Shown here: positions 1 to 50,848 of the stretch, piece after piece | How positions within the stretch are numbered: position 1 is the stretch's first letter | Layout: every line of letters begins with the position of its first letter | Origin: Pseudomonadota bacterium | GTDB lineage: Bacteria > Oederibacteriota > Muellerivitia > Muellerivitales > Muellerivitaceae | Assembly: GCA_021324075.1 (NCBI GenBank) | Contig: JAJPJW010000002.1 | Span: 1 to 50,848, forward strand | DNA: 50,848 nt | Reading direction: 5' to 3' | Notes under the pieces: model-generated | What the model saw: only the letters and a program-made list of their open reading frames with translations | The model's database searches: none | Told to the model about the DNA's origin: nothing | Program-made: the position numbers and the translations under genes

Positions 1-2
1 CC

Positions 3-503
3 CGGGGTGCCCACATTTATTGCGAGATATCCGGTTACGGCTTGGGTATGGACGCCTTTCACATGACGTCGCCCCACCCGGAAGGGCAGGGAGCTTATGA
101 AAGCATCCTCCGGGCCATGGCCCAGGCCCGTTTGGCCCCGCCGGAAGTCGACTTCATCTCCGCGCACGGCACGGGAACTCCGGCCAACGACAAGACCGAA
201 TCCATCGCGATCAAAAAAGTATTCGGGGCGGACTGCCGGATCCCGGTGGACTCCATCAAGTCCATGATCGGCCATACAATGGGGGCGGCCAGCGCCATCG
301 AAGCCGCCATGACCTGCCTATCCCTGGACCGCGGACTTATACTGCCGACCATGAATTGGGAAACGGCGGATGAGAACTGCATCGCCGATTGCGTGCCCAA
401 CCAGTCCCGCCCTTTCAAGGCGCAAGTGGCGCTGTCCAACTCCTTTGCTTTCGGCGGCAACACCTCCTGCCTGGTCCTTTCCAAAAAGGAGGCCAACCGA
501 TGA
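3..503 (+). CDS. Beta-ketoacyl-ACP synthase, KAS I/II family (5' truncated)
   Basis: The C-terminal part of a condensing enzyme that elongates an acyl-ACP with malonyl-ACP. The reading frame is open from base 3, so the start lies outside the window. Both catalytic histidine motifs are present: HGTGT followed by ND and a Lys-Thr-Glu, and the later IGHTMGAASA motif. A typical FGG-N-T-S stretch comes near the end (SFAFGGNTS). The cysteine loop would be upstream and cannot be seen. The stop overlaps the next gene as ATGA, and the neighbours are an inactive-looking ketosynthase, ACP, dehydratase and reductase, so it belongs to a dedicated type II fatty acid or polyketide-like pathway. It could be FabF itself or an aryl-polyene type ketosynthase. 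Confidence 0.93.
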   Translation, partial: RGAHIYCEISGYGLGMDAFHMTSPHPEGQGAYESILRAMAQARLAPPEVDFISAHGTGTPANDKTESIAIKKVFGADCRIPVDSIKSMIGHTMGAASAIEAAMTCLSLDRGLILPTMNWETADENCIADCVPNQSRPFKAQVALSNSFAFGGNTSCLVLSKKEANR

Positions 504-1399
504 AACCCCTCTTTCTTTTGGGCAAGGGAGAAGCGCTTCTGGGCCGGGACGGCCTGACAATGGAAAGCCTGCCGATTGAGTTCAAAAAAACTTTTCCCGA
601 CCAGGATCCGAAATATATCGACAAGTTGTCCCAATTGGCGGGGATCGCGGCCGCCCGGGCCTTGAAGGAAAGCCCCCAGCCCCTGCCTGAAGAAGTAAGG
701 AAAGATTTCGCGGTGGTTGTCGGAACGGCTTTTGGGGCGGTGGACAGCACCATCGATTTCGACACCCAAGCCCTCGCCAAGGGTCCCAATGCGGTCAACC
801 CCATGGATTTCCCTAATACGGTGGCCAACGCGGCAGGAAGCCGGATCGGGATTTGGATGCAGCTCAAGGGACCCAATGTGACCCTGACCAACGGGGAAAC
901 GTCCCTCTTGGACGCGGCCGGTTTCGCCTTGCAGGGTTTTAACAGCGGCCTTTTCCAAGATTGTTTCCTCGGGGCGGCGGATAAGGCGCCCGATTTCCTC
1001 AAGCCCTCGGCGCTCCGGCATTCTTCCGCCGCCGAAATCAGGGAAGGGGCCTGTTTTTTCCGGGCCGCGGCTTCGGCCGAAGGAAGGGTTTTGGGACGCC
1101 TCACCGATTACTTTGCCCTGCAACTGACGCCGGACTTGGGCCTTCCCCAGGCCTTTCAAAGTCAGTTCGAAAGGTTATGGGAGGGGGTAGAATGGCTGGG
1201 CTGTCCGGAAGACACACCCTTCAAAAGCGGTTTTCCCCCAGGGCTGCCCCGGGCCTTTCCTGCACCGACGGTTCTGGAAGTAGGGCTTGGCGGTTTGGAA
1301 TCCCTGAACGCTTTCCTGGCCTCGCCTTTTTCCTGCGGGGTCGTCGCCGTGTTCTCAAAACCTGAAAGAAAAATATCTTTTGTTAAAATCGAAAAATAG
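500..1399 (+). CDS. Ketosynthase-like protein lacking the active-site Cys (chain-length-factor-like)
   Basis: A 299-residue protein with the fold of the N-terminal half of a beta-ketoacyl synthase: a VVVGTAFGAVDST stretch, then a FPNTVANAAGS region and a GPNVTLTNG segment. At the nucleophile-elbow position, where active enzymes carry Ala-Cys-Ala/Ser, this one reads TNGETS, so no acylatable cysteine is visible. No HGTxT or GHT histidine motif is seen either, and the protein is about 100 residues shorter than a full KAS. Such partners act with an active ketosynthase as chain-length factors or scaffolds. The start ATG overlaps the upstream ketosynthase stop, which supports a heterodimeric pair. 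The substrate is unknown. Confidence 0.85.
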   Translation: MKPLFLLGKGEALLGRDGLTMESLPIEFKKTFPDQDPKYIDKLSQLAGIAAARALKESPQPLPEEVRKDFAVVVGTAFGAVDSTIDFDTQALAKGPNAVNPMDFPNTVANAAGSRIGIWMQLKGPNVTLTNGETSLLDAAGFALQGFNSGLFQDCFLGAADKAPDFLKPSALRHSSAAEIREGACFFRAAASAEGRVLGRLTDYFALQLTPDLGLPQAFQSQFERLWEGVEWLGCPEDTPFKSGFPPGLPRAFPAPTVLEVGLGGLESLNAFLASPFSCGVVAVFSKPERKISFVKIEK

Positions 1400-1404
1400 G
1401 AGAA

Positions 1405-1659
1405 ATGGATATGGATTCGGTACAAATCAAGTCGAAGATCAAGGAAGTGGTCGGGGGAATGTTTGATATGGAGCCCGGAACCGTCCCGGACTCCAAGCCC
1501 TTCACGCAAATGGCCAAGTACGACTCCATGCGGGCCTTGGAGTTCCTGGCCAAACTGGAAAATGAATTCAATGTCACCATCGACCCGGACCAACTGGCCA
1601 ATATGGCCACGGTGGAAAAGTCCGCACAGGTCATCGAGGGTTACCTGCATGCCCACTGA
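1405..1659 (+). CDS. Acyl carrier protein
   Basis: An 84-residue acidic carrier protein. The phosphopantetheine site is the Ser of YDSMRALEFL (Ser41 counted from 1405), a DSM variant of the usual DSL. The protein has the four-helix ACP pattern and ends near the next start, which lies inside this gene. A second ATG at 1411 has better spacing (8 nt) from the AGGAG at 1398-1402 and may be the true start. It would carry the growing chain between the ketosynthase pair, reductase and dehydratase, after loading by the phosphopantetheinyl transferase at 2814-3602. Confidence 0.92.
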   Translation: MDMDSVQIKSKIKEVVGGMFDMEPGTVPDSKPFTQMAKYDSMRALEFLAKLENEFNVTIDPDQLANMATVEKSAQVIEGYLHAH

Positions 1660-2101
1660 GGCGCCTTCGGGCGAAACGCCGGACCTTTCCTTCCTCCGGC
1701 AGCGCTTCCCGCTTTTGATGGTGGACAAGGTCCTTTCCTGGGAAAAGGGGAAGGAACTGCGCATCCTCAAGAATATTTCCGCGAACGACGTCCATTTCCC
1801 GGGCCATTTTCCCGGTTACCCGGTTTTCCCGGGTGTGTTGACCATCGAGTGCTTCGCCCAGGCGGCCTCCATCCTGATCCGGCTCACCGAAGGTTCCTTC
1901 GTGGAAGGCGTCTTTGACGCGATCGGTTCGGTCATGGACTTCCGTTTCCTGAAGCCGATTCTTCCCGGCGACCGGCTGGAAGTACACATGGTGATGACCA
2001 AGACCGTCGGGCTGAACCGCATGTTCGAGGGAAGGGGCTATGTGGCGGGGGAGGAAGTGGCCACGGGCAAGTTCCTGATCGGAAAGATGAAAATGCCATG
2101 A
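1649..2101 (+). CDS. fabZ: 3-hydroxyacyl-ACP dehydratase, FabZ family
   Basis: A 150-residue hot-dog fold dehydratase that removes water from 3-hydroxyacyl-ACP. The catalytic His lies in the HFPGYPVFPGV motif (His53) and the paired acid in TIECFAQAA (Glu67), as in FabZ. The ATG at 1649 overlaps the end of the ACP gene by 11 bases, and the stop overlaps the fabG start as ATGA, so translation is coupled. The residue pattern is clearly FabZ rather than FabA. The specific chain length is not evident. Confidence 0.93.
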   Translation: MPTEAPSGETPDLSFLRQRFPLLMVDKVLSWEKGKELRILKNISANDVHFPGHFPGYPVFPGVLTIECFAQAASILIRLTEGSFVEGVFDAIGSVMDFRFLKPILPGDRLEVHMVMTKTVGLNRMFEGRGYVAGEEVATGKFLIGKMKMP

Positions 2102-2817
2102 AAAAGGCCGTCATTTCGGGGGGATCTTCAGGAATCGGCAGGGGGCTGGTGGAGACTTTCGCCAGGGCCGGCTGGAAGGTCCACTTCACCTTTCATTCCA
2201 ACGAAGCCGCCGCCCGCGACATGGAACAGGGATGGGAAGGAAAGGCCAAGGCCCACCGCCTCGACGTGGCCGACCGGGAGGCCTGCGACCGCTTCTGCAA
2301 GGAAATCCTGGAAGAGGAAAAAAACGTCGACGTCCTTGTCAACAACGCGGGCATCACCAAGGACAAGCCGCTTTTTTCCATGCAGGATTCGGATTGGTCC
2401 GACGTGCTTCAAACCAACCTCTCGGGTGTTTTCCACCTGACCCGGCGTTTCGCCTTCGACATGTTGAAAAAGAAAAAAGGGCGGATCATCAACCTGTCGT
2501 CCATTTCGGGCATCCACGGCCTCCCCGGCCAGACCAATTATTCCGCCTCCAAGGCGGGCATCATCGGCTTCACCAAGGCCCTGGCCAAGGAAACGGCCGC
2601 CTTCGGCGTGACGGCCAATGTGGTGGCCCCGGGAGGGGTCGTGACACCCATGATCGAGAAATTGACGCCCCAGGCCAAGGAGGCCCTTCTCCAGGCCGTG
2701 CCGATGCGGCGCTTCTGCGAGGTGGAGGAAGTGGCCCGGGTGGTTTATTTCCTGGCGGAGGGCGCCCCGGATTACCTGAACGGGAGCGTCATCGTCCTGG
2801 ACGGCGGCGCCAGTTGA
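2098..2817 (+). CDS. fabG: 3-oxoacyl-ACP reductase, FabG/SDR family
   Basis: A 239-residue short-chain dehydrogenase. The nucleotide-binding GGSSGIG is at residues 8-14, NNAG occurs in the middle, a Ser lies near residue 134-135, and the catalytic Tyr148-x3-Lys152 is in NYSASKAG. It reduces 3-ketoacyl-ACP to the 3-hydroxyacyl form using NADPH (family knowledge). Its position after fabZ and before a phosphopantetheinyl transferase makes it part of the same acyl-chain cassette. A 3-hydroxyacyl product would be the expected substrate for the PhcB-like methyltransferase further down (inference). Confidence 0.93.
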   Translation: MKKAVISGGSSGIGRGLVETFARAGWKVHFTFHSNEAAARDMEQGWEGKAKAHRLDVADREACDRFCKEILEEEKNVDVLVNNAGITKDKPLFSMQDSDWSDVLQTNLSGVFHLTRRFAFDMLKKKKGRIINLSSISGIHGLPGQTNYSASKAGIIGFTKALAKETAAFGVTANVVAPGGVVTPMIEKLTPQAKEALLQAVPMRRFCEVEEVARVVYFLAEGAPDYLNGSVIVLDGGAS

Positions 2818-3602
2818 GGGGAACAGACCGCAAAGAACCCTGGACCCTCGGGAAAGAGGAGGTCCAAATCCACACCCTGCGGATGGATTGGGACCTTTTT
2901 CCAAACCCAGACGATGGCTTTCTCTATTTGCTGCAGCGGGAAGAAATGGGGAGATACCTGGAGTTTGAACTGAGGGAACGGCGCAGGGAATTTTTGTGGT
3001 CCCACTTATTGGTACGAAGGGTCCTGGCTTCCGTCCTCGGCCGATCCATGGAAGACTTGGATTTTGGTTACGAAAGCAATGGAAAGCCTTTTTTAAGTGA
3101 TTCGGACCTGCAATGGAATCTTTCCCATACGGAAGGCCTGGCCGCTTGTTCGATTTCTTACCAAAGGGTGGGAATTGACGTGGAAAAAATGAACCCCGAG
3201 AAAGAGCCGGCGAGGGACTGGAAGTTGTTGGCACGCCGTTTTTTTTCAGAAGATGAAAAGAAATACCTCTTTTCGCGGCCCTCCCCGGACCAAAAACGGA
3301 TTTTTTATGAGCTTTTTACCCTGAAAGAGGCTGCCGCCAAGGCCGATGGAAAGGGCTGGGGACGGTCTTTCGGACGGCCTTCCCCACCCCTGGCCCCGGC
3401 TGGAAAATCCTCCACCGGCAGCTGGGAATATTTGAGAGAATTTTTGGAGCCCGGCGGTTACTATTTGGCCCATGCGGCTGAAAAAGGGAACCAGCCGGCC
3501 CGATACCGTTTTTTTGAATGGACGGAAGCAACCTTGAGGAAACTTTTAACGCCGCGTTCGCCGGCTTTGACGGAAGGGGTCTATGGCCATCTCCACGGGT
3601 AA
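2814..3602 (+). CDS. 4'-phosphopantetheinyl transferase, Sfp type
   Basis: Transfers the phosphopantetheine arm from CoA to carrier proteins, most likely the ACP encoded upstream. Visible Sfp motifs are a WNLSHTEGL segment, GIDVEKM with the metal-binding Asp, and a Phe-x6-LKEAAAK variant of the WxxKEA motif. The start is uncertain. The first ATG in frame (2883) would drop the N-terminal beta strand VQIHTLRM that aligns with other Sfp proteins, so I prefer a TTG at 2814 overlapping the fabG stop. The 3' end overlaps the methyltransferase start by 20 bases. A dedicated activator inside the operon argues that the pathway is self-contained. Confidence 0.88.
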   Translation: MRGTDRKEPWTLGKEEVQIHTLRMDWDLFPNPDDGFLYLLQREEMGRYLEFELRERRREFLWSHLLVRRVLASVLGRSMEDLDFGYESNGKPFLSDSDLQWNLSHTEGLAACSISYQRVGIDVEKMNPEKEPARDWKLLARRFFSEDEKKYLFSRPSPDQKRIFYELFTLKEAAAKADGKGWGRSFGRPSPPLAPAGKSSTGSWEYLREFLEPGGYYLAHAAEKGNQPARYRFFEWTEATLRKLLTPRSPALTEGVYGHLHG

Positions 3603-4998
3603 AGACACCTTTATCCTCTGCCGCAACAGCCAGGGAACGGAGTTTCGGGCCACCCTGCTGAGGCTGACACGCTACACGGTCGTCTTCGAGGTTTACAACC
3701 CCTACAGCATCCTCCAGCTGTCGGAAGTGTTGACGGACTTCCGCATGATCATGAACGACCGGATGGTTTATTCCGGCCGGGCCATCGTCAGCAACCTTGT
3801 CAACACGGGCATCCTCCTGGTCTGCGAGTGCACGCTGGAAGAGGATTGGCTGGACGTCGACATCTTCAGTTCCATTTACCAGAAGGACAAGCTCCAAAAC
3901 GAGTTCATGGAGTTCCTGAAGGAATGGGACAAGATCCGCATGGTGACCAACGAGTTCAAGGTGGTCATCGCCGACATGCAGACCTTCCTCATCGACATGC
4001 GCCGCTGGTTGGAACAGGTGGAACTGAGCATCCGGTCCGAACCCTCGGGGGACCGGAACCAACTGGAAAGGGACGCCATTCAAAAGCTGAAGGACCCCAT
4101 TACGCCCACGGTGGGGGATTTGTTTGAGCGTTTCGAAAGCATCACCGCCACCATCCCCGAAGACCTGCAGTCCATCCACCGCTCCTACAGCCGGCGGCAG
4201 ATCCATCCCATCCTGCTCTGCTCACCCTTCGTTTACCGCAGCTTCCAGAAGCCCCTGGGCTATGCGGGGGACTATGAGATGGTCAACATGATGCTGAGGG
4301 ACCCTTTCGAAGGGGGTTCCCTCTTCGCCAAAGTTGTCAATTTTTGGTTCATTGAGTCCCCACCTTGCGAAGCCCACCGCAACCGCATCAAGCATCTGGT
4401 CCGTCGGATGGTGGAGGAAACCGAAAAGGCCGCCCGTGAAAAAAGGGTACTCAGGGTCCTGGACATGGCCTGCGGCCCGGCGAAAGAAGTGCAGGAATTC
4501 CTGGCCCATGAGGAACTCAGCAACCACGCCCAGTTCGAGCTGCTGGATTTTAACGACGAAACCCTGCAATACACCGGCAAGACGCTGGAGGAGTTGAGGA
4601 AGAAGCACCACCGGATCACGCCGATCCAGATGGTGAAGAAATCGGTCAACCATATCCTCAAGGAAACCTTTAAACCCTCCACAGGGCCGCCTGAAAAAGA
4701 GTATGATTTCATCTATTGCGCCGGACTGTTCGACTACCTGGAAGACCGGATTTGTAAAAAGCTCATGGATTATTTTTATGAGCGCCTGGCGCCGGGGGGT
4801 CTCCTTCTGGCCACCAACGTCACGGCTCGAAACCCCCTGATCAACACCATGGAAAGCCTATTGGAATGGCACCTGATCTACCGGGACAAGGTAGGCATGG
4901 CGGTTTTGAGACCCGAGCAGGCGCCGGAAGGTTCCTGCGAAATTTCCTTAGAAGTGACAGGTATTAATGTTTTTCTCGAAGTGAGGAAACCCAAATGA
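3583..4998 (+). CDS. PhcB-like SAM methyltransferase with N-terminal PilZ-like region
   Basis: A 471-residue protein with two parts. Residues 1 to about 100 form a beta-rich region resembling degenerate PilZ domains, without a clear RxxxR plus D-x-S-x-x-G pair. The remainder is a class I SAM methyltransferase with motif I VLDMACGPA near residues 292-300 and a later FDYLEDR/LAPGG segment. The overall form matches the family annotated as extracellular factor 3-hydroxypalmitate methyl ester synthase (PhcB of Ralstonia). It sits between acyl-chain enzymes and a sensor kinase whose ATG overlaps its stop. The inferred role is methylation of a fatty-acid-like product to make a diffusible signal. The substrate is not shown by sequence. 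Confidence 0.8.
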   Translation: MAISTGKDTFILCRNSQGTEFRATLLRLTRYTVVFEVYNPYSILQLSEVLTDFRMIMNDRMVYSGRAIVSNLVNTGILLVCECTLEEDWLDVDIFSSIYQKDKLQNEFMEFLKEWDKIRMVTNEFKVVIADMQTFLIDMRRWLEQVELSIRSEPSGDRNQLERDAIQKLKDPITPTVGDLFERFESITATIPEDLQSIHRSYSRRQIHPILLCSPFVYRSFQKPLGYAGDYEMVNMMLRDPFEGGSLFAKVVNFWFIESPPCEAHRNRIKHLVRRMVEETEKAAREKRVLRVLDMACGPAKEVQEFLAHEELSNHAQFELLDFNDETLQYTGKTLEELRKKHHRITPIQMVKKSVNHILKETFKPSTGPPEKEYDFIYCAGLFDYLEDRICKKLMDYFYERLAPGGLLLATNVTARNPLINTMESLLEWHLIYRDKVGMAVLRPEQAPEGSCEISLEVTGINVFLEVRKPK

Positions 4999-7646
4999 GC
5001 CAAAATCCGCTCGATCAACCTGAGATAAAGAAGGTTTACGACGACTATAACAAATCGGAAAGAAAGCGCCTTTTCAAGATCGTCTTCTGGTTCGCCTTTT
5101 TCGGCATGCCGGCCGGTATTTCCCTGGACCAGCAGGTTTACCCGGCTTACGTCCCCTATTTCCTCAAACTGCGGCTCTTCTCCTCGCTTTTAGTCACCCT
5201 GTTGCTTTGGGTTTATTACCGGCCTTGGGCGGCGCGCTTCGACCGGGCCCTTTTCATCCTCCTCCTGATGGTGCCCCAAGGCATCATCACCTGGATGATC
5301 TATTCCACCGAAGGCCCCCTTTCACCCTATTACGCGGGGCTCAACGTGGTGCTAGTGGCCTTTTGCATGCTGCTCCCCTGGACCTACCAGGAAACCCTCG
5401 TTTTCGCCGGGATCACCTTTATCGGCTACGTCACGGCCTGCATCGCGCACGGCGGCGCGGCCTTCAAAGGAATCTTCTTCAACAACGCCTATTTCGTCTT
5501 CCTGACCGCCACTTTCGCGGTGATCGGCAGTTATTTCAGCAACCGCCTGAGGGTGCAGGATTTCGTCAACCGCTTCGAACTGGACAAGAACCGGAAAATA
5601 CTGGAAGAAACCAACCAAAAGCTTGTGGAATTGGACCAGATGAAAAGCCAGTTCTTCGCCAATATCAGCCACGAATTGAGGACGCCACTGACGCTTTTGA
5701 TCGCCCCGCTGGAGGAGTTGATGCGCCAGTCCCCCCTGGACGAGCCCACCCGGGAAATCCTCAAACTGATGCAGGGAAACGCCATGAGGCTGCTCAAACT
5801 CATCAACGACCTTTTAGACCTGGCCAAACTGGACTCGGGCCGCATGCAAGTGCGAAGGGAACCGCTGGCCGTGGAGGAGTTCATCAAGGGCCTGGTCCAG
5901 TCGGTGCAGGGCGCGGCCAAGGACAAGAAGGTGCGGCTCTCCTCCAACGTCTCCAAGGAAGTTGGGACGGTGATGGCCGACGGGGACAAGCTGGAAAAGG
6001 TCATTCTGAACCTCCTGTTCAACTCCGTGAAATTCACCCCCGCGGGGGGGACGGTTGAATTATCCGCGGCCTCCCAGGACGGCGCCATGGTCCTTCAAGT
6101 GAAGGATACGGGGATGGGCATCTCCGAGAAGGATTTGCCGCACATCTTCGACCGCTTCTGGCAGGCCGATGCTTCGGCCCAACGGAAATACCAGGGAACG
6201 GGCATCGGTTTGTCCCTGGTCAAGGAACTCGTGGAAGTCCAAGGGGGTACGGTCAAGGTCGAAAGCCAGTTGGGGAAGGGCACGACGATGACCGTCCGGG
6301 TTCCCGTCGAAAAAAGCACGGCGTCCGTCCCCGGTGAACCGGCCGCCGCAAACGAAAAGGCCGCTGCAGATGAGGCCGGCAAGGCGGACCCGGCCGAATC
6401 GGCCGAATGGCTGCAAAAACTCTACCGTAGGGCCGAACTTTTCCCCGCCATGACCCCCTTGGCCGCCACCTTGCGGCCGGACAAATATGGAAGAGGGAAA
6501 AGACCCAAGATCCTGGTGGCCGACGATGAACCGGACATGCTGCGGTTCCTTAAGTCCCAATTGGAAAAACATTTTGAAGTGATCGAGGCCGTGGACGGCA
6601 ACCAGGCGATGGAAAAGGCCCGGCAGTTCCTGCCGGACCTGATCCTTTTGGACATGATGATGCCCGAAAAGGACGGGATCGAGGCCTGCAAGGAATTGCG
6701 GGGCTTGGTTTCCACCCAGGCCATCCCGGTGGTCCTGCTGACGGCCCGGGCGGACGATGAAACCAAGATGGCGGCCCTGGCGGCCGGGGCCAATGACTTC
6801 CTGACCAAGCCTTTTTCCACCACCGAACTGCATATCCGGGTGAAAAACCTCATCGAATTCCACCAATTGCAGATGGATTTGGCCCGTCAAAAAAATGCAC
6901 TAGAATCGGCACTTGAACAGTTGAAAGAAACGGAGGGACAACTGGTTCAAAATGAAAAGATGGCTTCCCTCGGGCGTCTCAGCGCGGGTATCATCCACGA
7001 GATCAACAATCCCCTGAATTACGCCACTTCGGCCCTGCATCTTCTCAAGTTGCGCAAGGACAAGCTTCCGGAGGGGGAGAGGGAAAAATACGTGGAGATC
7101 GTTTCGGACATCGCCGAAGGGGTGGACAGGGTCCAAAGGATCGTCGCCGACCTGCGCACCTTCAGCCACCCCCATGCGGGAGGGAAAGACCTCTTTCCGC
7201 TGAAGGAGGTCCTCACCACCTCCCTGCAGTTCATGAGCCACGAGTTGAACGACAAAGTCCAATTGGAAATCCGGGTGCCGGAGGACCAAATGGTCATGGC
7301 CGACCGCAACAAACTGGTGCAGGTGTTCGTGAATCTCCTCCAAAACTCGGCCGACGCCCTGCAGACGAAGGATTGGAAGGGGGAGAAGCCTATGATTTCC
7401 ATCACGACCCGAACCGGTGACGGGAAGCTGTGGGTCAGCCTGCGGGACAACGGCACCGGCATCGCGCCCGAAGTCATGGACAAGATTTTCGACCCCTTTT
7501 TCACCACGAAGGATGTGGGGGAAGGGATGGGGTTGGGACTGAGCATTTGTTACAAGATTATCCAGGAACAAGGCGGGCAAATTTCCGTGAAAAGCGAGAA
7601 AGGTCAATTCACTGAATTTGTTTTGGAGCTTCCCTCCAAGGCTTGA
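4995..7646 (+). CDS. Membrane hybrid histidine kinase: TM-HisKA-HATPase-REC-HisKA-HATPase
   Basis: An 883-residue sensor. Residues about 25-185 hold roughly six hydrophobic segments, suggesting a membrane-embedded rather than periplasmic sensor. A short coiled coil leads to the first kinase (His226 in FFANISHELRTPL) with N and G boxes (NLLFNSVKFTP, DTGMGIS, GTGIGLSL). A receiver follows with phospho-acceptor Asp553 in LILLDMMMPEKDG, then a second kinase with His668 in GIIHEINNPLN and its own ATPase (GMGLGLSI). Two complete kinase modules around one receiver is unusual. The gene overlaps the methyltransferase and precedes a receiver protein by 20 bases, as expected for a PhcS-like sensor of the product (inference). 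Confidence 0.9.
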   Translation: MSQNPLDQPEIKKVYDDYNKSERKRLFKIVFWFAFFGMPAGISLDQQVYPAYVPYFLKLRLFSSLLVTLLLWVYYRPWAARFDRALFILLLMVPQGIITWMIYSTEGPLSPYYAGLNVVLVAFCMLLPWTYQETLVFAGITFIGYVTACIAHGGAAFKGIFFNNAYFVFLTATFAVIGSYFSNRLRVQDFVNRFELDKNRKILEETNQKLVELDQMKSQFFANISHELRTPLTLLIAPLEELMRQSPLDEPTREILKLMQGNAMRLLKLINDLLDLAKLDSGRMQVRREPLAVEEFIKGLVQSVQGAAKDKKVRLSSNVSKEVGTVMADGDKLEKVILNLLFNSVKFTPAGGTVELSAASQDGAMVLQVKDTGMGISEKDLPHIFDRFWQADASAQRKYQGTGIGLSLVKELVEVQGGTVKVESQLGKGTTMTVRVPVEKSTASVPGEPAAANEKAAADEAGKADPAESAEWLQKLYRRAELFPAMTPLAATLRPDKYGRGKRPKILVADDEPDMLRFLKSQLEKHFEVIEAVDGNQAMEKARQFLPDLILLDMMMPEKDGIEACKELRGLVSTQAIPVVLLTARADDETKMAALAAGANDFLTKPFSTTELHIRVKNLIEFHQLQMDLARQKNALESALEQLKETEGQLVQNEKMASLGRLSAGIIHEINNPLNYATSALHLLKLRKDKLPEGEREKYVEIVSDIAEGVDRVQRIVADLRTFSHPHAGGKDLFPLKEVLTTSLQFMSHELNDKVQLEIRVPEDQMVMADRNKLVQVFVNLLQNSADALQTKDWKGEKPMISITTRTGDGKLWVSLRDNGTGIAPEVMDKIFDPFFTTKDVGEGMGLGLSICYKIIQEQGGQISVKSEKGQFTEFVLELPSKA

Positions 7647-7666
7647 GGTGAAGAAGGAGAACACAT

Positions 7667-8929
7667 ATGGATTCGTTTTATGACTATAAAAAACATTTCA
7701 TCCTTTACGTGGACGACGAGGAAAAGTCCCTCAAGTACTTCCGGGAAACTTTCGGAGAAAAATTTTCCGTTCTAACCGCCTCCAACGCGGATGAGGGTTT
7801 CCGGATCCTCAAGGAACGCCAGGATCAAATGGCGATCCTAATGACCGACCAGCGCATGCCGGGGGAAAAGGGCATCCAGCTCCTGGAAAAAACGCGGCAG
7901 TTGAACCCGCGGATCCTGCGCGTTTTGGCGACGGCTTATTCTGACCTCGAGACGGCCATCGAATCGGTCAATACGGGGGCCATTTATAAATATGTCACCA
8001 AACCCTGGGACATCCCCCAGTTGGAAGTCACCTTGAAAAGGGGACTGGAATTTTTCATGGTCCAGTCCGAAAGGGACCACCTCTTAAGGGAAAAGATGTC
8101 CGTTTTGTACAACGTCATGCTGACCGACCGGATTTTAAGCCTGGGTGTGCTGGCGGCGGGATTAAGCCACCATATCCGGAATTCCATGGTGGCGATCAAG
8201 ACTTTCCTCGATTTGGCGCCCAAAAAAATGGAAGAAGAAAATCTCGACCTGGCCCAGCTCCGCAATCCCGACTTTTGGAAGGATTATTACCAAAAGGTCC
8301 AAGGCCAAATGGACAAGGTGGTCAACCTCCTGGGCGACCTTTGGGAATCCTCCGAAAAGAACGAGATCGACCTGTCGGAGAAGATCCAGATCCACAAGGT
8401 CCTTGGAGAGGCGGTGGCCTTGGTAAAGCCTGAACTGGACAAAAAGGCCATTACGATCGAAAACCTTGTTCCGGCTTCCCTCCCCGAGATGAAAGCCGAC
8501 AAGAAAAGATTCCAACGCCTTTTTGAATTGTTGCTGCGGGATGAGGTTTCAGCCCTTGGGGACAAGGGAAAACTGAAGTTTACGGCGAAGGTGATCGGCC
8601 CCAAGAACGGTCCCGCCGAAGTCCAGATCGAACTGGAGGACGACGGGCCGGGACTTCCGCAAGACGCCTTACGGGCCTTGTTCGACCCTTTCTTCACACG
8701 GAGCGGAAGCCCGCAAGAGTTCGGCATTTACCTGATGACCTGCTTCTTTATCGTTTATCACCACGGGGGCAAAATTTCCGCGAAAAGCCTGGGGGGGAGG
8801 GGCAATGTTTTCACCCTGGTTTTCCCCTTGGAGACGCAGGCTAAAGCGGCCTTGGCCGAGGAAAAAGACCTGATGAGCAAGGTTTTGATCAATGAATCCT
8901 TATGGGAAAAGTTATTGGCGGGGAATTAG
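7667..8929 (+). CDS. Response regulator with C-terminal degenerate histidine kinase module (PhcR/PhcQ-like)
   Basis: A 420-residue protein. The N-terminal receiver has DDEE near residues 17-20, phospho-acceptor Asp61 in MTDQRMPGEKG, and a TAYSDLETAI/YKYVTKPWD pattern typical of receivers in Phc-type and HD-GYP-related systems. The C-terminal part has a dimerisation-like helix with LSHHIRN (His168) and a HATPase-like region. The ATPase looks impaired: the N-box position reads LLLRDEVSAL without its Asn, and the glycine-rich lid is replaced by SPQEFGIYL, although DDGPGL remains. It has a good ribosome site (GAAGGAG) and is the last gene before a terminator. Likely output partner of the preceding hybrid kinase. 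Confidence 0.85.
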   Translation: MDSFYDYKKHFILYVDDEEKSLKYFRETFGEKFSVLTASNADEGFRILKERQDQMAILMTDQRMPGEKGIQLLEKTRQLNPRILRVLATAYSDLETAIESVNTGAIYKYVTKPWDIPQLEVTLKRGLEFFMVQSERDHLLREKMSVLYNVMLTDRILSLGVLAAGLSHHIRNSMVAIKTFLDLAPKKMEEENLDLAQLRNPDFWKDYYQKVQGQMDKVVNLLGDLWESSEKNEIDLSEKIQIHKVLGEAVALVKPELDKKAITIENLVPASLPEMKADKKRFQRLFELLLRDEVSALGDKGKLKFTAKVIGPKNGPAEVQIELEDDGPGLPQDALRALFDPFFTRSGSPQEFGIYLMTCFFIVYHHGGKISAKSLGGRGNVFTLVFPLETQAKAALAEEKDLMSKVLINESLWEKLLAGN

Positions 8930-8959
8930 GGAATTATTGGTAAACTTGTCCAGCCTGGG

Positions 8960-8988
8960 GAAGGGCCGGCATAGCGGGCCCTTCTTTT
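8960..8988 (+). terminator. Rho-independent terminator
   Basis: An 8-bp perfect stem (GAAGGGCC / GGCCCTTC, 8960-8967 with 8977-8984) and a 9-nt loop, followed by TTTT. It lies 31 bases after the last gene of the acyl-chain/methyltransferase/kinase operon and separates it from the next kinase gene. Confidence 0.8.
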
Positions 8989-9052
8989 ACCGGCTCCGTG
9001 GATTTTATCGATGACGGCTGTCCTTTAAACCGCGGGCCCTTTTGGGGAGCCA

Positions 9053-10177
9053 TTGAGTCAGATTGAACTTCTTCAAACCTTGTATCTTTTACTCCCGGTT
9101 GACGGCAGATCCGAGCCCGATTTTAACCTGTTAGGAAAGCTTCTCCTCCAAAAACTCGGCGTACAGAAGGCCCTTTTTGTTTTCCGGGAACCGGATGGAT
9201 TAAAGTCCGGCGACGGGAAAAAAGCCTTTCCTCCCAAAATCCAGAAGCTCATTCAAGCCCAATTCAACCGTTCTTTCCGGCCGTGGTTGTCCCTCCCCAA
9301 GAGGAATTTTCCCTGGCTCGGCTTTTGGCCGGTCGTGATCGAAGATGATTGGATCGGATTTTACGCCTTGGGGATGAAGGAGGGCGGGAAAGGTTTGAGC
9401 ACGGAAGAATCCCAAATGATGGCGCTTTTGGCCGACCGGACCGGTTGGTGCCTGGAAAGGCGGCGTCTGCGCGACTACCTTGAAAAAGCCGAACGTGAAT
9501 CCGCCTTGGGTTTTTTATCCGCCGCCATGATCCATGAAATCCGAAATCCACTGGCCGCGTTGAGCGCTTTAGCCCAACTTTTGCCCCAAAAAAAGAAGGA
9601 TGGGGATTTCATGGAGTCCTTCGAACGGCTTATGCTCCGGGAGACGGGCCGTTTATCCGATTTAACGGAAAATTTTCTCGGGTTTTTGAAACCAGCGGAG
9701 GGAAAAGCGGCTTCCATTGATTTTTCCAATGTGGTGGCCCAGACAGTGGATTTGTTAAAGCCCCTTTTGACCGTTAAAAGGGTCAAGTTGCGGATGAACA
9801 CGAATCCCGGCCTTGTTTTGACGGGCGACGAGCCACAAATTCGGAGCCTCGTTTTGAACCTTATGAAGAATGCCTTGGAATCGGCAAACCTAGGGGGGCT
9901 GGTCGAGGTTTCAACGGCTTGGCGACCGCGTTCAACCCATGGGGCCTCCGCGGGAATAGAATTTAAGGTCAAAAACGACGGAACCGGAATTTCCAAGGAG
10001 AACTTGGGAAAGATTTTCTCCCCCTATTTTTCATCGAAGGAAAAGGGCCTCGGTTTGGGCTTGGCCATCTGTCAAAAAATCGTTGAAAACCACCATGGAA
10101 AGATCCAGGCGGGTTCTTCGGGCCGGAGCACCATATTCCAGGTATTCCTTCCGGTTGTTGGTAAGAAAAACCCTTGA
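9053..10177 (+). CDS. Soluble histidine kinase (NtrB-like)
   Basis: A 374-residue kinase with no obvious membrane segment. The first 140 residues look like a divergent GAF-type sensor. They are followed by HisKA with His161 in MIHEIRNPLAALSAL and a HATPase domain with NLMKNALES, NDGTGIS and GLGLGLAICQK boxes, all intact. The start is TTG with GGGGAG six bases upstream. A receiver gene follows 99 bases downstream and is the likely partner. The signal is unknown. Confidence 0.87.
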   Translation: MSQIELLQTLYLLLPVDGRSEPDFNLLGKLLLQKLGVQKALFVFREPDGLKSGDGKKAFPPKIQKLIQAQFNRSFRPWLSLPKRNFPWLGFWPVVIEDDWIGFYALGMKEGGKGLSTEESQMMALLADRTGWCLERRRLRDYLEKAERESALGFLSAAMIHEIRNPLAALSALAQLLPQKKKDGDFMESFERLMLRETGRLSDLTENFLGFLKPAEGKAASIDFSNVVAQTVDLLKPLLTVKRVKLRMNTNPGLVLTGDEPQIRSLVLNLMKNALESANLGGLVEVSTAWRPRSTHGASAGIEFKVKNDGTGISKENLGKIFSPYFSSKEKGLGLGLAICQKIVENHHGKIQAGSSGRSTIFQVFLPVVGKKNP

Positions 10178-10276
10178 AAAACCCGATCTTTCAGCGGAAA
10201 TAGGATTTTTAACGTTATTTGCCCTCTTTTTTGGTATTTTAGTAAGCAGTTAACTTCCCGTTTTGGGGGGATTCCT

Positions 10277-10861
10277 ATGGCGACCAAGAACATCCCTATT
10301 CTCATCCTTGAAGATGACCCCGCTTTCCGAGACCGCTTGAATGGCGTCTGCGCTGGGATTGGAAAAACCTGGGTGGTCGGCGAAATCGACAAGGCTTTGG
10401 GGTTACTAGTCCGACAATCCTTCCGGATTTTGCTTTTGGATTGGAATTTGATCCAAACCGATCCTTCTTCCTTCATCCTCGCCATCAACAGTTTCCAGCA
10501 AAATGCCAGCCGTATCGCCTTGTTCAAGTTTCCCCAGCTCAATCCCGTCATTTCGGCCATGAAAACAGGGATGAGCGACGTTCTTTGGACGGGCCAGACC
10601 CCGGAAGCGTTGAAGGCCAAAATCGAGGAATCGCTTTCCCAGACGAAACCGGCCCCCTTCGTCCATTCCTCGGTCTCCCGATTGGCCGAATCCTTGGCCG
10701 AAAAGGCAGTTGAGAAGAAAATGTCCTTTTCCAAGGCCCGCAAGGAATTTTCCAAGACCTTCCTCTTTCAAGTCCTGGGGCAAAAGAAAATGCGCCGTTC
10801 CCAGCTTGCCAGCTTGATGAACGTCAGCACCCGCACGCTTCACCGCCATTTGTCCGCCTGA
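10277..10861 (+). CDS. Response regulator, divergent receiver with Fis-like C-terminal HTH
   Basis: A 194-residue protein. The receiver half has an acidic cluster LEDDP (residues 11-15) and phospho-acceptor Asp55 in LLLDWNLIQ. The conserved Thr and Lys positions are hard to place, so the domain is divergent. The last 25 residues form a Fis-type helix-turn-helix (RRSQLASLMNVSTRTLHRHL), as at the end of NtrC proteins, but no AAA+ sigma-54 domain lies between. It is probably a DNA-binding partner of the kinase at 9053-10177, from which it is separated by an AT-rich gap with possible promoter sequence. Confidence 0.82.
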   Translation: MATKNIPILILEDDPAFRDRLNGVCAGIGKTWVVGEIDKALGLLVRQSFRILLLDWNLIQTDPSSFILAINSFQQNASRIALFKFPQLNPVISAMKTGMSDVLWTGQTPEALKAKIEESLSQTKPAPFVHSSVSRLAESLAEKAVEKKMSFSKARKEFSKTFLFQVLGQKKMRRSQLASLMNVSTRTLHRHLSA

Positions 10862-11045
10862 ATTACGGGCAAACCAATCAATATCCAATTTTTGTCATAA
10901 ATCTTAGGAAGCTTTTGTTTCTCCAAAATGCCTAATTTATGACCTCTTCATTCCACATCAACTTAACCCATAGTTAAACCTGAAACATTCGGGTTCCGAA
11001 ATGATAAAATCGGAGAACTCACATTCCACCTTTCCGGGAGGCTTC

Positions 11046-13103
11046 ATGCGAGGGTGCAAAAAAAACTTAGCCTTTTTAAGTCTGATTTTTTGTTCCTTTT
11101 GTTTTTCCCCTGCCGGCGCCCAAGTCCCCAATCCTTTCCCAACGCCGTCGCCGACTCCCTCGCCGACGCCTTTAGCGACTTCCAACGGCCCGATGAGTTC
11201 ACTGAAAAAAATGAGCCTCGAGGAATTGATGAATTTGGATGTCACCTCCGTTTCCAAACAACCCGAACCCTTTGGGCAGGCGCCCGCGGCCATCAACGTT
11301 ATAACGAACGACGCCATCCGCAGGTCAGGCGCCTCCAGTATCCCGGAAGCTTTGCGACTGGCGGACAATCTTGAAGTGGCGAAAGCCTCCTCTTCCGGCT
11401 GGGACATCACTGCCAGGGGATTTAACACGGGCCTGGCGAATAAGCTTCTGGTGCTGATGGACGGCAGGACCCTCTACTCGCCCCTTGACTCCGGCGTATT
11501 TTGGAACGTTCAGGATTACCTGCTGGAGGACATCGACCGGATCGAGGTCGTCAGCGGCCCGGGAGGAACTTTGTGGGGCGCCAACGCGGTCAACGGCGTC
11601 ATCAACATCACCAGCAAGGATGCCAAGGACACGCAGGGCGCCTACGTGGAAGGCGGCGGCGGCACCCAACCCCAGGATTTCGGCGGCATCCGTTATGGCG
11701 GCAAATTGGACGCGGATGTTTATTACCGTTTCTACGGGAAATATTTCGATGGGGCCAATGAAGTGTTGGTGGATGGGAGCAACGCCGGGGATCCCTGGAG
11801 GATGGGCCAGGGCGGGTTTAGGATCGATGACGAGGGCGATTCCCAAAACCACTTCACCCTCCAAGGCGACATCTATGACAGCGCCGTCAGTTCCACGGCG
11901 GGAGACGGTGAATCGGCCGGCGGGAACGTCCTGGGGCGGTGGTCACACAATATCTCGGCAGACTCGGACCTCAGCCTTCAGCTGTATTACGACCACACCT
12001 ATTTCAACGCCCCCAAGACACAGGCCCATTTGGGGCCTTTCGTTTCCGCGCCGGCCGGCGTTTTCGCCGACAGCCTGGAAACCTACGACTTGGACTTCCA
12101 GCATCATTTTCACTGGGACGGCGCCAACAACTTCATCTGGGGTTTAGGATGCCGCATCACCCACGACTTGGTCACGCCGGCCCCTTCCTTGACCTTTCAA
12201 CCGACCCTCTTGGACCAGGGTTTGTTCAGTTTTTTTGCACAGGATGAGTTCGAATTGGGAAACGACCTTTTCTTGACCGCGGGCAGCAAGGTTGAGCACA
12301 ACGACTACACGGGTTATGAATTTGAACCCAGCGGTCGCTTGAAATGGAACCTGGCGGAAGCCCAGATGGTTTGGGCCGCGGTTTCCCGGGCGGTCCGCAT
12401 GCCTTCGCGCATCGACCACGACCTCGAGGAGCCGACGCCGAACCTGGTCCCGTTCGGAATCAAGGAACTTTTAATCGGGGGATCGGACTTTGAATCGGAA
12501 ACGGTGGTGACTTATGAGCTGGGCTACCGGGCCCAGTTGGCCAAGGAGTTCTCCACTTCCATTTCGACCTTTTTCAACAACTACAGTGATATTCGCAGCA
12601 CCAGCTCGACCCCCTCCGGGCCTCTCGGCCTCCTTCCCCTCTATTTCCAAAACAACCTCGAGGCCCAGACAGGCGGCGTCGAATGGACCGTCGATTACCA
12701 AGTCCTGGAAGGTTGGCGGATGCACGCCGGCTATGATCTGCTCCAGGAAAATGTCTGGGTCAAGCCCGGCCAAACCGACTTGAACAACGCACTCAATGAA
12801 ACCGCCGACCCGAAAAACCAGGTCTTTGTCCGTTCCTCGATGGACCTGCCGGGGGACCTGGAACTGGACCCCGCCTTTCGATGGGTCGACTCATTGACCT
12901 ACAACTACAACGCCGGCGTGCCGGGAGTCGTCCCCAGTTACGCCGAATTGGATCTGCGCCTGGCCTGGCATCCCATTAAGGATATTGAGATTTCCGTCAC
13001 GGGCCAGAATCTCCTGCACGACTATCACCTTGAATACGCAGCAGGGGGCCCGTTTGAGGAAATCCAACGAAGCGTCTACGGGAAGCTCGCGTGCCGGTTC
13101 TAG
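11046..13103 (+). CDS. TonB-dependent outer-membrane receptor
   Basis: A 685-residue receptor for an unidentified ligand. A signal peptide ends at about residue 25, followed by a Pro/Ser/Thr repeat linker (27-44), a TonB-box-like VTSVSKQ (66-72) and a plug domain (about 75-192, with NKLLVLMDGR and GPGGTLWGANAVNGVINI). The rest is a beta barrel ending in the aromatic CRF typical of outer-membrane proteins. I chose ATG 11046, which has GGGAGG just upstream, over an upstream in-frame ATG at 11001. The plug sequence resembles receptors found next to YfiR and CHASE8 kinases, which is the case here: the next gene overlaps it. Confidence 0.92.
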   Translation: MRGCKKNLAFLSLIFCSFCFSPAGAQVPNPFPTPSPTPSPTPLATSNGPMSSLKKMSLEELMNLDVTSVSKQPEPFGQAPAAINVITNDAIRRSGASSIPEALRLADNLEVAKASSSGWDITARGFNTGLANKLLVLMDGRTLYSPLDSGVFWNVQDYLLEDIDRIEVVSGPGGTLWGANAVNGVINITSKDAKDTQGAYVEGGGGTQPQDFGGIRYGGKLDADVYYRFYGKYFDGANEVLVDGSNAGDPWRMGQGGFRIDDEGDSQNHFTLQGDIYDSAVSSTAGDGESAGGNVLGRWSHNISADSDLSLQLYYDHTYFNAPKTQAHLGPFVSAPAGVFADSLETYDLDFQHHFHWDGANNFIWGLGCRITHDLVTPAPSLTFQPTLLDQGLFSFFAQDEFELGNDLFLTAGSKVEHNDYTGYEFEPSGRLKWNLAEAQMVWAAVSRAVRMPSRIDHDLEEPTPNLVPFGIKELLIGGSDFESETVVTYELGYRAQLAKEFSTSISTFFNNYSDIRSTSSTPSGPLGLLPLYFQNNLEAQTGGVEWTVDYQVLEGWRMHAGYDLLQENVWVKPGQTDLNNALNETADPKNQVFVRSSMDLPGDLELDPAFRWVDSLTYNYNAGVPGVVPSYAELDLRLAWHPIKDIEISVTGQNLLHDYHLEYAAGGPFEEIQRSVYGKLACRF

Positions 13104-13666
13104 CCTTTTTTCGCCGGAACACGGCCTTGGGAATGGGGCTGCTCCTGCCGATCCTGCTGACGGCCGGCGCGCCCCTGCGGGCGGAAGCTCCCGTGTCCAA
13201 AGAGTACCAGGTGAAGGCCGTTTTTCTGTTCAATTTTGCGCAGTTCGTCCAATGGCCGCCAAAGTCCTTCACCTCCGCCGGAGATCCGTTCTATATCGGC
13301 ATCCTGGGGGAGGATCCTTTCGATGCCTTCCTGGATGAGACCGTCAAGGGCGAGAAAGTGGACGGCCACCCCCTGGTCATCCGCCGCTACGGCAACGTCG
13401 AGGAGGCCACGGGTTGCCAGATCCTCTTCATCAGCCGCTCGGAGGCCGGGCGGATGGCGGACATCCTGTCTTCCTTGAAGGGCCGGAACATCCTCACGGT
13501 GGCCGACAGCGGGAATTTCATCGAAAACGGCGGCGTCGTTTACTTCGTCACGGAAGGCAAAAAGATCCATTTCAAGATCAGCCTGGAGGCCGCCAAACAG
13601 GCCAAACTGACCATCAGTTCCCAGGTCCTGCGGCTGGCCCAGATCGCCGGGCCTGGAAAGGAGTGA
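13091..13666 (+). CDS. YfiR family periplasmic protein
   Basis: A 191-residue exported protein. A hydrophobic signal segment is followed by the family's opening EYQVKAVFLFNFAQFVQWPP, an ISRSEA segment and the late VRLAQI-like end (LRLAQIAG). YfiR proteins are periplasmic inhibitors that bind the periplasmic part of YfiN-type sensors (family knowledge). The GTG start at 13091 lies within the end of the receptor gene; ATG 13133 is an alternative that still leaves a signal peptide. The stop overlaps or abuts the kinase gene that follows, whose N-terminus looks like a YfiN/CHASE8 sensor, so the two probably form a sensing pair. Confidence 0.88.
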   Translation: MPVLAFFRRNTALGMGLLLPILLTAGAPLRAEAPVSKEYQVKAVFLFNFAQFVQWPPKSFTSAGDPFYIGILGEDPFDAFLDETVKGEKVDGHPLVIRRYGNVEEATGCQILFISRSEAGRMADILSSLKGRNILTVADSGNFIENGGVVYFVTEGKKIHFKISLEAAKQAKLTISSQVLRLAQIAGPGKE

Positions 13667-13668
13667 AC

Positions 13669-16644
13669 TTGAACCTTAAGGACATGCCCATCCGGCAAAA
13701 ATTGATGTCCGTCAACCTTTTGACCAGCAGTGCGGTATTACTGCTCACCTGGGCGTCCTTCATCGCCTACGAATTCATTTCGCTCCACCGCAACATGCTC
13801 CAATCCTACATGACAAGGGCGCAGATCATCGCCGCCAACTCCGCCGCCGCCCTGGCCTTCCAAAACCAGGCCGACGCCGCCAACGTGCTGGACGCGCTCA
13901 AACTCGACAAGAGGATGAATGTCGCCTGCCTCTACGACGATAAGGGAACGGTTTTTGCGGTCTACCCGGCCGACGCACCCTCGGCAACCTTTCCCCCGGC
14001 ACCGGGGGAGTCGGGCTACCGGGACGGCCGCCTGGACATCTTCGAGCCCGTTGTCCAAGGCGACCGGAAATTGGGAACGGTTTACCTGCAGGCGAACCTT
14101 TCCGCGCTGACGGACCGCTATGCGGCCTATGCCTGGCTTGCACTGGGCGTCGTCACGGCCTCCTTCCTGCTGGCTTACCTGCTTTCGCGGATACTGCAAG
14201 GCCAAATCTCCCGGCCCATCCTGGCCCTGGCCGGAACAGCGAAAGCCATCTCGGACCACCAGGATTTTTCCATCCGGGCCGAGAAATTGGGAAAGGATGA
14301 AACGGGATCCCTGACCGAAGCTTTTAACCGGATGTTGTCCGAAATCCAGGACCGGGAGCAAGCCCTCAGGAAAAGCGAGGAGCGCTTCCGCTCCCTGATC
14401 GAAAACAACCAAGATGGAATCGCGGTCTCCAACTCCGAAGGGGAGGCCCTCTACGTGAGCCCGTCCCTGACCCGCATGCTGGGGCGGGTCGAGTCGGATT
14501 TCATCGGCAAAAGCCGCAAAGACCTGGTCCATCCCGATGACCTGCCCTTGGTCGCCGACAAGATGGCGGAAACCCTCCGGAATCCGGGGAAAACCATCCA
14601 GGCCCGCTATCGACTGAAGCACCAGGATGGTTCCTGGCGGTGGATCGACATGACGGCGATCAACCTCATCGATAACCCGGCCGTGGGCGGCATCGTCCGG
14701 AACATCCAGGACATCACGGAAAAATTAAAGATGGAGGAAATCGTCCGGCTGGGAGAAGCCCAAGCCATCGCCACCATCAAGGATTACGCCATCTTCATGC
14801 TGGATCCCCAGGGAAAAATCCTTACCTGGAACGCAGGGGCGGAACATATCAAGGGTTACAAGGCCTCCGATATCATCGGAAAGTCCATTTCGGTTTTTTA
14901 CGCGCCGGAAGACGCCGCCCAAAGCCGCCCGCAGGAACTACTGCAGACCGCTGTGCGGAATGGAAGGGTTGAAGACGAGGGATGGCGGGTGAGAAAAGAC
15001 GGTTCGCGGTTCCTCGCCGACGTGGTCATCACGGCCCTTAAGAATGAAAAGGGGGAATTGCGCGGATTCATCAAGATCGCCCGGGACGTAACCGAAATCC
15101 GAAAAGCCCAGCAGGAACTGCGGGAAAAAACCCAACTGTTGGATTCCATCCTCCGGAATATCGGCGACGGGGTGGTGGTGGCCAATGAAAAGGGCGAATT
15201 CATCCTGTTCAACCAAGCGGCTGAAAAAATCGTAGGCCTGGGGCCTATGGCAGGCGGACCGGACCAGTGGACCGAACAATACGGCGTTTTCCGTCCGGAC
15301 GGCAAAACCCCCCTTCCCGCCGCGGAAAATCCTTTGGCCAAGGCCATTCGGGGCGAGTCGACGAACGACATGGAATTGGTTTTAAAGAACCACCCGAATC
15401 CGAATGGCATCCCGATCAGCATCACCGGGCGGCCCCTGAAGGACGAAAAGGGCGCCATCCATGGCGGGGTCACTGTTTTCCACGACATGACCGAGCGAAA
15501 AAAGGCCGAGCAAGCCATCCTACAAACGAACGACTTCCTCAACGCCGTGCTGGAAAATATCCCGAACATGATCTTCGTCAAGGATGCCAAGGAGTTGAGG
15601 TTCGTCAACTTCAACAAGGCGGGGGAGGATCTGCTGGGGATCAAGCGGGGGGACATGATCGGCAAGAACGATTACGATTTCTTTCCCAGGGGGCAGGCGG
15701 ATTTTTTCACCGCCAAGGACCGGTCCGTTTTAAACGAGGGCAAACTCCTGGACATCCCTGAGGAATCCATCGAAACCAAGACCTTGGGGCCCCGGATCCT
15801 GCACACCCGCAAGATCCCCATCCGCGATAAGGATGGAAAATCCCTTTACTTGTTGGGCATCTCAGAAGACATCACCGAACAAAAACGACAACAGGAGTTG
15901 AGGACCTACACCCAGGCCCTGGAGGTCAGCAATAAAGAACTCCAGGACTTTGTCTTCATCGCTTCCCACGACCTCCAGGAGCCCTTGAGGAAAATCCAAT
16001 CCTTCGGCGAGTTCCTCAAGGAAGAGTACGGCGGGAAGCTGGAGGCGACGGGAAAAGACTACCTGGACCGGATGCGGTCCGCGGCCACCCGCATGCAGAT
16101 CCTGATCAACGATCTTTTGACCCTGACCCGGGTGACCACCAAGGCCAAGCCCTTCGTGCCGGTGGACCTTTCCGTCGTGTTAAGGGATGTCCTGTCCGAC
16201 CTGGAGGTGCGCATCAGCGAGAAAAACGCCAAGGTGGATGTGGGCCCCCTCCCGACGTTGGAGGCGGATGCGACCCAGATGCGCCAGCTTTTCCAGAACC
16301 TGATCGGGAACGCCCTCAAGTTCCAGAAAACCGGCGTCCCGCCGGAAATCAAGGTGGAGGCTGAGACACTGGAGGGGTCCCGGCCGGGGGAGAGGCAGTA
16401 CAACCTCCGGGTCAAGGACAACGGCATCGGCTTCGACAACAAATACGCCGACCAGATCTTCAAGGTGTTCGAGCGGCTGCATGGACGGGACGAATACGAA
16501 GGCACGGGTATCGGCCTGGCCGTCTGCCGCAAGGTCGTGGAGCGCCACGGCGGGTCGATTTCCGCCGAGGGCATTCCGGGGCAAGGAAGCGTCTTCACGA
16601 TTGTGCTGCCATTCCAGCAAGGATTAAAAGGAGGGAAGGCATGA
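13669..16644 (+). CDS. Membrane sensor kinase: CHASE8-like, HAMP, several PAS, HisKA, HATPase
   Basis: About 991 residues. There is a first membrane segment near residues 17-38, a periplasmic region of about 110 residues similar to the YfiN sensor (NMLQSYMTRAQIIAANSAAALAF), a second membrane segment near 155-180 and HAMP. Four PAS-like blocks follow, each ending in a D-I/M-T-E-x-K motif. The kinase core has His767 in FIASHDLQEPLR, of the phytochrome type, with ATPase boxes NLIGNALKF, DNGIGF and GTGIGLAV. Start TTG 13669 has AAGGAG at ideal distance; GTG 13663 is possible. The stop overlaps an Rcp1-type receiver. Likely chain: TonB receptor, YfiR, this kinase, receiver (inference). Confidence 0.9.
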   Translation: MNLKDMPIRQKLMSVNLLTSSAVLLLTWASFIAYEFISLHRNMLQSYMTRAQIIAANSAAALAFQNQADAANVLDALKLDKRMNVACLYDDKGTVFAVYPADAPSATFPPAPGESGYRDGRLDIFEPVVQGDRKLGTVYLQANLSALTDRYAAYAWLALGVVTASFLLAYLLSRILQGQISRPILALAGTAKAISDHQDFSIRAEKLGKDETGSLTEAFNRMLSEIQDREQALRKSEERFRSLIENNQDGIAVSNSEGEALYVSPSLTRMLGRVESDFIGKSRKDLVHPDDLPLVADKMAETLRNPGKTIQARYRLKHQDGSWRWIDMTAINLIDNPAVGGIVRNIQDITEKLKMEEIVRLGEAQAIATIKDYAIFMLDPQGKILTWNAGAEHIKGYKASDIIGKSISVFYAPEDAAQSRPQELLQTAVRNGRVEDEGWRVRKDGSRFLADVVITALKNEKGELRGFIKIARDVTEIRKAQQELREKTQLLDSILRNIGDGVVVANEKGEFILFNQAAEKIVGLGPMAGGPDQWTEQYGVFRPDGKTPLPAAENPLAKAIRGESTNDMELVLKNHPNPNGIPISITGRPLKDEKGAIHGGVTVFHDMTERKKAEQAILQTNDFLNAVLENIPNMIFVKDAKELRFVNFNKAGEDLLGIKRGDMIGKNDYDFFPRGQADFFTAKDRSVLNEGKLLDIPEESIETKTLGPRILHTRKIPIRDKDGKSLYLLGISEDITEQKRQQELRTYTQALEVSNKELQDFVFIASHDLQEPLRKIQSFGEFLKEEYGGKLEATGKDYLDRMRSAATRMQILINDLLTLTRVTTKAKPFVPVDLSVVLRDVLSDLEVRISEKNAKVDVGPLPTLEADATQMRQLFQNLIGNALKFQKTGVPPEIKVEAETLEGSRPGERQYNLRVKDNGIGFDNKYADQIFKVFERLHGRDEYEGTGIGLAVCRKVVERHGGSISAEGIPGQGSVFTIVLPFQQGLKGGKA

Positions 16645-17099
16645 GTCCCAAAGATAGCGCATTACCCATCCTCATGGTGGATGACGACAAGGACGACCGC
16701 TTGATGGCCGAGAGGGCATTGCGGAAGAACCGGGTCCTCAACCCCATCCTGTTCCTGGAGGACGGGGAGGAACTGGTCAATTACCTCAGGCGACAGGGCA
16801 AATATACCGACCCCAAGTCGTCCCCCACCCCCTGTTTCATCCTTTTGGACCTCAACATGCCGCGAATGGACGGCCGGCGCGCCCTGGAGATCATCAAGGC
16901 CGATCCCCAGTTCAAGAGGATCCCCGTGGTGGTCCTGACCACCTCCCAGGCGGAAGAGGACATCGTCCGCAGCTACAACACCGGCGCCAATTCCTTCATC
17001 ACGAAGCCGGTCAGCTTCGAGAGCCTGGTGGGTCTCATGGAAACCCTCAAGAACTATTGGCTGGAAATCGTGGACCTGCCCCTTGAGGAGAAAAAATAG
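16641..17099 (+). CDS. Single-domain response regulator, Rcp1 type
   Basis: A 152-residue stand-alone receiver. It has DDDKDD at the acidic pocket, phospho-acceptor Asp70 in ILLDLNMPRMDG, VVVLTTSQAEEDI with the Thr/Ser, and FITKPVSF with the Lys. The long insertion before the Asp (Gly-Lys-Tyr region) and the C-terminal helix are typical of Rcp1, the partner of phytochrome-type kinases. The ATG overlaps the preceding kinase stop, which makes it the direct partner. No output domain is present, so the effect must pass through protein contact. Confidence 0.92.
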   Translation: MSPKDSALPILMVDDDKDDRLMAERALRKNRVLNPILFLEDGEELVNYLRRQGKYTDPKSSPTPCFILLDLNMPRMDGRRALEIIKADPQFKRIPVVVLTTSQAEEDIVRSYNTGANSFITKPVSFESLVGLMETLKNYWLEIVDLPLEEKK

Positions 17100-17177
17100 G
17101 AATGTAATTATGAGCCTAAAAATTAAGGAAGGGCCGTATTTGGCCCGGAATCGCCGGATGAGGATGAGGGAGGGAAA

Positions 17178-17657
17178 ATGCAAATGAAGGTCGACCAAAA
17201 CCTAAGATCGATTTTGATGGTGGACGACGACAGGGATGACCAAAAGCTCGTCGAAAAGGCGCTCCGGGAAAGGGGCGCCAAAAATCCCATCCTGTTCCTG
17301 ACCGATGGGGAGGAGCTCTTGGATTACCTCAAGCACAAGGGCAAGTTTTCCAATGCGGAGGATTTCCGCAAGCCAAGCTTCATCCTTTTGGACCTCAATA
17401 TGCCCCGGATGGACGGAAGGAAGGCCCTTTTGTTCCTCAAGGCGGACCCGGAGCTGAAGAAGATCCCCGTGCTGGTGCTCAGCACCTCCAGCGCCGAAGA
17501 GGACATCCTGCGCAGTTACAACCTAGGGGCCAATTCCTTTATCGTCAAGCCCGTCGATTATCAGGGCCTGCTCGCCATGGCGGAGAGCCTCATCAAGTAC
17601 TGGCTGGAACTCGTCGAGTTGCCGCCGGGCAACGGGAAAGACTCCGCGCATGATTGA
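17178..17657 (+). CDS. Second Rcp1-type response regulator
   Basis: A 159-residue paralogue of the receiver just upstream, with the same DDDRDDQ pocket, Asp72 in ILLDLNMPRMDG, VLVLSTSSAEEDI and FIVKPVDY. The gene has its own ribosome site (GGGAGG) and follows a 79-nt gap containing a small GGGCC...GGCCC hairpin (about 17131-17147). The stop overlaps the start of the hybrid kinase by 8 bases, so it probably serves that kinase. The pair looks like a local duplication. Confidence 0.92.
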   Translation: MQMKVDQNLRSILMVDDDRDDQKLVEKALRERGAKNPILFLTDGEELLDYLKHKGKFSNAEDFRKPSFILLDLNMPRMDGRKALLFLKADPELKKIPVLVLSTSSAEEDILRSYNLGANSFIVKPVDYQGLLAMAESLIKYWLELVELPPGNGKDSAHD

Positions 17658-19938
17658 AAAACCCATCCACCTTTTGATCGTGGAGGGCAATACGGAGGAC
17701 TTTTTTTCCCTCCAAAAGACGCTTGCGGGGATCAGCCACAGCTGGTTTGAAGTCGACCATGTTTCCAATTATTCCGACGCCCTGCGAAAGCTCGAAGAAG
17801 ACAGGCATGATATCTGCCTTTTAGATTTCCACCTGGAGGGCCTGAACGGCCCGGAGTTCCTGAAGAAAACGGTCCAGAACCCCCATAGCATTCCCATCAT
17901 TTTTCTTGCGGACCAGGGCGATGAAGGGGCGGACCTGGAAACCCTGAAACTCGGGGCCGCCGATTTCCTTCACAAGGACAGGCTCGACGGGCCCACCTTG
18001 GAAAAATCGATCCGCCATGCCCTGGAGCGCCGGAAGGCCGAAGAGAACAGGATGCAGTTAAGCTCCATCGTCGAATCCTCCAATGACGCCATTTATACCC
18101 TGACCCTGGACGGCGTCATCCTCAGCTGGAACCCGGGCGCCGAAAAGATCTACGGCCACGCGCCGGAAGAAATCGGCGGGAAGAATTTCTCGGTTTTGGT
18201 CCCCGAATGGCGGCAAGGGGAAATCCCCCTCGTCTTGGATTCGGCCCGGAAGGGACAGGCGGTCGCCGATTTTGTCACCGTCCACAAGAACAAGAACGGG
18301 AGGGAAATCCCCCTTTCCCTGAGCCTTTCCCCCATCCAGGACCGCCAGGGCCGCGTCGCCCGGCTTTCGGTCATCGCCCGCGACGTCACGGAACGTAAGA
18401 AGGTGGAAGAAGTGCAGGCCCAGCTCGCCGCGATCCTGCAACAGACGCCCGATGCGGTCATCGGATGCGACATGGAGGGCTCCATTTTCAGTTGGAACCG
18501 GGGTGCGGAGGCCATGTTCGGCCATTCCTTCGAGGAAATCGTGGGAAAAAGGGACAGCTTCCTGGCCCCCCCGGAAAGGGCCCATGAATCCCAAGAGCTC
18601 ATGGATATCGTGCTGGGAGGGGAGAATATCTCCAATTTTGAGACGGTCCGGATCAAGAAGGACGGGACCTTGATCGACGTTTCGCTCACCATGTCCCCGG
18701 TCAAGGATTCCAGGGGCAAGACCATCGGCTATTCAGCCATCCACCGGGACATCACGGAGCGTAAAAAGGCGGAGTCCTCCCTGAAACGCCACGAGGAACA
18801 ACTGCGCCAAGTGGAAAAAATGAACGCCATCGGCCGCCTGGCCGGGGGGGTGGCCCACGACTTCAACAACCTGCTTTCGGTGATCGGCGGAAACGCCGAG
18901 TTCCTGCTCTCCAGCCTGGAGGAAAAGGACCCCAAGCGGGAGGAGCTTTCCGAGATCCAAAAGGCCGTGAAGCGGGGCGCCGACCTGACCAAGCAGCTGC
19001 TGGTCTTCGGCCAAAAGCAGGTTTCCCAGCCCCAGCCCGTGAACCTGAACGAACTCTCGGGGGAAATGAACAAGATGCTCAAGCGCCTCCTGGACGCCAA
19101 CGTGGACTTGGCCATCATCCAGGACAAGGTCTTGAAACCGGTCCTGGCCGACCCGGGGCAGGTCCAGCAGATCATCCTCAACCTGGTATTGAACGCCAGG
19201 GACGCCATGCCCAAGGGCGGGAACCTGATCGTGGAAACCAAGCAGGTCCAGGGCATCGAACTGGAAAAAGAGGAAAGGCCCAGCCTTCCCACGGGCGAAT
19301 ACGCCAGGCTGTCCGTGACCGACACGGGGACGGGGATGACCCCCGAGGTCCAGAAGCATATTTTCGAGCCCTTCTTCACCACCAAGGCGGGCAAGGGGAC
19401 CGGCCTGGGACTGGCCACGGTCTACAGCCTGGTGCACAAATGGAGCGGCCATATCTTCGTGCACAGCACGACCGGCATGGGGTCCACCTTCACGGTTTAT
19501 TTTCCCTCGCTGTCCGAAGCACAGGCCCAGGCTCCCAAGGCCCGGCAAATGGACCTGATTCCCCAGGGCTCGGAAACGGTCCTGGTTTCGGAGGACGAAG
19601 CGCCGGTACGCCGCGTTTTGGTACGGACCCTGGAAAAATACGGCTACCGCGTCTTGGAGGCGGAAAACGGGCTTCAAGCCCTCCAGAAAGCCTGGGGGTA
19701 CCGGGAGCCCATCCAACTGCTTTTGACCGATACGGTCATGCCGAAGATGAACGGGAAGGAACTGGCCGATGAATTGAGGAAAACGCGCCCGAACATCAAA
19801 GTGGTGTTCATTTCGGGCTATCCCAAGGAAATTTTATCCCAACAGGGGGTCCTGGACGCCGGCATCCATTTGATCCAAAAACCCTTCGACCTGGAAGAAC
19901 TGGCCCGGCAGGTTAGAAAAGTACTGGACGAAAAGTAA
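17650..19938 (+). CDS. Hybrid histidine kinase: REC-PAS-PAS-HisKA-HATPase-REC
   Basis: A 762-residue soluble protein. The first receiver carries Asp59 in ICLLDFHLEGLNG but only part of the usual acidic pocket (VEGNTED, where ED/DD is expected). Two PAS domains follow (about 130-260 and 260-380, each ending DVTERKK or DITERKK). The kinase has His403 in AGGVAHDFNNLLSVI, with N box NLVLNARDAM and GTGLGLATV. A C-terminal receiver carries Asp694 in LLLTDTVMPKMNG. This layout is common in phosphorelay kinases. It is translationally coupled to the receiver upstream and is the last gene before a converging minus-strand operon. Confidence 0.92.
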   Translation: MIEKPIHLLIVEGNTEDFFSLQKTLAGISHSWFEVDHVSNYSDALRKLEEDRHDICLLDFHLEGLNGPEFLKKTVQNPHSIPIIFLADQGDEGADLETLKLGAADFLHKDRLDGPTLEKSIRHALERRKAEENRMQLSSIVESSNDAIYTLTLDGVILSWNPGAEKIYGHAPEEIGGKNFSVLVPEWRQGEIPLVLDSARKGQAVADFVTVHKNKNGREIPLSLSLSPIQDRQGRVARLSVIARDVTERKKVEEVQAQLAAILQQTPDAVIGCDMEGSIFSWNRGAEAMFGHSFEEIVGKRDSFLAPPERAHESQELMDIVLGGENISNFETVRIKKDGTLIDVSLTMSPVKDSRGKTIGYSAIHRDITERKKAESSLKRHEEQLRQVEKMNAIGRLAGGVAHDFNNLLSVIGGNAEFLLSSLEEKDPKREELSEIQKAVKRGADLTKQLLVFGQKQVSQPQPVNLNELSGEMNKMLKRLLDANVDLAIIQDKVLKPVLADPGQVQQIILNLVLNARDAMPKGGNLIVETKQVQGIELEKEERPSLPTGEYARLSVTDTGTGMTPEVQKHIFEPFFTTKAGKGTGLGLATVYSLVHKWSGHIFVHSTTGMGSTFTVYFPSLSEAQAQAPKARQMDLIPQGSETVLVSEDEAPVRRVLVRTLEKYGYRVLEAENGLQALQKAWGYREPIQLLLTDTVMPKMNGKELADELRKTRPNIKVVFISGYPKEILSQQGVLDAGIHLIQKPFDLEELARQVRKVLDEK

Positions 19939-20000
19939 AAACGCCTTTTTCCCGCCTCCATCCCTAAATTTAAAGCCACGGATTCAAAGCCGCCGGCGGC

Positions 20001-20480
20001 TCAGTCGTTCGTCCAAAACCGAAGTTCCACACGGTAACCTTCCACCAGCAAGGCACAGGACGCGTTGGGCGGGTCAAGGGGCCAGAACTCCGGTTGGGAG
20101 TCGAAGGGATGGATGGGGCCGATCTGGAAGGAGTGGGGCCTCCAAAAACGATGGAAGAGGGAAAGGCAAAAAAAGGAAACAAGCTCCTCGAAAACCTCCT
20201 CCGCGGGATAACGCCCCAGCGGGGTCCCCTGCCGGTGGTCCCGAAGCCAGGCCGGGAATTCGGGTGAGCAACGGATGTTGACAAGGCCTTTCAAGGAACC
20301 CGAAAGGATGAGGGACCGTTCCAGAGGGAGGTCTTCGGTTTCCACCAAGGCGGTCCCCAAAACGAGGACATCATCCGCCCCCCAGGAACGGACAATCTTT
20401 TCAAAAAGACTTCCCAGGCCATAGCCGTCGAGAGAGCCTGAATTCGGGTTCATGGTTTTTCCCGCCAGTGGATTTCCCAT
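20001..20480 (-). CDS. CheX-like protein, second of a tandem pair
   Basis: A 159-residue protein with the pattern of chemotaxis phosphatase-like CheX domains: a small strand-rich start, a SGSLKGLVNIRCSPEF segment, and a helix (EEVFEELVSFFCLSLFHRF) where CheX normally has its catalytic Glu-x2-Asn. Here that pair is not clear, so activity is doubtful. Its middle aligns by eye with the protein encoded just upstream (20480-21016). The ATG shares a base with the upstream stop (TGATG). Function is unknown; the assignment rests on overall pattern only. Confidence 0.6.
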   Translation of the reverse strand: MGNPLAGKTMNPNSGSLDGYGLGSLFEKIVRSWGADDVLVLGTALVETEDLPLERSLILSGSLKGLVNIRCSPEFPAWLRDHRQGTPLGRYPAEEVFEELVSFFCLSLFHRFWRPHSFQIGPIHPFDSQPEFWPLDPPNASCALLVEGYRVELRFWTND

Positions 20481-21016
20481 CAGCCCCCTCCTTCCAGGGG
20501 ATCGTTTTTCCGGGATTGCCTTGGACCGTCGAGCCACAAGCGTATTTCCACCGGTTCGCCTTCCACTTCGACGGCGCAAAAGGCATGGGGCTGATCCGGG
20601 GGCCAGAGGGCCGGCCGGGAAGGGCGGGCCAGGATGGGCCCCAGCTCGAACAACTCATCCATCCAGGCGTAATGGACCAGGAAAATGGAGTAAAGCGTCG
20701 CCATTTCCTGGAAGAGGGCATTTTTGGAGGGCACGCTTGCCCCCTGATCCTGGAAGAAAGCCGCCAATTTTTCGAGTAAACGGTTGGAAGAGCGGAGCAC
20801 CAGCGTCCCTTTCACCGATCCGTTCCAGCGCGTGGCGTACTCAACGGGATCGGCCAGGCTCGGCCGGACGCCCAAATCGGGGATTTTCGTGCGGAACCCC
20901 GTCCAATACTGGACGAACTCCCGGAAAAGGACCGTCAGTTCCAGGGAATGGGGCAACCGGGGTGAGGGTAAAGCGACGCAAGGGGAAAGAGGTTTTACGG
21001 CCAATTGGGTTGTCAT
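20480..21016 (-). CDS. CheX-like protein, first of a tandem pair
   Basis: A 178-residue protein. It has a NGSVKGTLVLRSSNRLLEKLAAFF stretch followed by a helix LFQEMATLYSIFLVHYAW, the same order as in the downstream gene and reminiscent of CheX/CheC-like domains. No signal peptide or membrane segment is seen. The start is ATG 21016, preceded by a weak GGCGGAG ribosome site. Its stop overlaps the second gene, so the two are one operon. It may act on the many receiver proteins encoded nearby (inference from neighbourhood), but the catalytic residues are not recognisable. Confidence 0.6.
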   Translation of the reverse strand: MTTQLAVKPLSPCVALPSPRLPHSLELTVLFREFVQYWTGFRTKIPDLGVRPSLADPVEYATRWNGSVKGTLVLRSSNRLLEKLAAFFQDQGASVPSKNALFQEMATLYSIFLVHYAWMDELFELGPILARPSRPALWPPDQPHAFCAVEVEGEPVEIRLWLDGPRQSRKNDPLEGGG

Positions 21017-21188
21017 GGTCAACTCCGCCTATCGTTCAGTCGTTCCGAATTTCCACCTAACTGTGTCGCAAGAGCGGTGCCAAGAAAAACAATGGGTTAG
21101 TCCGTTTAACCCGCCGCCAAATAGATTGAAAAAAGCGTTTTCGTTTCCCAGGTGGGTAAAAAAAACCCAGGAAAAAAAGGTTAAAATA

Positions 21189-21220
21189 AAAACGCCGCAG
21201 GAAAAATCCTGCGGCGTTTT
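21189..21220 (-). terminator. Rho-independent terminator
   Basis: A perfect 14-bp inverted repeat (21189-21202 with 21207-21220) around a four-base loop, flanked by A and T runs on both sides. It follows the minus-strand gene ending at 21253 and would stop its transcript before the CheX-like pair. Confidence 0.88.
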
Positions 21221-21252
21221 AAACACGGGCTTTGAGAAAAGACTTTTCGGCT

Positions 21253-21666
21253 TTAATCCTTGTCGCCATCACCTTTTTGCATGCCCATGCCGTCTTTTTC
21301 CGTTGAACCGGCCAATTGAAGGTAGTTGATTCCCTTGGTTTTGATGATCGTCCCGGTCAACTCCACCGTTTGGCCCGCCTTGTCCTTAATGGCGTCCCGT
21401 GCGTTGGTGAAGTCGGGATTGACGACGGAATAAAGGTTCCCCTTGGAATCCATAACGCCCAGGTCGGTCCCGTTCACGGAACATTTCATGGCGCAGGCGG
21501 CGTGGCCGGCCCCGTGCCCCCCGTCCTTGCCCATGGAGGCGTTGTGGGCCATGCATTTCAGGCAGACCACCTCGTATTTTTGGGTCACCATTTTCCCTTC
21601 GGCGAGGGCCCATCCCGCCAGAGCCAAAGAACCAATGAAAAGCGCTAAAAATCCTAACTTCCTCAT
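21253..21666 (-). CDS. Small exported Cys/His-rich protein
   Basis: A 137-residue protein with a clean signal peptide (cleavage near residue 22, after AGWALA). The mature start holds CLKC (Cys35, Cys38), a His/Gly/Lys stretch with several histidines (about residues 41-55) and CAMKC (Cys58, Cys62), which could bind metal or haem-free redox partners. The second half is strand-rich (TDLGVMDSKGNLY, GQTVELTGTI), like small OB-type periplasmic proteins. AGGAGG precedes the ATG. I do not recognise the family. Metal binding in the periplasm is the best guess. Confidence 0.75.
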   Translation of the reverse strand: MRKLGFLALFIGSLALAGWALAEGKMVTQKYEVVCLKCMAHNASMGKDGGHGAGHAACAMKCSVNGTDLGVMDSKGNLYSVVNPDFTNARDAIKDKAGQTVELTGTIIKTKGINYLQLAGSTEKDGMGMQKGDGDKD

Positions 21667-21807
21667 GTCACAGCCTCCTTTTGAGTTCGCCTTAAAGACC
21701 CGCAGGCGGTTTCCAATAGGTACGGGCGCGGGGGGGGGCGGGGTTACAGCGCCGAAATAATTAATAAAACGGTAACACGGGGCATTCGGAAGGGGTATGG
21801 TGGGCCG

Positions 21808-22249
21808 ATGGAAAGCAAACTTCCCAACGGCTACCGGATCAGCGATGAAATCGCGAAGATTGATTTTGGGACGGTCACCCTTTGGCTGGCCGGCAGCTAT
21901 TGGTCGCCGGGGATTGGAAGGGAGGAAGTGGAAAGGGGCCCGCCATTCCTCACTTGTCATCGGGGCCTATGCGCCCGATGGGAAGCAAGCCGGCTATGCC
22001 CGGCTGGCTTCGGACAAGACCCGGTTCGCCTATGTCATGGACGTTTATGTGGAAGAGGGGCACCGCCGCAAAGGGATCGGCCAGGCCATGATGCGGTTCG
22101 CCCTGGAGCATCCGGACCACAAGGCGGTCTACCTCTGGCTTTTGGGGACCCGGGACGCCCATGAGACCTACCGGAAGGTGGGGTTCGAGCCCTTGAAGCA
22201 TGTGGAGCGGTGGATGGCCATCCAAAAGGGAAGGCCCGGGGCCGAATAG
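21808..22249 (+). pseudogene. GNAT family N-acetyltransferase, frameshifted
   Basis: The first part reads MESKLPNGYRISDE... to REEVE in one frame. The remainder (RHSSLVIGAYAPDG, DVYVEEGHRRKGIGQAM with the acetyl-CoA loop, LLGTRDAHETYRKVGFEPL) is in the next frame. The two halves join around 21934-21938 in a GGGG run. Skipping one G restores a continuous protein of about 146 residues with normal family order. Either the gene has a real +1 mutation or the run was miscounted. No slippery signal is seen. It lies alone between a minus-strand exported protein and uppP. Confidence 0.8.
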
Positions 22250-22253
22250 CGCC

Positions 22254-23102
22254 TCAGCCCAGCAGCCAGACCCCTGCCGAAGCGGCCAGGCAGTAAAAAC
22301 CGAACCAGGCCCAGCGCCCGCCCGTCAACCAGTTGGAAAGCCACCGGAGGGCCAGGAGTCCGGACAAAAAGCTAAAAACCATCCCCAGGAGCCCGGGCAG
22401 GAAAAGACCCGCCATTTGACCCATGGAAAGCCCGTCAAAGGGATGGGCCTTCAACAGTCTCAGGGCTTCCACCCCGAGCGCGAAGGGTGTCAGGGCCACG
22501 GCCAGGGCGAAACTATATTCCTCCGATTTCACCTTCTCCAGACCCAGGATCAAACCGGCGGAAATGGTGGCACCGGAACGGGAAAATCCCCGGAAGGGAA
22601 GGCAAAGCCCTTGGGTCAGCCCGATCAGGATCGATTCCAAGGGCCCCAGGCCCTTCCCCCCACCGGCGCGTTTTTCATAGAACGACGCGAAAAGGATCAG
22701 GGCGCCGGCCGTGGCCAGGGACGCGGAGATCAGTTTCAAGTTCCCGAAGAGGACTTCGACCTCGGCGTTGGGCCCGCCCCCCAGCATCACTTTTTCGATG
22801 AATTTTTTCAAAGCGTAACCGAGCACCAAGGTCACTCCCGTCCCCAGGAGCACTTGGGCGAGGAAAGCCATGCCCTTTTCGGCGGACTGGAAATAATGCC
22901 CCGTCCAGCCTTTCCAAAAGTAGAGGATGACCGCCAGCATGGTGCCGGTGTGGAGCATCACCAGCAACAGCGTCATTTCCGGGAGGGTGGGGTCCAGGCC
23001 CATGAGTTTTTCGGCCACAATGACATGGGCGGAACTGGAGACGGGCAAAAGTTCGGCGAGGCCTTGGATGACGGCTAATACCACGATTTGCAGGAGGTGC
23101 AT
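22254..23102 (-). CDS. uppP: Undecaprenyl-diphosphatase UppP (BacA)
   Basis: A 282-residue integral membrane enzyme that dephosphorylates undecaprenyl pyrophosphate to recycle the lipid carrier of cell-wall synthesis. The two family motifs are present: QGLAELLPVSSSAH near the N-terminus (canonical form QGxTEFLPVSSSGH) and GFSRSGAT in the second half. Several hydrophobic helices follow the usual order. ATG 23102 has GGAG at good spacing. Copies beside transport genes are common, and no operon link to the NRAMP-like gene 120 bases upstream is certain. Confidence 0.93.
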   Translation of the reverse strand: MHLLQIVVLAVIQGLAELLPVSSSAHVIVAEKLMGLDPTLPEMTLLLVMLHTGTMLAVILYFWKGWTGHYFQSAEKGMAFLAQVLLGTGVTLVLGYALKKFIEKVMLGGGPNAEVEVLFGNLKLISASLATAGALILFASFYEKRAGGGKGLGPLESILIGLTQGLCLPFRGFSRSGATISAGLILGLEKVKSEEYSFALAVALTPFALGVEALRLLKAHPFDGLSMGQMAGLFLPGLLGMVFSFLSGLLALRWLSNWLTGGRWAWFGFYCLAASAGVWLLG

Positions 23103-23222
23103 GGCTTCTCCTTCGACGGCGGGTTGAACGGTGCGGATAAGATAAACCAACCGGGCGTAACAGGGAATCCCTTTATCGGCCTTCCGCCGGGGCGGCCGGG
23201 CAATGGAAAACCGGCGGATCCG

Positions 23223-24446
23223 TCAGGAAAAGATCCTTCCCAGGAAGGGAAGCATGCTGATGACGCCCGTTATGAAAATCAAAAGGATGGTGGCCCAATA
23301 GATGTATTTGTTCGCCCCCCCCAGAACCAGGTTGCTCATGAGTTTCTTATTGGAGGCAATGACCCCCAGTATGACGGCGGGGGCGATCAAAACGACGATC
23401 TGGAGCACCATCAGATTGAGGGCGAGTTTGATGAGGTTGTAGGAAAAAAGCGGGATGACCACCGCGGGGATGGACTCCACCAGGTACACCTTGAACCAAT
23501 GTTTCCGGCCCCAACCCATGGCTTCGGTGAAACCCCAACTGCTTCCCAAAGAAATGACGATCAAGGCGATAAAAGACGCCGAAACCAGCCCCAACCCGAA
23601 GGCCCAGGGGGCGAAATGGCCCGCCACCGAGGAAAGGCTTTGGGAAAGGACCTTGGGCGAGGTGAAGTCCAGCGCGGAAGTGTCAATCCCGATGGCGGAC
23701 AGGGCGATGGCCACCATGATGAATTCGGAAAAGAGCGCCCCCACCAGGGTTTCGAACCGGACCGCCCAAATGCTGTTCCGGGCCGTGCCTTTTTCCGCCG
23801 TCGCCGACACCTGGTAAAAAAGCATGAAGGGCATGATCACGGCGCCGATATTGGCCGCCAGCATGAAGACGAAATCGGGTGAGGTGGAAAAGTAAAAGGG
23901 CGTCACGACCACGCCGTTCCGGGAATTCAGAAAACCGGCGAGCACCCACACGAAGGTGAAAACAACGGAAATGAACAGGAGGGGCTTCTCCGCCTCCGCG
24001 TATTTCCGTTTGTAAACAATGAGCAGGTGGGCGAAGAAAGCCACGGGGACCGAAACCATGGGAGGGACGCCCATCATCTCGAAGCCGACGGCGATACCGG
24101 TATATTCCACCACGTAACTGATGACGTCGACCAGCGCCATGGGCAGGGCGCAAAGGATGGCGGTGCGCCGGCTGTAATTTTCACGGATGAGTTCTCCCAG
24201 CCCCTTCCCCGTAACGGCCCCCACCCGGCCCGCCACCTCCTGGATCACGTAGAGGGGAAAGGCCAGGAGGAGGATGAACCAGACCAGCTTGGTCCCGTAC
24301 TGGGCGCCGCTCTCGGCGGCCGTAATGGCGCTGGCCGCATCCACATCCGCGATCATGACCAGCCAGGCGGGGCCCCAGGTCTTGGCGATATCGCTGACCT
24401 TCAACCTCCAATTCCCAATCGTGGCGCGTTCGGGTTTTTGGGTCAT
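23223..24446 (-). CDS. NRAMP-like divalent metal transporter, divergent
   Basis: A 407-residue membrane protein with the NRAMP fold pattern. In the first helix, where classical NRAMPs have the metal-binding DPGN, it has DVDAAS (residues 34-39). The MPH motif of helix 6 is replaced by MPFMLFYQ. Such replacements are known from NRAMP-related transporters with altered metal choice, including magnesium-selective ones (family knowledge), so manganese or iron transport should not be assumed. ATG 24446 overlaps the stop of the cytochrome gene, and the operon begins at an outer-membrane barrel behind Fur-like boxes. Confidence 0.85.
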   Translation of the reverse strand: MTQKPERATIGNWRLKVSDIAKTWGPAWLVMIADVDAASAITAAESGAQYGTKLVWFILLLAFPLYVIQEVAGRVGAVTGKGLGELIRENYSRRTAILCALPMALVDVISYVVEYTGIAVGFEMMGVPPMVSVPVAFFAHLLIVYKRKYAEAEKPLLFISVVFTFVWVLAGFLNSRNGVVVTPFYFSTSPDFVFMLAANIGAVIMPFMLFYQVSATAEKGTARNSIWAVRFETLVGALFSEFIMVAIALSAIGIDTSALDFTSPKVLSQSLSSVAGHFAPWAFGLGLVSASFIALIVISLGSSWGFTEAMGWGRKHWFKVYLVESIPAVVIPLFSYNLIKLALNLMVLQIVVLIAPAVILGVIASNKKLMSNLVLGGANKYIYWATILLIFITGVISMLPFLGRIFS

Positions 24447-24790
24447 TTTCTTTCCGCTTCCTGGGTGGAAGCCGTCAGGAGGTAACGCAGGATCAAATTC
24501 TTTTGGCCGTCGTTGATGCGGGCCTTGACCTGCATCTTCACCATGATCCTTTCCCATTTTTCCGGAGTGAATTCGGACGGCAAGTGCAGGTCGTGGCAAC
24601 TCGCACAGGTTGCCTCATAAGAGCTCCGGCCCGACTGGAGGTCCGCCAGGGTCGTACCCGGCCATTGCTGGGAAGCCCAGGAGGCGCTTTCCTCGGTTGG
24701 AACCGGGAGGAGCGTCGCGCAGGCAAAGGGCAGGGCCAAGAGCCCGAAAATAAAGAGCCAGGCGGCCCCTGTTTGAAGATATCGTTTCAT
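24443..24790 (-). CDS. Small monohaem cytochrome c, exported
   Basis: A 115-residue protein with an N-terminal hydrophobic signal (residues 8-25) and one haem-binding CASCH (62-66). Methionines at 83 and 86 are candidate axial ligands. Cys24 lies just after the hydrophobic stretch, but PFAC is a poor lipobox. The layout resembles small c-type cytochromes whose haem site is followed by one helix pair. It overlaps the transporter start as ATGA, so electron transfer and metal uptake may be linked here (inference), for example by periplasmic metal reduction. Confidence 0.85.
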   Translation of the reverse strand: MKRYLQTGAAWLFIFGLLALPFACATLLPVPTEESASWASQQWPGTTLADLQSGRSSYEATCASCHDLHLPSEFTPEKWERIMVKMQVKARINDGQKNLILRYLLTASTQEAERK

Positions 24791-24868
24791 TTTGGCTCCG
24801 CTCCCGTTTTTGGATTAGCCCCGTCCCCGGCAATGCCCGGCGCCGGGAGGGGGCTTATCAAACGATGA

Positions 24869-25669
24869 TCAAAGGTGAAGGGAAGTTCCCAGCCTCACCT
24901 GCCATCTTTGGCTTCCCGTATCCGTGTTGGAATAGTCCAAACCGCCCCCCATCAGATTGGCCACTTGCGGCAGGATGGTAAGGGTTACCCACCAGTTGTC
25001 GGTAGTATACGAGATATCCGGTCCCAGGGAAAAAATCGAAGCAACCCGCTGGAGGGGCTGGGTGGGGTCGCTGTTGACAAAGAAGTTCCTCAGTTCGGAC
25101 TCGACGCCGACCATGAAATGTTCCGAGGTAAAAAGGCCCAGGCCCAGGGAAGGGGTCATGGTCAGCCCCCAGGTCCCGTCCACTAAATGGTATTCGGGCT
25201 CGGTGGTCAGGTTGAAAGCCCAAAGAAAATCGCCGGTTTTTTTGTCCAGGACGACCTTGGTTTCCAATTCCATCTCATCCGGCTTGAATTCAGGTTCGAA
25301 AAGAAGGCCAAACCCGAGGCCGTCGGCCACGCTGTCCGAAAGCTTGAAGCGCCATTCATTGGCGACCCCATTAAATTGGGGTGAATTAACCGGCACCCCA
25401 TCCCCCTCCAAAGTTTGGGTGTAATTCAGGTAAAGGGAGGTGGAGACGTTGCCTTTAAGGCCCACCTCCAGTTCAAGGCTCTGGTCCCACCCGGAATAGA
25501 AATGGTCCCGGCCATACCGGAAAGTATTGTAAGCCTCCAGGTCTTTGCCCCCATCGGGCATGACGTTCGATTCATAACTGTAACCAAAATGCCGCTCATC
25601 CGCGTGGGCAAGGCCCGAAAGGGCAAACAGCCCCAACCCCAGACATAGATGCCTCCATTGTTTTTCCAT
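24869..25669 (-). CDS. Outer-membrane beta-barrel protein
   Basis: A 266-residue protein with a signal peptide (cleavage after GLAHA, near residue 23) and alternating hydrophobic strands throughout, ending in SLHL with a terminal hydrophobic residue. It starts with a HFGYSYESNVMPDGG segment and has many aromatic girdle residues. The family is not certain, but it resembles barrel proteins that precede metal transport genes. AGG-rich ribosome site six bases before the ATG. It is the first gene of the cytochrome/NRAMP operon and lies directly behind two Fur-like boxes. Confidence 0.82.
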   Translation of the reverse strand: MEKQWRHLCLGLGLFALSGLAHADERHFGYSYESNVMPDGGKDLEAYNTFRYGRDHFYSGWDQSLELEVGLKGNVSTSLYLNYTQTLEGDGVPVNSPQFNGVANEWRFKLSDSVADGLGFGLLFEPEFKPDEMELETKVVLDKKTGDFLWAFNLTTEPEYHLVDGTWGLTMTPSLGLGLFTSEHFMVGVESELRNFFVNSDPTQPLQRVASIFSLGPDISYTTDNWWVTLTILPQVANLMGGGLDYSNTDTGSQRWQVRLGTSLHL

Positions 25670-25700
25670 CCCGGCCTCCGATTTTGCAATTCGTTTTTAA

Positions 25701-25738
25701 TTGATAATAGTTATCAACTGAAGGCAATTATCATTATC
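25701..25738 (-). promoter_or_regulatory. Two Fur-like operator boxes
   Basis: 25701-25717 is a perfect 7-3-7 palindrome (TTGATAA TAG TTATCAA), and 25727-25738 holds two adjacent ATTATC hexamers. Both match the GATAAT/ATTATC hexamer pattern of Fur boxes. They lie 32-70 bases upstream of the barrel gene start, where a repressor would block transcription of the metal operon. Confidence 0.72.
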
Positions 25739-25797
25739 AAGAACGGGAAGTCAAGCTTAAATTTTTAAAGAAAGGAAAGGACGGGCCCGGGAGAGGG

Positions 25798-26817
25798 TCA
25801 GTAAAAAGCGCCCGCGGATTTGCGCCAAAGATCGAGGACCCGCATGTTCCCCAGCGTGTCGGCCCAAGGCATGGCGGGGGATTCCCGCAGGCCCTTCCGG
25901 AGGGAGGCCGCCACGGCGTCCGCCTCGACGGTGTAGAGGTTGCGGTCGCTGTGGACGGGAATCTTGCGCTCCTTTTTCTCCCCTTTCCTGCGCAACAGGA
26001 GATAGGAAGTCCCCGGATCCCAGGTTGCGAACCAGGGCGAAGGCACGATCAAGGAGCCCTTGGACCCGTCGACCTTGACCATGGAAGTTCCGCGGTCCAC
26101 GCGCGAGGCGCAGGAGAGTTCGGCCAGGATGCCGCCGGGGAACTTGAGCGAAGCCAGGGCGATCTCATCCACCCGGCTTTTTTGTCCGACAACGGCCGTG
26201 CCTTTCACTTCCAAGGGTTCGGCGAAGGGCCTTCCCAGGGCGGCCCCGGCCAGGAGGCGCGACATGGAAACGGGATAGCACCCGATATCCAGGATACCGC
26301 CCCCGCCCAGCTTTCGGTTGAAAAGCCGGTGCTTCAGGTCCAGGGGCTTGTCGAAACAAAAGGAGGCCTGGATCAACCGGACCTCGCCGATGGCCCTGCC
26401 GCGGATAAGTTCCACCAGCTTGGCGGTTTGGGGGTGGCAGCGGTACATGAATGCTTCCAGCAGGAAAACCCGGTTCCGGCGGGCGGCCTCCACCACCTTG
26501 AGAGCGTCCGGATAATCCATGGTCAGGGGTTTTTCACAGAGGATGTGTTTTCCGGCCCGGGCGGCCAGGACGGCCCATTGGGCGTGGAAAGGGTGGGGTG
26601 GGGCGATATAGACCGCCTCCACGCCGGGATCGTCCAGCAGCTCCTGGTAGGTTCCGAAGGCTTTCGGGACATGGTATTTTTGGGCGAAGGCCTGGGCGGC
26701 CCGGCGGGTGCGGCTTGCCACCGCCGCCAGGACCCCCGTTTTGGAAGTCTTGAGGCCGCGGGCAAAAGTTTCCGCGATGCCGCCGGTGCTCAAAATCCCC
26801 CATTGGATCGGCTTCAT
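25798..26817 (-). CDS. Gfo/Idh/MocA family oxidoreductase
   Basis: A 339-residue NAD(P)-dependent sugar dehydrogenase type enzyme. The Rossmann opening is GILSTGGIAETFA (residues 7-19), and the characteristic CEKPLTMDYPDA motif follows near residue 95. The C-terminal half is the family's beta-sheet domain. The substrate is not predictable. The start overlaps the stop of the lipid acyltransferase as ATGA, so the two are cotranscribed. A role in surface sugar or lipid modification is possible but not shown. Confidence 0.9.
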   Translation of the reverse strand: MKPIQWGILSTGGIAETFARGLKTSKTGVLAAVASRTRRAAQAFAQKYHVPKAFGTYQELLDDPGVEAVYIAPPHPFHAQWAVLAARAGKHILCEKPLTMDYPDALKVVEAARRNRVFLLEAFMYRCHPQTAKLVELIRGRAIGEVRLIQASFCFDKPLDLKHRLFNRKLGGGGILDIGCYPVSMSRLLAGAALGRPFAEPLEVKGTAVVGQKSRVDEIALASLKFPGGILAELSCASRVDRGTSMVKVDGSKGSLIVPSPWFATWDPGTSYLLLRRKGEKKERKIPVHSDRNLYTVEADAVAASLRKGLRESPAMPWADTLGNMRVLDLWRKSAGAFY

Positions 26818-27734
26818 GACGCCTTCCTTTCCTCCGGCGGCCGGGTTTTCCACCGCTGGTGCATCCAAACCCATTGGTCCGGGTAGGCCCGCACGTATTT
26901 CTCGATCACCTCGGTAACGCTGCGGGCAGCCTGGACAATGTCCCGTTCCTTGTCGCCGGTACGGGGAATTTCAATCTCTTTCTCCGCGTGGACCTCGAAA
27001 CGGCCGTCGGCCCCCCGCACCATGAAAGCGGGCACTAAGGCCGCCCCCGTTTTCTGCGCGATGCGCATGACCCCGGATTGGGTCCAGGCCATCCTGCCAA
27101 AGAAGGGCACGAAGACGCCGTCCTGGCCCGTGTCCTGGTCGCAAAGGGCCAGGATCGATTGGTTGTCCTTGAGCGCCTCCAGGATGCCCCGGAGGGCCAT
27201 ACCGCGCTTGATCATGGCGGAAGCCCCCAGTTTTTCCACGCGGAACCGGTTGATGATCTCGTCGAAGCGGGGATCGTAAAGCTGCTGGGCCACGGCCGAG
27301 GATTTGTGGCGCAGGCTCATGAAGCCGCCCAACAATTCCCAATTGCCCAAATGGCCGGTCACCAAAAAAACGCCCTTGCCCCGGGCCAGGGCCTTTTCCA
27401 CGTTATCCCAACCCTCCACCCGGACGGCTTGCGCCGCGATCCTTTCCCGGCTCCAGCCCCTCCAGTGCACAACCTCGAAAAGGTTGCGGCCCAGGTTTTT
27501 CCAGGCGGTTTCCGCCAACCGGAGGATATCGGCATCCCCCAAGTCCGGGAAAGCCGTGCGCAGGCTCTCCAGGGTCTTGCGGCGTTCCCCGCCCGCCAGG
27601 TTGAAAACGAGCCCGCCGAAAAGACGGCCCAGGGAGGAAACCCAGGAATAAGGGAGGAAGAGGAGAAAGGCCATCAGGACGCGGGCGGAATAATAGATGA
27701 CGTGGTTTTTCAGTTTTTGAAGAGGCCGGGCCAT
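26814..27734 (-). CDS. Lipid A biosynthesis acyltransferase, LpxL/HtrB family
   Basis: A 306-residue protein with an N-terminal membrane helix (about residues 17-45) and the HX4E catalytic motif in VTGHLGNWELLGG. Later segments (CDQDTGQDGVFVPFFGR, PDQWVWMHQRWKTRP) are diagnostic for late acyltransferases that add lauroyl or myristoyl chains to lipid A. It implies an outer membrane with LPS-like lipid. It overlaps the oxidoreductase downstream and diverges from the GH5 gene across a 190-base promoter region. Confidence 0.92.
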   Translation of the reverse strand: MARPLQKLKNHVIYYSARVLMAFLLFLPYSWVSSLGRLFGGLVFNLAGGERRKTLESLRTAFPDLGDADILRLAETAWKNLGRNLFEVVHWRGWSRERIAAQAVRVEGWDNVEKALARGKGVFLVTGHLGNWELLGGFMSLRHKSSAVAQQLYDPRFDEIINRFRVEKLGASAMIKRGMALRGILEALKDNQSILALCDQDTGQDGVFVPFFGRMAWTQSGVMRIAQKTGAALVPAFMVRGADGRFEVHAEKEIEIPRTGDKERDIVQAARSVTEVIEKYVRAYPDQWVWMHQRWKTRPPEERKAS

Positions 27735-27924
27735 ATAGTCCCCAGGGAGATTTGGAAGCTCAGGGTTTGAAGACTATACACCCTGGGGATGAAAGCGTTA
27801 ACGGAAACTTCCTGGTACGAATCCCTAAAAGTTCCCATTCCCCCCATGGTAAAAATCCAAATCAATTTTATTTTCAAAACTTTTCTGTAAAGATAAGGGC
27901 CCCAAACTCAAGGAGGCCTCCCCC

Positions 27925-29151
27925 ATGCTATTGAATCAGATCCGTCGTTCTCTCGTGCTGGGTGCCGCAGTCTATTTCATTTCTTTCGCGCCGCTGGGCT
28001 CGTCCGCTGCGGACGCCGCGGCGGCTTCAACGGCGGGCGCCGTCGATTTGGAAAGCCTCAGCCCGGCCGAAGTGGTCCAAGACATGGGGCTGGGCTGGAA
28101 CCTTGGGAACACCCTGGAGTGCGCGGGGGCCTGGATCAAGGGGCCGCAGATCAGCAGTTTCGAGACGGCCTGGGGAAATCCGGAGACCACCAAGGACATG
28201 ATCGACGGGATCAAAGCGGCCGGGTTCAAGTCCGTCCGCATCCCCGTGGCCTGGTCCAACATGATCGGGGACAACTACACGATCGACCCCCAGCTGATGG
28301 CGCGGGTGAAGGAGGTCGCCGGATGGGTCCAGGACGACGGCATGATCGCGGTGGTCAATATCCACTGGGACGGCGGCTGGTGGTCCAAGTTCCCCACCGA
28401 TTATGAAAACTGCATGAAGCGCTACACGCGCATGTGGTCGCAAATCGCGGATAATTTCAAGAACTCCCCCGGTACCCTCATCTTCGAGTCCTTGAACGAG
28501 GAAGGCTGTTGGAACGACGTCTGGAACCGGTACGGCAGCGGGACCGCCGAACAAAAACAGAAAGCCTACGGCATCCTCAACGCCATCAACCAGGCTTTTG
28601 TGGACCTGGTGCGCAAATCCGGGGGCCTGAACGCCAAACGGCACCTGCTGATCGCCGGCTATGCCACGGATATCGACCTCACCGTGGACCCGGCTTTCGT
28701 CATGCCCAAGGACCCGGCGAACCACTGCATCGTTTCGGTCCACTACTACACGCCCTACACCTTCGCCGGGCTGGAGCACGACGAGTCCTGGGGCAAGGCC
28801 CGGTCCAGCTGGGGTACGGAAGCGGATTTGGCCGAACTGAACGCCAACATGCTGAAGTTGAAACCCCGCTTCCTCGACCAGGGCGTCCCGGTCATCGTGG
28901 GCGAATACGGCGCCACCCTCAAGAACAAGGACCCGGAAAGCGTGCGCAAATATATGCTGGCGGTGGCCGAAAAGACCTATGGAATGGGCATGTGCCCCAT
29001 GCTGTGGGACCCGGGCTCCCACTTCAACCGGCATAACCTTCAATTCGACGACCCGGAACTTCTCAAGGGGTTCCAGAAGATCATGGGGATGCCCCGGCCG
29101 GCGGCTGGTGCGGCCGCTCCGGAGGCGGTACCGGCGGGGAAAGCCAATTAG
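27925..29151 (+). CDS. Secreted glycoside hydrolase family 5 (endoglucanase-like)
   Basis: A 408-residue exported glycosidase. Signal peptide to about residue 28 (SAADA region), then a classic GH5 order: GLGWNLGNTLE, FKSVRIPVAWSN, NIHWDGGWW, catalytic acid Glu192 in ESLNEEG, HYYTPY near 273-278 and nucleophile Glu327 in VIVGEYGA. It most likely cleaves beta-1,4-glucans or similar plant or microbial polysaccharide. An Ala/Pro-rich tail ends the protein. AAGGAGG precedes the ATG. A terminator lies 140 bases downstream, after a run of GC hairpins. Confidence 0.93.
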   Translation: MLLNQIRRSLVLGAAVYFISFAPLGSSAADAAAASTAGAVDLESLSPAEVVQDMGLGWNLGNTLECAGAWIKGPQISSFETAWGNPETTKDMIDGIKAAGFKSVRIPVAWSNMIGDNYTIDPQLMARVKEVAGWVQDDGMIAVVNIHWDGGWWSKFPTDYENCMKRYTRMWSQIADNFKNSPGTLIFESLNEEGCWNDVWNRYGSGTAEQKQKAYGILNAINQAFVDLVRKSGGLNAKRHLLIAGYATDIDLTVDPAFVMPKDPANHCIVSVHYYTPYTFAGLEHDESWGKARSSWGTEADLAELNANMLKLKPRFLDQGVPVIVGEYGATLKNKDPESVRKYMLAVAEKTYGMGMCPMLWDPGSHFNRHNLQFDDPELLKGFQKIMGMPRPAAGAAAPEAVPAGKAN

Positions 29152-29205
29152 CGGTATTTGTTTTTGGATAAACCCGGGTCAACATCGAACCGTCGCTTCG
29201 CTCCC

Positions 29206-29261
29206 ATAGGGGAAAATCCCCCTATACCCCATTGACGACCTGGGGGCCCGCCATCCCCCAG
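29206..29261. repeat. Hairpin-rich spacer after the GH5 gene
   Basis: Two GC stem-loops in tandem: ATAGGGG/CCCCTAT (29206-29212 with 29219-29225) and CTGGGGG/CCCCCAG (29240-29246 with 29255-29261). The style, with C and G runs, resembles short dispersed intergenic repeats. No gene is seen here. Confidence 0.5.
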
Positions 29262-29291
29262 ACCCCCTTCCCCCGGGGAGCCGCCAAAACA

Positions 29292-29325
29292 AAAAGGCCG
29301 TCCGCTTTTAGGCGGATGGCCTTTT
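29292..29325 (+). terminator. Rho-independent terminator
   Basis: A 14-bp stem (29292-29305 with 29312-29325, one G-T pair), flanked by A and T runs. It ends the GH5 transcript and stands at the left edge of the AT-rich island. Confidence 0.85.
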
Positions 29326-29483
29326 ATTTAGATGGCTCCCCATAATCGACGTTATCCGCACCTTCCTTTATAGCTCCTCGGACGAAAACAAACGAGTTTT
29401 GGCTTTAATAAATGAACTGTTCCTCACCAAAAGGCTGGGCGAGGAGGGGTAGGTCTGTATGCCACAAATTGAAAATCGAGAAG

Positions 29484-29587
29484 CCTTGTTTTTCATTGTT
29501 TTCCTCTAGATTAATTTTTGTTTGTAGGAACCTTGTTTTCTATAGATTTTTTGGAAGGCGAGACAACCTTGTAAAAACCTTGTTTTG
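29484..29587 (+). repeat. Four short direct repeats, CCTTGTTTT type
   Basis: CCTTGTTTT (third copy CCTTGTAAA) starts at 29484, 29531, 29567 and 29578, in the 350-base AT-rich gap before the first island gene. The third and fourth copies are 11 bases apart. No protein-coding gene is evident in this gap. Confidence 0.55.
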
Positions 29588-29685
29588 AAAAGCGCTGTAA
29601 GTTTGGAAGCATTGGAAAAATCTAAGAATTGGAAACAAGGAAGGAGGTGAGAAATAAGCAAAAACGCGGAGAAGGAGGGAACGGT

Positions 29686-29973
29686 ATGGGAAAATGGTTG
29701 TATAGCACCCAAGGTAAACCGATAGCCTTTGTAAAAGAAGAAGAGGTTTTCACTTGTGATGGTCGGCGTATCGGGAAGCTAGAGGGGAAGAAGGTGACGA
29801 ACAAAGGGTATATTGGTGAAATAGTGAGGGATTACTACTTTGTAAGGAACATTCAAGAACTCCAAGGGCAAAGGCCGCCAACTGAAAATCTACAACATGA
29901 ATCCATCAAGGAAGTTGCTGGTTGTATGCCGCCCGTATCTTTACCCTGGGGTTATACAGATCTTCGATTCTAG
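29686..29973 (+). CDS. Small protein resembling 4-fold beta-flower domain proteins
   Basis: A 95-residue protein of short beta repeats. The opening pattern GKPIAFVKEEEVFTCDGRRIGKLEGKKV, with repeated aromatic/Gly-Arg turns, is typical of proteins annotated as 4-fold beta flower. ATG 29686 has GAAGGAGGG six bases upstream and was preferred to an upstream TTG. It is the first island gene, and the next two read the same way. Function is unknown. No signal peptide or membrane segment is visible. Confidence 0.65.
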   Translation: MGKWLYSTQGKPIAFVKEEEVFTCDGRRIGKLEGKKVTNKGYIGEIVRDYYFVRNIQELQGQRPPTENLQHESIKEVAGCMPPVSLPWGYTDLRF

Positions 29974-30048
29974 TTTGATTCAAGACAAGTAACGATTCTT
30001 CTGTAACAACCCCAGTAAGTTCAGAATCCTCAGTTTGAGAGTGAAAAT

Positions 30049-30810
30049 GTGGCAATGATTTGTGAAAAGTGTCAAATACCAATGGTTAAGGTCGATCGTC
30101 GCATAGAGTTGGAAGAACCTGAGTATGAATTGAGCGAAGGACAGGAAGCGGATTATTGGGCGGCCTTAGAGTCTGGTGATACCAGCGAATGGGACTTTGG
30201 TGTAATCGAATATGAATGTAAACAATGTGGCTCTAGGATTTGTGAAGTGAATGAAAATGTAAAAAGTTACGACGGCCTAATATGGATGTGGCATGAAAAA
30301 GCCAGACAGGGCGATTACTTTTCTAGATTTGTATTTGAATACATTGCTTTCAACGCTTATTTGAAAAGCCGCGTTGTGTTAGAGGCGGTTTCGGATCGGA
30401 AGGCGATTCAACGCCTAAAGAGGCACAAGGATTTAAGGAATAAGTACCTAATGCTTGTTGAAAGAAACGGTGAACTTCGCGGAATTTGGAAAGAATTGAT
30501 GCAGGAGTTGGAAAAAGAACCTTTGCTTAATTCTTCAAGGGATATTGATAGTCCGGAGATGGACAAATGGTGGAATTGTAATGAAGACGATCCGGCTAAA
30601 GCTCGAAAATGGAAAAAAGGGAAAATCCATTCTTGGAAGGACTGGATGAATATGGTTGAATTTTGGTATTCCGTAAGAAATAACCTTTTTCATGGCGGGA
30701 AAAACCCGGATGTTCAACGCGACCATTTTCTTGTGGAACACGCTTTTAAGACATTGAATGCGTTTATGAAGATGGAAGTTCGACGCTTAGGGGAAGATTT
30801 AAAGATTTGA
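30049..30810 (+). CDS. Zinc-ribbon protein with a HEPN-like C-terminal motif
   Basis: About 253 residues. The N-terminus has CEKC (Cys5, Cys8) and later CKQCGSRIC, a likely zinc ribbon. The rest is helical. Near the end lies RNNLFHGGKNPD: Arg210 and His215 form the R-x4-H pair used by HEPN ribonuclease domains. HEPN proteins often cut RNA in toxin-antitoxin or anti-phage systems (family knowledge); a nuclease role here is inference. GTG 30049 or ATG 30055 may be the start, and neither has a strong ribosome site. It is followed by a small CxxC protein. Confidence 0.7.
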   Translation: MAMICEKCQIPMVKVDRRIELEEPEYELSEGQEADYWAALESGDTSEWDFGVIEYECKQCGSRICEVNENVKSYDGLIWMWHEKARQGDYFSRFVFEYIAFNAYLKSRVVLEAVSDRKAIQRLKRHKDLRNKYLMLVERNGELRGIWKELMQELEKEPLLNSSRDIDSPEMDKWWNCNEDDPAKARKWKKGKIHSWKDWMNMVEFWYSVRNNLFHGGKNPDVQRDHFLVEHAFKTLNAFMKMEVRRLGEDLKI

Positions 30811-30823
30811 AAGGAGTGAATTG

Positions 30824-31051
30824 ATGATTTTTTATCAATTTGGTCGGGGTGGGTTTATTGAAAACATCGGCCATGGATCTGTAGCCCTAGGTTGCAATAA
30901 CAAACCGCATGGGAAAAAGGTTATAGAGGAACAAAAACTTGAAAACTTGTTAAGAACTCTAAAAGCCCCAAACTACACAATAGAATGTAAATCTTGTGGA
31001 AATACGTATGGGTTCCCCAAAACGGACTTGAAGAAACTTCTCAAAAGTTAA
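30824..31051 (+). CDS. Small CxxC protein
   Basis: A 75-residue protein with one pair of cysteines (IECKSCGNTYGFP). It starts at ATG 30824, five bases after AAGGAG, 14 bases after the HEPN-like gene. Two cysteines alone would need a partner to make a metal site. It may be the small partner of the HEPN-like protein, but I do not recognise the family. It converges with the NurA-like gene (22-base gap). Confidence 0.6.
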   Translation: MIFYQFGRGGFIENIGHGSVALGCNNKPHGKKVIEEQKLENLLRTLKAPNYTIECKSCGNTYGFPKTDLKKLLKS

Positions 31052-31073
31052 TTTTTTGATCTTGTTCTAAAAA

Positions 31074-33206
31074 TCACCTCAGGAATTGTCCCGGGTCTTG
31101 ATTCATTTCGTCCTTTATCGCGTTGTAGTATCTTTCAACATACCGTTGGATGCTTATGGGAAGAATCTTGGTTGGCGCTCCTTTTGGGAAACGGAGTTTT
31201 TTCAACTCAGTTAATCTCTCGATAACAATAGCCTTTAATTCGGTTTGAAGTTGTTTACCCAAACTCTTACTTTGCTCATGCGCGTTGTATGTAACGAACG
31301 GAACCAATTTCGTTAATTGCTTGCCCGTCATGAAATTATGATCCCGATCTAAAGAAACCTTTGTTTCATCAAGGGCCTCCACTACAAGCCGAATATTTTT
31401 TTCGATTCTTTCGGTGGCTTGATCATTGGTTTTGTTTCTGATGGACTCAATAAACTCATACCTAGGAACTAGTGGGGGTGGTTCACCACCCGTATGCCCG
31501 ATATAGAAGGTGATGTAGTCGGCGTTATTGCACATATAAACAAATGGGTCGTTTTGGATGTCGACACCATTAAAGTAGGGGGGCTCCCCGCCGTATTGGT
31601 TGTAAAACTCCATATCTCTCTCGTAAGCTTTTTGAAAATAGCTCTCCCATTTGTCGTTCGGGAATGTATCGGGTAAGTCGTTAGCTTTTCTAGGCGTATG
31701 GTATTCCGTTAGGCTGTGAAATTGTCTTGATACGGCACAGGTCACCCAAAACTTCCCATCTTTGTTCTTATTGGGGAGAGAGGCCAAAAGGAATGTCATG
31801 GCGGCGTTGTCGGTGATATGAGCTGATCTCGTTAAATCCCATGTTGGATCAATAGGCTCGCCCAGGGTTTTTTTGGAACCAAACGAGATGTACCAATTCA
31901 CCGCTCTTGAAAAAACCTTCAATTGGGTACTTTTCACTGCGCCTGCAAAGACGGGAGTAGAAGGCGATACCATTATTTTTTGCAAAATTTGGCAATAGCC
32001 ACGAATGCCTTCTCGGACCATGTCCCCGTAACTGTTTGGCAGTTTGTAATGTTTAAATTCACGTTCTTGAGGCGTTACGGTGCCGTCACGTATATGGACA
32101 GTCGGTTGAGGCAACAAGTCACCGTTTCCGATAGAACGCGCCGATCCGTTAAAAATTGAAGAATCGACCCTAAGTTGAACAACATCCACGGCGCACTTAG
32201 CCATGTGTTCATATTGGGATTCTGACAAATCGGGGAAGAGAAGAGGCGTTAATACCATTCCACGGTTTGATGGGTCTTCGAGGGCCGATCTTGTCATTGG
32301 TATGCAATGATAAGGATGCTCTATACGTTTTTTATCGGCTTTAGCTTGTTCGATGTAGGCAACGCTATTGTTGAAGGTGACGTAATCTTGTTCGTAGTCA
32401 TCCGCATAATCCTTGGCGGTAGTAAGACTTAAAACGCCAGCATGAATACTTCCGTCACTACCAACAACAGACATTCTTTGCCTTCTCGGGTTGCCGCGTG
32501 ATTCGGAGACATCGTATTCGCTGATGAATGTTTTTCCGTGGACTCTCTTTTTAATGATCTCCTTTGTTTTTGAGGCGTCAAATTTTATTTGTGCAGAAGG
32601 ATTCTTTAGATTTCTGACCTCGGTAATATCTAAAGCATCCAGGGGGATACTAAGGCCGCGGTAAGCCAAAATGTCCAGTTCCTCGATTTCGATAGCAATG
32701 CGAACCTCCATCGCGGAGTCACGTATGTCCTTATCACGGAATAAATCCAAGTCCTGTTGAAGAAGCCGCACTTTGTGTTCGATCATTCCAAAGAATATTT
32801 CTACCGGGTCTTCCTTTGTCAGGGCTTCAGCGGCTTTTCGTAATGTAGACACTTGTTTTTCGGCGTAATAGTCCAAGGCGTCGATTGAAAAGGCTATGGC
32901 ATCGGCAGGGGAAAGGGCAGTTAGCGACTCATAGATGTCGTCCAAAGTCCTTGGATTTTCCATGCTCAAGTAGGGCGCTATGGTAAAGAGTTTGCCTTTT
33001 TCTGAATTTTCTCCGGCCTCCATTAGTTTGCCGGCATCTACCATGCGTTGGATAATTTTGTGGTAGGCCTGGACAGACACAGAATCTTTTAATTCTTGAC
33101 TGACAATGTCATAGATTTCCCGAATGGAGGCCGCCAAGTCCGGTTTTGACTTCAAATGCCGAACAATGGCGTTCTCTCTGAGGCTGACAGTGATTTCCTT
33201 AGACAT
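31074..33206 (-). CDS. nurA: NurA-like nuclease with N-terminal winged-helix region
   Basis: A 710-residue protein. Residues 1 to about 75 look like a winged helix (VRHLKSKPDLAASIREIYDIV, then VQAYHKIIQRMVDAGKL). The nuclease part has VGSDGSIHAG (catalytic-type Asp251) and a later VHIRDGTVTPQEREF, the two Asp-containing motifs of NurA 5'-3' nucleases. It is much longer than archaeal NurA (about 350-450 residues). Its start lies inside the end of the HerA-like gene (8-base overlap), so the nuclease and translocase are made together. In bacteria such pairs occur in anti-phage systems and DNA-end processing. Confidence 0.85.
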   Translation of the reverse strand: MSKEITVSLRENAIVRHLKSKPDLAASIREIYDIVSQELKDSVSVQAYHKIIQRMVDAGKLMEAGENSEKGKLFTIAPYLSMENPRTLDDIYESLTALSPADAIAFSIDALDYYAEKQVSTLRKAAEALTKEDPVEIFFGMIEHKVRLLQQDLDLFRDKDIRDSAMEVRIAIEIEELDILAYRGLSIPLDALDITEVRNLKNPSAQIKFDASKTKEIIKKRVHGKTFISEYDVSESRGNPRRQRMSVVGSDGSIHAGVLSLTTAKDYADDYEQDYVTFNNSVAYIEQAKADKKRIEHPYHCIPMTRSALEDPSNRGMVLTPLLFPDLSESQYEHMAKCAVDVVQLRVDSSIFNGSARSIGNGDLLPQPTVHIRDGTVTPQEREFKHYKLPNSYGDMVREGIRGYCQILQKIMVSPSTPVFAGAVKSTQLKVFSRAVNWYISFGSKKTLGEPIDPTWDLTRSAHITDNAAMTFLLASLPNKNKDGKFWVTCAVSRQFHSLTEYHTPRKANDLPDTFPNDKWESYFQKAYERDMEFYNQYGGEPPYFNGVDIQNDPFVYMCNNADYITFYIGHTGGEPPPLVPRYEFIESIRNKTNDQATERIEKNIRLVVEALDETKVSLDRDHNFMTGKQLTKLVPFVTYNAHEQSKSLGKQLQTELKAIVIERLTELKKLRFPKGAPTKILPISIQRYVERYYNAIKDEMNQDPGQFLR

Positions 33207-34818
33207 TTAGCGTTCCTTGAGCAGGACCTTCTTTAGAAAGAGGTTTTTTACCAACCCAGCCCCTTTTTGCGAAGTCTGGCCAGATATCAGGAGTCTTGCC
33301 GCCGTGAGTTGTTTGTCTCTTTTTGATGTCAATCATGGTGGCGTGTTTAACTGTTTCAGCGGAGCCCGTAACAATACAAGTCCCGATAGGCATCTTGGGA
33401 AGCTGTTTTACTAACTCCTCCGATGCGTCGGAAAAGACCCCTCGCAATGAGTCCAACTGGTCGGCTTCGATTGCGTGTAGGAACCGAGTGAGCAAGCGTT
33501 TAAGAATCGAACGGTCAACGTCACTAGGGCTTTGTGTCGTTAGAACTAAACCGATCTTGTAATGGCGACCGATACGGGCAATTTCCCTAAGAACTTGAGT
33601 GCTAATAGAATCTTCTTCATGAGCCGGGGCAACCAAGTGAAATTCGTCCATGCTGAAGATGATGAAGGGAAGTTTTTTGGCATTGGCTAAGCGTTGAAGG
33701 TCTCGAGCGATGGACGCTACTATTAACCTGATGTCGGAAACCAGCAGACCCCGGCAATCGATGTTGATAATTGCACCGGGCTTTATGGCCGACTCCCAAT
33801 CAAAAGGCTTTCCAATATACGGGAGGCGTTCAAGGCTCCCGGCCCTCATCTTGGCTGGGTTCTTTGTTACTGGTTTATCCATTTCCAGTTCAGGTGCAAC
33901 GGAGTCGATCTTTTTAACTAAATCATCGACGGTAAAGAATTCCCCCTTTGACAAGGTTCGTTCTTTTAAAAGTTTTTCGTGAGCATAACGGATGAGGACT
34001 TCGATATTGGTCCCACTGTGAACACCCGGAATAGCGTCAATAACGTCTTCGGAGGTCAGGGCGCTCAAAGGAAGGGTGAAGCCATCTTTTCCGGGAACAA
34101 GGTTTGTCCCGCCCAGTTCATTGGTTGCGTCAACCATTTCCCCCATAATATCGACGTTGATTTGAGGGACACCAAATCGCCAAAGTTCCTCCGCTAGGAC
34201 CCCACGGGTGTAGCTTTTCCCGGAACCGATACCACCGACAATTAGGACGTGTCTTTGAATCACGTTTTTGTTTAGAACAACCTCGATGTTACTGTTCCCG
34301 TGGATTGTCCCAATGTGAATACCGTTATCTGGGTTTGGGTCCAATCCCATTGTTTTTACAATGAGTTCAGGAGTGGCGTCTAAAACGACAGCACCAGATC
34401 TGGGAAGGGTTTCAACAGACCTGATTTTTTCAACTTCGCCCTTGGTATTTAAAACGGCTTCTTCTAAAGGCTCTATCTCGACGACTCTGTAAATGACGGT
34501 TGATTTTGATTCATCAGGGTATCGGCTACCAATGGGCAAGACTTCGCGTAATTTGGAACTTTGGGCGTCTTCGTGGGGGTTAAACTCTCTGACGTTCTTA
34601 ACACGGGCCAAGATCAGGACGGCATTTTTTTGGTTATCGAGGGCTTCAACAGCAACCATCCGGCCGGAGGTAGTAACTTTGCCGGAGTTGAGCCGAAAGT
34701 GTTGGAGCATCAAATTGGGGGTACTGTCGGTACTGATTAGGCTCCCCAGAATGATATTGGTTTCTTCGGGAACCTCTACTGGTGCCGATTCTTCAACATT
34801 GGTGGGTTGATTAGACAT
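33199..34818 (-). CDS. herA: HerA-like hexameric ATPase/DNA translocase
   Basis: A 539-residue ATPase. A beta-rich HAS-barrel-like N-terminus (residues 1-170) is followed by Walker A GGIGSGKS (195-202), a hydrophobic Walker B ending in MDEFH, and a QSPSDVD sensor-type segment, all as in HerA/FtsK-clade enzymes. It should form a hexameric DNA pump that feeds NurA (family knowledge). AGGAGG lies before the ATG, and a perfect 10-bp inverted repeat is just upstream. It lies between the methylase and nurA genes, reading the same way. Confidence 0.9.
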   Translation of the reverse strand: MSNQPTNVEESAPVEVPEETNIILGSLISTDSTPNLMLQHFRLNSGKVTTSGRMVAVEALDNQKNAVLILARVKNVREFNPHEDAQSSKLREVLPIGSRYPDESKSTVIYRVVEIEPLEEAVLNTKGEVEKIRSVETLPRSGAVVLDATPELIVKTMGLDPNPDNGIHIGTIHGNSNIEVVLNKNVIQRHVLIVGGIGSGKSYTRGVLAEELWRFGVPQINVDIMGEMVDATNELGGTNLVPGKDGFTLPLSALTSEDVIDAIPGVHSGTNIEVLIRYAHEKLLKERTLSKGEFFTVDDLVKKIDSVAPELEMDKPVTKNPAKMRAGSLERLPYIGKPFDWESAIKPGAIINIDCRGLLVSDIRLIVASIARDLQRLANAKKLPFIIFSMDEFHLVAPAHEEDSISTQVLREIARIGRHYKIGLVLTTQSPSDVDRSILKRLLTRFLHAIEADQLDSLRGVFSDASEELVKQLPKMPIGTCIVTGSAETVKHATMIDIKKRQTTHGGKTPDIWPDFAKRGWVGKKPLSKEGPAQGTLNV

Positions 34819-34831
34819 TTAGCGCCTCCTG

Positions 34832-34857
34832 TTAACCATTAACCAGATAATGGTTAA
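34832..34857. promoter_or_regulatory. Perfect palindrome ahead of the HerA-NurA genes
   Basis: TTAACCATTA and TAATGGTTAA (34832-34841 with 34848-34857) are perfect 10-bp arms around six bases. The site ends 14 bases upstream of the HerA start and is 24 bases from the methylase stop. It could be an operator for herA-nurA or a hairpin between cistrons. No T run follows, so a terminator is less likely. Confidence 0.65.
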
Positions 34858-34880
34858 TAATAACGCGAAAGCCTAATCTG

Positions 34881-36113
34881 TCAAGAAGCCAAATTGAAAA
34901 GATCGTTACATATCGAAAAAGCCAACGTTTTGGCCAATTTCTTAGGGAAGGCGTTACCAATAATTCTGCGCTTGTCGGCCTGCCAGCCAGAAAATTTAAA
35001 CCAATCCTCAAAGCCTTGAAGTCTGCTTGCCTCGCGCAAGGTTAAAGTCCTGTTTTGTTGGTAATGAATAAAGCGACCGCAACCAGGGTTATGAAAATTT
35101 CCTGTAATTGTTCGAGATAAACCGAGACGGTGAAGGCGCCCATATGCTTGAGAAAAGTAACTTCGAGAACGTCCTCTGTGGGTTCGCTTTGCAAACTCGA
35201 CTCCACCCTCTGGAACTTTTGAGATACGCTTTTTCATTTGAACGGAATGGCCCCAAGACAAATGCTCTGTGATTTCATCAACAGAACCCTTTCGCATTTC
35301 TCTTTGGTAGTCATTTTGAGGGGCGGTCAAATAGCGCTGATCTCCACTTCTTAAAGAGGGAAGATCGGACAAAGCTTCTTCTAGCGTAACCAAAGGTTTC
35401 AATTTTAAATATTTCTGAAATATCTTTTCCGAGGATTTAAGTCTTCGGCCATGTTGGTTTTTGATGTTTGCGTACCAGCCGAGAGCTTTCTCAAAGGTTT
35501 CAATTTGATCGGTTCTTAAATATTTCCTTTGAGAGTAAGAATAAATTTTCATATCACCGTAATGTGTAGGAGCGGGCGGTTTTGGCTGAAGTCCGATACT
35601 GTTGTGATATCCAATAACGACTGCTCTTTGGCGTGTTTGAGGTAGACCATACAGGGCACAATTCAAAACACCTGACCATATCTGATATTTTTTCTGTTTC
35701 GCGAATTCATCAATCAGTTCTTTATATTTGGCCTTTTCTAAGACTTGGGGAACGTTTTCGAGGACAAAAACCTTCGGTCTTATAAAATCAACGTAGTTAA
35801 AGAATTCGTATATGAATCGGTTTCTGTGATCCCAAGGGCTTCTTGTGCCAGCCGCACTAAGTCCTTGGCAAGGTGGACATCCCAAAACTACAAAAGGCCT
35901 GTTGTTACCGGTTTGATTTAAAAGTTTTCGGGGAGAACTTTTTCTAATGTCTTCGTTAAGGTATTTTACGTTAGGGAAATTTAGTTTGAATGAATCGTGC
36001 GCCGAATGATCGATGTCGATTAATCCCTGAATAAAAAATTTACGAGTTTCTTGAAATCCCTGCGCCAGTCCGGCTATCCCTGCGAAGATTTCAATTACGC
36101 CATATTTTTCCAA
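34881..36113 (-). CDS. DNA (cytosine-5) methyltransferase
   Basis: A 410-residue C5 methylase. Motifs in order: FAGIAGLAQG (I), GCPPCQGLS with the nucleophile Cys (IV), VLENVPQVLEK (VI), QTRQRAVVIG (VIII) and a late RTITGNFH/GRFIHYQQNRTLTLREASRLQGF (IX-X). The variable region between VIII and IX sets the target and cannot be read. No restriction enzyme gene is next to it; it lies upstream of herA-nurA on the same strand, so it may mark self DNA for that module (inference). Confidence 0.92.
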   Translation of the reverse strand: MEKYGVIEIFAGIAGLAQGFQETRKFFIQGLIDIDHSAHDSFKLNFPNVKYLNEDIRKSSPRKLLNQTGNNRPFVVLGCPPCQGLSAAGTRSPWDHRNRFIYEFFNYVDFIRPKVFVLENVPQVLEKAKYKELIDEFAKQKKYQIWSGVLNCALYGLPQTRQRAVVIGYHNSIGLQPKPPAPTHYGDMKIYSYSQRKYLRTDQIETFEKALGWYANIKNQHGRRLKSSEKIFQKYLKLKPLVTLEEALSDLPSLRSGDQRYLTAPQNDYQREMRKGSVDEITEHLSWGHSVQMKKRISKVPEGGVEFAKRTHRGRSRSYFSQAYGRLHRLGLSRTITGNFHNPGCGRFIHYQQNRTLTLREASRLQGFEDWFKFSGWQADKRRIIGNAFPKKLAKTLAFSICNDLFNLAS

Positions 36114-36209
36114 AATTAGTACCCTATTGAGATTTTTTGTTTAATCCCCATTTTATTTTTAATTTTCGGACTGCTCAATGAATAACTCTTTGTAAATCCA
36201 TAAAAGATT

Positions 36210-36344
36210 GTGGTCCGCGATATTGTCATTATTCCGTTACTGATCTTCGAAAAAAACCGCGGTTACCTCGAGGATCTCCACGATCTATATGTCCTGGTCG
36301 GGCGGTTTTCAGGTCGTTTAGAAAAGGTCTTGGAAAATCTGTGA
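36210..36344 (+). other. Possible 44-codon small ORF
   Basis: A reading frame from GTG 36210 to TGA encodes a peptide with an amphipathic tail (GYLEDLHDLYVLVGRF). It overlaps the end of the XRE gene on the other strand and has no clear ribosome site. It lies in a 200-base gap that otherwise holds only an AAAACCGC/GCGGTTTT inverted repeat. It may be a remnant or chance. Confidence 0.25.
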
Positions 36345-36536
36345 AGGCTTACATTTCAAAACCCTGGCTATTTTGACGACTTTTTCCAAGGTGATGTTGC
36401 GAACGCCCCGCTCGATATATCCCACGTAGTTGAGATGAATGTCGGCTTTTTCGGCCAATTCCTCTTGGGTTAGTTCGGCCTTCTCGCGAAGCCTTCTGAC
36501 ATTTATTCCGAATTGTTTAACAATCTGGCTTTTCAT
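36318..36536 (-). CDS. Small XRE-family transcription regulator
   Basis: A 72-residue protein, nearly all helix-turn-helix: GINVRRLREKAELTQEELAEKADIHLNYVGYIERGVRNIT, followed by a short helix. The size and make-up are those of restriction-modification controller (C) proteins and phage repressors. ATG 36536 is 34 bases from a palindromic site (36571-36585) that occurs again before the divergent gene at 36739. It therefore probably regulates itself and that gene, and perhaps the methylase-HerA-NurA run downstream (inference). Confidence 0.85.
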   Translation of the reverse strand: MKSQIVKQFGINVRRLREKAELTQEELAEKADIHLNYVGYIERGVRNITLEKVVKIARVLKCKPSQIFQDLF

Positions 36537-36570
36537 TCTACAGATTAAAGCCAAGTTGGACTAATTAATT

Positions 36571-36585
36571 AACACACTATGTGTT
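36571..36585. promoter_or_regulatory. Palindromic operator, copy 1
   Basis: AACACA CTA TGTGTT, a perfect 6-3-6 palindrome, lies 34 bases upstream of the XRE gene start. An identical copy is at 36700-36714. The position fits autoregulation by the XRE protein. Confidence 0.68.
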
Positions 36586-36699
36586 GCAAAACATCTAGTG
36601 TGGCCTTCTTCAATTCGAAAATCTCTAAATATTCAATTGAATGATCGTTCTGAACAAAGGTTTCATTTAAATCCTGGCGGCTTTTACAATATATTTATA

Positions 36700-36714
36700 A
36701 ACACACTATGTGTT
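36700..36714. promoter_or_regulatory. Palindromic operator, copy 2
   Basis: The same 15-base palindrome as at 36571-36585, in the same orientation (it is symmetric), 24 bases before the ATG at 36739. It would place the divergent exported-protein gene under the same regulator. Confidence 0.65.
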
Positions 36715-36738
36715 GTATTTATTGGGAAGGAGGAAGTC

Positions 36739-37569
36739 ATGGATCGTAATAAAATTTATCTGTTGGTGGCAATTTTCATTTTTGTGTCGGTGCCTTTTAA
36801 AATTTTTGCTTACGAGAGTTCGGCGCAAGTGAAAGGCTGGATGCAAAATCTTCAAGATCATATCGACGAACTTCGAACCGAGTTAAAGATGAAACAGAAA
36901 AAACTGGCGGAAGGACAATTCGCGAACTCCGATGAAAAAAAGAAATTGGAAAATGATGTTCGGTACCTTTCGGAAGTGTGGATACCTAAAGAAGAAAAAC
37001 AGATGAACGAATATAAAGTCGAATATGAGGAGAAAATAAAACAGGAAAATTTGATTCTGGCTACGCCAACTCCTAGTCAAAATATTAGATTGAAGGTGGT
37101 TAGGTTCGAGGGAAATAAGGTTGTAATTGCTGATAGTAATGGAGTAACCCAAACACAGGACTTTGAGCAATTCGATCCTTTGTCGGAAATGCAACCTTTG
37201 ATGGCAACCTATCAATCGGATTCCGCCGGGAATTCAACCGAGCGAGGGAGATTGGAAATACAGGAATATCAAATCAAAGTTAGGCAAAGCAGCAACAGAA
37301 AGGAGCTAGTGGACAACATCTTTTCCCTTCATAGATGGGGAACGGGAAATCCTGACGATGCAAGAATGGTGGAATTAAGAATGGCGCTTTATCAAATTGC
37401 GGGGATCAATTTCAAAAAATATGTACTCCTGCACATCGACTACATGAACATGTACCACGAGTTATTGAATTATTCCGGGTCGAAGGCACCAGGGTTCGTT
37501 GGAGCCAATAGGACATATCAAAAGTTACAGGACGATCTCAAAAAATGTCTTCTGACTTTAAAAAATTAA
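36739..37569 (+). CDS. Exported coiled-coil protein of unknown function
   Basis: A 276-residue protein with a signal peptide (residues 5-25, ending KIFAYE) and a charged heptad-rich region (about 28-115, rich in Lys, Glu and Leu). A strand-rich middle (LKVVRFEGNKVVIADSNG) and a helical end follow. GAAGGAGG precedes the ATG. It is not a known defence protein. Its presence next to a regulator with shared operators suggests it is controlled together with the module. It is flanked by an 11-base inverted repeat (AACATCTAGTG at 36590-36600 and its complement at 37572-37582). Confidence 0.65.
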   Translation: MDRNKIYLLVAIFIFVSVPFKIFAYESSAQVKGWMQNLQDHIDELRTELKMKQKKLAEGQFANSDEKKKLENDVRYLSEVWIPKEEKQMNEYKVEYEEKIKQENLILATPTPSQNIRLKVVRFEGNKVVIADSNGVTQTQDFEQFDPLSEMQPLMATYQSDSAGNSTERGRLEIQEYQIKVRQSSNRKELVDNIFSLHRWGTGNPDDARMVELRMALYQIAGINFKKYVLLHIDYMNMYHELLNYSGSKAPGFVGANRTYQKLQDDLKKCLLTLKN

Positions 37570-37820
37570 GCCACTAGATGTTGTGGAGGTGGAAAATTCT
37601 GTATTAGATTCATCTTTTAAATCGGCACCACATATAGACGATGAATTTTTTTCATCTGAGTCTTCGAAATGGATCGGCCTTGACGATGTGCGGCGATAAA
37701 CATATAACCTGACTAGGTTCTCAAGTTAGTCTGATCGCATAGAATTGTTGTCCTCCCTAGAATCCTTCTCCCTAACAAATCCAAAAAGAACTGAATTGGT
37801 CGGTTCAATTCAAACGGTTT

Positions 37821-38039
37821 TTGGTTTTGGCTCCAAACGACCCAACCCAAGCTCTCATCGAGCGTGTCCGCACCTACTGGAAATCCAGGTTCGGCCTCGA
37901 CATCACCCCGGAATGTGCCAGGGAGATCGTCGAGGGCATGGCTGAGTTAGCCCAAATCCTCCACCGCATGGAATCGAAGTCGGCCAAGTGCAAGGAGGAA
38001 AAGCATGAGTCAGGGGAACCTGAAAAACTCAGCGCTTGA
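37821..38039 (+). CDS. Small protein ahead of the primase
   Basis: A 72-residue helical protein with the stretch ITPECAREIVEGMAELAQILHRME. TTG 37821 is the likely start, but no strong ribosome site precedes it and the N-terminus is uncertain. The stop lies inside the start of the PrimPol gene (35-base overlap), so it is part of the replication module. Similar small proteins sit ahead of primases on phages and mobile elements (general knowledge). I do not assign a function. Confidence 0.6.
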   Translation: MVLAPNDPTQALIERVRTYWKSRFGLDITPECAREIVEGMAELAQILHRMESKSAKCKEEKHESGEPEKLSA

Positions 38040-40080
38040 GTATGCCCAGATGGGCTGGCAGGTCATTCCGCTTCACAATCCTATAGATGGAAGATGCTCC
38101 TGTGGAAAATCTGATTGTGGGAGCGTTGGGAAGCATCCCCGAACGCCACATGGGTTGAAGGACGCCACCAAGGATCTTGCCATCATCGAAAATTGGTGGA
38201 CCCGCTGGCCCGAAGCCAACATCGGTGTCTGTACGGGTCGAGCAAGTGGGTTGGTGGCCTTGGATGTGGACCCAAGGCACCAAGGGAATGAGTCCCTATA
38301 TGAGGTCGTCGAAAAGTATCGTGATTTGCCCAACACGGTTGAGTCAAAGACAGGTGGAGGGGGCAAACATATCTTCTTTAGGCGTCCTAGCCGTGAAGCC
38401 CATGTAGGGAACAAGGCCAACCTTGGCGATTGGCCGGGGTTAGATGTTCGAGCGGACGGAGGGTACGTTGTAGCCCCACCTAGCCTTCATGCCAGCGGTG
38501 GAACCTACCAATGGGAACCGTTTTTCGCCCCCGGAGAAGCTGAACTGGCTCCAACTCCCGAATGGTTGCTCAAGTTGATTGAAGGGAAAAAGGGGAAGCA
38601 GGACACGGGTGAACCAACCCCTAAAGACAATAGTATCCCCGAAGGCAACCGAAACGACGCCCTTTTCAGGGTGGCTTGTTCCATGCGGCATAAGGGAATG
38701 GGCAAAGAAGCCATCCAAGCGGCGCTTAAGGCTGAGAACCAGGAGAAATGCAACCCGCCGTTGCCTGAATCCGAAGTTGAGGGCGTGGTTGAAAGTGCCA
38801 TGAAGTACGATCCTGATTCAGATGAAGGCAAACAGGCTCCCGAGAAGCAGAAAAAGATCTATACGGCTTCCTTTGAAGGGTTAGTTGATGTGGTGGAAGA
38901 TCAGGGGGCGACGGCCTTTTTGGTCAAAACCGAAGGGGCCTTGACTATCCAACCAAAAGTTGAAATTGACGGTCAAATATATGACCCGCCACCAAAAAAC
39001 GAATTGATGTGGCTCCTCCCAAGAGCCACGGAGGTCATAAAGCACTTTCAAGTTTTAGCACCAGCCAAGGAACTTGATGGGGCTTTGTATGAAGACCTAC
39101 TGGCTTATCACCGGTCGATTTCGGAGCTCCCGAGCGAAGGCCATTACCACCTGATCTCAGCATGGGTGATGCATACCTACCTTTTAGAAGCCTTTCAGTA
39201 CAGCCCGATCCTATGTTTCTTTGCGGTGCCGGAACGGGGAAAGACCAGGACAGGCAAAGGGATCACCTATGTCGTCTTTAGGGGCATCCATGTTGAGTCC
39301 CTTCGGGAGGCGAACCTTTTGCGATACGCGAACGATCAAAAGGCAACCCTGTTTTTTGATGTGAAAAACTTTTGGAAAAAGGCGGAAGCCAACCAAAGCG
39401 AAGACGTCATCCTGCTCAGGTTTGAAAAAGGGGCAAAGGTGGCGCGGGTTTTGTACCCGGATAAAGGGGCGTTTAAGGACATGAAGCACTTTGAAGTTTT
39501 CGGACCTACCCTCATTGGGACCAACGAAAACGTCCATCGGATTTTGGATACCCGTTCGATTCAGATCACGATGCCAGACTCGGGAAAGGTCTTTGAGAGG
39601 GAAGTAACCCCTGAAGCGGCATTGGAATTAAAAGAGCGGCTTTTAGCCTTCAGGGCCCGCCATCTTGGCCACGATTTGCCCCAGGTCGAAAAAGTGGCCA
39701 GGGCCAGGTTGGGTGACATATTAAAGCCTCTTCACCAGGTCATTCGCTTGGCTAAGCCCGAATACGAACCACAGTTCATGGACTTGGTTAAACAAATCCA
39801 GGCTGAAAAGTTGGTCGATAAAGGCGAAACCTACGAAGGCCAAATCGTCAGGGCAATTCTGAGCCTCGATTCACAACTTGAAAATGGAGTTTTGGCGGTA
39901 AAGGCCGTTACCGAGACCTTTAACGAGGAGAGGTCTGAAAGGGAGCACTTAACCCCGAACCGGGTTGGGCGAATGCTTCAAGGGATGGGGTTCCACAGGG
40001 GCCGTGTGTCAAACGGGGCGGCGGGGATCATATGGGACCAAAACCTCATTCAACGCCTAAAGGAGACCTATGGGGTGTAA
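38005..40080 (+). CDS. Bifunctional primase-polymerase (PrimPol) with ATPase-like C-terminal half
   Basis: A 691-residue protein. The N-terminal PrimPol domain (about 1-190) has a CSCGKSDCGSVGKHP Zn-like start, metal-binding ALDVDPRH, SKTGGGGKHIFF with His and WPGLDVRADGGYVVAPPS. A PriCT-1-like region (about 205-280) comes next. The second half contains ERGKTRTGKG, a P-loop-like stretch that differs from GxxGxGK[ST], and LFFDVKNFW, a Walker-B-like strand, so helicase activity is uncertain. AAGGAGG precedes the ATG. It would prime replication of the mobile element or of its excised form (inference). Confidence 0.85.
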   Translation: MSQGNLKNSALEYAQMGWQVIPLHNPIDGRCSCGKSDCGSVGKHPRTPHGLKDATKDLAIIENWWTRWPEANIGVCTGRASGLVALDVDPRHQGNESLYEVVEKYRDLPNTVESKTGGGGKHIFFRRPSREAHVGNKANLGDWPGLDVRADGGYVVAPPSLHASGGTYQWEPFFAPGEAELAPTPEWLLKLIEGKKGKQDTGEPTPKDNSIPEGNRNDALFRVACSMRHKGMGKEAIQAALKAENQEKCNPPLPESEVEGVVESAMKYDPDSDEGKQAPEKQKKIYTASFEGLVDVVEDQGATAFLVKTEGALTIQPKVEIDGQIYDPPPKNELMWLLPRATEVIKHFQVLAPAKELDGALYEDLLAYHRSISELPSEGHYHLISAWVMHTYLLEAFQYSPILCFFAVPERGKTRTGKGITYVVFRGIHVESLREANLLRYANDQKATLFFDVKNFWKKAEANQSEDVILLRFEKGAKVARVLYPDKGAFKDMKHFEVFGPTLIGTNENVHRILDTRSIQITMPDSGKVFEREVTPEAALELKERLLAFRARHLGHDLPQVEKVARARLGDILKPLHQVIRLAKPEYEPQFMDLVKQIQAEKLVDKGETYEGQIVRAILSLDSQLENGVLAVKAVTETFNEERSEREHLTPNRVGRMLQGMGFHRGRVSNGAAGIIWDQNLIQRLKETYGV

Positions 40081-40083
40081 CCA

Positions 40084-40143
40084 CCTCAGAAACCCCAGTA
40101 ACCCAAGGATTAAATGGAACTGAGGCTTCTTACGTTTCTGAGG
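40084..40143. repeat. 10-bp inverted repeat behind PrimPol
   Basis: CCTCAGAAAC (40084-40093) and GTTTCTGAGG (40134-40143) are perfect complements 40 bases apart. A further CTGAGG lies between them. The site lies between the PrimPol stop and the dead recombinase gene and could be an RNA switch or a recombinase site. No function is shown. Confidence 0.5.
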
Positions 40144-40224
40144 ACATTTTTAACAAGGAGGTGAGGCTTACCAGCGATTGCATAAGTCGTAGCCGTTTAT
40201 TCAAAAATATCTAAAGGAGCAGTT

Positions 40225-40737
40225 ATGAAAAAGAAAATTGCGGTGAAAAATCTGGGAAAAGAGGCGGTTCTTTACGTTAAGGCCGCTTGCGTGTCGCAAA
40301 CCGAGCCATTCCCTGTTCTCGGCCAAGTCGATCTGCTTAGGAAGTACGCTAAACGAAATGGGCTAAAGGTGGTGGCGGAGTTTATAGACATCGGTGGCAA
40401 AAGAGGTGGCCGCAAGCAATTCCAATTGATGCTGGAATATCTGAAAAGCAGACCTGCCTGCAAGACATTGGTGGCTGAAACCACCAACCGTCTAATTCGA
40501 AGTTTTGGGGACTTGGCTGACGTAAGCGATCTCGACGCTGAAATCCACTTTGTCAAAGAGGGGTATCAGTATTCCAAAAATTCTCCTTCTCCAATAAAAC
40601 TGGCGCTTGGAATGCGAATAATGATGGCGGCGCATTACGGCAACAGCCTTGGGGAAGCAATAAAAGAGGGGTTGAGGCGCAAAGCCGCACGGAGGCGATT
40701 GGTCAAAGAGGAAAGGCAACCAGGATTAGCGGCCTGA
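40225..40737 (+). CDS. Serine recombinase N-terminal domain without the catalytic serine
   Basis: A 170-residue protein that aligns along its length with the first 190 residues of the large recombinase encoded next. The shared blocks are LRKYAKRNGLKVVAEF, the ETTNRLIRSF stretch (EKTDRLYRNL in the partner), IHFVKEG and ALGMRIMMAAHYGNSLGEAIKEGLRRKA. At the catalytic loop the partner reads YYRVSSEEQ and this protein reads YVKAACVSQ, so the active serine and the arginine are missing. There is no zinc-ribbon or DNA-binding half. AAAGGAG lies before the ATG. It may act as an inhibitor, directionality factor or tetramer partner for the active enzyme (inference). Confidence 0.82.
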   Translation: MKKKIAVKNLGKEAVLYVKAACVSQTEPFPVLGQVDLLRKYAKRNGLKVVAEFIDIGGKRGGRKQFQLMLEYLKSRPACKTLVAETTNRLIRSFGDLADVSDLDAEIHFVKEGYQYSKNSPSPIKLALGMRIMMAAHYGNSLGEAIKEGLRRKAARRRLVKEERQPGLAA

Positions 40738-40744
40738 GTATAAA

Positions 40745-40760
40745 CGACGGTCAACCGTCG
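40745..40760. repeat. Short perfect hairpin between the recombinase genes
   Basis: CGACGG, TCAA, CCGTCG: six-base perfect arms with a four-base loop, 7 bases after the dead recombinase stop. There is no T run, so it is a weak terminator at most. It could mark an RNA processing or binding site. Confidence 0.4.
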
Positions 40761-40881
40761 GGACTTAAAAGTTCTCGTGGTGAGGTTAAATGAAATGTCT
40801 AATATTTGGCATGATGTAAATTATAATAAATTTATTGGAGGGGACGAAAAGAAGGGGAAGAAACAGAATAGGCGGAATTCG

Positions 40882-42456
40882 ATGGACAGGATCGAAAATA
40901 AAATTCAAGGTGACGGCCTCTCCGGGAGGGAGGCTGTCATCTACTACCGGGTGTCCTCCGAGGAGCAAGAGGAAGATGGGCGATCATTGCCAGCCCAACT
41001 TGATTTGTGTCGAGACTATGCCAACAAGCACAATTTAAAGGTCCTCGAAGAATTTAAAGATGTTGAAACAGCCAAACAGGCTGGCAGAGAAAACTTCAAT
41101 CGGATGCTTCAATTTTTCAGAGATAGACCTACCTGCAAAATCGTTCTGGTCGAAAAAACCGATAGGCTTTACCGCAATTTAAAAGATTGGATCACTTTAG
41201 ACGACCTCGGGATCGAACTCCATTTTGTCAAAGAAAACGTCGTTTATTCGGAAAACGTCCATTCAAGTCAGAAGCTTTTCCATGGCCTGAAAGTTTTGAT
41301 GGCAAAACACTACATCGACAATTTGGGTGAAGAGGTGTTGAAGGGTATGAAAAGAAGGGCGATGGATGGAATATTTCCATCGGCCACCCCAATCGGGTAC
41401 AGCTACGAGGACAAGAAAATGGTGCCAGATAAGGATTTGGCTCCGCTCGTTTTGTGGCTGTATCGAGAATGTGCCACTAATAAATACTCGAGCAACGACC
41501 TTGTGAAAAAGTGCAAGGAGAAGGGATTCAAATCCAAGAAGGGACATTCGCTCACAAAATCCACGATTCTTCATGTCTTGAAAAACAAAGTGTACACCGG
41601 GAAGTTCGATTACCTAGGGGTTGAATATCCGGGCAAGCACGACCCAATAGTCCCGGAGGAACTCTGGGCCAATGTCCAAAGGGTCTTGGAGAAGCGGGCG
41701 AGTGGAAGAACGCGTTATGTAAAACATAACCTGACTTACTCAAGACTGATTACCTGCGGGGAATGCGGGGGCGTGGTAAGTGGCGACAAAAAAGAGAGAT
41801 GCGTTGAATACCGTTGCAATCACAACAAAGGGCCTTGTCAACAGCGCTACATCAGCGAAAGGAAGATCGAAGTCCAATTCGTCGACTATTTAAAACGGAT
41901 TGACATCGGCAATGAAGAATTAAGCATGATGGGTGAAGCGTTAAGGCTAAGCCACGGTGATGAGAAGAAGTTCCGGGAAGACACCGTCACTCGGCTACAG
42001 GCCGAGTTTAAAAAGTACGATGACCGAATGGACAAGTTATATGACGACAGGACAAAAGGGGATGTTGGAGAGGATTTTTATTCAAGAAAGATGAAACAAT
42101 GGCAGGAGGAGCAAAAGCGGATTAGCTCCGAAATCATGGCACATCAAAGGGCAAACAACGCCTATTTGGAAGAAGGGGTAAGAATCCTTAAGGTGGCCTC
42201 GAAAGCCTATACCTTGTTCATGGAAGGGGAAGAGGCTGATAAGCAAAGTATTTTGAAGGTGCTATTCGAGGGGGTTACCCTAAAGGACGGTGTTGTTACC
42301 CCATCCTTTAGGCCCTTGTTCCTCATGCTCGTAAATAATTCGAGCCAGCAAAACCCAGACTTTCCCAATGAATCTAAGGAAATTGTGTCTGGAGTAAAAA
42401 AATGGCTCCCCGGAACGAACGATTTACGAACCGTAAAATTCCTTATAAACCGGTAA
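40882..42456 (+). CDS. Large serine recombinase (integrase/resolvase family)
   Basis: A 524-residue recombinase with the catalytic Ser25 in YYRVSSEEQ, EKTDRLYRN and GIELHFVKE in the resolvase domain. It is followed by a recombinase domain (TPIGYSYEDKK, ILHVLKNKVYTGKF), a zinc ribbon ITCGECGG...YRCNHNKGPCQQRY and a long coiled coil with LFEGVTLKDG near the end. These enzymes integrate and excise mobile elements at att sites (family knowledge). ATG 40882 is preferred, though the ribosome site is weak and an upstream ATG at 40795 is possible. It is probably the integrase of the island or of a smaller nested element. Confidence 0.9.
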   Translation: MDRIENKIQGDGLSGREAVIYYRVSSEEQEEDGRSLPAQLDLCRDYANKHNLKVLEEFKDVETAKQAGRENFNRMLQFFRDRPTCKIVLVEKTDRLYRNLKDWITLDDLGIELHFVKENVVYSENVHSSQKLFHGLKVLMAKHYIDNLGEEVLKGMKRRAMDGIFPSATPIGYSYEDKKMVPDKDLAPLVLWLYRECATNKYSSNDLVKKCKEKGFKSKKGHSLTKSTILHVLKNKVYTGKFDYLGVEYPGKHDPIVPEELWANVQRVLEKRASGRTRYVKHNLTYSRLITCGECGGVVSGDKKERCVEYRCNHNKGPCQQRYISERKIEVQFVDYLKRIDIGNEELSMMGEALRLSHGDEKKFREDTVTRLQAEFKKYDDRMDKLYDDRTKGDVGEDFYSRKMKQWQEEQKRISSEIMAHQRANNAYLEEGVRILKVASKAYTLFMEGEEADKQSILKVLFEGVTLKDGVVTPSFRPLFLMLVNNSSQQNPDFPNESKEIVSGVKKWLPGTNDLRTVKFLINR

Positions 42457-42490
42457 ATTTAGGCTATTTATCCTAAAACATAACCGGTTT
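42447..42490. repeat. Nested inverted repeat at the recombinase stop codon
   Basis: Outer arms AAACCGGT/ACCGGTTT (42447-42454 with 42483-42490) and inner arms TTTAGG/CCTAAA (42458-42463 with 42472-42477) form one bulged hairpin that includes the recombinase stop. It may end the transcript or be part of an attachment site. Confidence 0.5.
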
Positions 42491-42526
42491 ACTTGGAGAT
42501 TGTTTACTAAGACAATTTACTGAAAT

Positions 42527-43345
42527 ATGCCACACCATCAAGTTCTAAAATCCCATGTTCAACACGGCATTTCTCGTTCAAGCGATTTTGGGATAGCCTT
42601 TTTTAACAATCCATTAATAGTTCTAATTATTGCTTTGGTTGTCTTTAAGATCGGTATTTTTGCGTATAGAAATCACCGGTTCAAAAAAACGACATATTTC
42701 CAAATCACCAAGAATCCCTATTTGTCCTTGGATCGAGGGCAAAGGGGTGAATATTTGATTTATAAAGAATTGCGTCATTACGAAAACCGGGGCGGGAAAT
42801 TTTTATTTAATCTTTACATTCCCAAAACAGATGAAAGGGCGAACGTTTGGAGAGGGGTCGGCAACACAACGGAAATCGATGTGCTTCTGATTTGTTCTAA
42901 GGGACTTTTCGTTTTCGAAAGTAAAAATTTCAGTGGTTGGATTTTTGGAAATGAGGCACATCAAAATTGGACGCAAACATTACCACGGGGACGGAGAAGC
43001 AGTCACAAAGAACGCTTTTACAATCCGATTATGCAAAATGCGTCGCACATAAAATATTTGAAACGAATTATTGGGGAAACTCTAACCATGCACTCCATTG
43101 TTGTTTTCTCAAATAAATGCACCCTTAAAGACGTTACGGTAAACAGCAAGAACGTAAGGGTTGTTTATCGCCACGCCGTTGCGCCGGTTGTTGAGGGGCT
43201 ATTCAATCAAGCGTCAACAAGTCATCTTACCGAAACAGAAATAAGCAACATCTATAACCAGCTTTTTCCTTATACGCAGGTTGGCGATGAGGTGAGAACG
43301 AGACACACATTGTATGCACGAGTGCATTCCGGAGATAATTCATAA
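42527..43345 (+). CDS. NERD-domain protein with membrane anchor
   Basis: A 272-residue protein. One hydrophobic segment near residues 29-48 precedes a nuclease-related NERD domain: GQRGEYLIYKEL with Glu, TEIDVLLICSKGLFVFESKNFSGWIFG with the Asp and Glu-Ser-Lys of the restriction-endonuclease fold, then a Trp-Thr-Gln stretch. The order fits a membrane-tethered nuclease. It stands alone between the recombinase and the converging PLD gene and ends in a terminator-like hairpin. Its substrate is unknown. Confidence 0.85.
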   Translation: MPHHQVLKSHVQHGISRSSDFGIAFFNNPLIVLIIALVVFKIGIFAYRNHRFKKTTYFQITKNPYLSLDRGQRGEYLIYKELRHYENRGGKFLFNLYIPKTDERANVWRGVGNTTEIDVLLICSKGLFVFESKNFSGWIFGNEAHQNWTQTLPRGRRSSHKERFYNPIMQNASHIKYLKRIIGETLTMHSIVVFSNKCTLKDVTVNSKNVRVVYRHAVAPVVEGLFNQASTSHLTETEISNIYNQLFPYTQVGDEVRTRHTLYARVHSGDNS

Positions 43346-43363
43346 AGACGTTTTGCCGTCTTT
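43344..43363 (+). terminator. Terminator-like hairpin after the NERD gene
   Basis: AAAGACG / CGTCTTT (43344-43350 with 43357-43363) with a six-base loop overlaps the stop codon region. The A and T flanks could work for both converging genes. Confidence 0.6.
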
Positions 43364-43416
43364 AATCCAAATTTAATCTCTCCAGTTTAAGCGGTTTTAC
43401 CTACTCTCTTTTTAAA

Positions 43417-44709
43417 TTAGCCTACTTGTGTTATGTCGAAACCGAAATATCTCATTACTTTTGTGGTCCTACTATTTACAACCGGAAGTTCTTCTTTGTT
43501 AAGCCACCCAATTAATTCTTGAACATTTGACTGGCCAAATTCATTTAGTTTGTAAGTTGGGTTATAAATAAGATTTGCCATGCGCTCTTCGATATTGTCT
43601 TCCCCGAAAAGTAAATAAGTTAAAGACTCTCTAAGTCTTTTTGGATCATTCGCTTTTAAAAATTCATTTTTCCAAGAAGCCATCCCGCCTAAAAAGAATC
43701 GGAAACGATCATGGAAAGAGTGAGCCGAGCATAAGGCGTCAAATAATTGATCGTCTACCGATTCCGAAATGGATTCGGGAGTGGAAAAAACGATTTGAAG
43801 TTTGGGATAATTTTCTTTGACTATTTTTTCTTCAAAATGCGGCCAAGGGGTAATTAACCACTCGAGAATAAGGGGTTCTATCAGTTTTTTTTGGTCTTCG
43901 CTATTTAGGAAAGGTGTAGACTCCCAGTTTTCGCCATAAGCATATTTTTCTCTGACGAAACTAATAAAAGAATCAATTTCCAATCTAAGTGGAATATTTC
44001 CTCGAATGATTTTTCTTTTGCCAACGTCTTCATAAATTTTTCGAATTATGTTGAAAGCGGTCACGAACTCCTGATAAGTTTTGCGAAATCCCTCTAAAAA
44101 AATATTTTCTTTTGTTTGCTTATATTTATCTTTGATGATGTCGCCTGCGAAAACTCTTCCGAGTTTGCTGATAATTTCCTGTTCGGCTTTATTTTGTTGG
44201 GCCATAGTCTGGCCAAGTTTTGTAACTATGGTTTTGTATTCGTTTAAAGTTGCCCTGGTAAGCACCTTAGCTTGTGCCCAATATTCGGAAAACAATGAAG
44301 CTAATTCATTAAGCCTTGTGTCGTCCGATCCGATGGAAACAACAACCTCTTGATTTGAATGAATGGCGGCTTGAGTCAAATTAGCTGAACCAACTAGGGC
44401 GATTTGGTTGCCAAAAATGTAAATTTTGGGGTGAAAAGCAGTATCGGTGAAATAACGTAATTCAATGCCGGGTGTTTCCAGAAACTTTTCAAGGGCGGCT
44501 GGTTGGGTAGGAAATCCCAAACGCACAATTAATCTTACATGACAGCCTTTTTGTAAAATTCTTTCTACAACTTTTGATTCAGTAAAGAAAGCAACAGCTA
44601 TATAGACGTTGCAGGGTTTCGCGGTAAAGGAGTCAATGGCATTTACTATGTAGTCTTTACGGGAATTTCTGTTTGTAAATAAACCTAAATTTTTATCAAG
44701 TGTACCCAT
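43417..44709 (-). CDS. Phospholipase D-like nuclease protein (single HKD motif)
   Basis: A 430-residue protein. The PLD-type domain spans about residues 15-150 and has one HxK motif, FHPKIYIFGN (His93, Lys95), with the later GSANLT (Asn110), as in single-motif PLD nucleases that work as dimers, for example BfiI-type enzymes and DISARM-type DrmC (family knowledge). The remaining 280 residues are mostly helical and not recognised. It is read in the same direction as the HsdR_N-like gene 17 bases upstream, so the two are probably an operon. A defence role is likely but the partner helicase of DISARM is missing here. Confidence 0.8.
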   Translation of the reverse strand: MGTLDKNLGLFTNRNSRKDYIVNAIDSFTAKPCNVYIAVAFFTESKVVERILQKGCHVRLIVRLGFPTQPAALEKFLETPGIELRYFTDTAFHPKIYIFGNQIALVGSANLTQAAIHSNQEVVVSIGSDDTRLNELASLFSEYWAQAKVLTRATLNEYKTIVTKLGQTMAQQNKAEQEIISKLGRVFAGDIIKDKYKQTKENIFLEGFRKTYQEFVTAFNIIRKIYEDVGKRKIIRGNIPLRLEIDSFISFVREKYAYGENWESTPFLNSEDQKKLIEPLILEWLITPWPHFEEKIVKENYPKLQIVFSTPESISESVDDQLFDALCSAHSFHDRFRFFLGGMASWKNEFLKANDPKRLRESLTYLLFGEDNIEERMANLIYNPTYKLNEFGQSNVQELIGWLNKEELPVVNSRTTKVMRYFGFDITQVG

Positions 44710-44726
44710 TGATGATGACCTTAAAT

Positions 44727-46444
44727 TTATAAATAATCGGAAATGTTTATCTGACTCGGAAACGCGGTTGGATCAAAATATTTTTCGCGAGCCAACATTA
44801 ATTTGTTTTGATCGTTAATTATTGAATATTGAATACCTTCTCTTTTACAAACATCTTCTATGAAATTAGAAACTTTTAATGAAGCCAATTTGCTTATTAA
44901 GTTTCTATGTTTTTCACAAACTTCCTTTGAAAGTTTTGGGTCCGATAACAGGGTTTCGAAAAGGGAACTTAATACCGGGTTCCAATCGACGTCAAGGCCG
45001 TCAATAAACAGTAATTCTGACCAACCAGTTCCGAGTTCCCGTTTTATTCGTGAGTAATCTTCCTGATATTGATTAATTGTATTGTTTAAGTTTTTAAGTA
45101 AATATTGGTAATCGTGAATTGCCAAAGTTGCTTTGAATTCCCGCTTTTCCGCATCGTAGTATTTTATTAAGATTTCTCCACAAGACCTTGCGGTTGAATT
45201 TAAAACACCTGCGAGCAAGACACCTGCGGGGCAAATGGAATTAAAGGCAACCTTTTCTTCAGGGAGGAAGTATTTCGCAAAATCTACCTGGTCGTAGATT
45301 TTTTGGCGTCCATCAATTGCCATGATGTATGAAAATTTATACATCCTCATATATAGTTTCTCAAAAGCTCCCAATAAGCGTAAATCCGGCCTACCCTCAA
45401 ACCCAGTAATTATTAAATCAATCCAATCATCTAGAATTTCTTTGACTGGTTTTTTGGCGCTTCCGCCATCTGGAAGTGGGTAATTGACTTCTGTAACCCC
45501 CCTATGAATCAGAACTTTTAAGAAAAAAAGAACATTAGGAAAGTATGAATAGGGAATAAAACGGAGTTCTCGAAGGAGAAGTTTATGAAAGAAAAGGTAT
45601 TGTTCAGCGCTTTTGTTTTCACCGCGAAACGCTTCGGTCATTGCGACGGCGGCCTTATCAATTTCACCCATTGTAAAACCGGTAAATATTGTTTCAACGA
45701 GGTCGTTTAGCCTTTGTGAAGAAACGAATTTCTGCCAAGCTTCTGAATTTGCAAGGGCTTCTTTTGCGTAATTTCTTCGGAAGTTTTCCAATATCGTTGG
45801 TCGTATTTCATAACAGGCTTTTTTAACTTCAGTTAGAAATTCAGAAATTCTTTCCAAGCTGATTTCTGCAGAAAGAATACCTTTAATGTGTTTTATGACA
45901 TTTGTTTTTAAATGTGGAAGTAGCTGGGTGGACCCAAGTATCGAGTCAACTTCCATGAATCTTGTTTTTAATTCATGGTTTCTTAAAGAAAGGATGGGTG
46001 TAAGGTCGTCGTCCAGAGTGTCTCTGTCGTAAATATTGAAATACCATCCATTGGAAACGACAAAATACTTACAATTTACTTGGTGATGATGTGAATAGAA
46101 AAAAGCTTGCGAAATAGCCTCCTCAGCGATTGGAGGCGGGTTTGATCGGTCAGAACATCTTCCTTCTTTTGCGTCAATTAACCAAAAATATTGTTTCCGA
46201 ATACTAAAAAGATAATCAAGTTGAACTCGGTGGGAACCGACTTGTAAAAAGAGTTTGTGTAATTTGAAAGACTCTTCTCGGGAACGGAGTAATCCAACTC
46301 TTTTCTGTAACCAAGAATTGTTAAGATCGGAACAAGGAATTCCTCCCTAACATCTGCTTCCGTGTAATTGGAAAAATCTAAACTGGATAGACGTTCTAAC
46401 TCTTTAAGTTCATCAGTGGTTAATGGAGGCCGATATTTTTTCAT
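44727..46444 (-). pseudogene. HsdR_N-like nuclease fused to a helical domain, frameshifted near 46283
   Basis: Two reading frames make one protein of about 572 residues. The N-terminal piece (from ATG 46444) reads KYRPPLTTDELKELERL ... TEADVREEFLVPILTILGYRKELDYSVP. At about 46283 the reading must move one base to continue as REESFKLHKLFLQVGSHRVQLDY, YFWLIDAKEG (an Asp plus Asp-Ala-Lys endonuclease core), FFYSHHHQVNCKYFVVSNGWYFNIY, then the helical 409-residue part beginning MEVDSIL. The order is that of type I restriction N-terminal domains. The break is at a CCC run, consistent with one lost C. The helical part alone could also start at ATG 45956. Confidence 0.8.
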
Positions 46445-46491
46445 TTGTCACCAGTTAAAACTGAAAATCTAAAACACAAAATACAATGTTT

Positions 46492-46920
46492 CTACTCTTT
46501 TCCTTTTTTTCCCCAGGGCAGAAAATCCAAAATAGAAGAAGTTTCGAAACTTCTTTTCACAAACATTTTCAATACATGCGTGAAACCCAAAACTTTACTA
46601 TCCAGAGAGAAGCCGAAAAAGATACTTTGCCCATCTTGAAGCGAGCTGGTAGTTTCCGTTGCCCTTTGGTTCGCTTGCGTTATTGGGACTACCATTGAAC
46701 CAGCCGATTCTATCTTGTCTTTTTCGTAATACTCCCCGCGTATCAGCAGATATTTAGGACTCGCTTTTTTGATCTCCAACAACAAGATTATTTTTTTATA
46801 TTTCTTGTCTTCACTTATCGGCGGGTTTTCCTTTCGGATAAGATCCAAAACTTCCTCTTTGGATTGTTGCGGCCCCGTTTCCGATTGAATAAGTTCGTTG
46901 CCCATAATTAAAACCCCCAT
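46492..46920 (-). CDS. Hypothetical protein after vsr
   Basis: About 142 residues, not recognised. It has a helical first half (KEEVLDLIRKENPPISEDKKYKKIILLLEIKKAS) and a mixed second half with a short hydrophobic patch. ATG 46920 overlaps the vsr stop, and ATG 46905 is the alternative. It may be the last gene of the restriction-modification operon. There is no signal peptide. Confidence 0.55.
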   Translation of the reverse strand: MGVLIMGNELIQSETGPQQSKEEVLDLIRKENPPISEDKKYKKIILLLEIKKASPKYLLIRGEYYEKDKIESAGSMVVPITQANQRATETTSSLQDGQSIFFGFSLDSKVLGFTHVLKMFVKRSFETSSILDFLPWGKKGKE

Positions 46921-47324
46921 TAGAAATATGTTTTTAAAATGGCTTTGACTTTTTCGGGCTTATTTTCCAGGTCGTGTGCCCAAAACCTTAAGACCCTCCA
47001 ACCCTTTCCCCGTAAGTACCGCGTAATCTTCAAATCCCTTTTCCGATTGGTCTCGATTTTATTGCGCCAGAAATTATTCTTGAGATTGCTTTTCCAGCGG
47101 GGATATTGCCAACCGTGCCAAAAATCACCGTCGATAAAAATGCACAAACGATCTTCTTTAAATACGAAATCGGGTTTTCCCCGAATGTCTTTGGCGTTAG
47201 TGGTGAACCTTCTTTTGACGGTTTTTCTTAAATAGAATCTGAAGCTTTTTTCGAGCCCCGTGTTTTTCGACCGGATTCGGGACATTAAGGCCGATCTTTT
47301 TTCTTTGGTTATTCTGTCGGGCAT
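46920..47324 (-). CDS. vsr: Very short patch repair endonuclease Vsr
   Basis: A 134-residue mismatch endonuclease that cuts next to T:G mismatches left by deamination of 5-methylcytosine. The family order is clear: RSALMSRIRSKNTGLEK, the Asp in KPDFVFKEDRLCIFIDGDFWHG, the KIETNRKRD stretch and the RVLRFWAHDL end. It is found beside a C5 methylase gene, as is typical. ATG 47324 is preceded by a gap of 28 bases from the nuclease gene. It supports the idea that the methylase nearby is, or was, active. Confidence 0.93.
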   Translation of the reverse strand: MPDRITKEKRSALMSRIRSKNTGLEKSFRFYLRKTVKRRFTTNAKDIRGKPDFVFKEDRLCIFIDGDFWHGWQYPRWKSNLKNNFWRNKIETNRKRDLKITRYLRGKGWRVLRFWAHDLENKPEKVKAILKTYF

Positions 47325-47352
47325 GATTTTTTGGAGGGGAACAAAGCCGAAT

Positions 47353-48147
47353 TTATTTATTGGTTTTTATATAACCCCTTAGGTCTTCCTTTGAAATTTG
47401 GTCCGCCGGCAAAAGCTTGTAGTGCTTTTCCTCGATAACTTTTATGTCGCTCCCGACAAGGGCCAATTCGAACATAGCGATTAGGTCGCCAGCGAGGAAT
47501 TGAGCGGCAATTGGACGGCAGATCAATTCGGGGAATTTTTCGCCGCAACAGGCTATGTCTTGCTTGGTTTGGACGGTTCCGATTTGGTCTTTTCCGCCTT
47601 TAGCCTGGACGGGAACTATGAATTGAGCCCCATTCCGGTTTACCCCGACGTAAATTTCATCGATTTCGATTTGGCCTATTCCTGTTACCGTGGTTCGAAG
47701 GTGGTTTTGAAGGGAATAGGTCGTTATCCCAAGGAAAATATCGATTAGTCGGTTGTACCGGACCTTCGCGAGAAGGGCTTGTTCGTCGCTTAAGGCGTAT
47801 TCGCCAATGATTTCGGGCGTCGAATCGGGAATCTTTATTTGGATTAAGTCCGATCTTGGGACTATACGGCTAACTTTACTTAACTTGAATTTATAGGTCG
47901 CATGACCAGCCAGCTCGATTGTCCAAGTTTCCCCTGCCGTCGCCGTTTCCGAAATTTCCTCGGGAAGGTCCTTCCTGAACCGGTAGGAATACAGAAGGTC
48001 CCCTAGGTTTTTCGGAAGATCGACTTTGAGGGCCTTGGCGACCTTTTCGAGTTCGGTTCGGTCAAAGGAGAATTCCTTTTTCCCCTTTTTGTGATGCCGT
48101 TTAAAGATTTCGACGATGATCGAATCGTACCTGTTGGTTTTAGGCAT
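47353..48147 (-). CDS. Type II restriction endonuclease (PD-(D/E)XK fold)
   Basis: A 264-residue protein. The catalytic core is GIGQIEIDEIYVGV, then FIVPVQAKGGKDQIG, in which a Gln-Ala-Lys stands for the usual (D/E)xK, as in several type II enzymes. The N-terminus is helical (DSIIVEIFKRHHKKGKKEF). Position after a C5 methylase (8-base overlap) and before vsr fits a restriction enzyme. The recognition sequence is not readable. It has no visible defect, which matters because the partner methylase appears frameshifted. Confidence 0.85.
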   Translation of the reverse strand: MPKTNRYDSIIVEIFKRHHKKGKKEFSFDRTELEKVAKALKVDLPKNLGDLLYSYRFRKDLPEEISETATAGETWTIELAGHATYKFKLSKVSRIVPRSDLIQIKIPDSTPEIIGEYALSDEQALLAKVRYNRLIDIFLGITTYSLQNHLRTTVTGIGQIEIDEIYVGVNRNGAQFIVPVQAKGGKDQIGTVQTKQDIACCGEKFPELICRPIAAQFLAGDLIAMFELALVGSDIKVIEEKHYKLLPADQISKEDLRGYIKTNK

Positions 48148-49440
48148 AAGCGAGTTCTTTCTCCGTTTTCCGGGTTCGAGGCTCTATTACGTGGGGACTA
48201 ACCCCATACCTTCGGGCGGCTTCCCCCATCGTCAGGGAAAGGAGTTTTTCGTCGCCTAAAAGCCGTTTGCCCTTCGGTTTGAGGGTTTTGATTCCGAGGG
48301 CTTTCGCGACTTCCCTGGCGACGGCTTTTCCGAGCATCGGCGGAACCGAGTTTCCGATTTGCCGGAAACCATGCCATTTCGTCACGTGGAACCTGAACCA
48401 ATCGGGATAGGAATGGAGCCTTGCGGCTTCCCGCACAGTAATACAACGGGGCTGGAACGGGTGGATCGGCCGGGGGGAAGTGAACGCCCCCCGATTGCTC
48501 GCCGTACCGGCGCGAAGAGTATTGCAAACGCCGTCGGGATCGAGTTTGAAGAAACGGCTTATCGGTTCGGTGGCCCCCCATTTGGCTTTCAGGAAACGGA
48601 CGGTTGATTCCTTCGTGTGCGTCGTTAAAAGGCTCGAAGTCAGAACGGAAGGGTCGAATTCCCGTTCGTAGGAGTAATCCTCGGAAGAATTCGACGTTCC
48701 CCTCAATACCTTCGCGTAATCGCTGGCCGCCCCGAACTTGGCGCGTACCGAATCCCTATCGAAAAGCTCGGGGAAGTTCCGGACATTGGGTAAATCCGAT
48801 ATTGCGTCCTTAACGGTTGGGCAGGGCGGGAGGTTTAGGAGATTCGCAGATTTTTGAAGGGCTGGATAGGTGGCCGGATGGGGATAAAGGGTAAGGTAAG
48901 GCCCTTCCGACCGCCGATAAGGAACAGCCTTTTTCGGTGTTGGGGAACCCCGTAGTTGGAGGCATCGAGGACTTGATAGGGTTCAAGAACGTCGTACCCG
49001 TTTTGCTTGAATTCGCGGATTACCCGTAAGAGAAGTTTTTTGTGCTCACCTATGGTTATTCCGGCCACGTTTTCCATAACGAAGTATTTCGGCTTCAGTT
49101 CGAGGACCAAGCGGAGGAAATGGGAAATAAGCATATTCCGGGAATCGTCGAATTCCCGCTTGCCTATCATGGAAAAGCCCTGGCAGGGAGGGCCACCGAA
49201 AACCACATCGATTTCTCGGTTGCCGATCTCGGACCTAGACCGGACTTCCTTCCCGCTTAACTTTTCGACACTTTCGCAAATTACGCTCCAAAAGGGGAAA
49301 TTGAACTCGTGCGTCGCGCAATGGATGGGATCGAGTTCGACAGCGGCCATTACGTCGAACCCGGCTTTCTCGAAGCCTAAGGTCAAGCCACCGGCTCCCG
49401 CAAAAAGGTCAACGCCAACGGGTCTATTGTTCGTTTTCAT
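48140..49440 (-). pseudogene. DNA (cytosine-5) methyltransferase, frameshifted near 48886
   Basis: Two frames make one C5 methylase of about 433 residues. The first holds FAGAGGLTLGFEKAGFDV (I), GGPPCQGFS with the Cys (IV), FVMENVAGI (VI) and GVPQHRKRLFLIG (VIII). The second continues as YPHPATYPALQKSANLLNLPPCPTVKDAISDLP and ends with ITVREAARLHSYPDWF and RQIGNSVPPMLG (IX-X). The join needs a one-base move at a CCC run around 48886, consistent with one lost C; no slippery heptamer is present. It overlaps the endonuclease gene, so the two are an operon with vsr. Confidence 0.88.
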
Positions 49441-49562
49441 GAATCAGCCGTTCGGTTCCTTAAGGTTTGGAAAAGGCGTATTTGTCCGGCATTTTACATC
49501 AAAACAAGTTGCATGGGCCACAAAAAAGAATACACTCGTATACCTTTGGTTCTAACCGTCCG

Positions 49563-49850
49563 AAAGAATGCATTCTTTCCCAAGAATGATTCTTAAGAAT
49601 CATTCTTACCCAAGAATACGGGGTAACAGCCAGGAAAATATGGGTTATTAAAACCATTCTTAAGAATCAAGAATCCAATCTTAAGAATGGGGTTAAGAAT
49701 CCTGGATTCTGATTCTGAATGTGATTCTGAGGGCCAAGCTAACCCATTCTGACACCAGAATGGTTAGTGGGGAATTTGTTCTTTTCCTGCGTTTTAGACC
49801 TGAATAAACCCAATCTGACATTCTGAATCAGATTCAGATTACCAGATTGG
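49563..49850. repeat. Array of palindromes built on GAATC/GATTC and AAGAAT
   Basis: Six or more consecutive palindromes: a 16-bp perfect one at 49563-49578; a 26-bp perfect one at 49582-49607; 11-bp arms at 49654-49664/49680-49690; CCATTCTG/CAGAATGG at 49744-49751/49756-49763; CTGAATC/GATTCAG at 49823-49829/49831-49837; and CCAATCTG/CAGATTGG at 49810-49817/49843-49850. No gene is seen in this stretch, which lies upstream of the restriction-modification operon. Confidence 0.85.
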
Positions 49851-49894
49851 GAATCAGAGTACGGTCCCAACCCGGTTTTCCTTGGGACGAACCT

Positions 49895-50110
49895 TCAGGC
49901 CGATCTAAACGTTTTGCGAACCCCGGTTTCCTTTTTCTTTTGCTTATCGACGAGGTAAAGTTTTTCAGGTTGGATGCGGCGCAATGCCCCGGCCCAAAGT
50001 AGCCCCATGATCCGCTCGGTGCGCTCTTTGGCCTCGCTTGTCTCGATTGGAACAAGCCGTATTTCCACCACGAAGGGACTTTTCTTTTTATGTCCATTGG
50101 GCAATCGCAT
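49895..50110 (-). CDS. Small basic protein of unknown function
   Basis: A 71-residue basic protein with a conserved-looking middle stretch (ERTERIMGLLWAGALRRI) and a Lys-rich tail. It is read away from the XRE gene and toward the palindrome array and the methylase. The ATG at 50110 lies next to a GCATAAA/TTTATGC inverted repeat. Small basic proteins of this kind are common in mobile elements, but I do not recognise the family. Confidence 0.5.
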   Translation of the reverse strand: MRLPNGHKKKSPFVVEIRLVPIETSEAKERTERIMGLLWAGALRRIQPEKLYLVDKQKKKETGVRKTFRSA

Positions 50111-50136
50111 AAACGGACTATATCGGATTTATGCCC
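50107..50136. promoter_or_regulatory. Inverted repeat between divergent genes
   Basis: GCATAAA and TTTATGC (seven-base perfect arms, about 50107-50113 and 50128-50134) lie between the small basic gene and the XRE gene. Near-complementary CCATTGGGCA and TGCCCATTGG flank them. It is a likely operator for the XRE protein. Confidence 0.5.
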
Positions 50137-50188
50137 ATTGGTCAAGTGTGTGATATGATAGGACAACTTTAGTTTGGAGGTGGCCGCC

Positions 50189-50659
50189 GTGGGAGTGTCA
50201 CTGGAGAAAAGAGAGGAACCGAAAGTTCCCGAGAGTTTCATAACACTGTTCCGGGAATCCCTGGAGAAGTCCGGTTTTACCGTCGTGGAAGTCGCCGAGA
50301 AAGTGGACTTATCCCAAAGCTACCTTTCCCGCCTCTTGAGCCGGGAAAGGGGATTGCCCCCGGATGAGAAGATTATTCAATTGGCTAAGGCCCTTAAGAT
50401 TGACCCCCCCGAGGCTTTATTGGTCGCCGCCGGTAAATTACCGGCCACCAAGGGACACGTGGATTCCTCGAAGATCGACGAGAGCCTAAGGAAGATCGAG
50501 GAGTTATCGAGGGAATCAAAGGCCATAAAAGAAGCGGCCAAGAAAAACGCGGTAGTCGCCACCGCGCTAGTGGGAATCTTGGGGCTCGCCGGTCTGATAT
50601 TAGGGCTAGTGGCCCTCTATAAGAAAATAACGAAAGGGCTTGATGAGAATGAAGCCTGA
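50189..50659 (+). CDS. XRE regulator with C-terminal membrane segment
   Basis: A 156-residue protein. The helix-turn-helix (about residues 17-70: SLEKSGFTVVEVAEKVDLSQSYLSRLLSRERG) is followed by a charged coiled-coil stretch (KIDESLRKIEELSRE) and one strong hydrophobic segment near the end (ATALVGILGLAGLILGLVALY). A DNA-binding repressor tied to the membrane is unusual. GTG 50189 has GGAGG seven bases upstream, so it is preferred to TTG 50174. The end overlaps the start of a serine recombinase, which it may control. Confidence 0.82.
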   Translation: MGVSLEKREEPKVPESFITLFRESLEKSGFTVVEVAEKVDLSQSYLSRLLSRERGLPPDEKIIQLAKALKIDPPEALLVAAGKLPATKGHVDSSKIDESLRKIEELSRESKAIKEAAKKNAVVATALVGILGLAGLILGLVALYKKITKGLDENEA

Positions 50660-50848
50660 GAAAGTCCGTTGCGGGCTGTATGTAAGGGTTTCCAGCCGGA
50701 ACCAATTGGAGACGGAATATAACTCCCTTGAGACCCAAAGGGAAAAGCTTGAGGCCTATTGCAAGAGCCAAGAGGGTTATGAGGTTTTCAAGGTTTACGA
50801 GGATGGGGCTTTCTCGGCGGACAGCATGGATAGGCCAGCCCTCCAAGG
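50643..50848 (+). CDS. Serine recombinase, N-terminal part (cut by window end)
   Basis: The first 68 codons of a recombinase. After a Met-rich start comes GLYVRVSSRNQ with the catalytic Ser, then LEAYCKSQEGYEVFKVYED and GAFSADSMDRPALQ, all as in the resolvase domain of large serine recombinases. The start (ATG 50643 or 50649) lies inside the XRE gene, so the two are coupled. The rest is outside the window. It is different from the recombinase at 40882-42456 and suggests a second, nested or adjacent element. Confidence 0.88.
   Translation, partial: MRMKPEKVRCGLYVRVSSRNQLETEYNSLETQREKLEAYCKSQEGYEVFKVYEDGAFSADSMDRPALQ

Follow-up and report, generated by a model that had tools for sequence, protein, structure and literature searches.

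In the Ralstonia solanacearum complex, the genes phcB-phcS-phcR-phcQ support quorum sensing with 3-hydroxy fatty acid methyl esters. To our knowledge, Phc-type signalling has been studied almost solely in Ralstonia and its close relatives. The published layout of the operon comprises phcB (464-468 aa), phcS, phcR and phcQ (336-337 aa) (PMC8578825). An evolved Ralstonia line in which Arg22 of PhcB is changed to Cys shows reduced responsiveness to cell density (PMC6989110), and the kinase histidine of PhcS is His230 (PMC11960443).

Other described systems build acyl chains with a ketosynthase (KS) and a partner subunit (CLF). Highly reducing type II systems, which combine KS-CLF with KR and DH enzymes, make polyenes (PMC10698177). 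In Kuenenia, the cluster kuste3603-3606 encodes an ACP, FabZ, FabF and a non-canonical FabF, and these are candidate ladderane genes (PMC4790861). The kuste3606 protein carries Val at the Cys position, and ladderane clusters feature radical SAM and phytoene-desaturase-like genes (PMC2649909).

A nine-gene operon at a contig edge

The stretch of DNA analysed here (the window; 50,848 nucleotides) is contig C111 of a candidate division FCPU426 MAG (3.57 Mb, 228 contigs). Nine genes on the same strand form an operon at positions 3-8929 (Table 1), in the order KS, Cys-less KS partner, ACP, FabZ, FabG, phosphopantetheinyl transferase (PPTase), methyltransferase (MT), membrane hybrid kinase (HK) and receiver-kinase (RRHK). 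Successive intergenic gaps are -3, +5, -11, -4, -4, -20, -4 and +20 nt, and 123 nt separate the end of the operon from the next gene, across a stem-loop that was overlooked by a consensus terminator scan with a loop limit of 8.

Table 1. Genes of the operon and the stem-loop that follows it, with window positions.
Feature	Positions	Strand	Evidence
Ketosynthase (KS), C-terminal 166 aa	3-502	+	Pfam Ketoacyl-synt_C (E 1.7e-33); N-terminal part off contig
Cys-less, shortened KS partner (CLF-like), 299 aa	500-1399	+	ketoacyl-synt N domain (E 1.5e-7), no C domain
Acyl carrier protein (ACP)	1405-1659	+	PP-binding (E 3.4e-8); YDSM serine site
FabZ-like dehydratase	1649-2101	+	NCBIfam FabZ (E 5e-31, slightly below cut-off); HFPG...PGVLTIE
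FabG-like ketoreductase	2098-2817	+	3oxo_ACP_reduc (E 1.6e-79); S...YxxxK
4'-phosphopantetheinyl transferase (PPTase), HetI/Sfp type	2814-3602	+	ACPS (E 5.9e-16), AASDHPPT_N (E 1.2e-7)
PhcB-like SAM methyltransferase (MT), 471 aa	3583-4998	+	N-terminal six-strand beta domain, helical linker, class I MT fold
PhcS-like membrane sensor kinase (HK)	4995-7646	+	Pfam; about six TM helices (estimate)
PhcR/PhcQ-like receiver plus kinase protein (RRHK), 420 aa	7667-8929	+	Response_reg, HATPase_c, weak HisKA (Pfam)
Terminator-like stem-loop	8960-8988	+	8 bp stem (arms GAAGGGCC/GGCCCTTC), 9-nt loop, then TTTT; read from sequence

A preliminary description of this DNA had named these nine genes and proposed that they overlap or nearly touch and end in one terminator. 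All nine are present and co-directional, with only the 5' end of the KS gene missing at the contig edge, and the gaps of at most 20 nt together with the stem-loop and its T4 tract bear out the proposed arrangement. The partner subunit indeed lacks the KS Cys, but it is also shortened and without a C-terminal KS domain. A search for the same gene order, which the description had proposed, is answered by a relative (G001) that holds all nine genes in the window order, plus one extra SDR gene before the MT gene.

Contig C227 of the same genome ends in a near-full KS (400 aa) with the active-site Cys (SNACASG). The last 450 nt of this KS (end region of L006:1-1201) share 87% nucleotide identity with window positions 1-450, and the mismatches by codon position (9/5/45) fall mostly on third positions. 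Judged from this pattern, the C227 KS is either a variant from another strain or a second copy, and is kept under purifying selection. Because identity across the overlap is only 87%, C227 was set aside as a same-strain continuation of the window. Upstream of its KS lie a divergent pirin gene and cytochrome oxidase genes, and no acyl genes. Since the cassettes of two relatives (G001 and G004) likewise begin with KS, little has likely been lost beyond the window edge.

The signalling genes resemble a phc-type operon

Homology to the phc system was judged with Paraburkholderia graminis proteins as a proxy, together with published Ralstonia lengths and positions, rather than with Ralstonia sequences. 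The P. graminis row used (pPHS1_P) consists of an MT (468 aa), an ATP-binding kinase (445 aa), a receiver (134 aa) and a regulator (344 aa); its order matches the published phc layout, and its second receiver is short. The window MT aligns end to end with the P. graminis MT (98% of length, 39% identity), and position 22, where the Ralstonia substitution lies, is Arg in both proteins. An AF2 model of the window MT (pLDDT 86) has class I methyltransferases as its top fold matches. A Foldseek search with this model returned only generic members of that class, with no pointer to substrate, and a PDB profile search with the MT alignment gave no match.

The HK is built from a membrane sensor, a HisKA-HATPase unit, a receiver and a second HisKA-HATPase unit. 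A profile of 77 HK sensor domains matches the P. graminis kinase with E 2.6e-42, and none of 200 shuffled sequences was matched. By this profile evidence, the sensor domain, beyond the kinase core, is homologous to that of the P. graminis kinase. The kinase histidine stands at position 226 in the window HK and 233 in P. graminis. RRHK shares 37% identity with the PhcQ-like regulator of P. graminis over 206 residues, and its Arg155 is aligned to Arg157 of P. graminis RR2; this site plausibly corresponds to Arg154 of PhcQ.

The window carries a full-length PhcB-type MT, an adjacent membrane sensor kinase and a PhcR-type receiver-kinase for which Pfam gives no match to a DNA-binding domain. The full-length MT with its Arg22, the sensor domain and the RRHK similarity together indicate that, by homology, the trio is a phcBSR-type signalling module. 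The PhcB-like MT and kinase relay of the preliminary description are therefore matched gene for gene by a phcB-phcS-(phcR/Q)-type operon, as represented by the P. graminis proxy. Shared with Ralstonia phc, again via the proxy, are the MT of about 470 aa, the membrane kinase, the receiver-kinase, the gene order, Arg22 and the sensor domain. In contrast, the window kinase is an HK-REC-HK fusion, an acyl cassette lies upstream and the host is not a betaproteobacterium. A separate PhcQ is absent from the operon, which has no further gene before the terminator, and no PhcA gene was found at the window locus.

The trio is widespread and often lies near a lipid porin

The distribution of the trio was surveyed in the best 80 of 483 MT matches among named genomes. 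Within this set, HK follows MT in 75 of the 78 testable loci; the exceptions are a locus with HK further downstream (L033), one with a weak HK match (L048) and one where the contig leaves <600 nt (L101). RRHK follows HK in every locus with enough downstream sequence (59/59). This recurrence, together with the nine-gene order kept in G001, indicates that the gene set is more than a chance association. Carriers belong to Verrucomicrobiota, Acidobacteriota, delta-type groups, Omnitrophota and FCPU426, and across them the trio is almost always found without acyl genes. Among the same best 80 of 483 matches, KS and CLF lie upstream of MT only in three FCPU426 loci (L032, L033 and L062). The trio therefore does not need a chain builder of its own.

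Of the 66 loci with more than 2 kb of upstream sequence, 40 have a FadL-type porin in the neighbourhood of MT, in most cases no more than about 2.5 kb away (for example, L038, L044, L045, L050, L058 and L109). Four of these porins were tested and match Pfam Toluene_X with E 1e-40 to 1e-55. An SDR gene is near MT in ten loci, in some of them beside the porin. FadL homologues help rhizobia to perceive long-chain AHLs (PMC5977203), so a FadL-type neighbour fits a hydrophobic signal, although it also fits lipid uptake. These neighbours suggest a lipid-like ligand. No FadL gene is present at the window locus, and none scores over the cut-off in the host genome.

What is new here is that a three-gene Phc core occurs in several other phylum-level groups, often near a lipid porin, and that the acyl cassette is specific to one lineage. 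Lipid signalling is thus predicted in Verrucomicrobiota and other groups, some of whose members are cultured (carriers include Brevifollis gellanilyticus and Pelagicoccus).

The acyl cassette resembles highly reducing type II gene sets

The residue at the KS Cys position of the partner subunit is Glu in the window and Gly, Asp and Gly in three relatives (four homologues in all). An AF2 model of the partner was discarded, as it rested on a four-row alignment and reached a pLDDT of 40. The FabZ-like protein retains its catalytic His and Glu, FabG is 82% identical in G001 and in the C203 contig of another bin (G007), and the PPTase carries the motifs GIDVEK and FTLKEAAAK. The preliminary description called this a self-contained pathway with its own ACP activator. 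Chain-building genes and a PPTase are indeed present, but "self-contained" is too strong, since the operon lacks FabD, FabH, an enoyl reductase and a starter enzyme, and the host genome has three PPTase-family genes, the one in the operon included.

Both KS and its partner match the PDB heteromer 9s5h best (chains B and C; chain C for the partner, E 3.2e-20). The 9s5h partner subunit has Val at the Cys position, like kuste3606, and this suggests that 9s5h is probably the Kuenenia kuste KS/partner pair of the anammox ladderane cluster; a literature search on 9s5h/9s5i found nothing. Similarities to kuste3603-3606 and 9s5h/9s5i thus include a KS with a Cys-less partner, an ACP and FabZ, with both subunits matching one heteromer. 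However, the window partner is truncated, and radical SAM and phytoene-desaturase-like genes are absent among the Pfam matches of the operon.

The genes of a highly reducing type II PKS are present, namely KS with Cys (seen on the C227 copy), CLF without Cys, ACP, KR and DH, and aryl-polyene clusters share this set. Unlike in those clusters, genes for an aryl starter or a second KS are absent from the window operon. No aryl starter, second KS or export genes lie beside KS-CLF in the G001 and G004 flanks or in the C227 flank, and the ApeI match (21.2) is below its cut-off (28.5), so an aryl-polyene cluster was ruled out. Distant KS and DH family matches also link the cassette to AmcE/F/G of cispentacin, in which AmcG is a degenerate KS partner, but these scores are far under the cut-offs and the operon has no AmcH-like adenylating enzyme. 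Possible products of the cassette are a polyene, a beta-hydroxy acid or, via a host enoyl reductase, a saturated chain.

The cassette is a late addition to the trio

Among 45 genomes of the FCPU426 phylum, the KS partner is found in four (G000, G001, G004 and the G007 bin), each time adjoining MT, and the cassette was not seen apart from the trio. MT itself is found in nine of the 45, at least four of which have no adjoining cassette (G003, G005, G006 and G008). In the MT tree, the MTs of the four cassette loci group in one clade (100/100 support), which is most simply explained by a single gain that preceded the divergence of these lineages. In G003, a RecB-like gene stands directly before MT, and in G001 and G004 the cassette lies between this gene and MT. 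The cassette is therefore a late, lineage-specific addition nested within the history of the trio. Its make-up varies: G004 has no FabG but has a thioesterase, with 1.7 kb between MT and HK, and G001 has the extra SDR gene. The association has been kept despite protein divergence to about 60-80% identity.

These findings bear on the overall interpretation in the preliminary description, that of an operon making and sensing its own acyl signal. Its kinship with phc stands, and the acyl genes travel with the trio in four FCPU426 loci, although the trio does not require the cassette. The description had named two observations that would speak against its reading, and neither was made: acyl and MT/kinase genes do occur together in related genomes, and upstream of the cassette in G001 and G004 are the RecB-like gene and others, with no aryl-polyene genes.

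The G007 bin contains both an MT start without the cassette (L031:3-200, C103) and an MT with the cassette (L023, C203). This duplication may reflect two copies, a strain mixture or misbinning. The binning of the G007 cassette is doubtful, because it lies on a small contig and another G007 contig has the cassette-less MT start.

The CLF profile also finds open frames of at least 409 aa in 18 of the 297 genomes from the phylum of L091, and no MT match lies near KS-CLF pairs in the four neighbourhoods read. Two loci of this phylum (L152 and L153) carry KS-CLF pairs with a longer CLF-like partner (>400 aa) and no MT match nearby.

A proposed pathway and its alternatives

We favour the reading, to which we assign a probability of roughly one half, that the window holds a lipid-signalling operon of the phcBSR type to which a dedicated type II KS-CLF chain builder was added. 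The PPTase would arm the ACP of the operon, KS and its Cys-less partner would elongate acyl-ACP, FabG would reduce and FabZ would dehydrate. Because the operon has no enoyl reductase, a beta-hydroxy or poly-unsaturated acyl chain would result. The PhcB-like MT would then methylate the carboxyl group of this chain, and the hydrophobic ester would exit the cell. Its sensor would be the six-helix PhcS-like kinase, from which phosphate would travel by way of that kinase's receiver and second kinase unit to the PhcR-like protein. That the operon may produce and perceive a methylated signal of a new kind is a reasonable inference. The product of the cassette need not be the MT substrate, however, as most genomes with the trio lack the cassette.

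A fuller version of this reading is offered tentatively. Here, a dedicated KS-CLF line, rather than host fatty acid synthesis, would build a private (for example, poly-unsaturated) acyl methyl ester that the PhcS-type kinase of the same operon would sense in a manner dependent on cell density. Such quorum sensing would be one elaboration of a Phc-type module that is widespread over several phyla, and where the operon of one FCPU426 lineage encodes its own chain-building line, the nature of the signal would be linked to the very operon by which it is sensed.

Alternatively, the product of the cassette might be a polyene or unusual fatty acid with a structural or protective role, as in a membrane lipid or a pigment, with the kinases serving only regulation and the MT capping or remodelling the lipid. 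KS-CLF-ACP-FabZ-FabG without an enoyl reductase is the polyene-making highly reducing type II gene set (PMC10698177), the KS/CLF pair is closest to 9s5h, which probably comes from the anammox ladderane cluster, and the FadL neighbours would suit lipid uptake too. We nevertheless regard this account as somewhat unlikely, because the MT and kinases have a much broader distribution than the cassette and are homologous to a signalling operon, and because the cassette has no starter, glycosyl or membrane-anchor genes. Retention of the Arg22 site and the full-length PhcB and PhcS-sensor homology argue against a further possibility, in which the trio senses exogenous or membrane fatty acids for metabolic or envelope control, the MT serves adaptation or detoxification, the cassette feeds the same local control and no cell-cell signalling takes place. 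This explanation, which draws on the FadL-type porins and SDRs near MT in Verrucomicrobiota and on a literature in which we found no cell-density evidence for carriers outside the betaproteobacteria, seems unlikely to us. Finally, an acquired acyl operon could sit upstream of the trio by chance and be joined to it by read-through only. The cassette does occupy the site where G003 has its RecB-like gene directly before MT, but the genes overlap (-4, -20 and -4 nt), the association has survived the divergence noted above and the cassette occurs nowhere else in the 45 genomes of the phylum, all of which makes a chance fusion highly improbable.

Genes beyond the terminator

A second kinase (window positions 9053-10177) and a divergent receiver protein (10277-10861) lie beyond the terminator, and homologues are found just past the trio in G005 and G006. 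After RRHK, the cassette-less G006 carries a sigma-54 activator with a receiver and a Fis-type HTH (L028:15418-16863); this is likely a transcriptional output that is absent from the window operon. A receiver-bearing ORF occupies the same position in G005 (L029:3547-4878). Judged by eye, TonB-dependent receptor-like ORFs are present downstream of the signalling genes in the window (11001-13103) and on C227 (L006:12607-14712).
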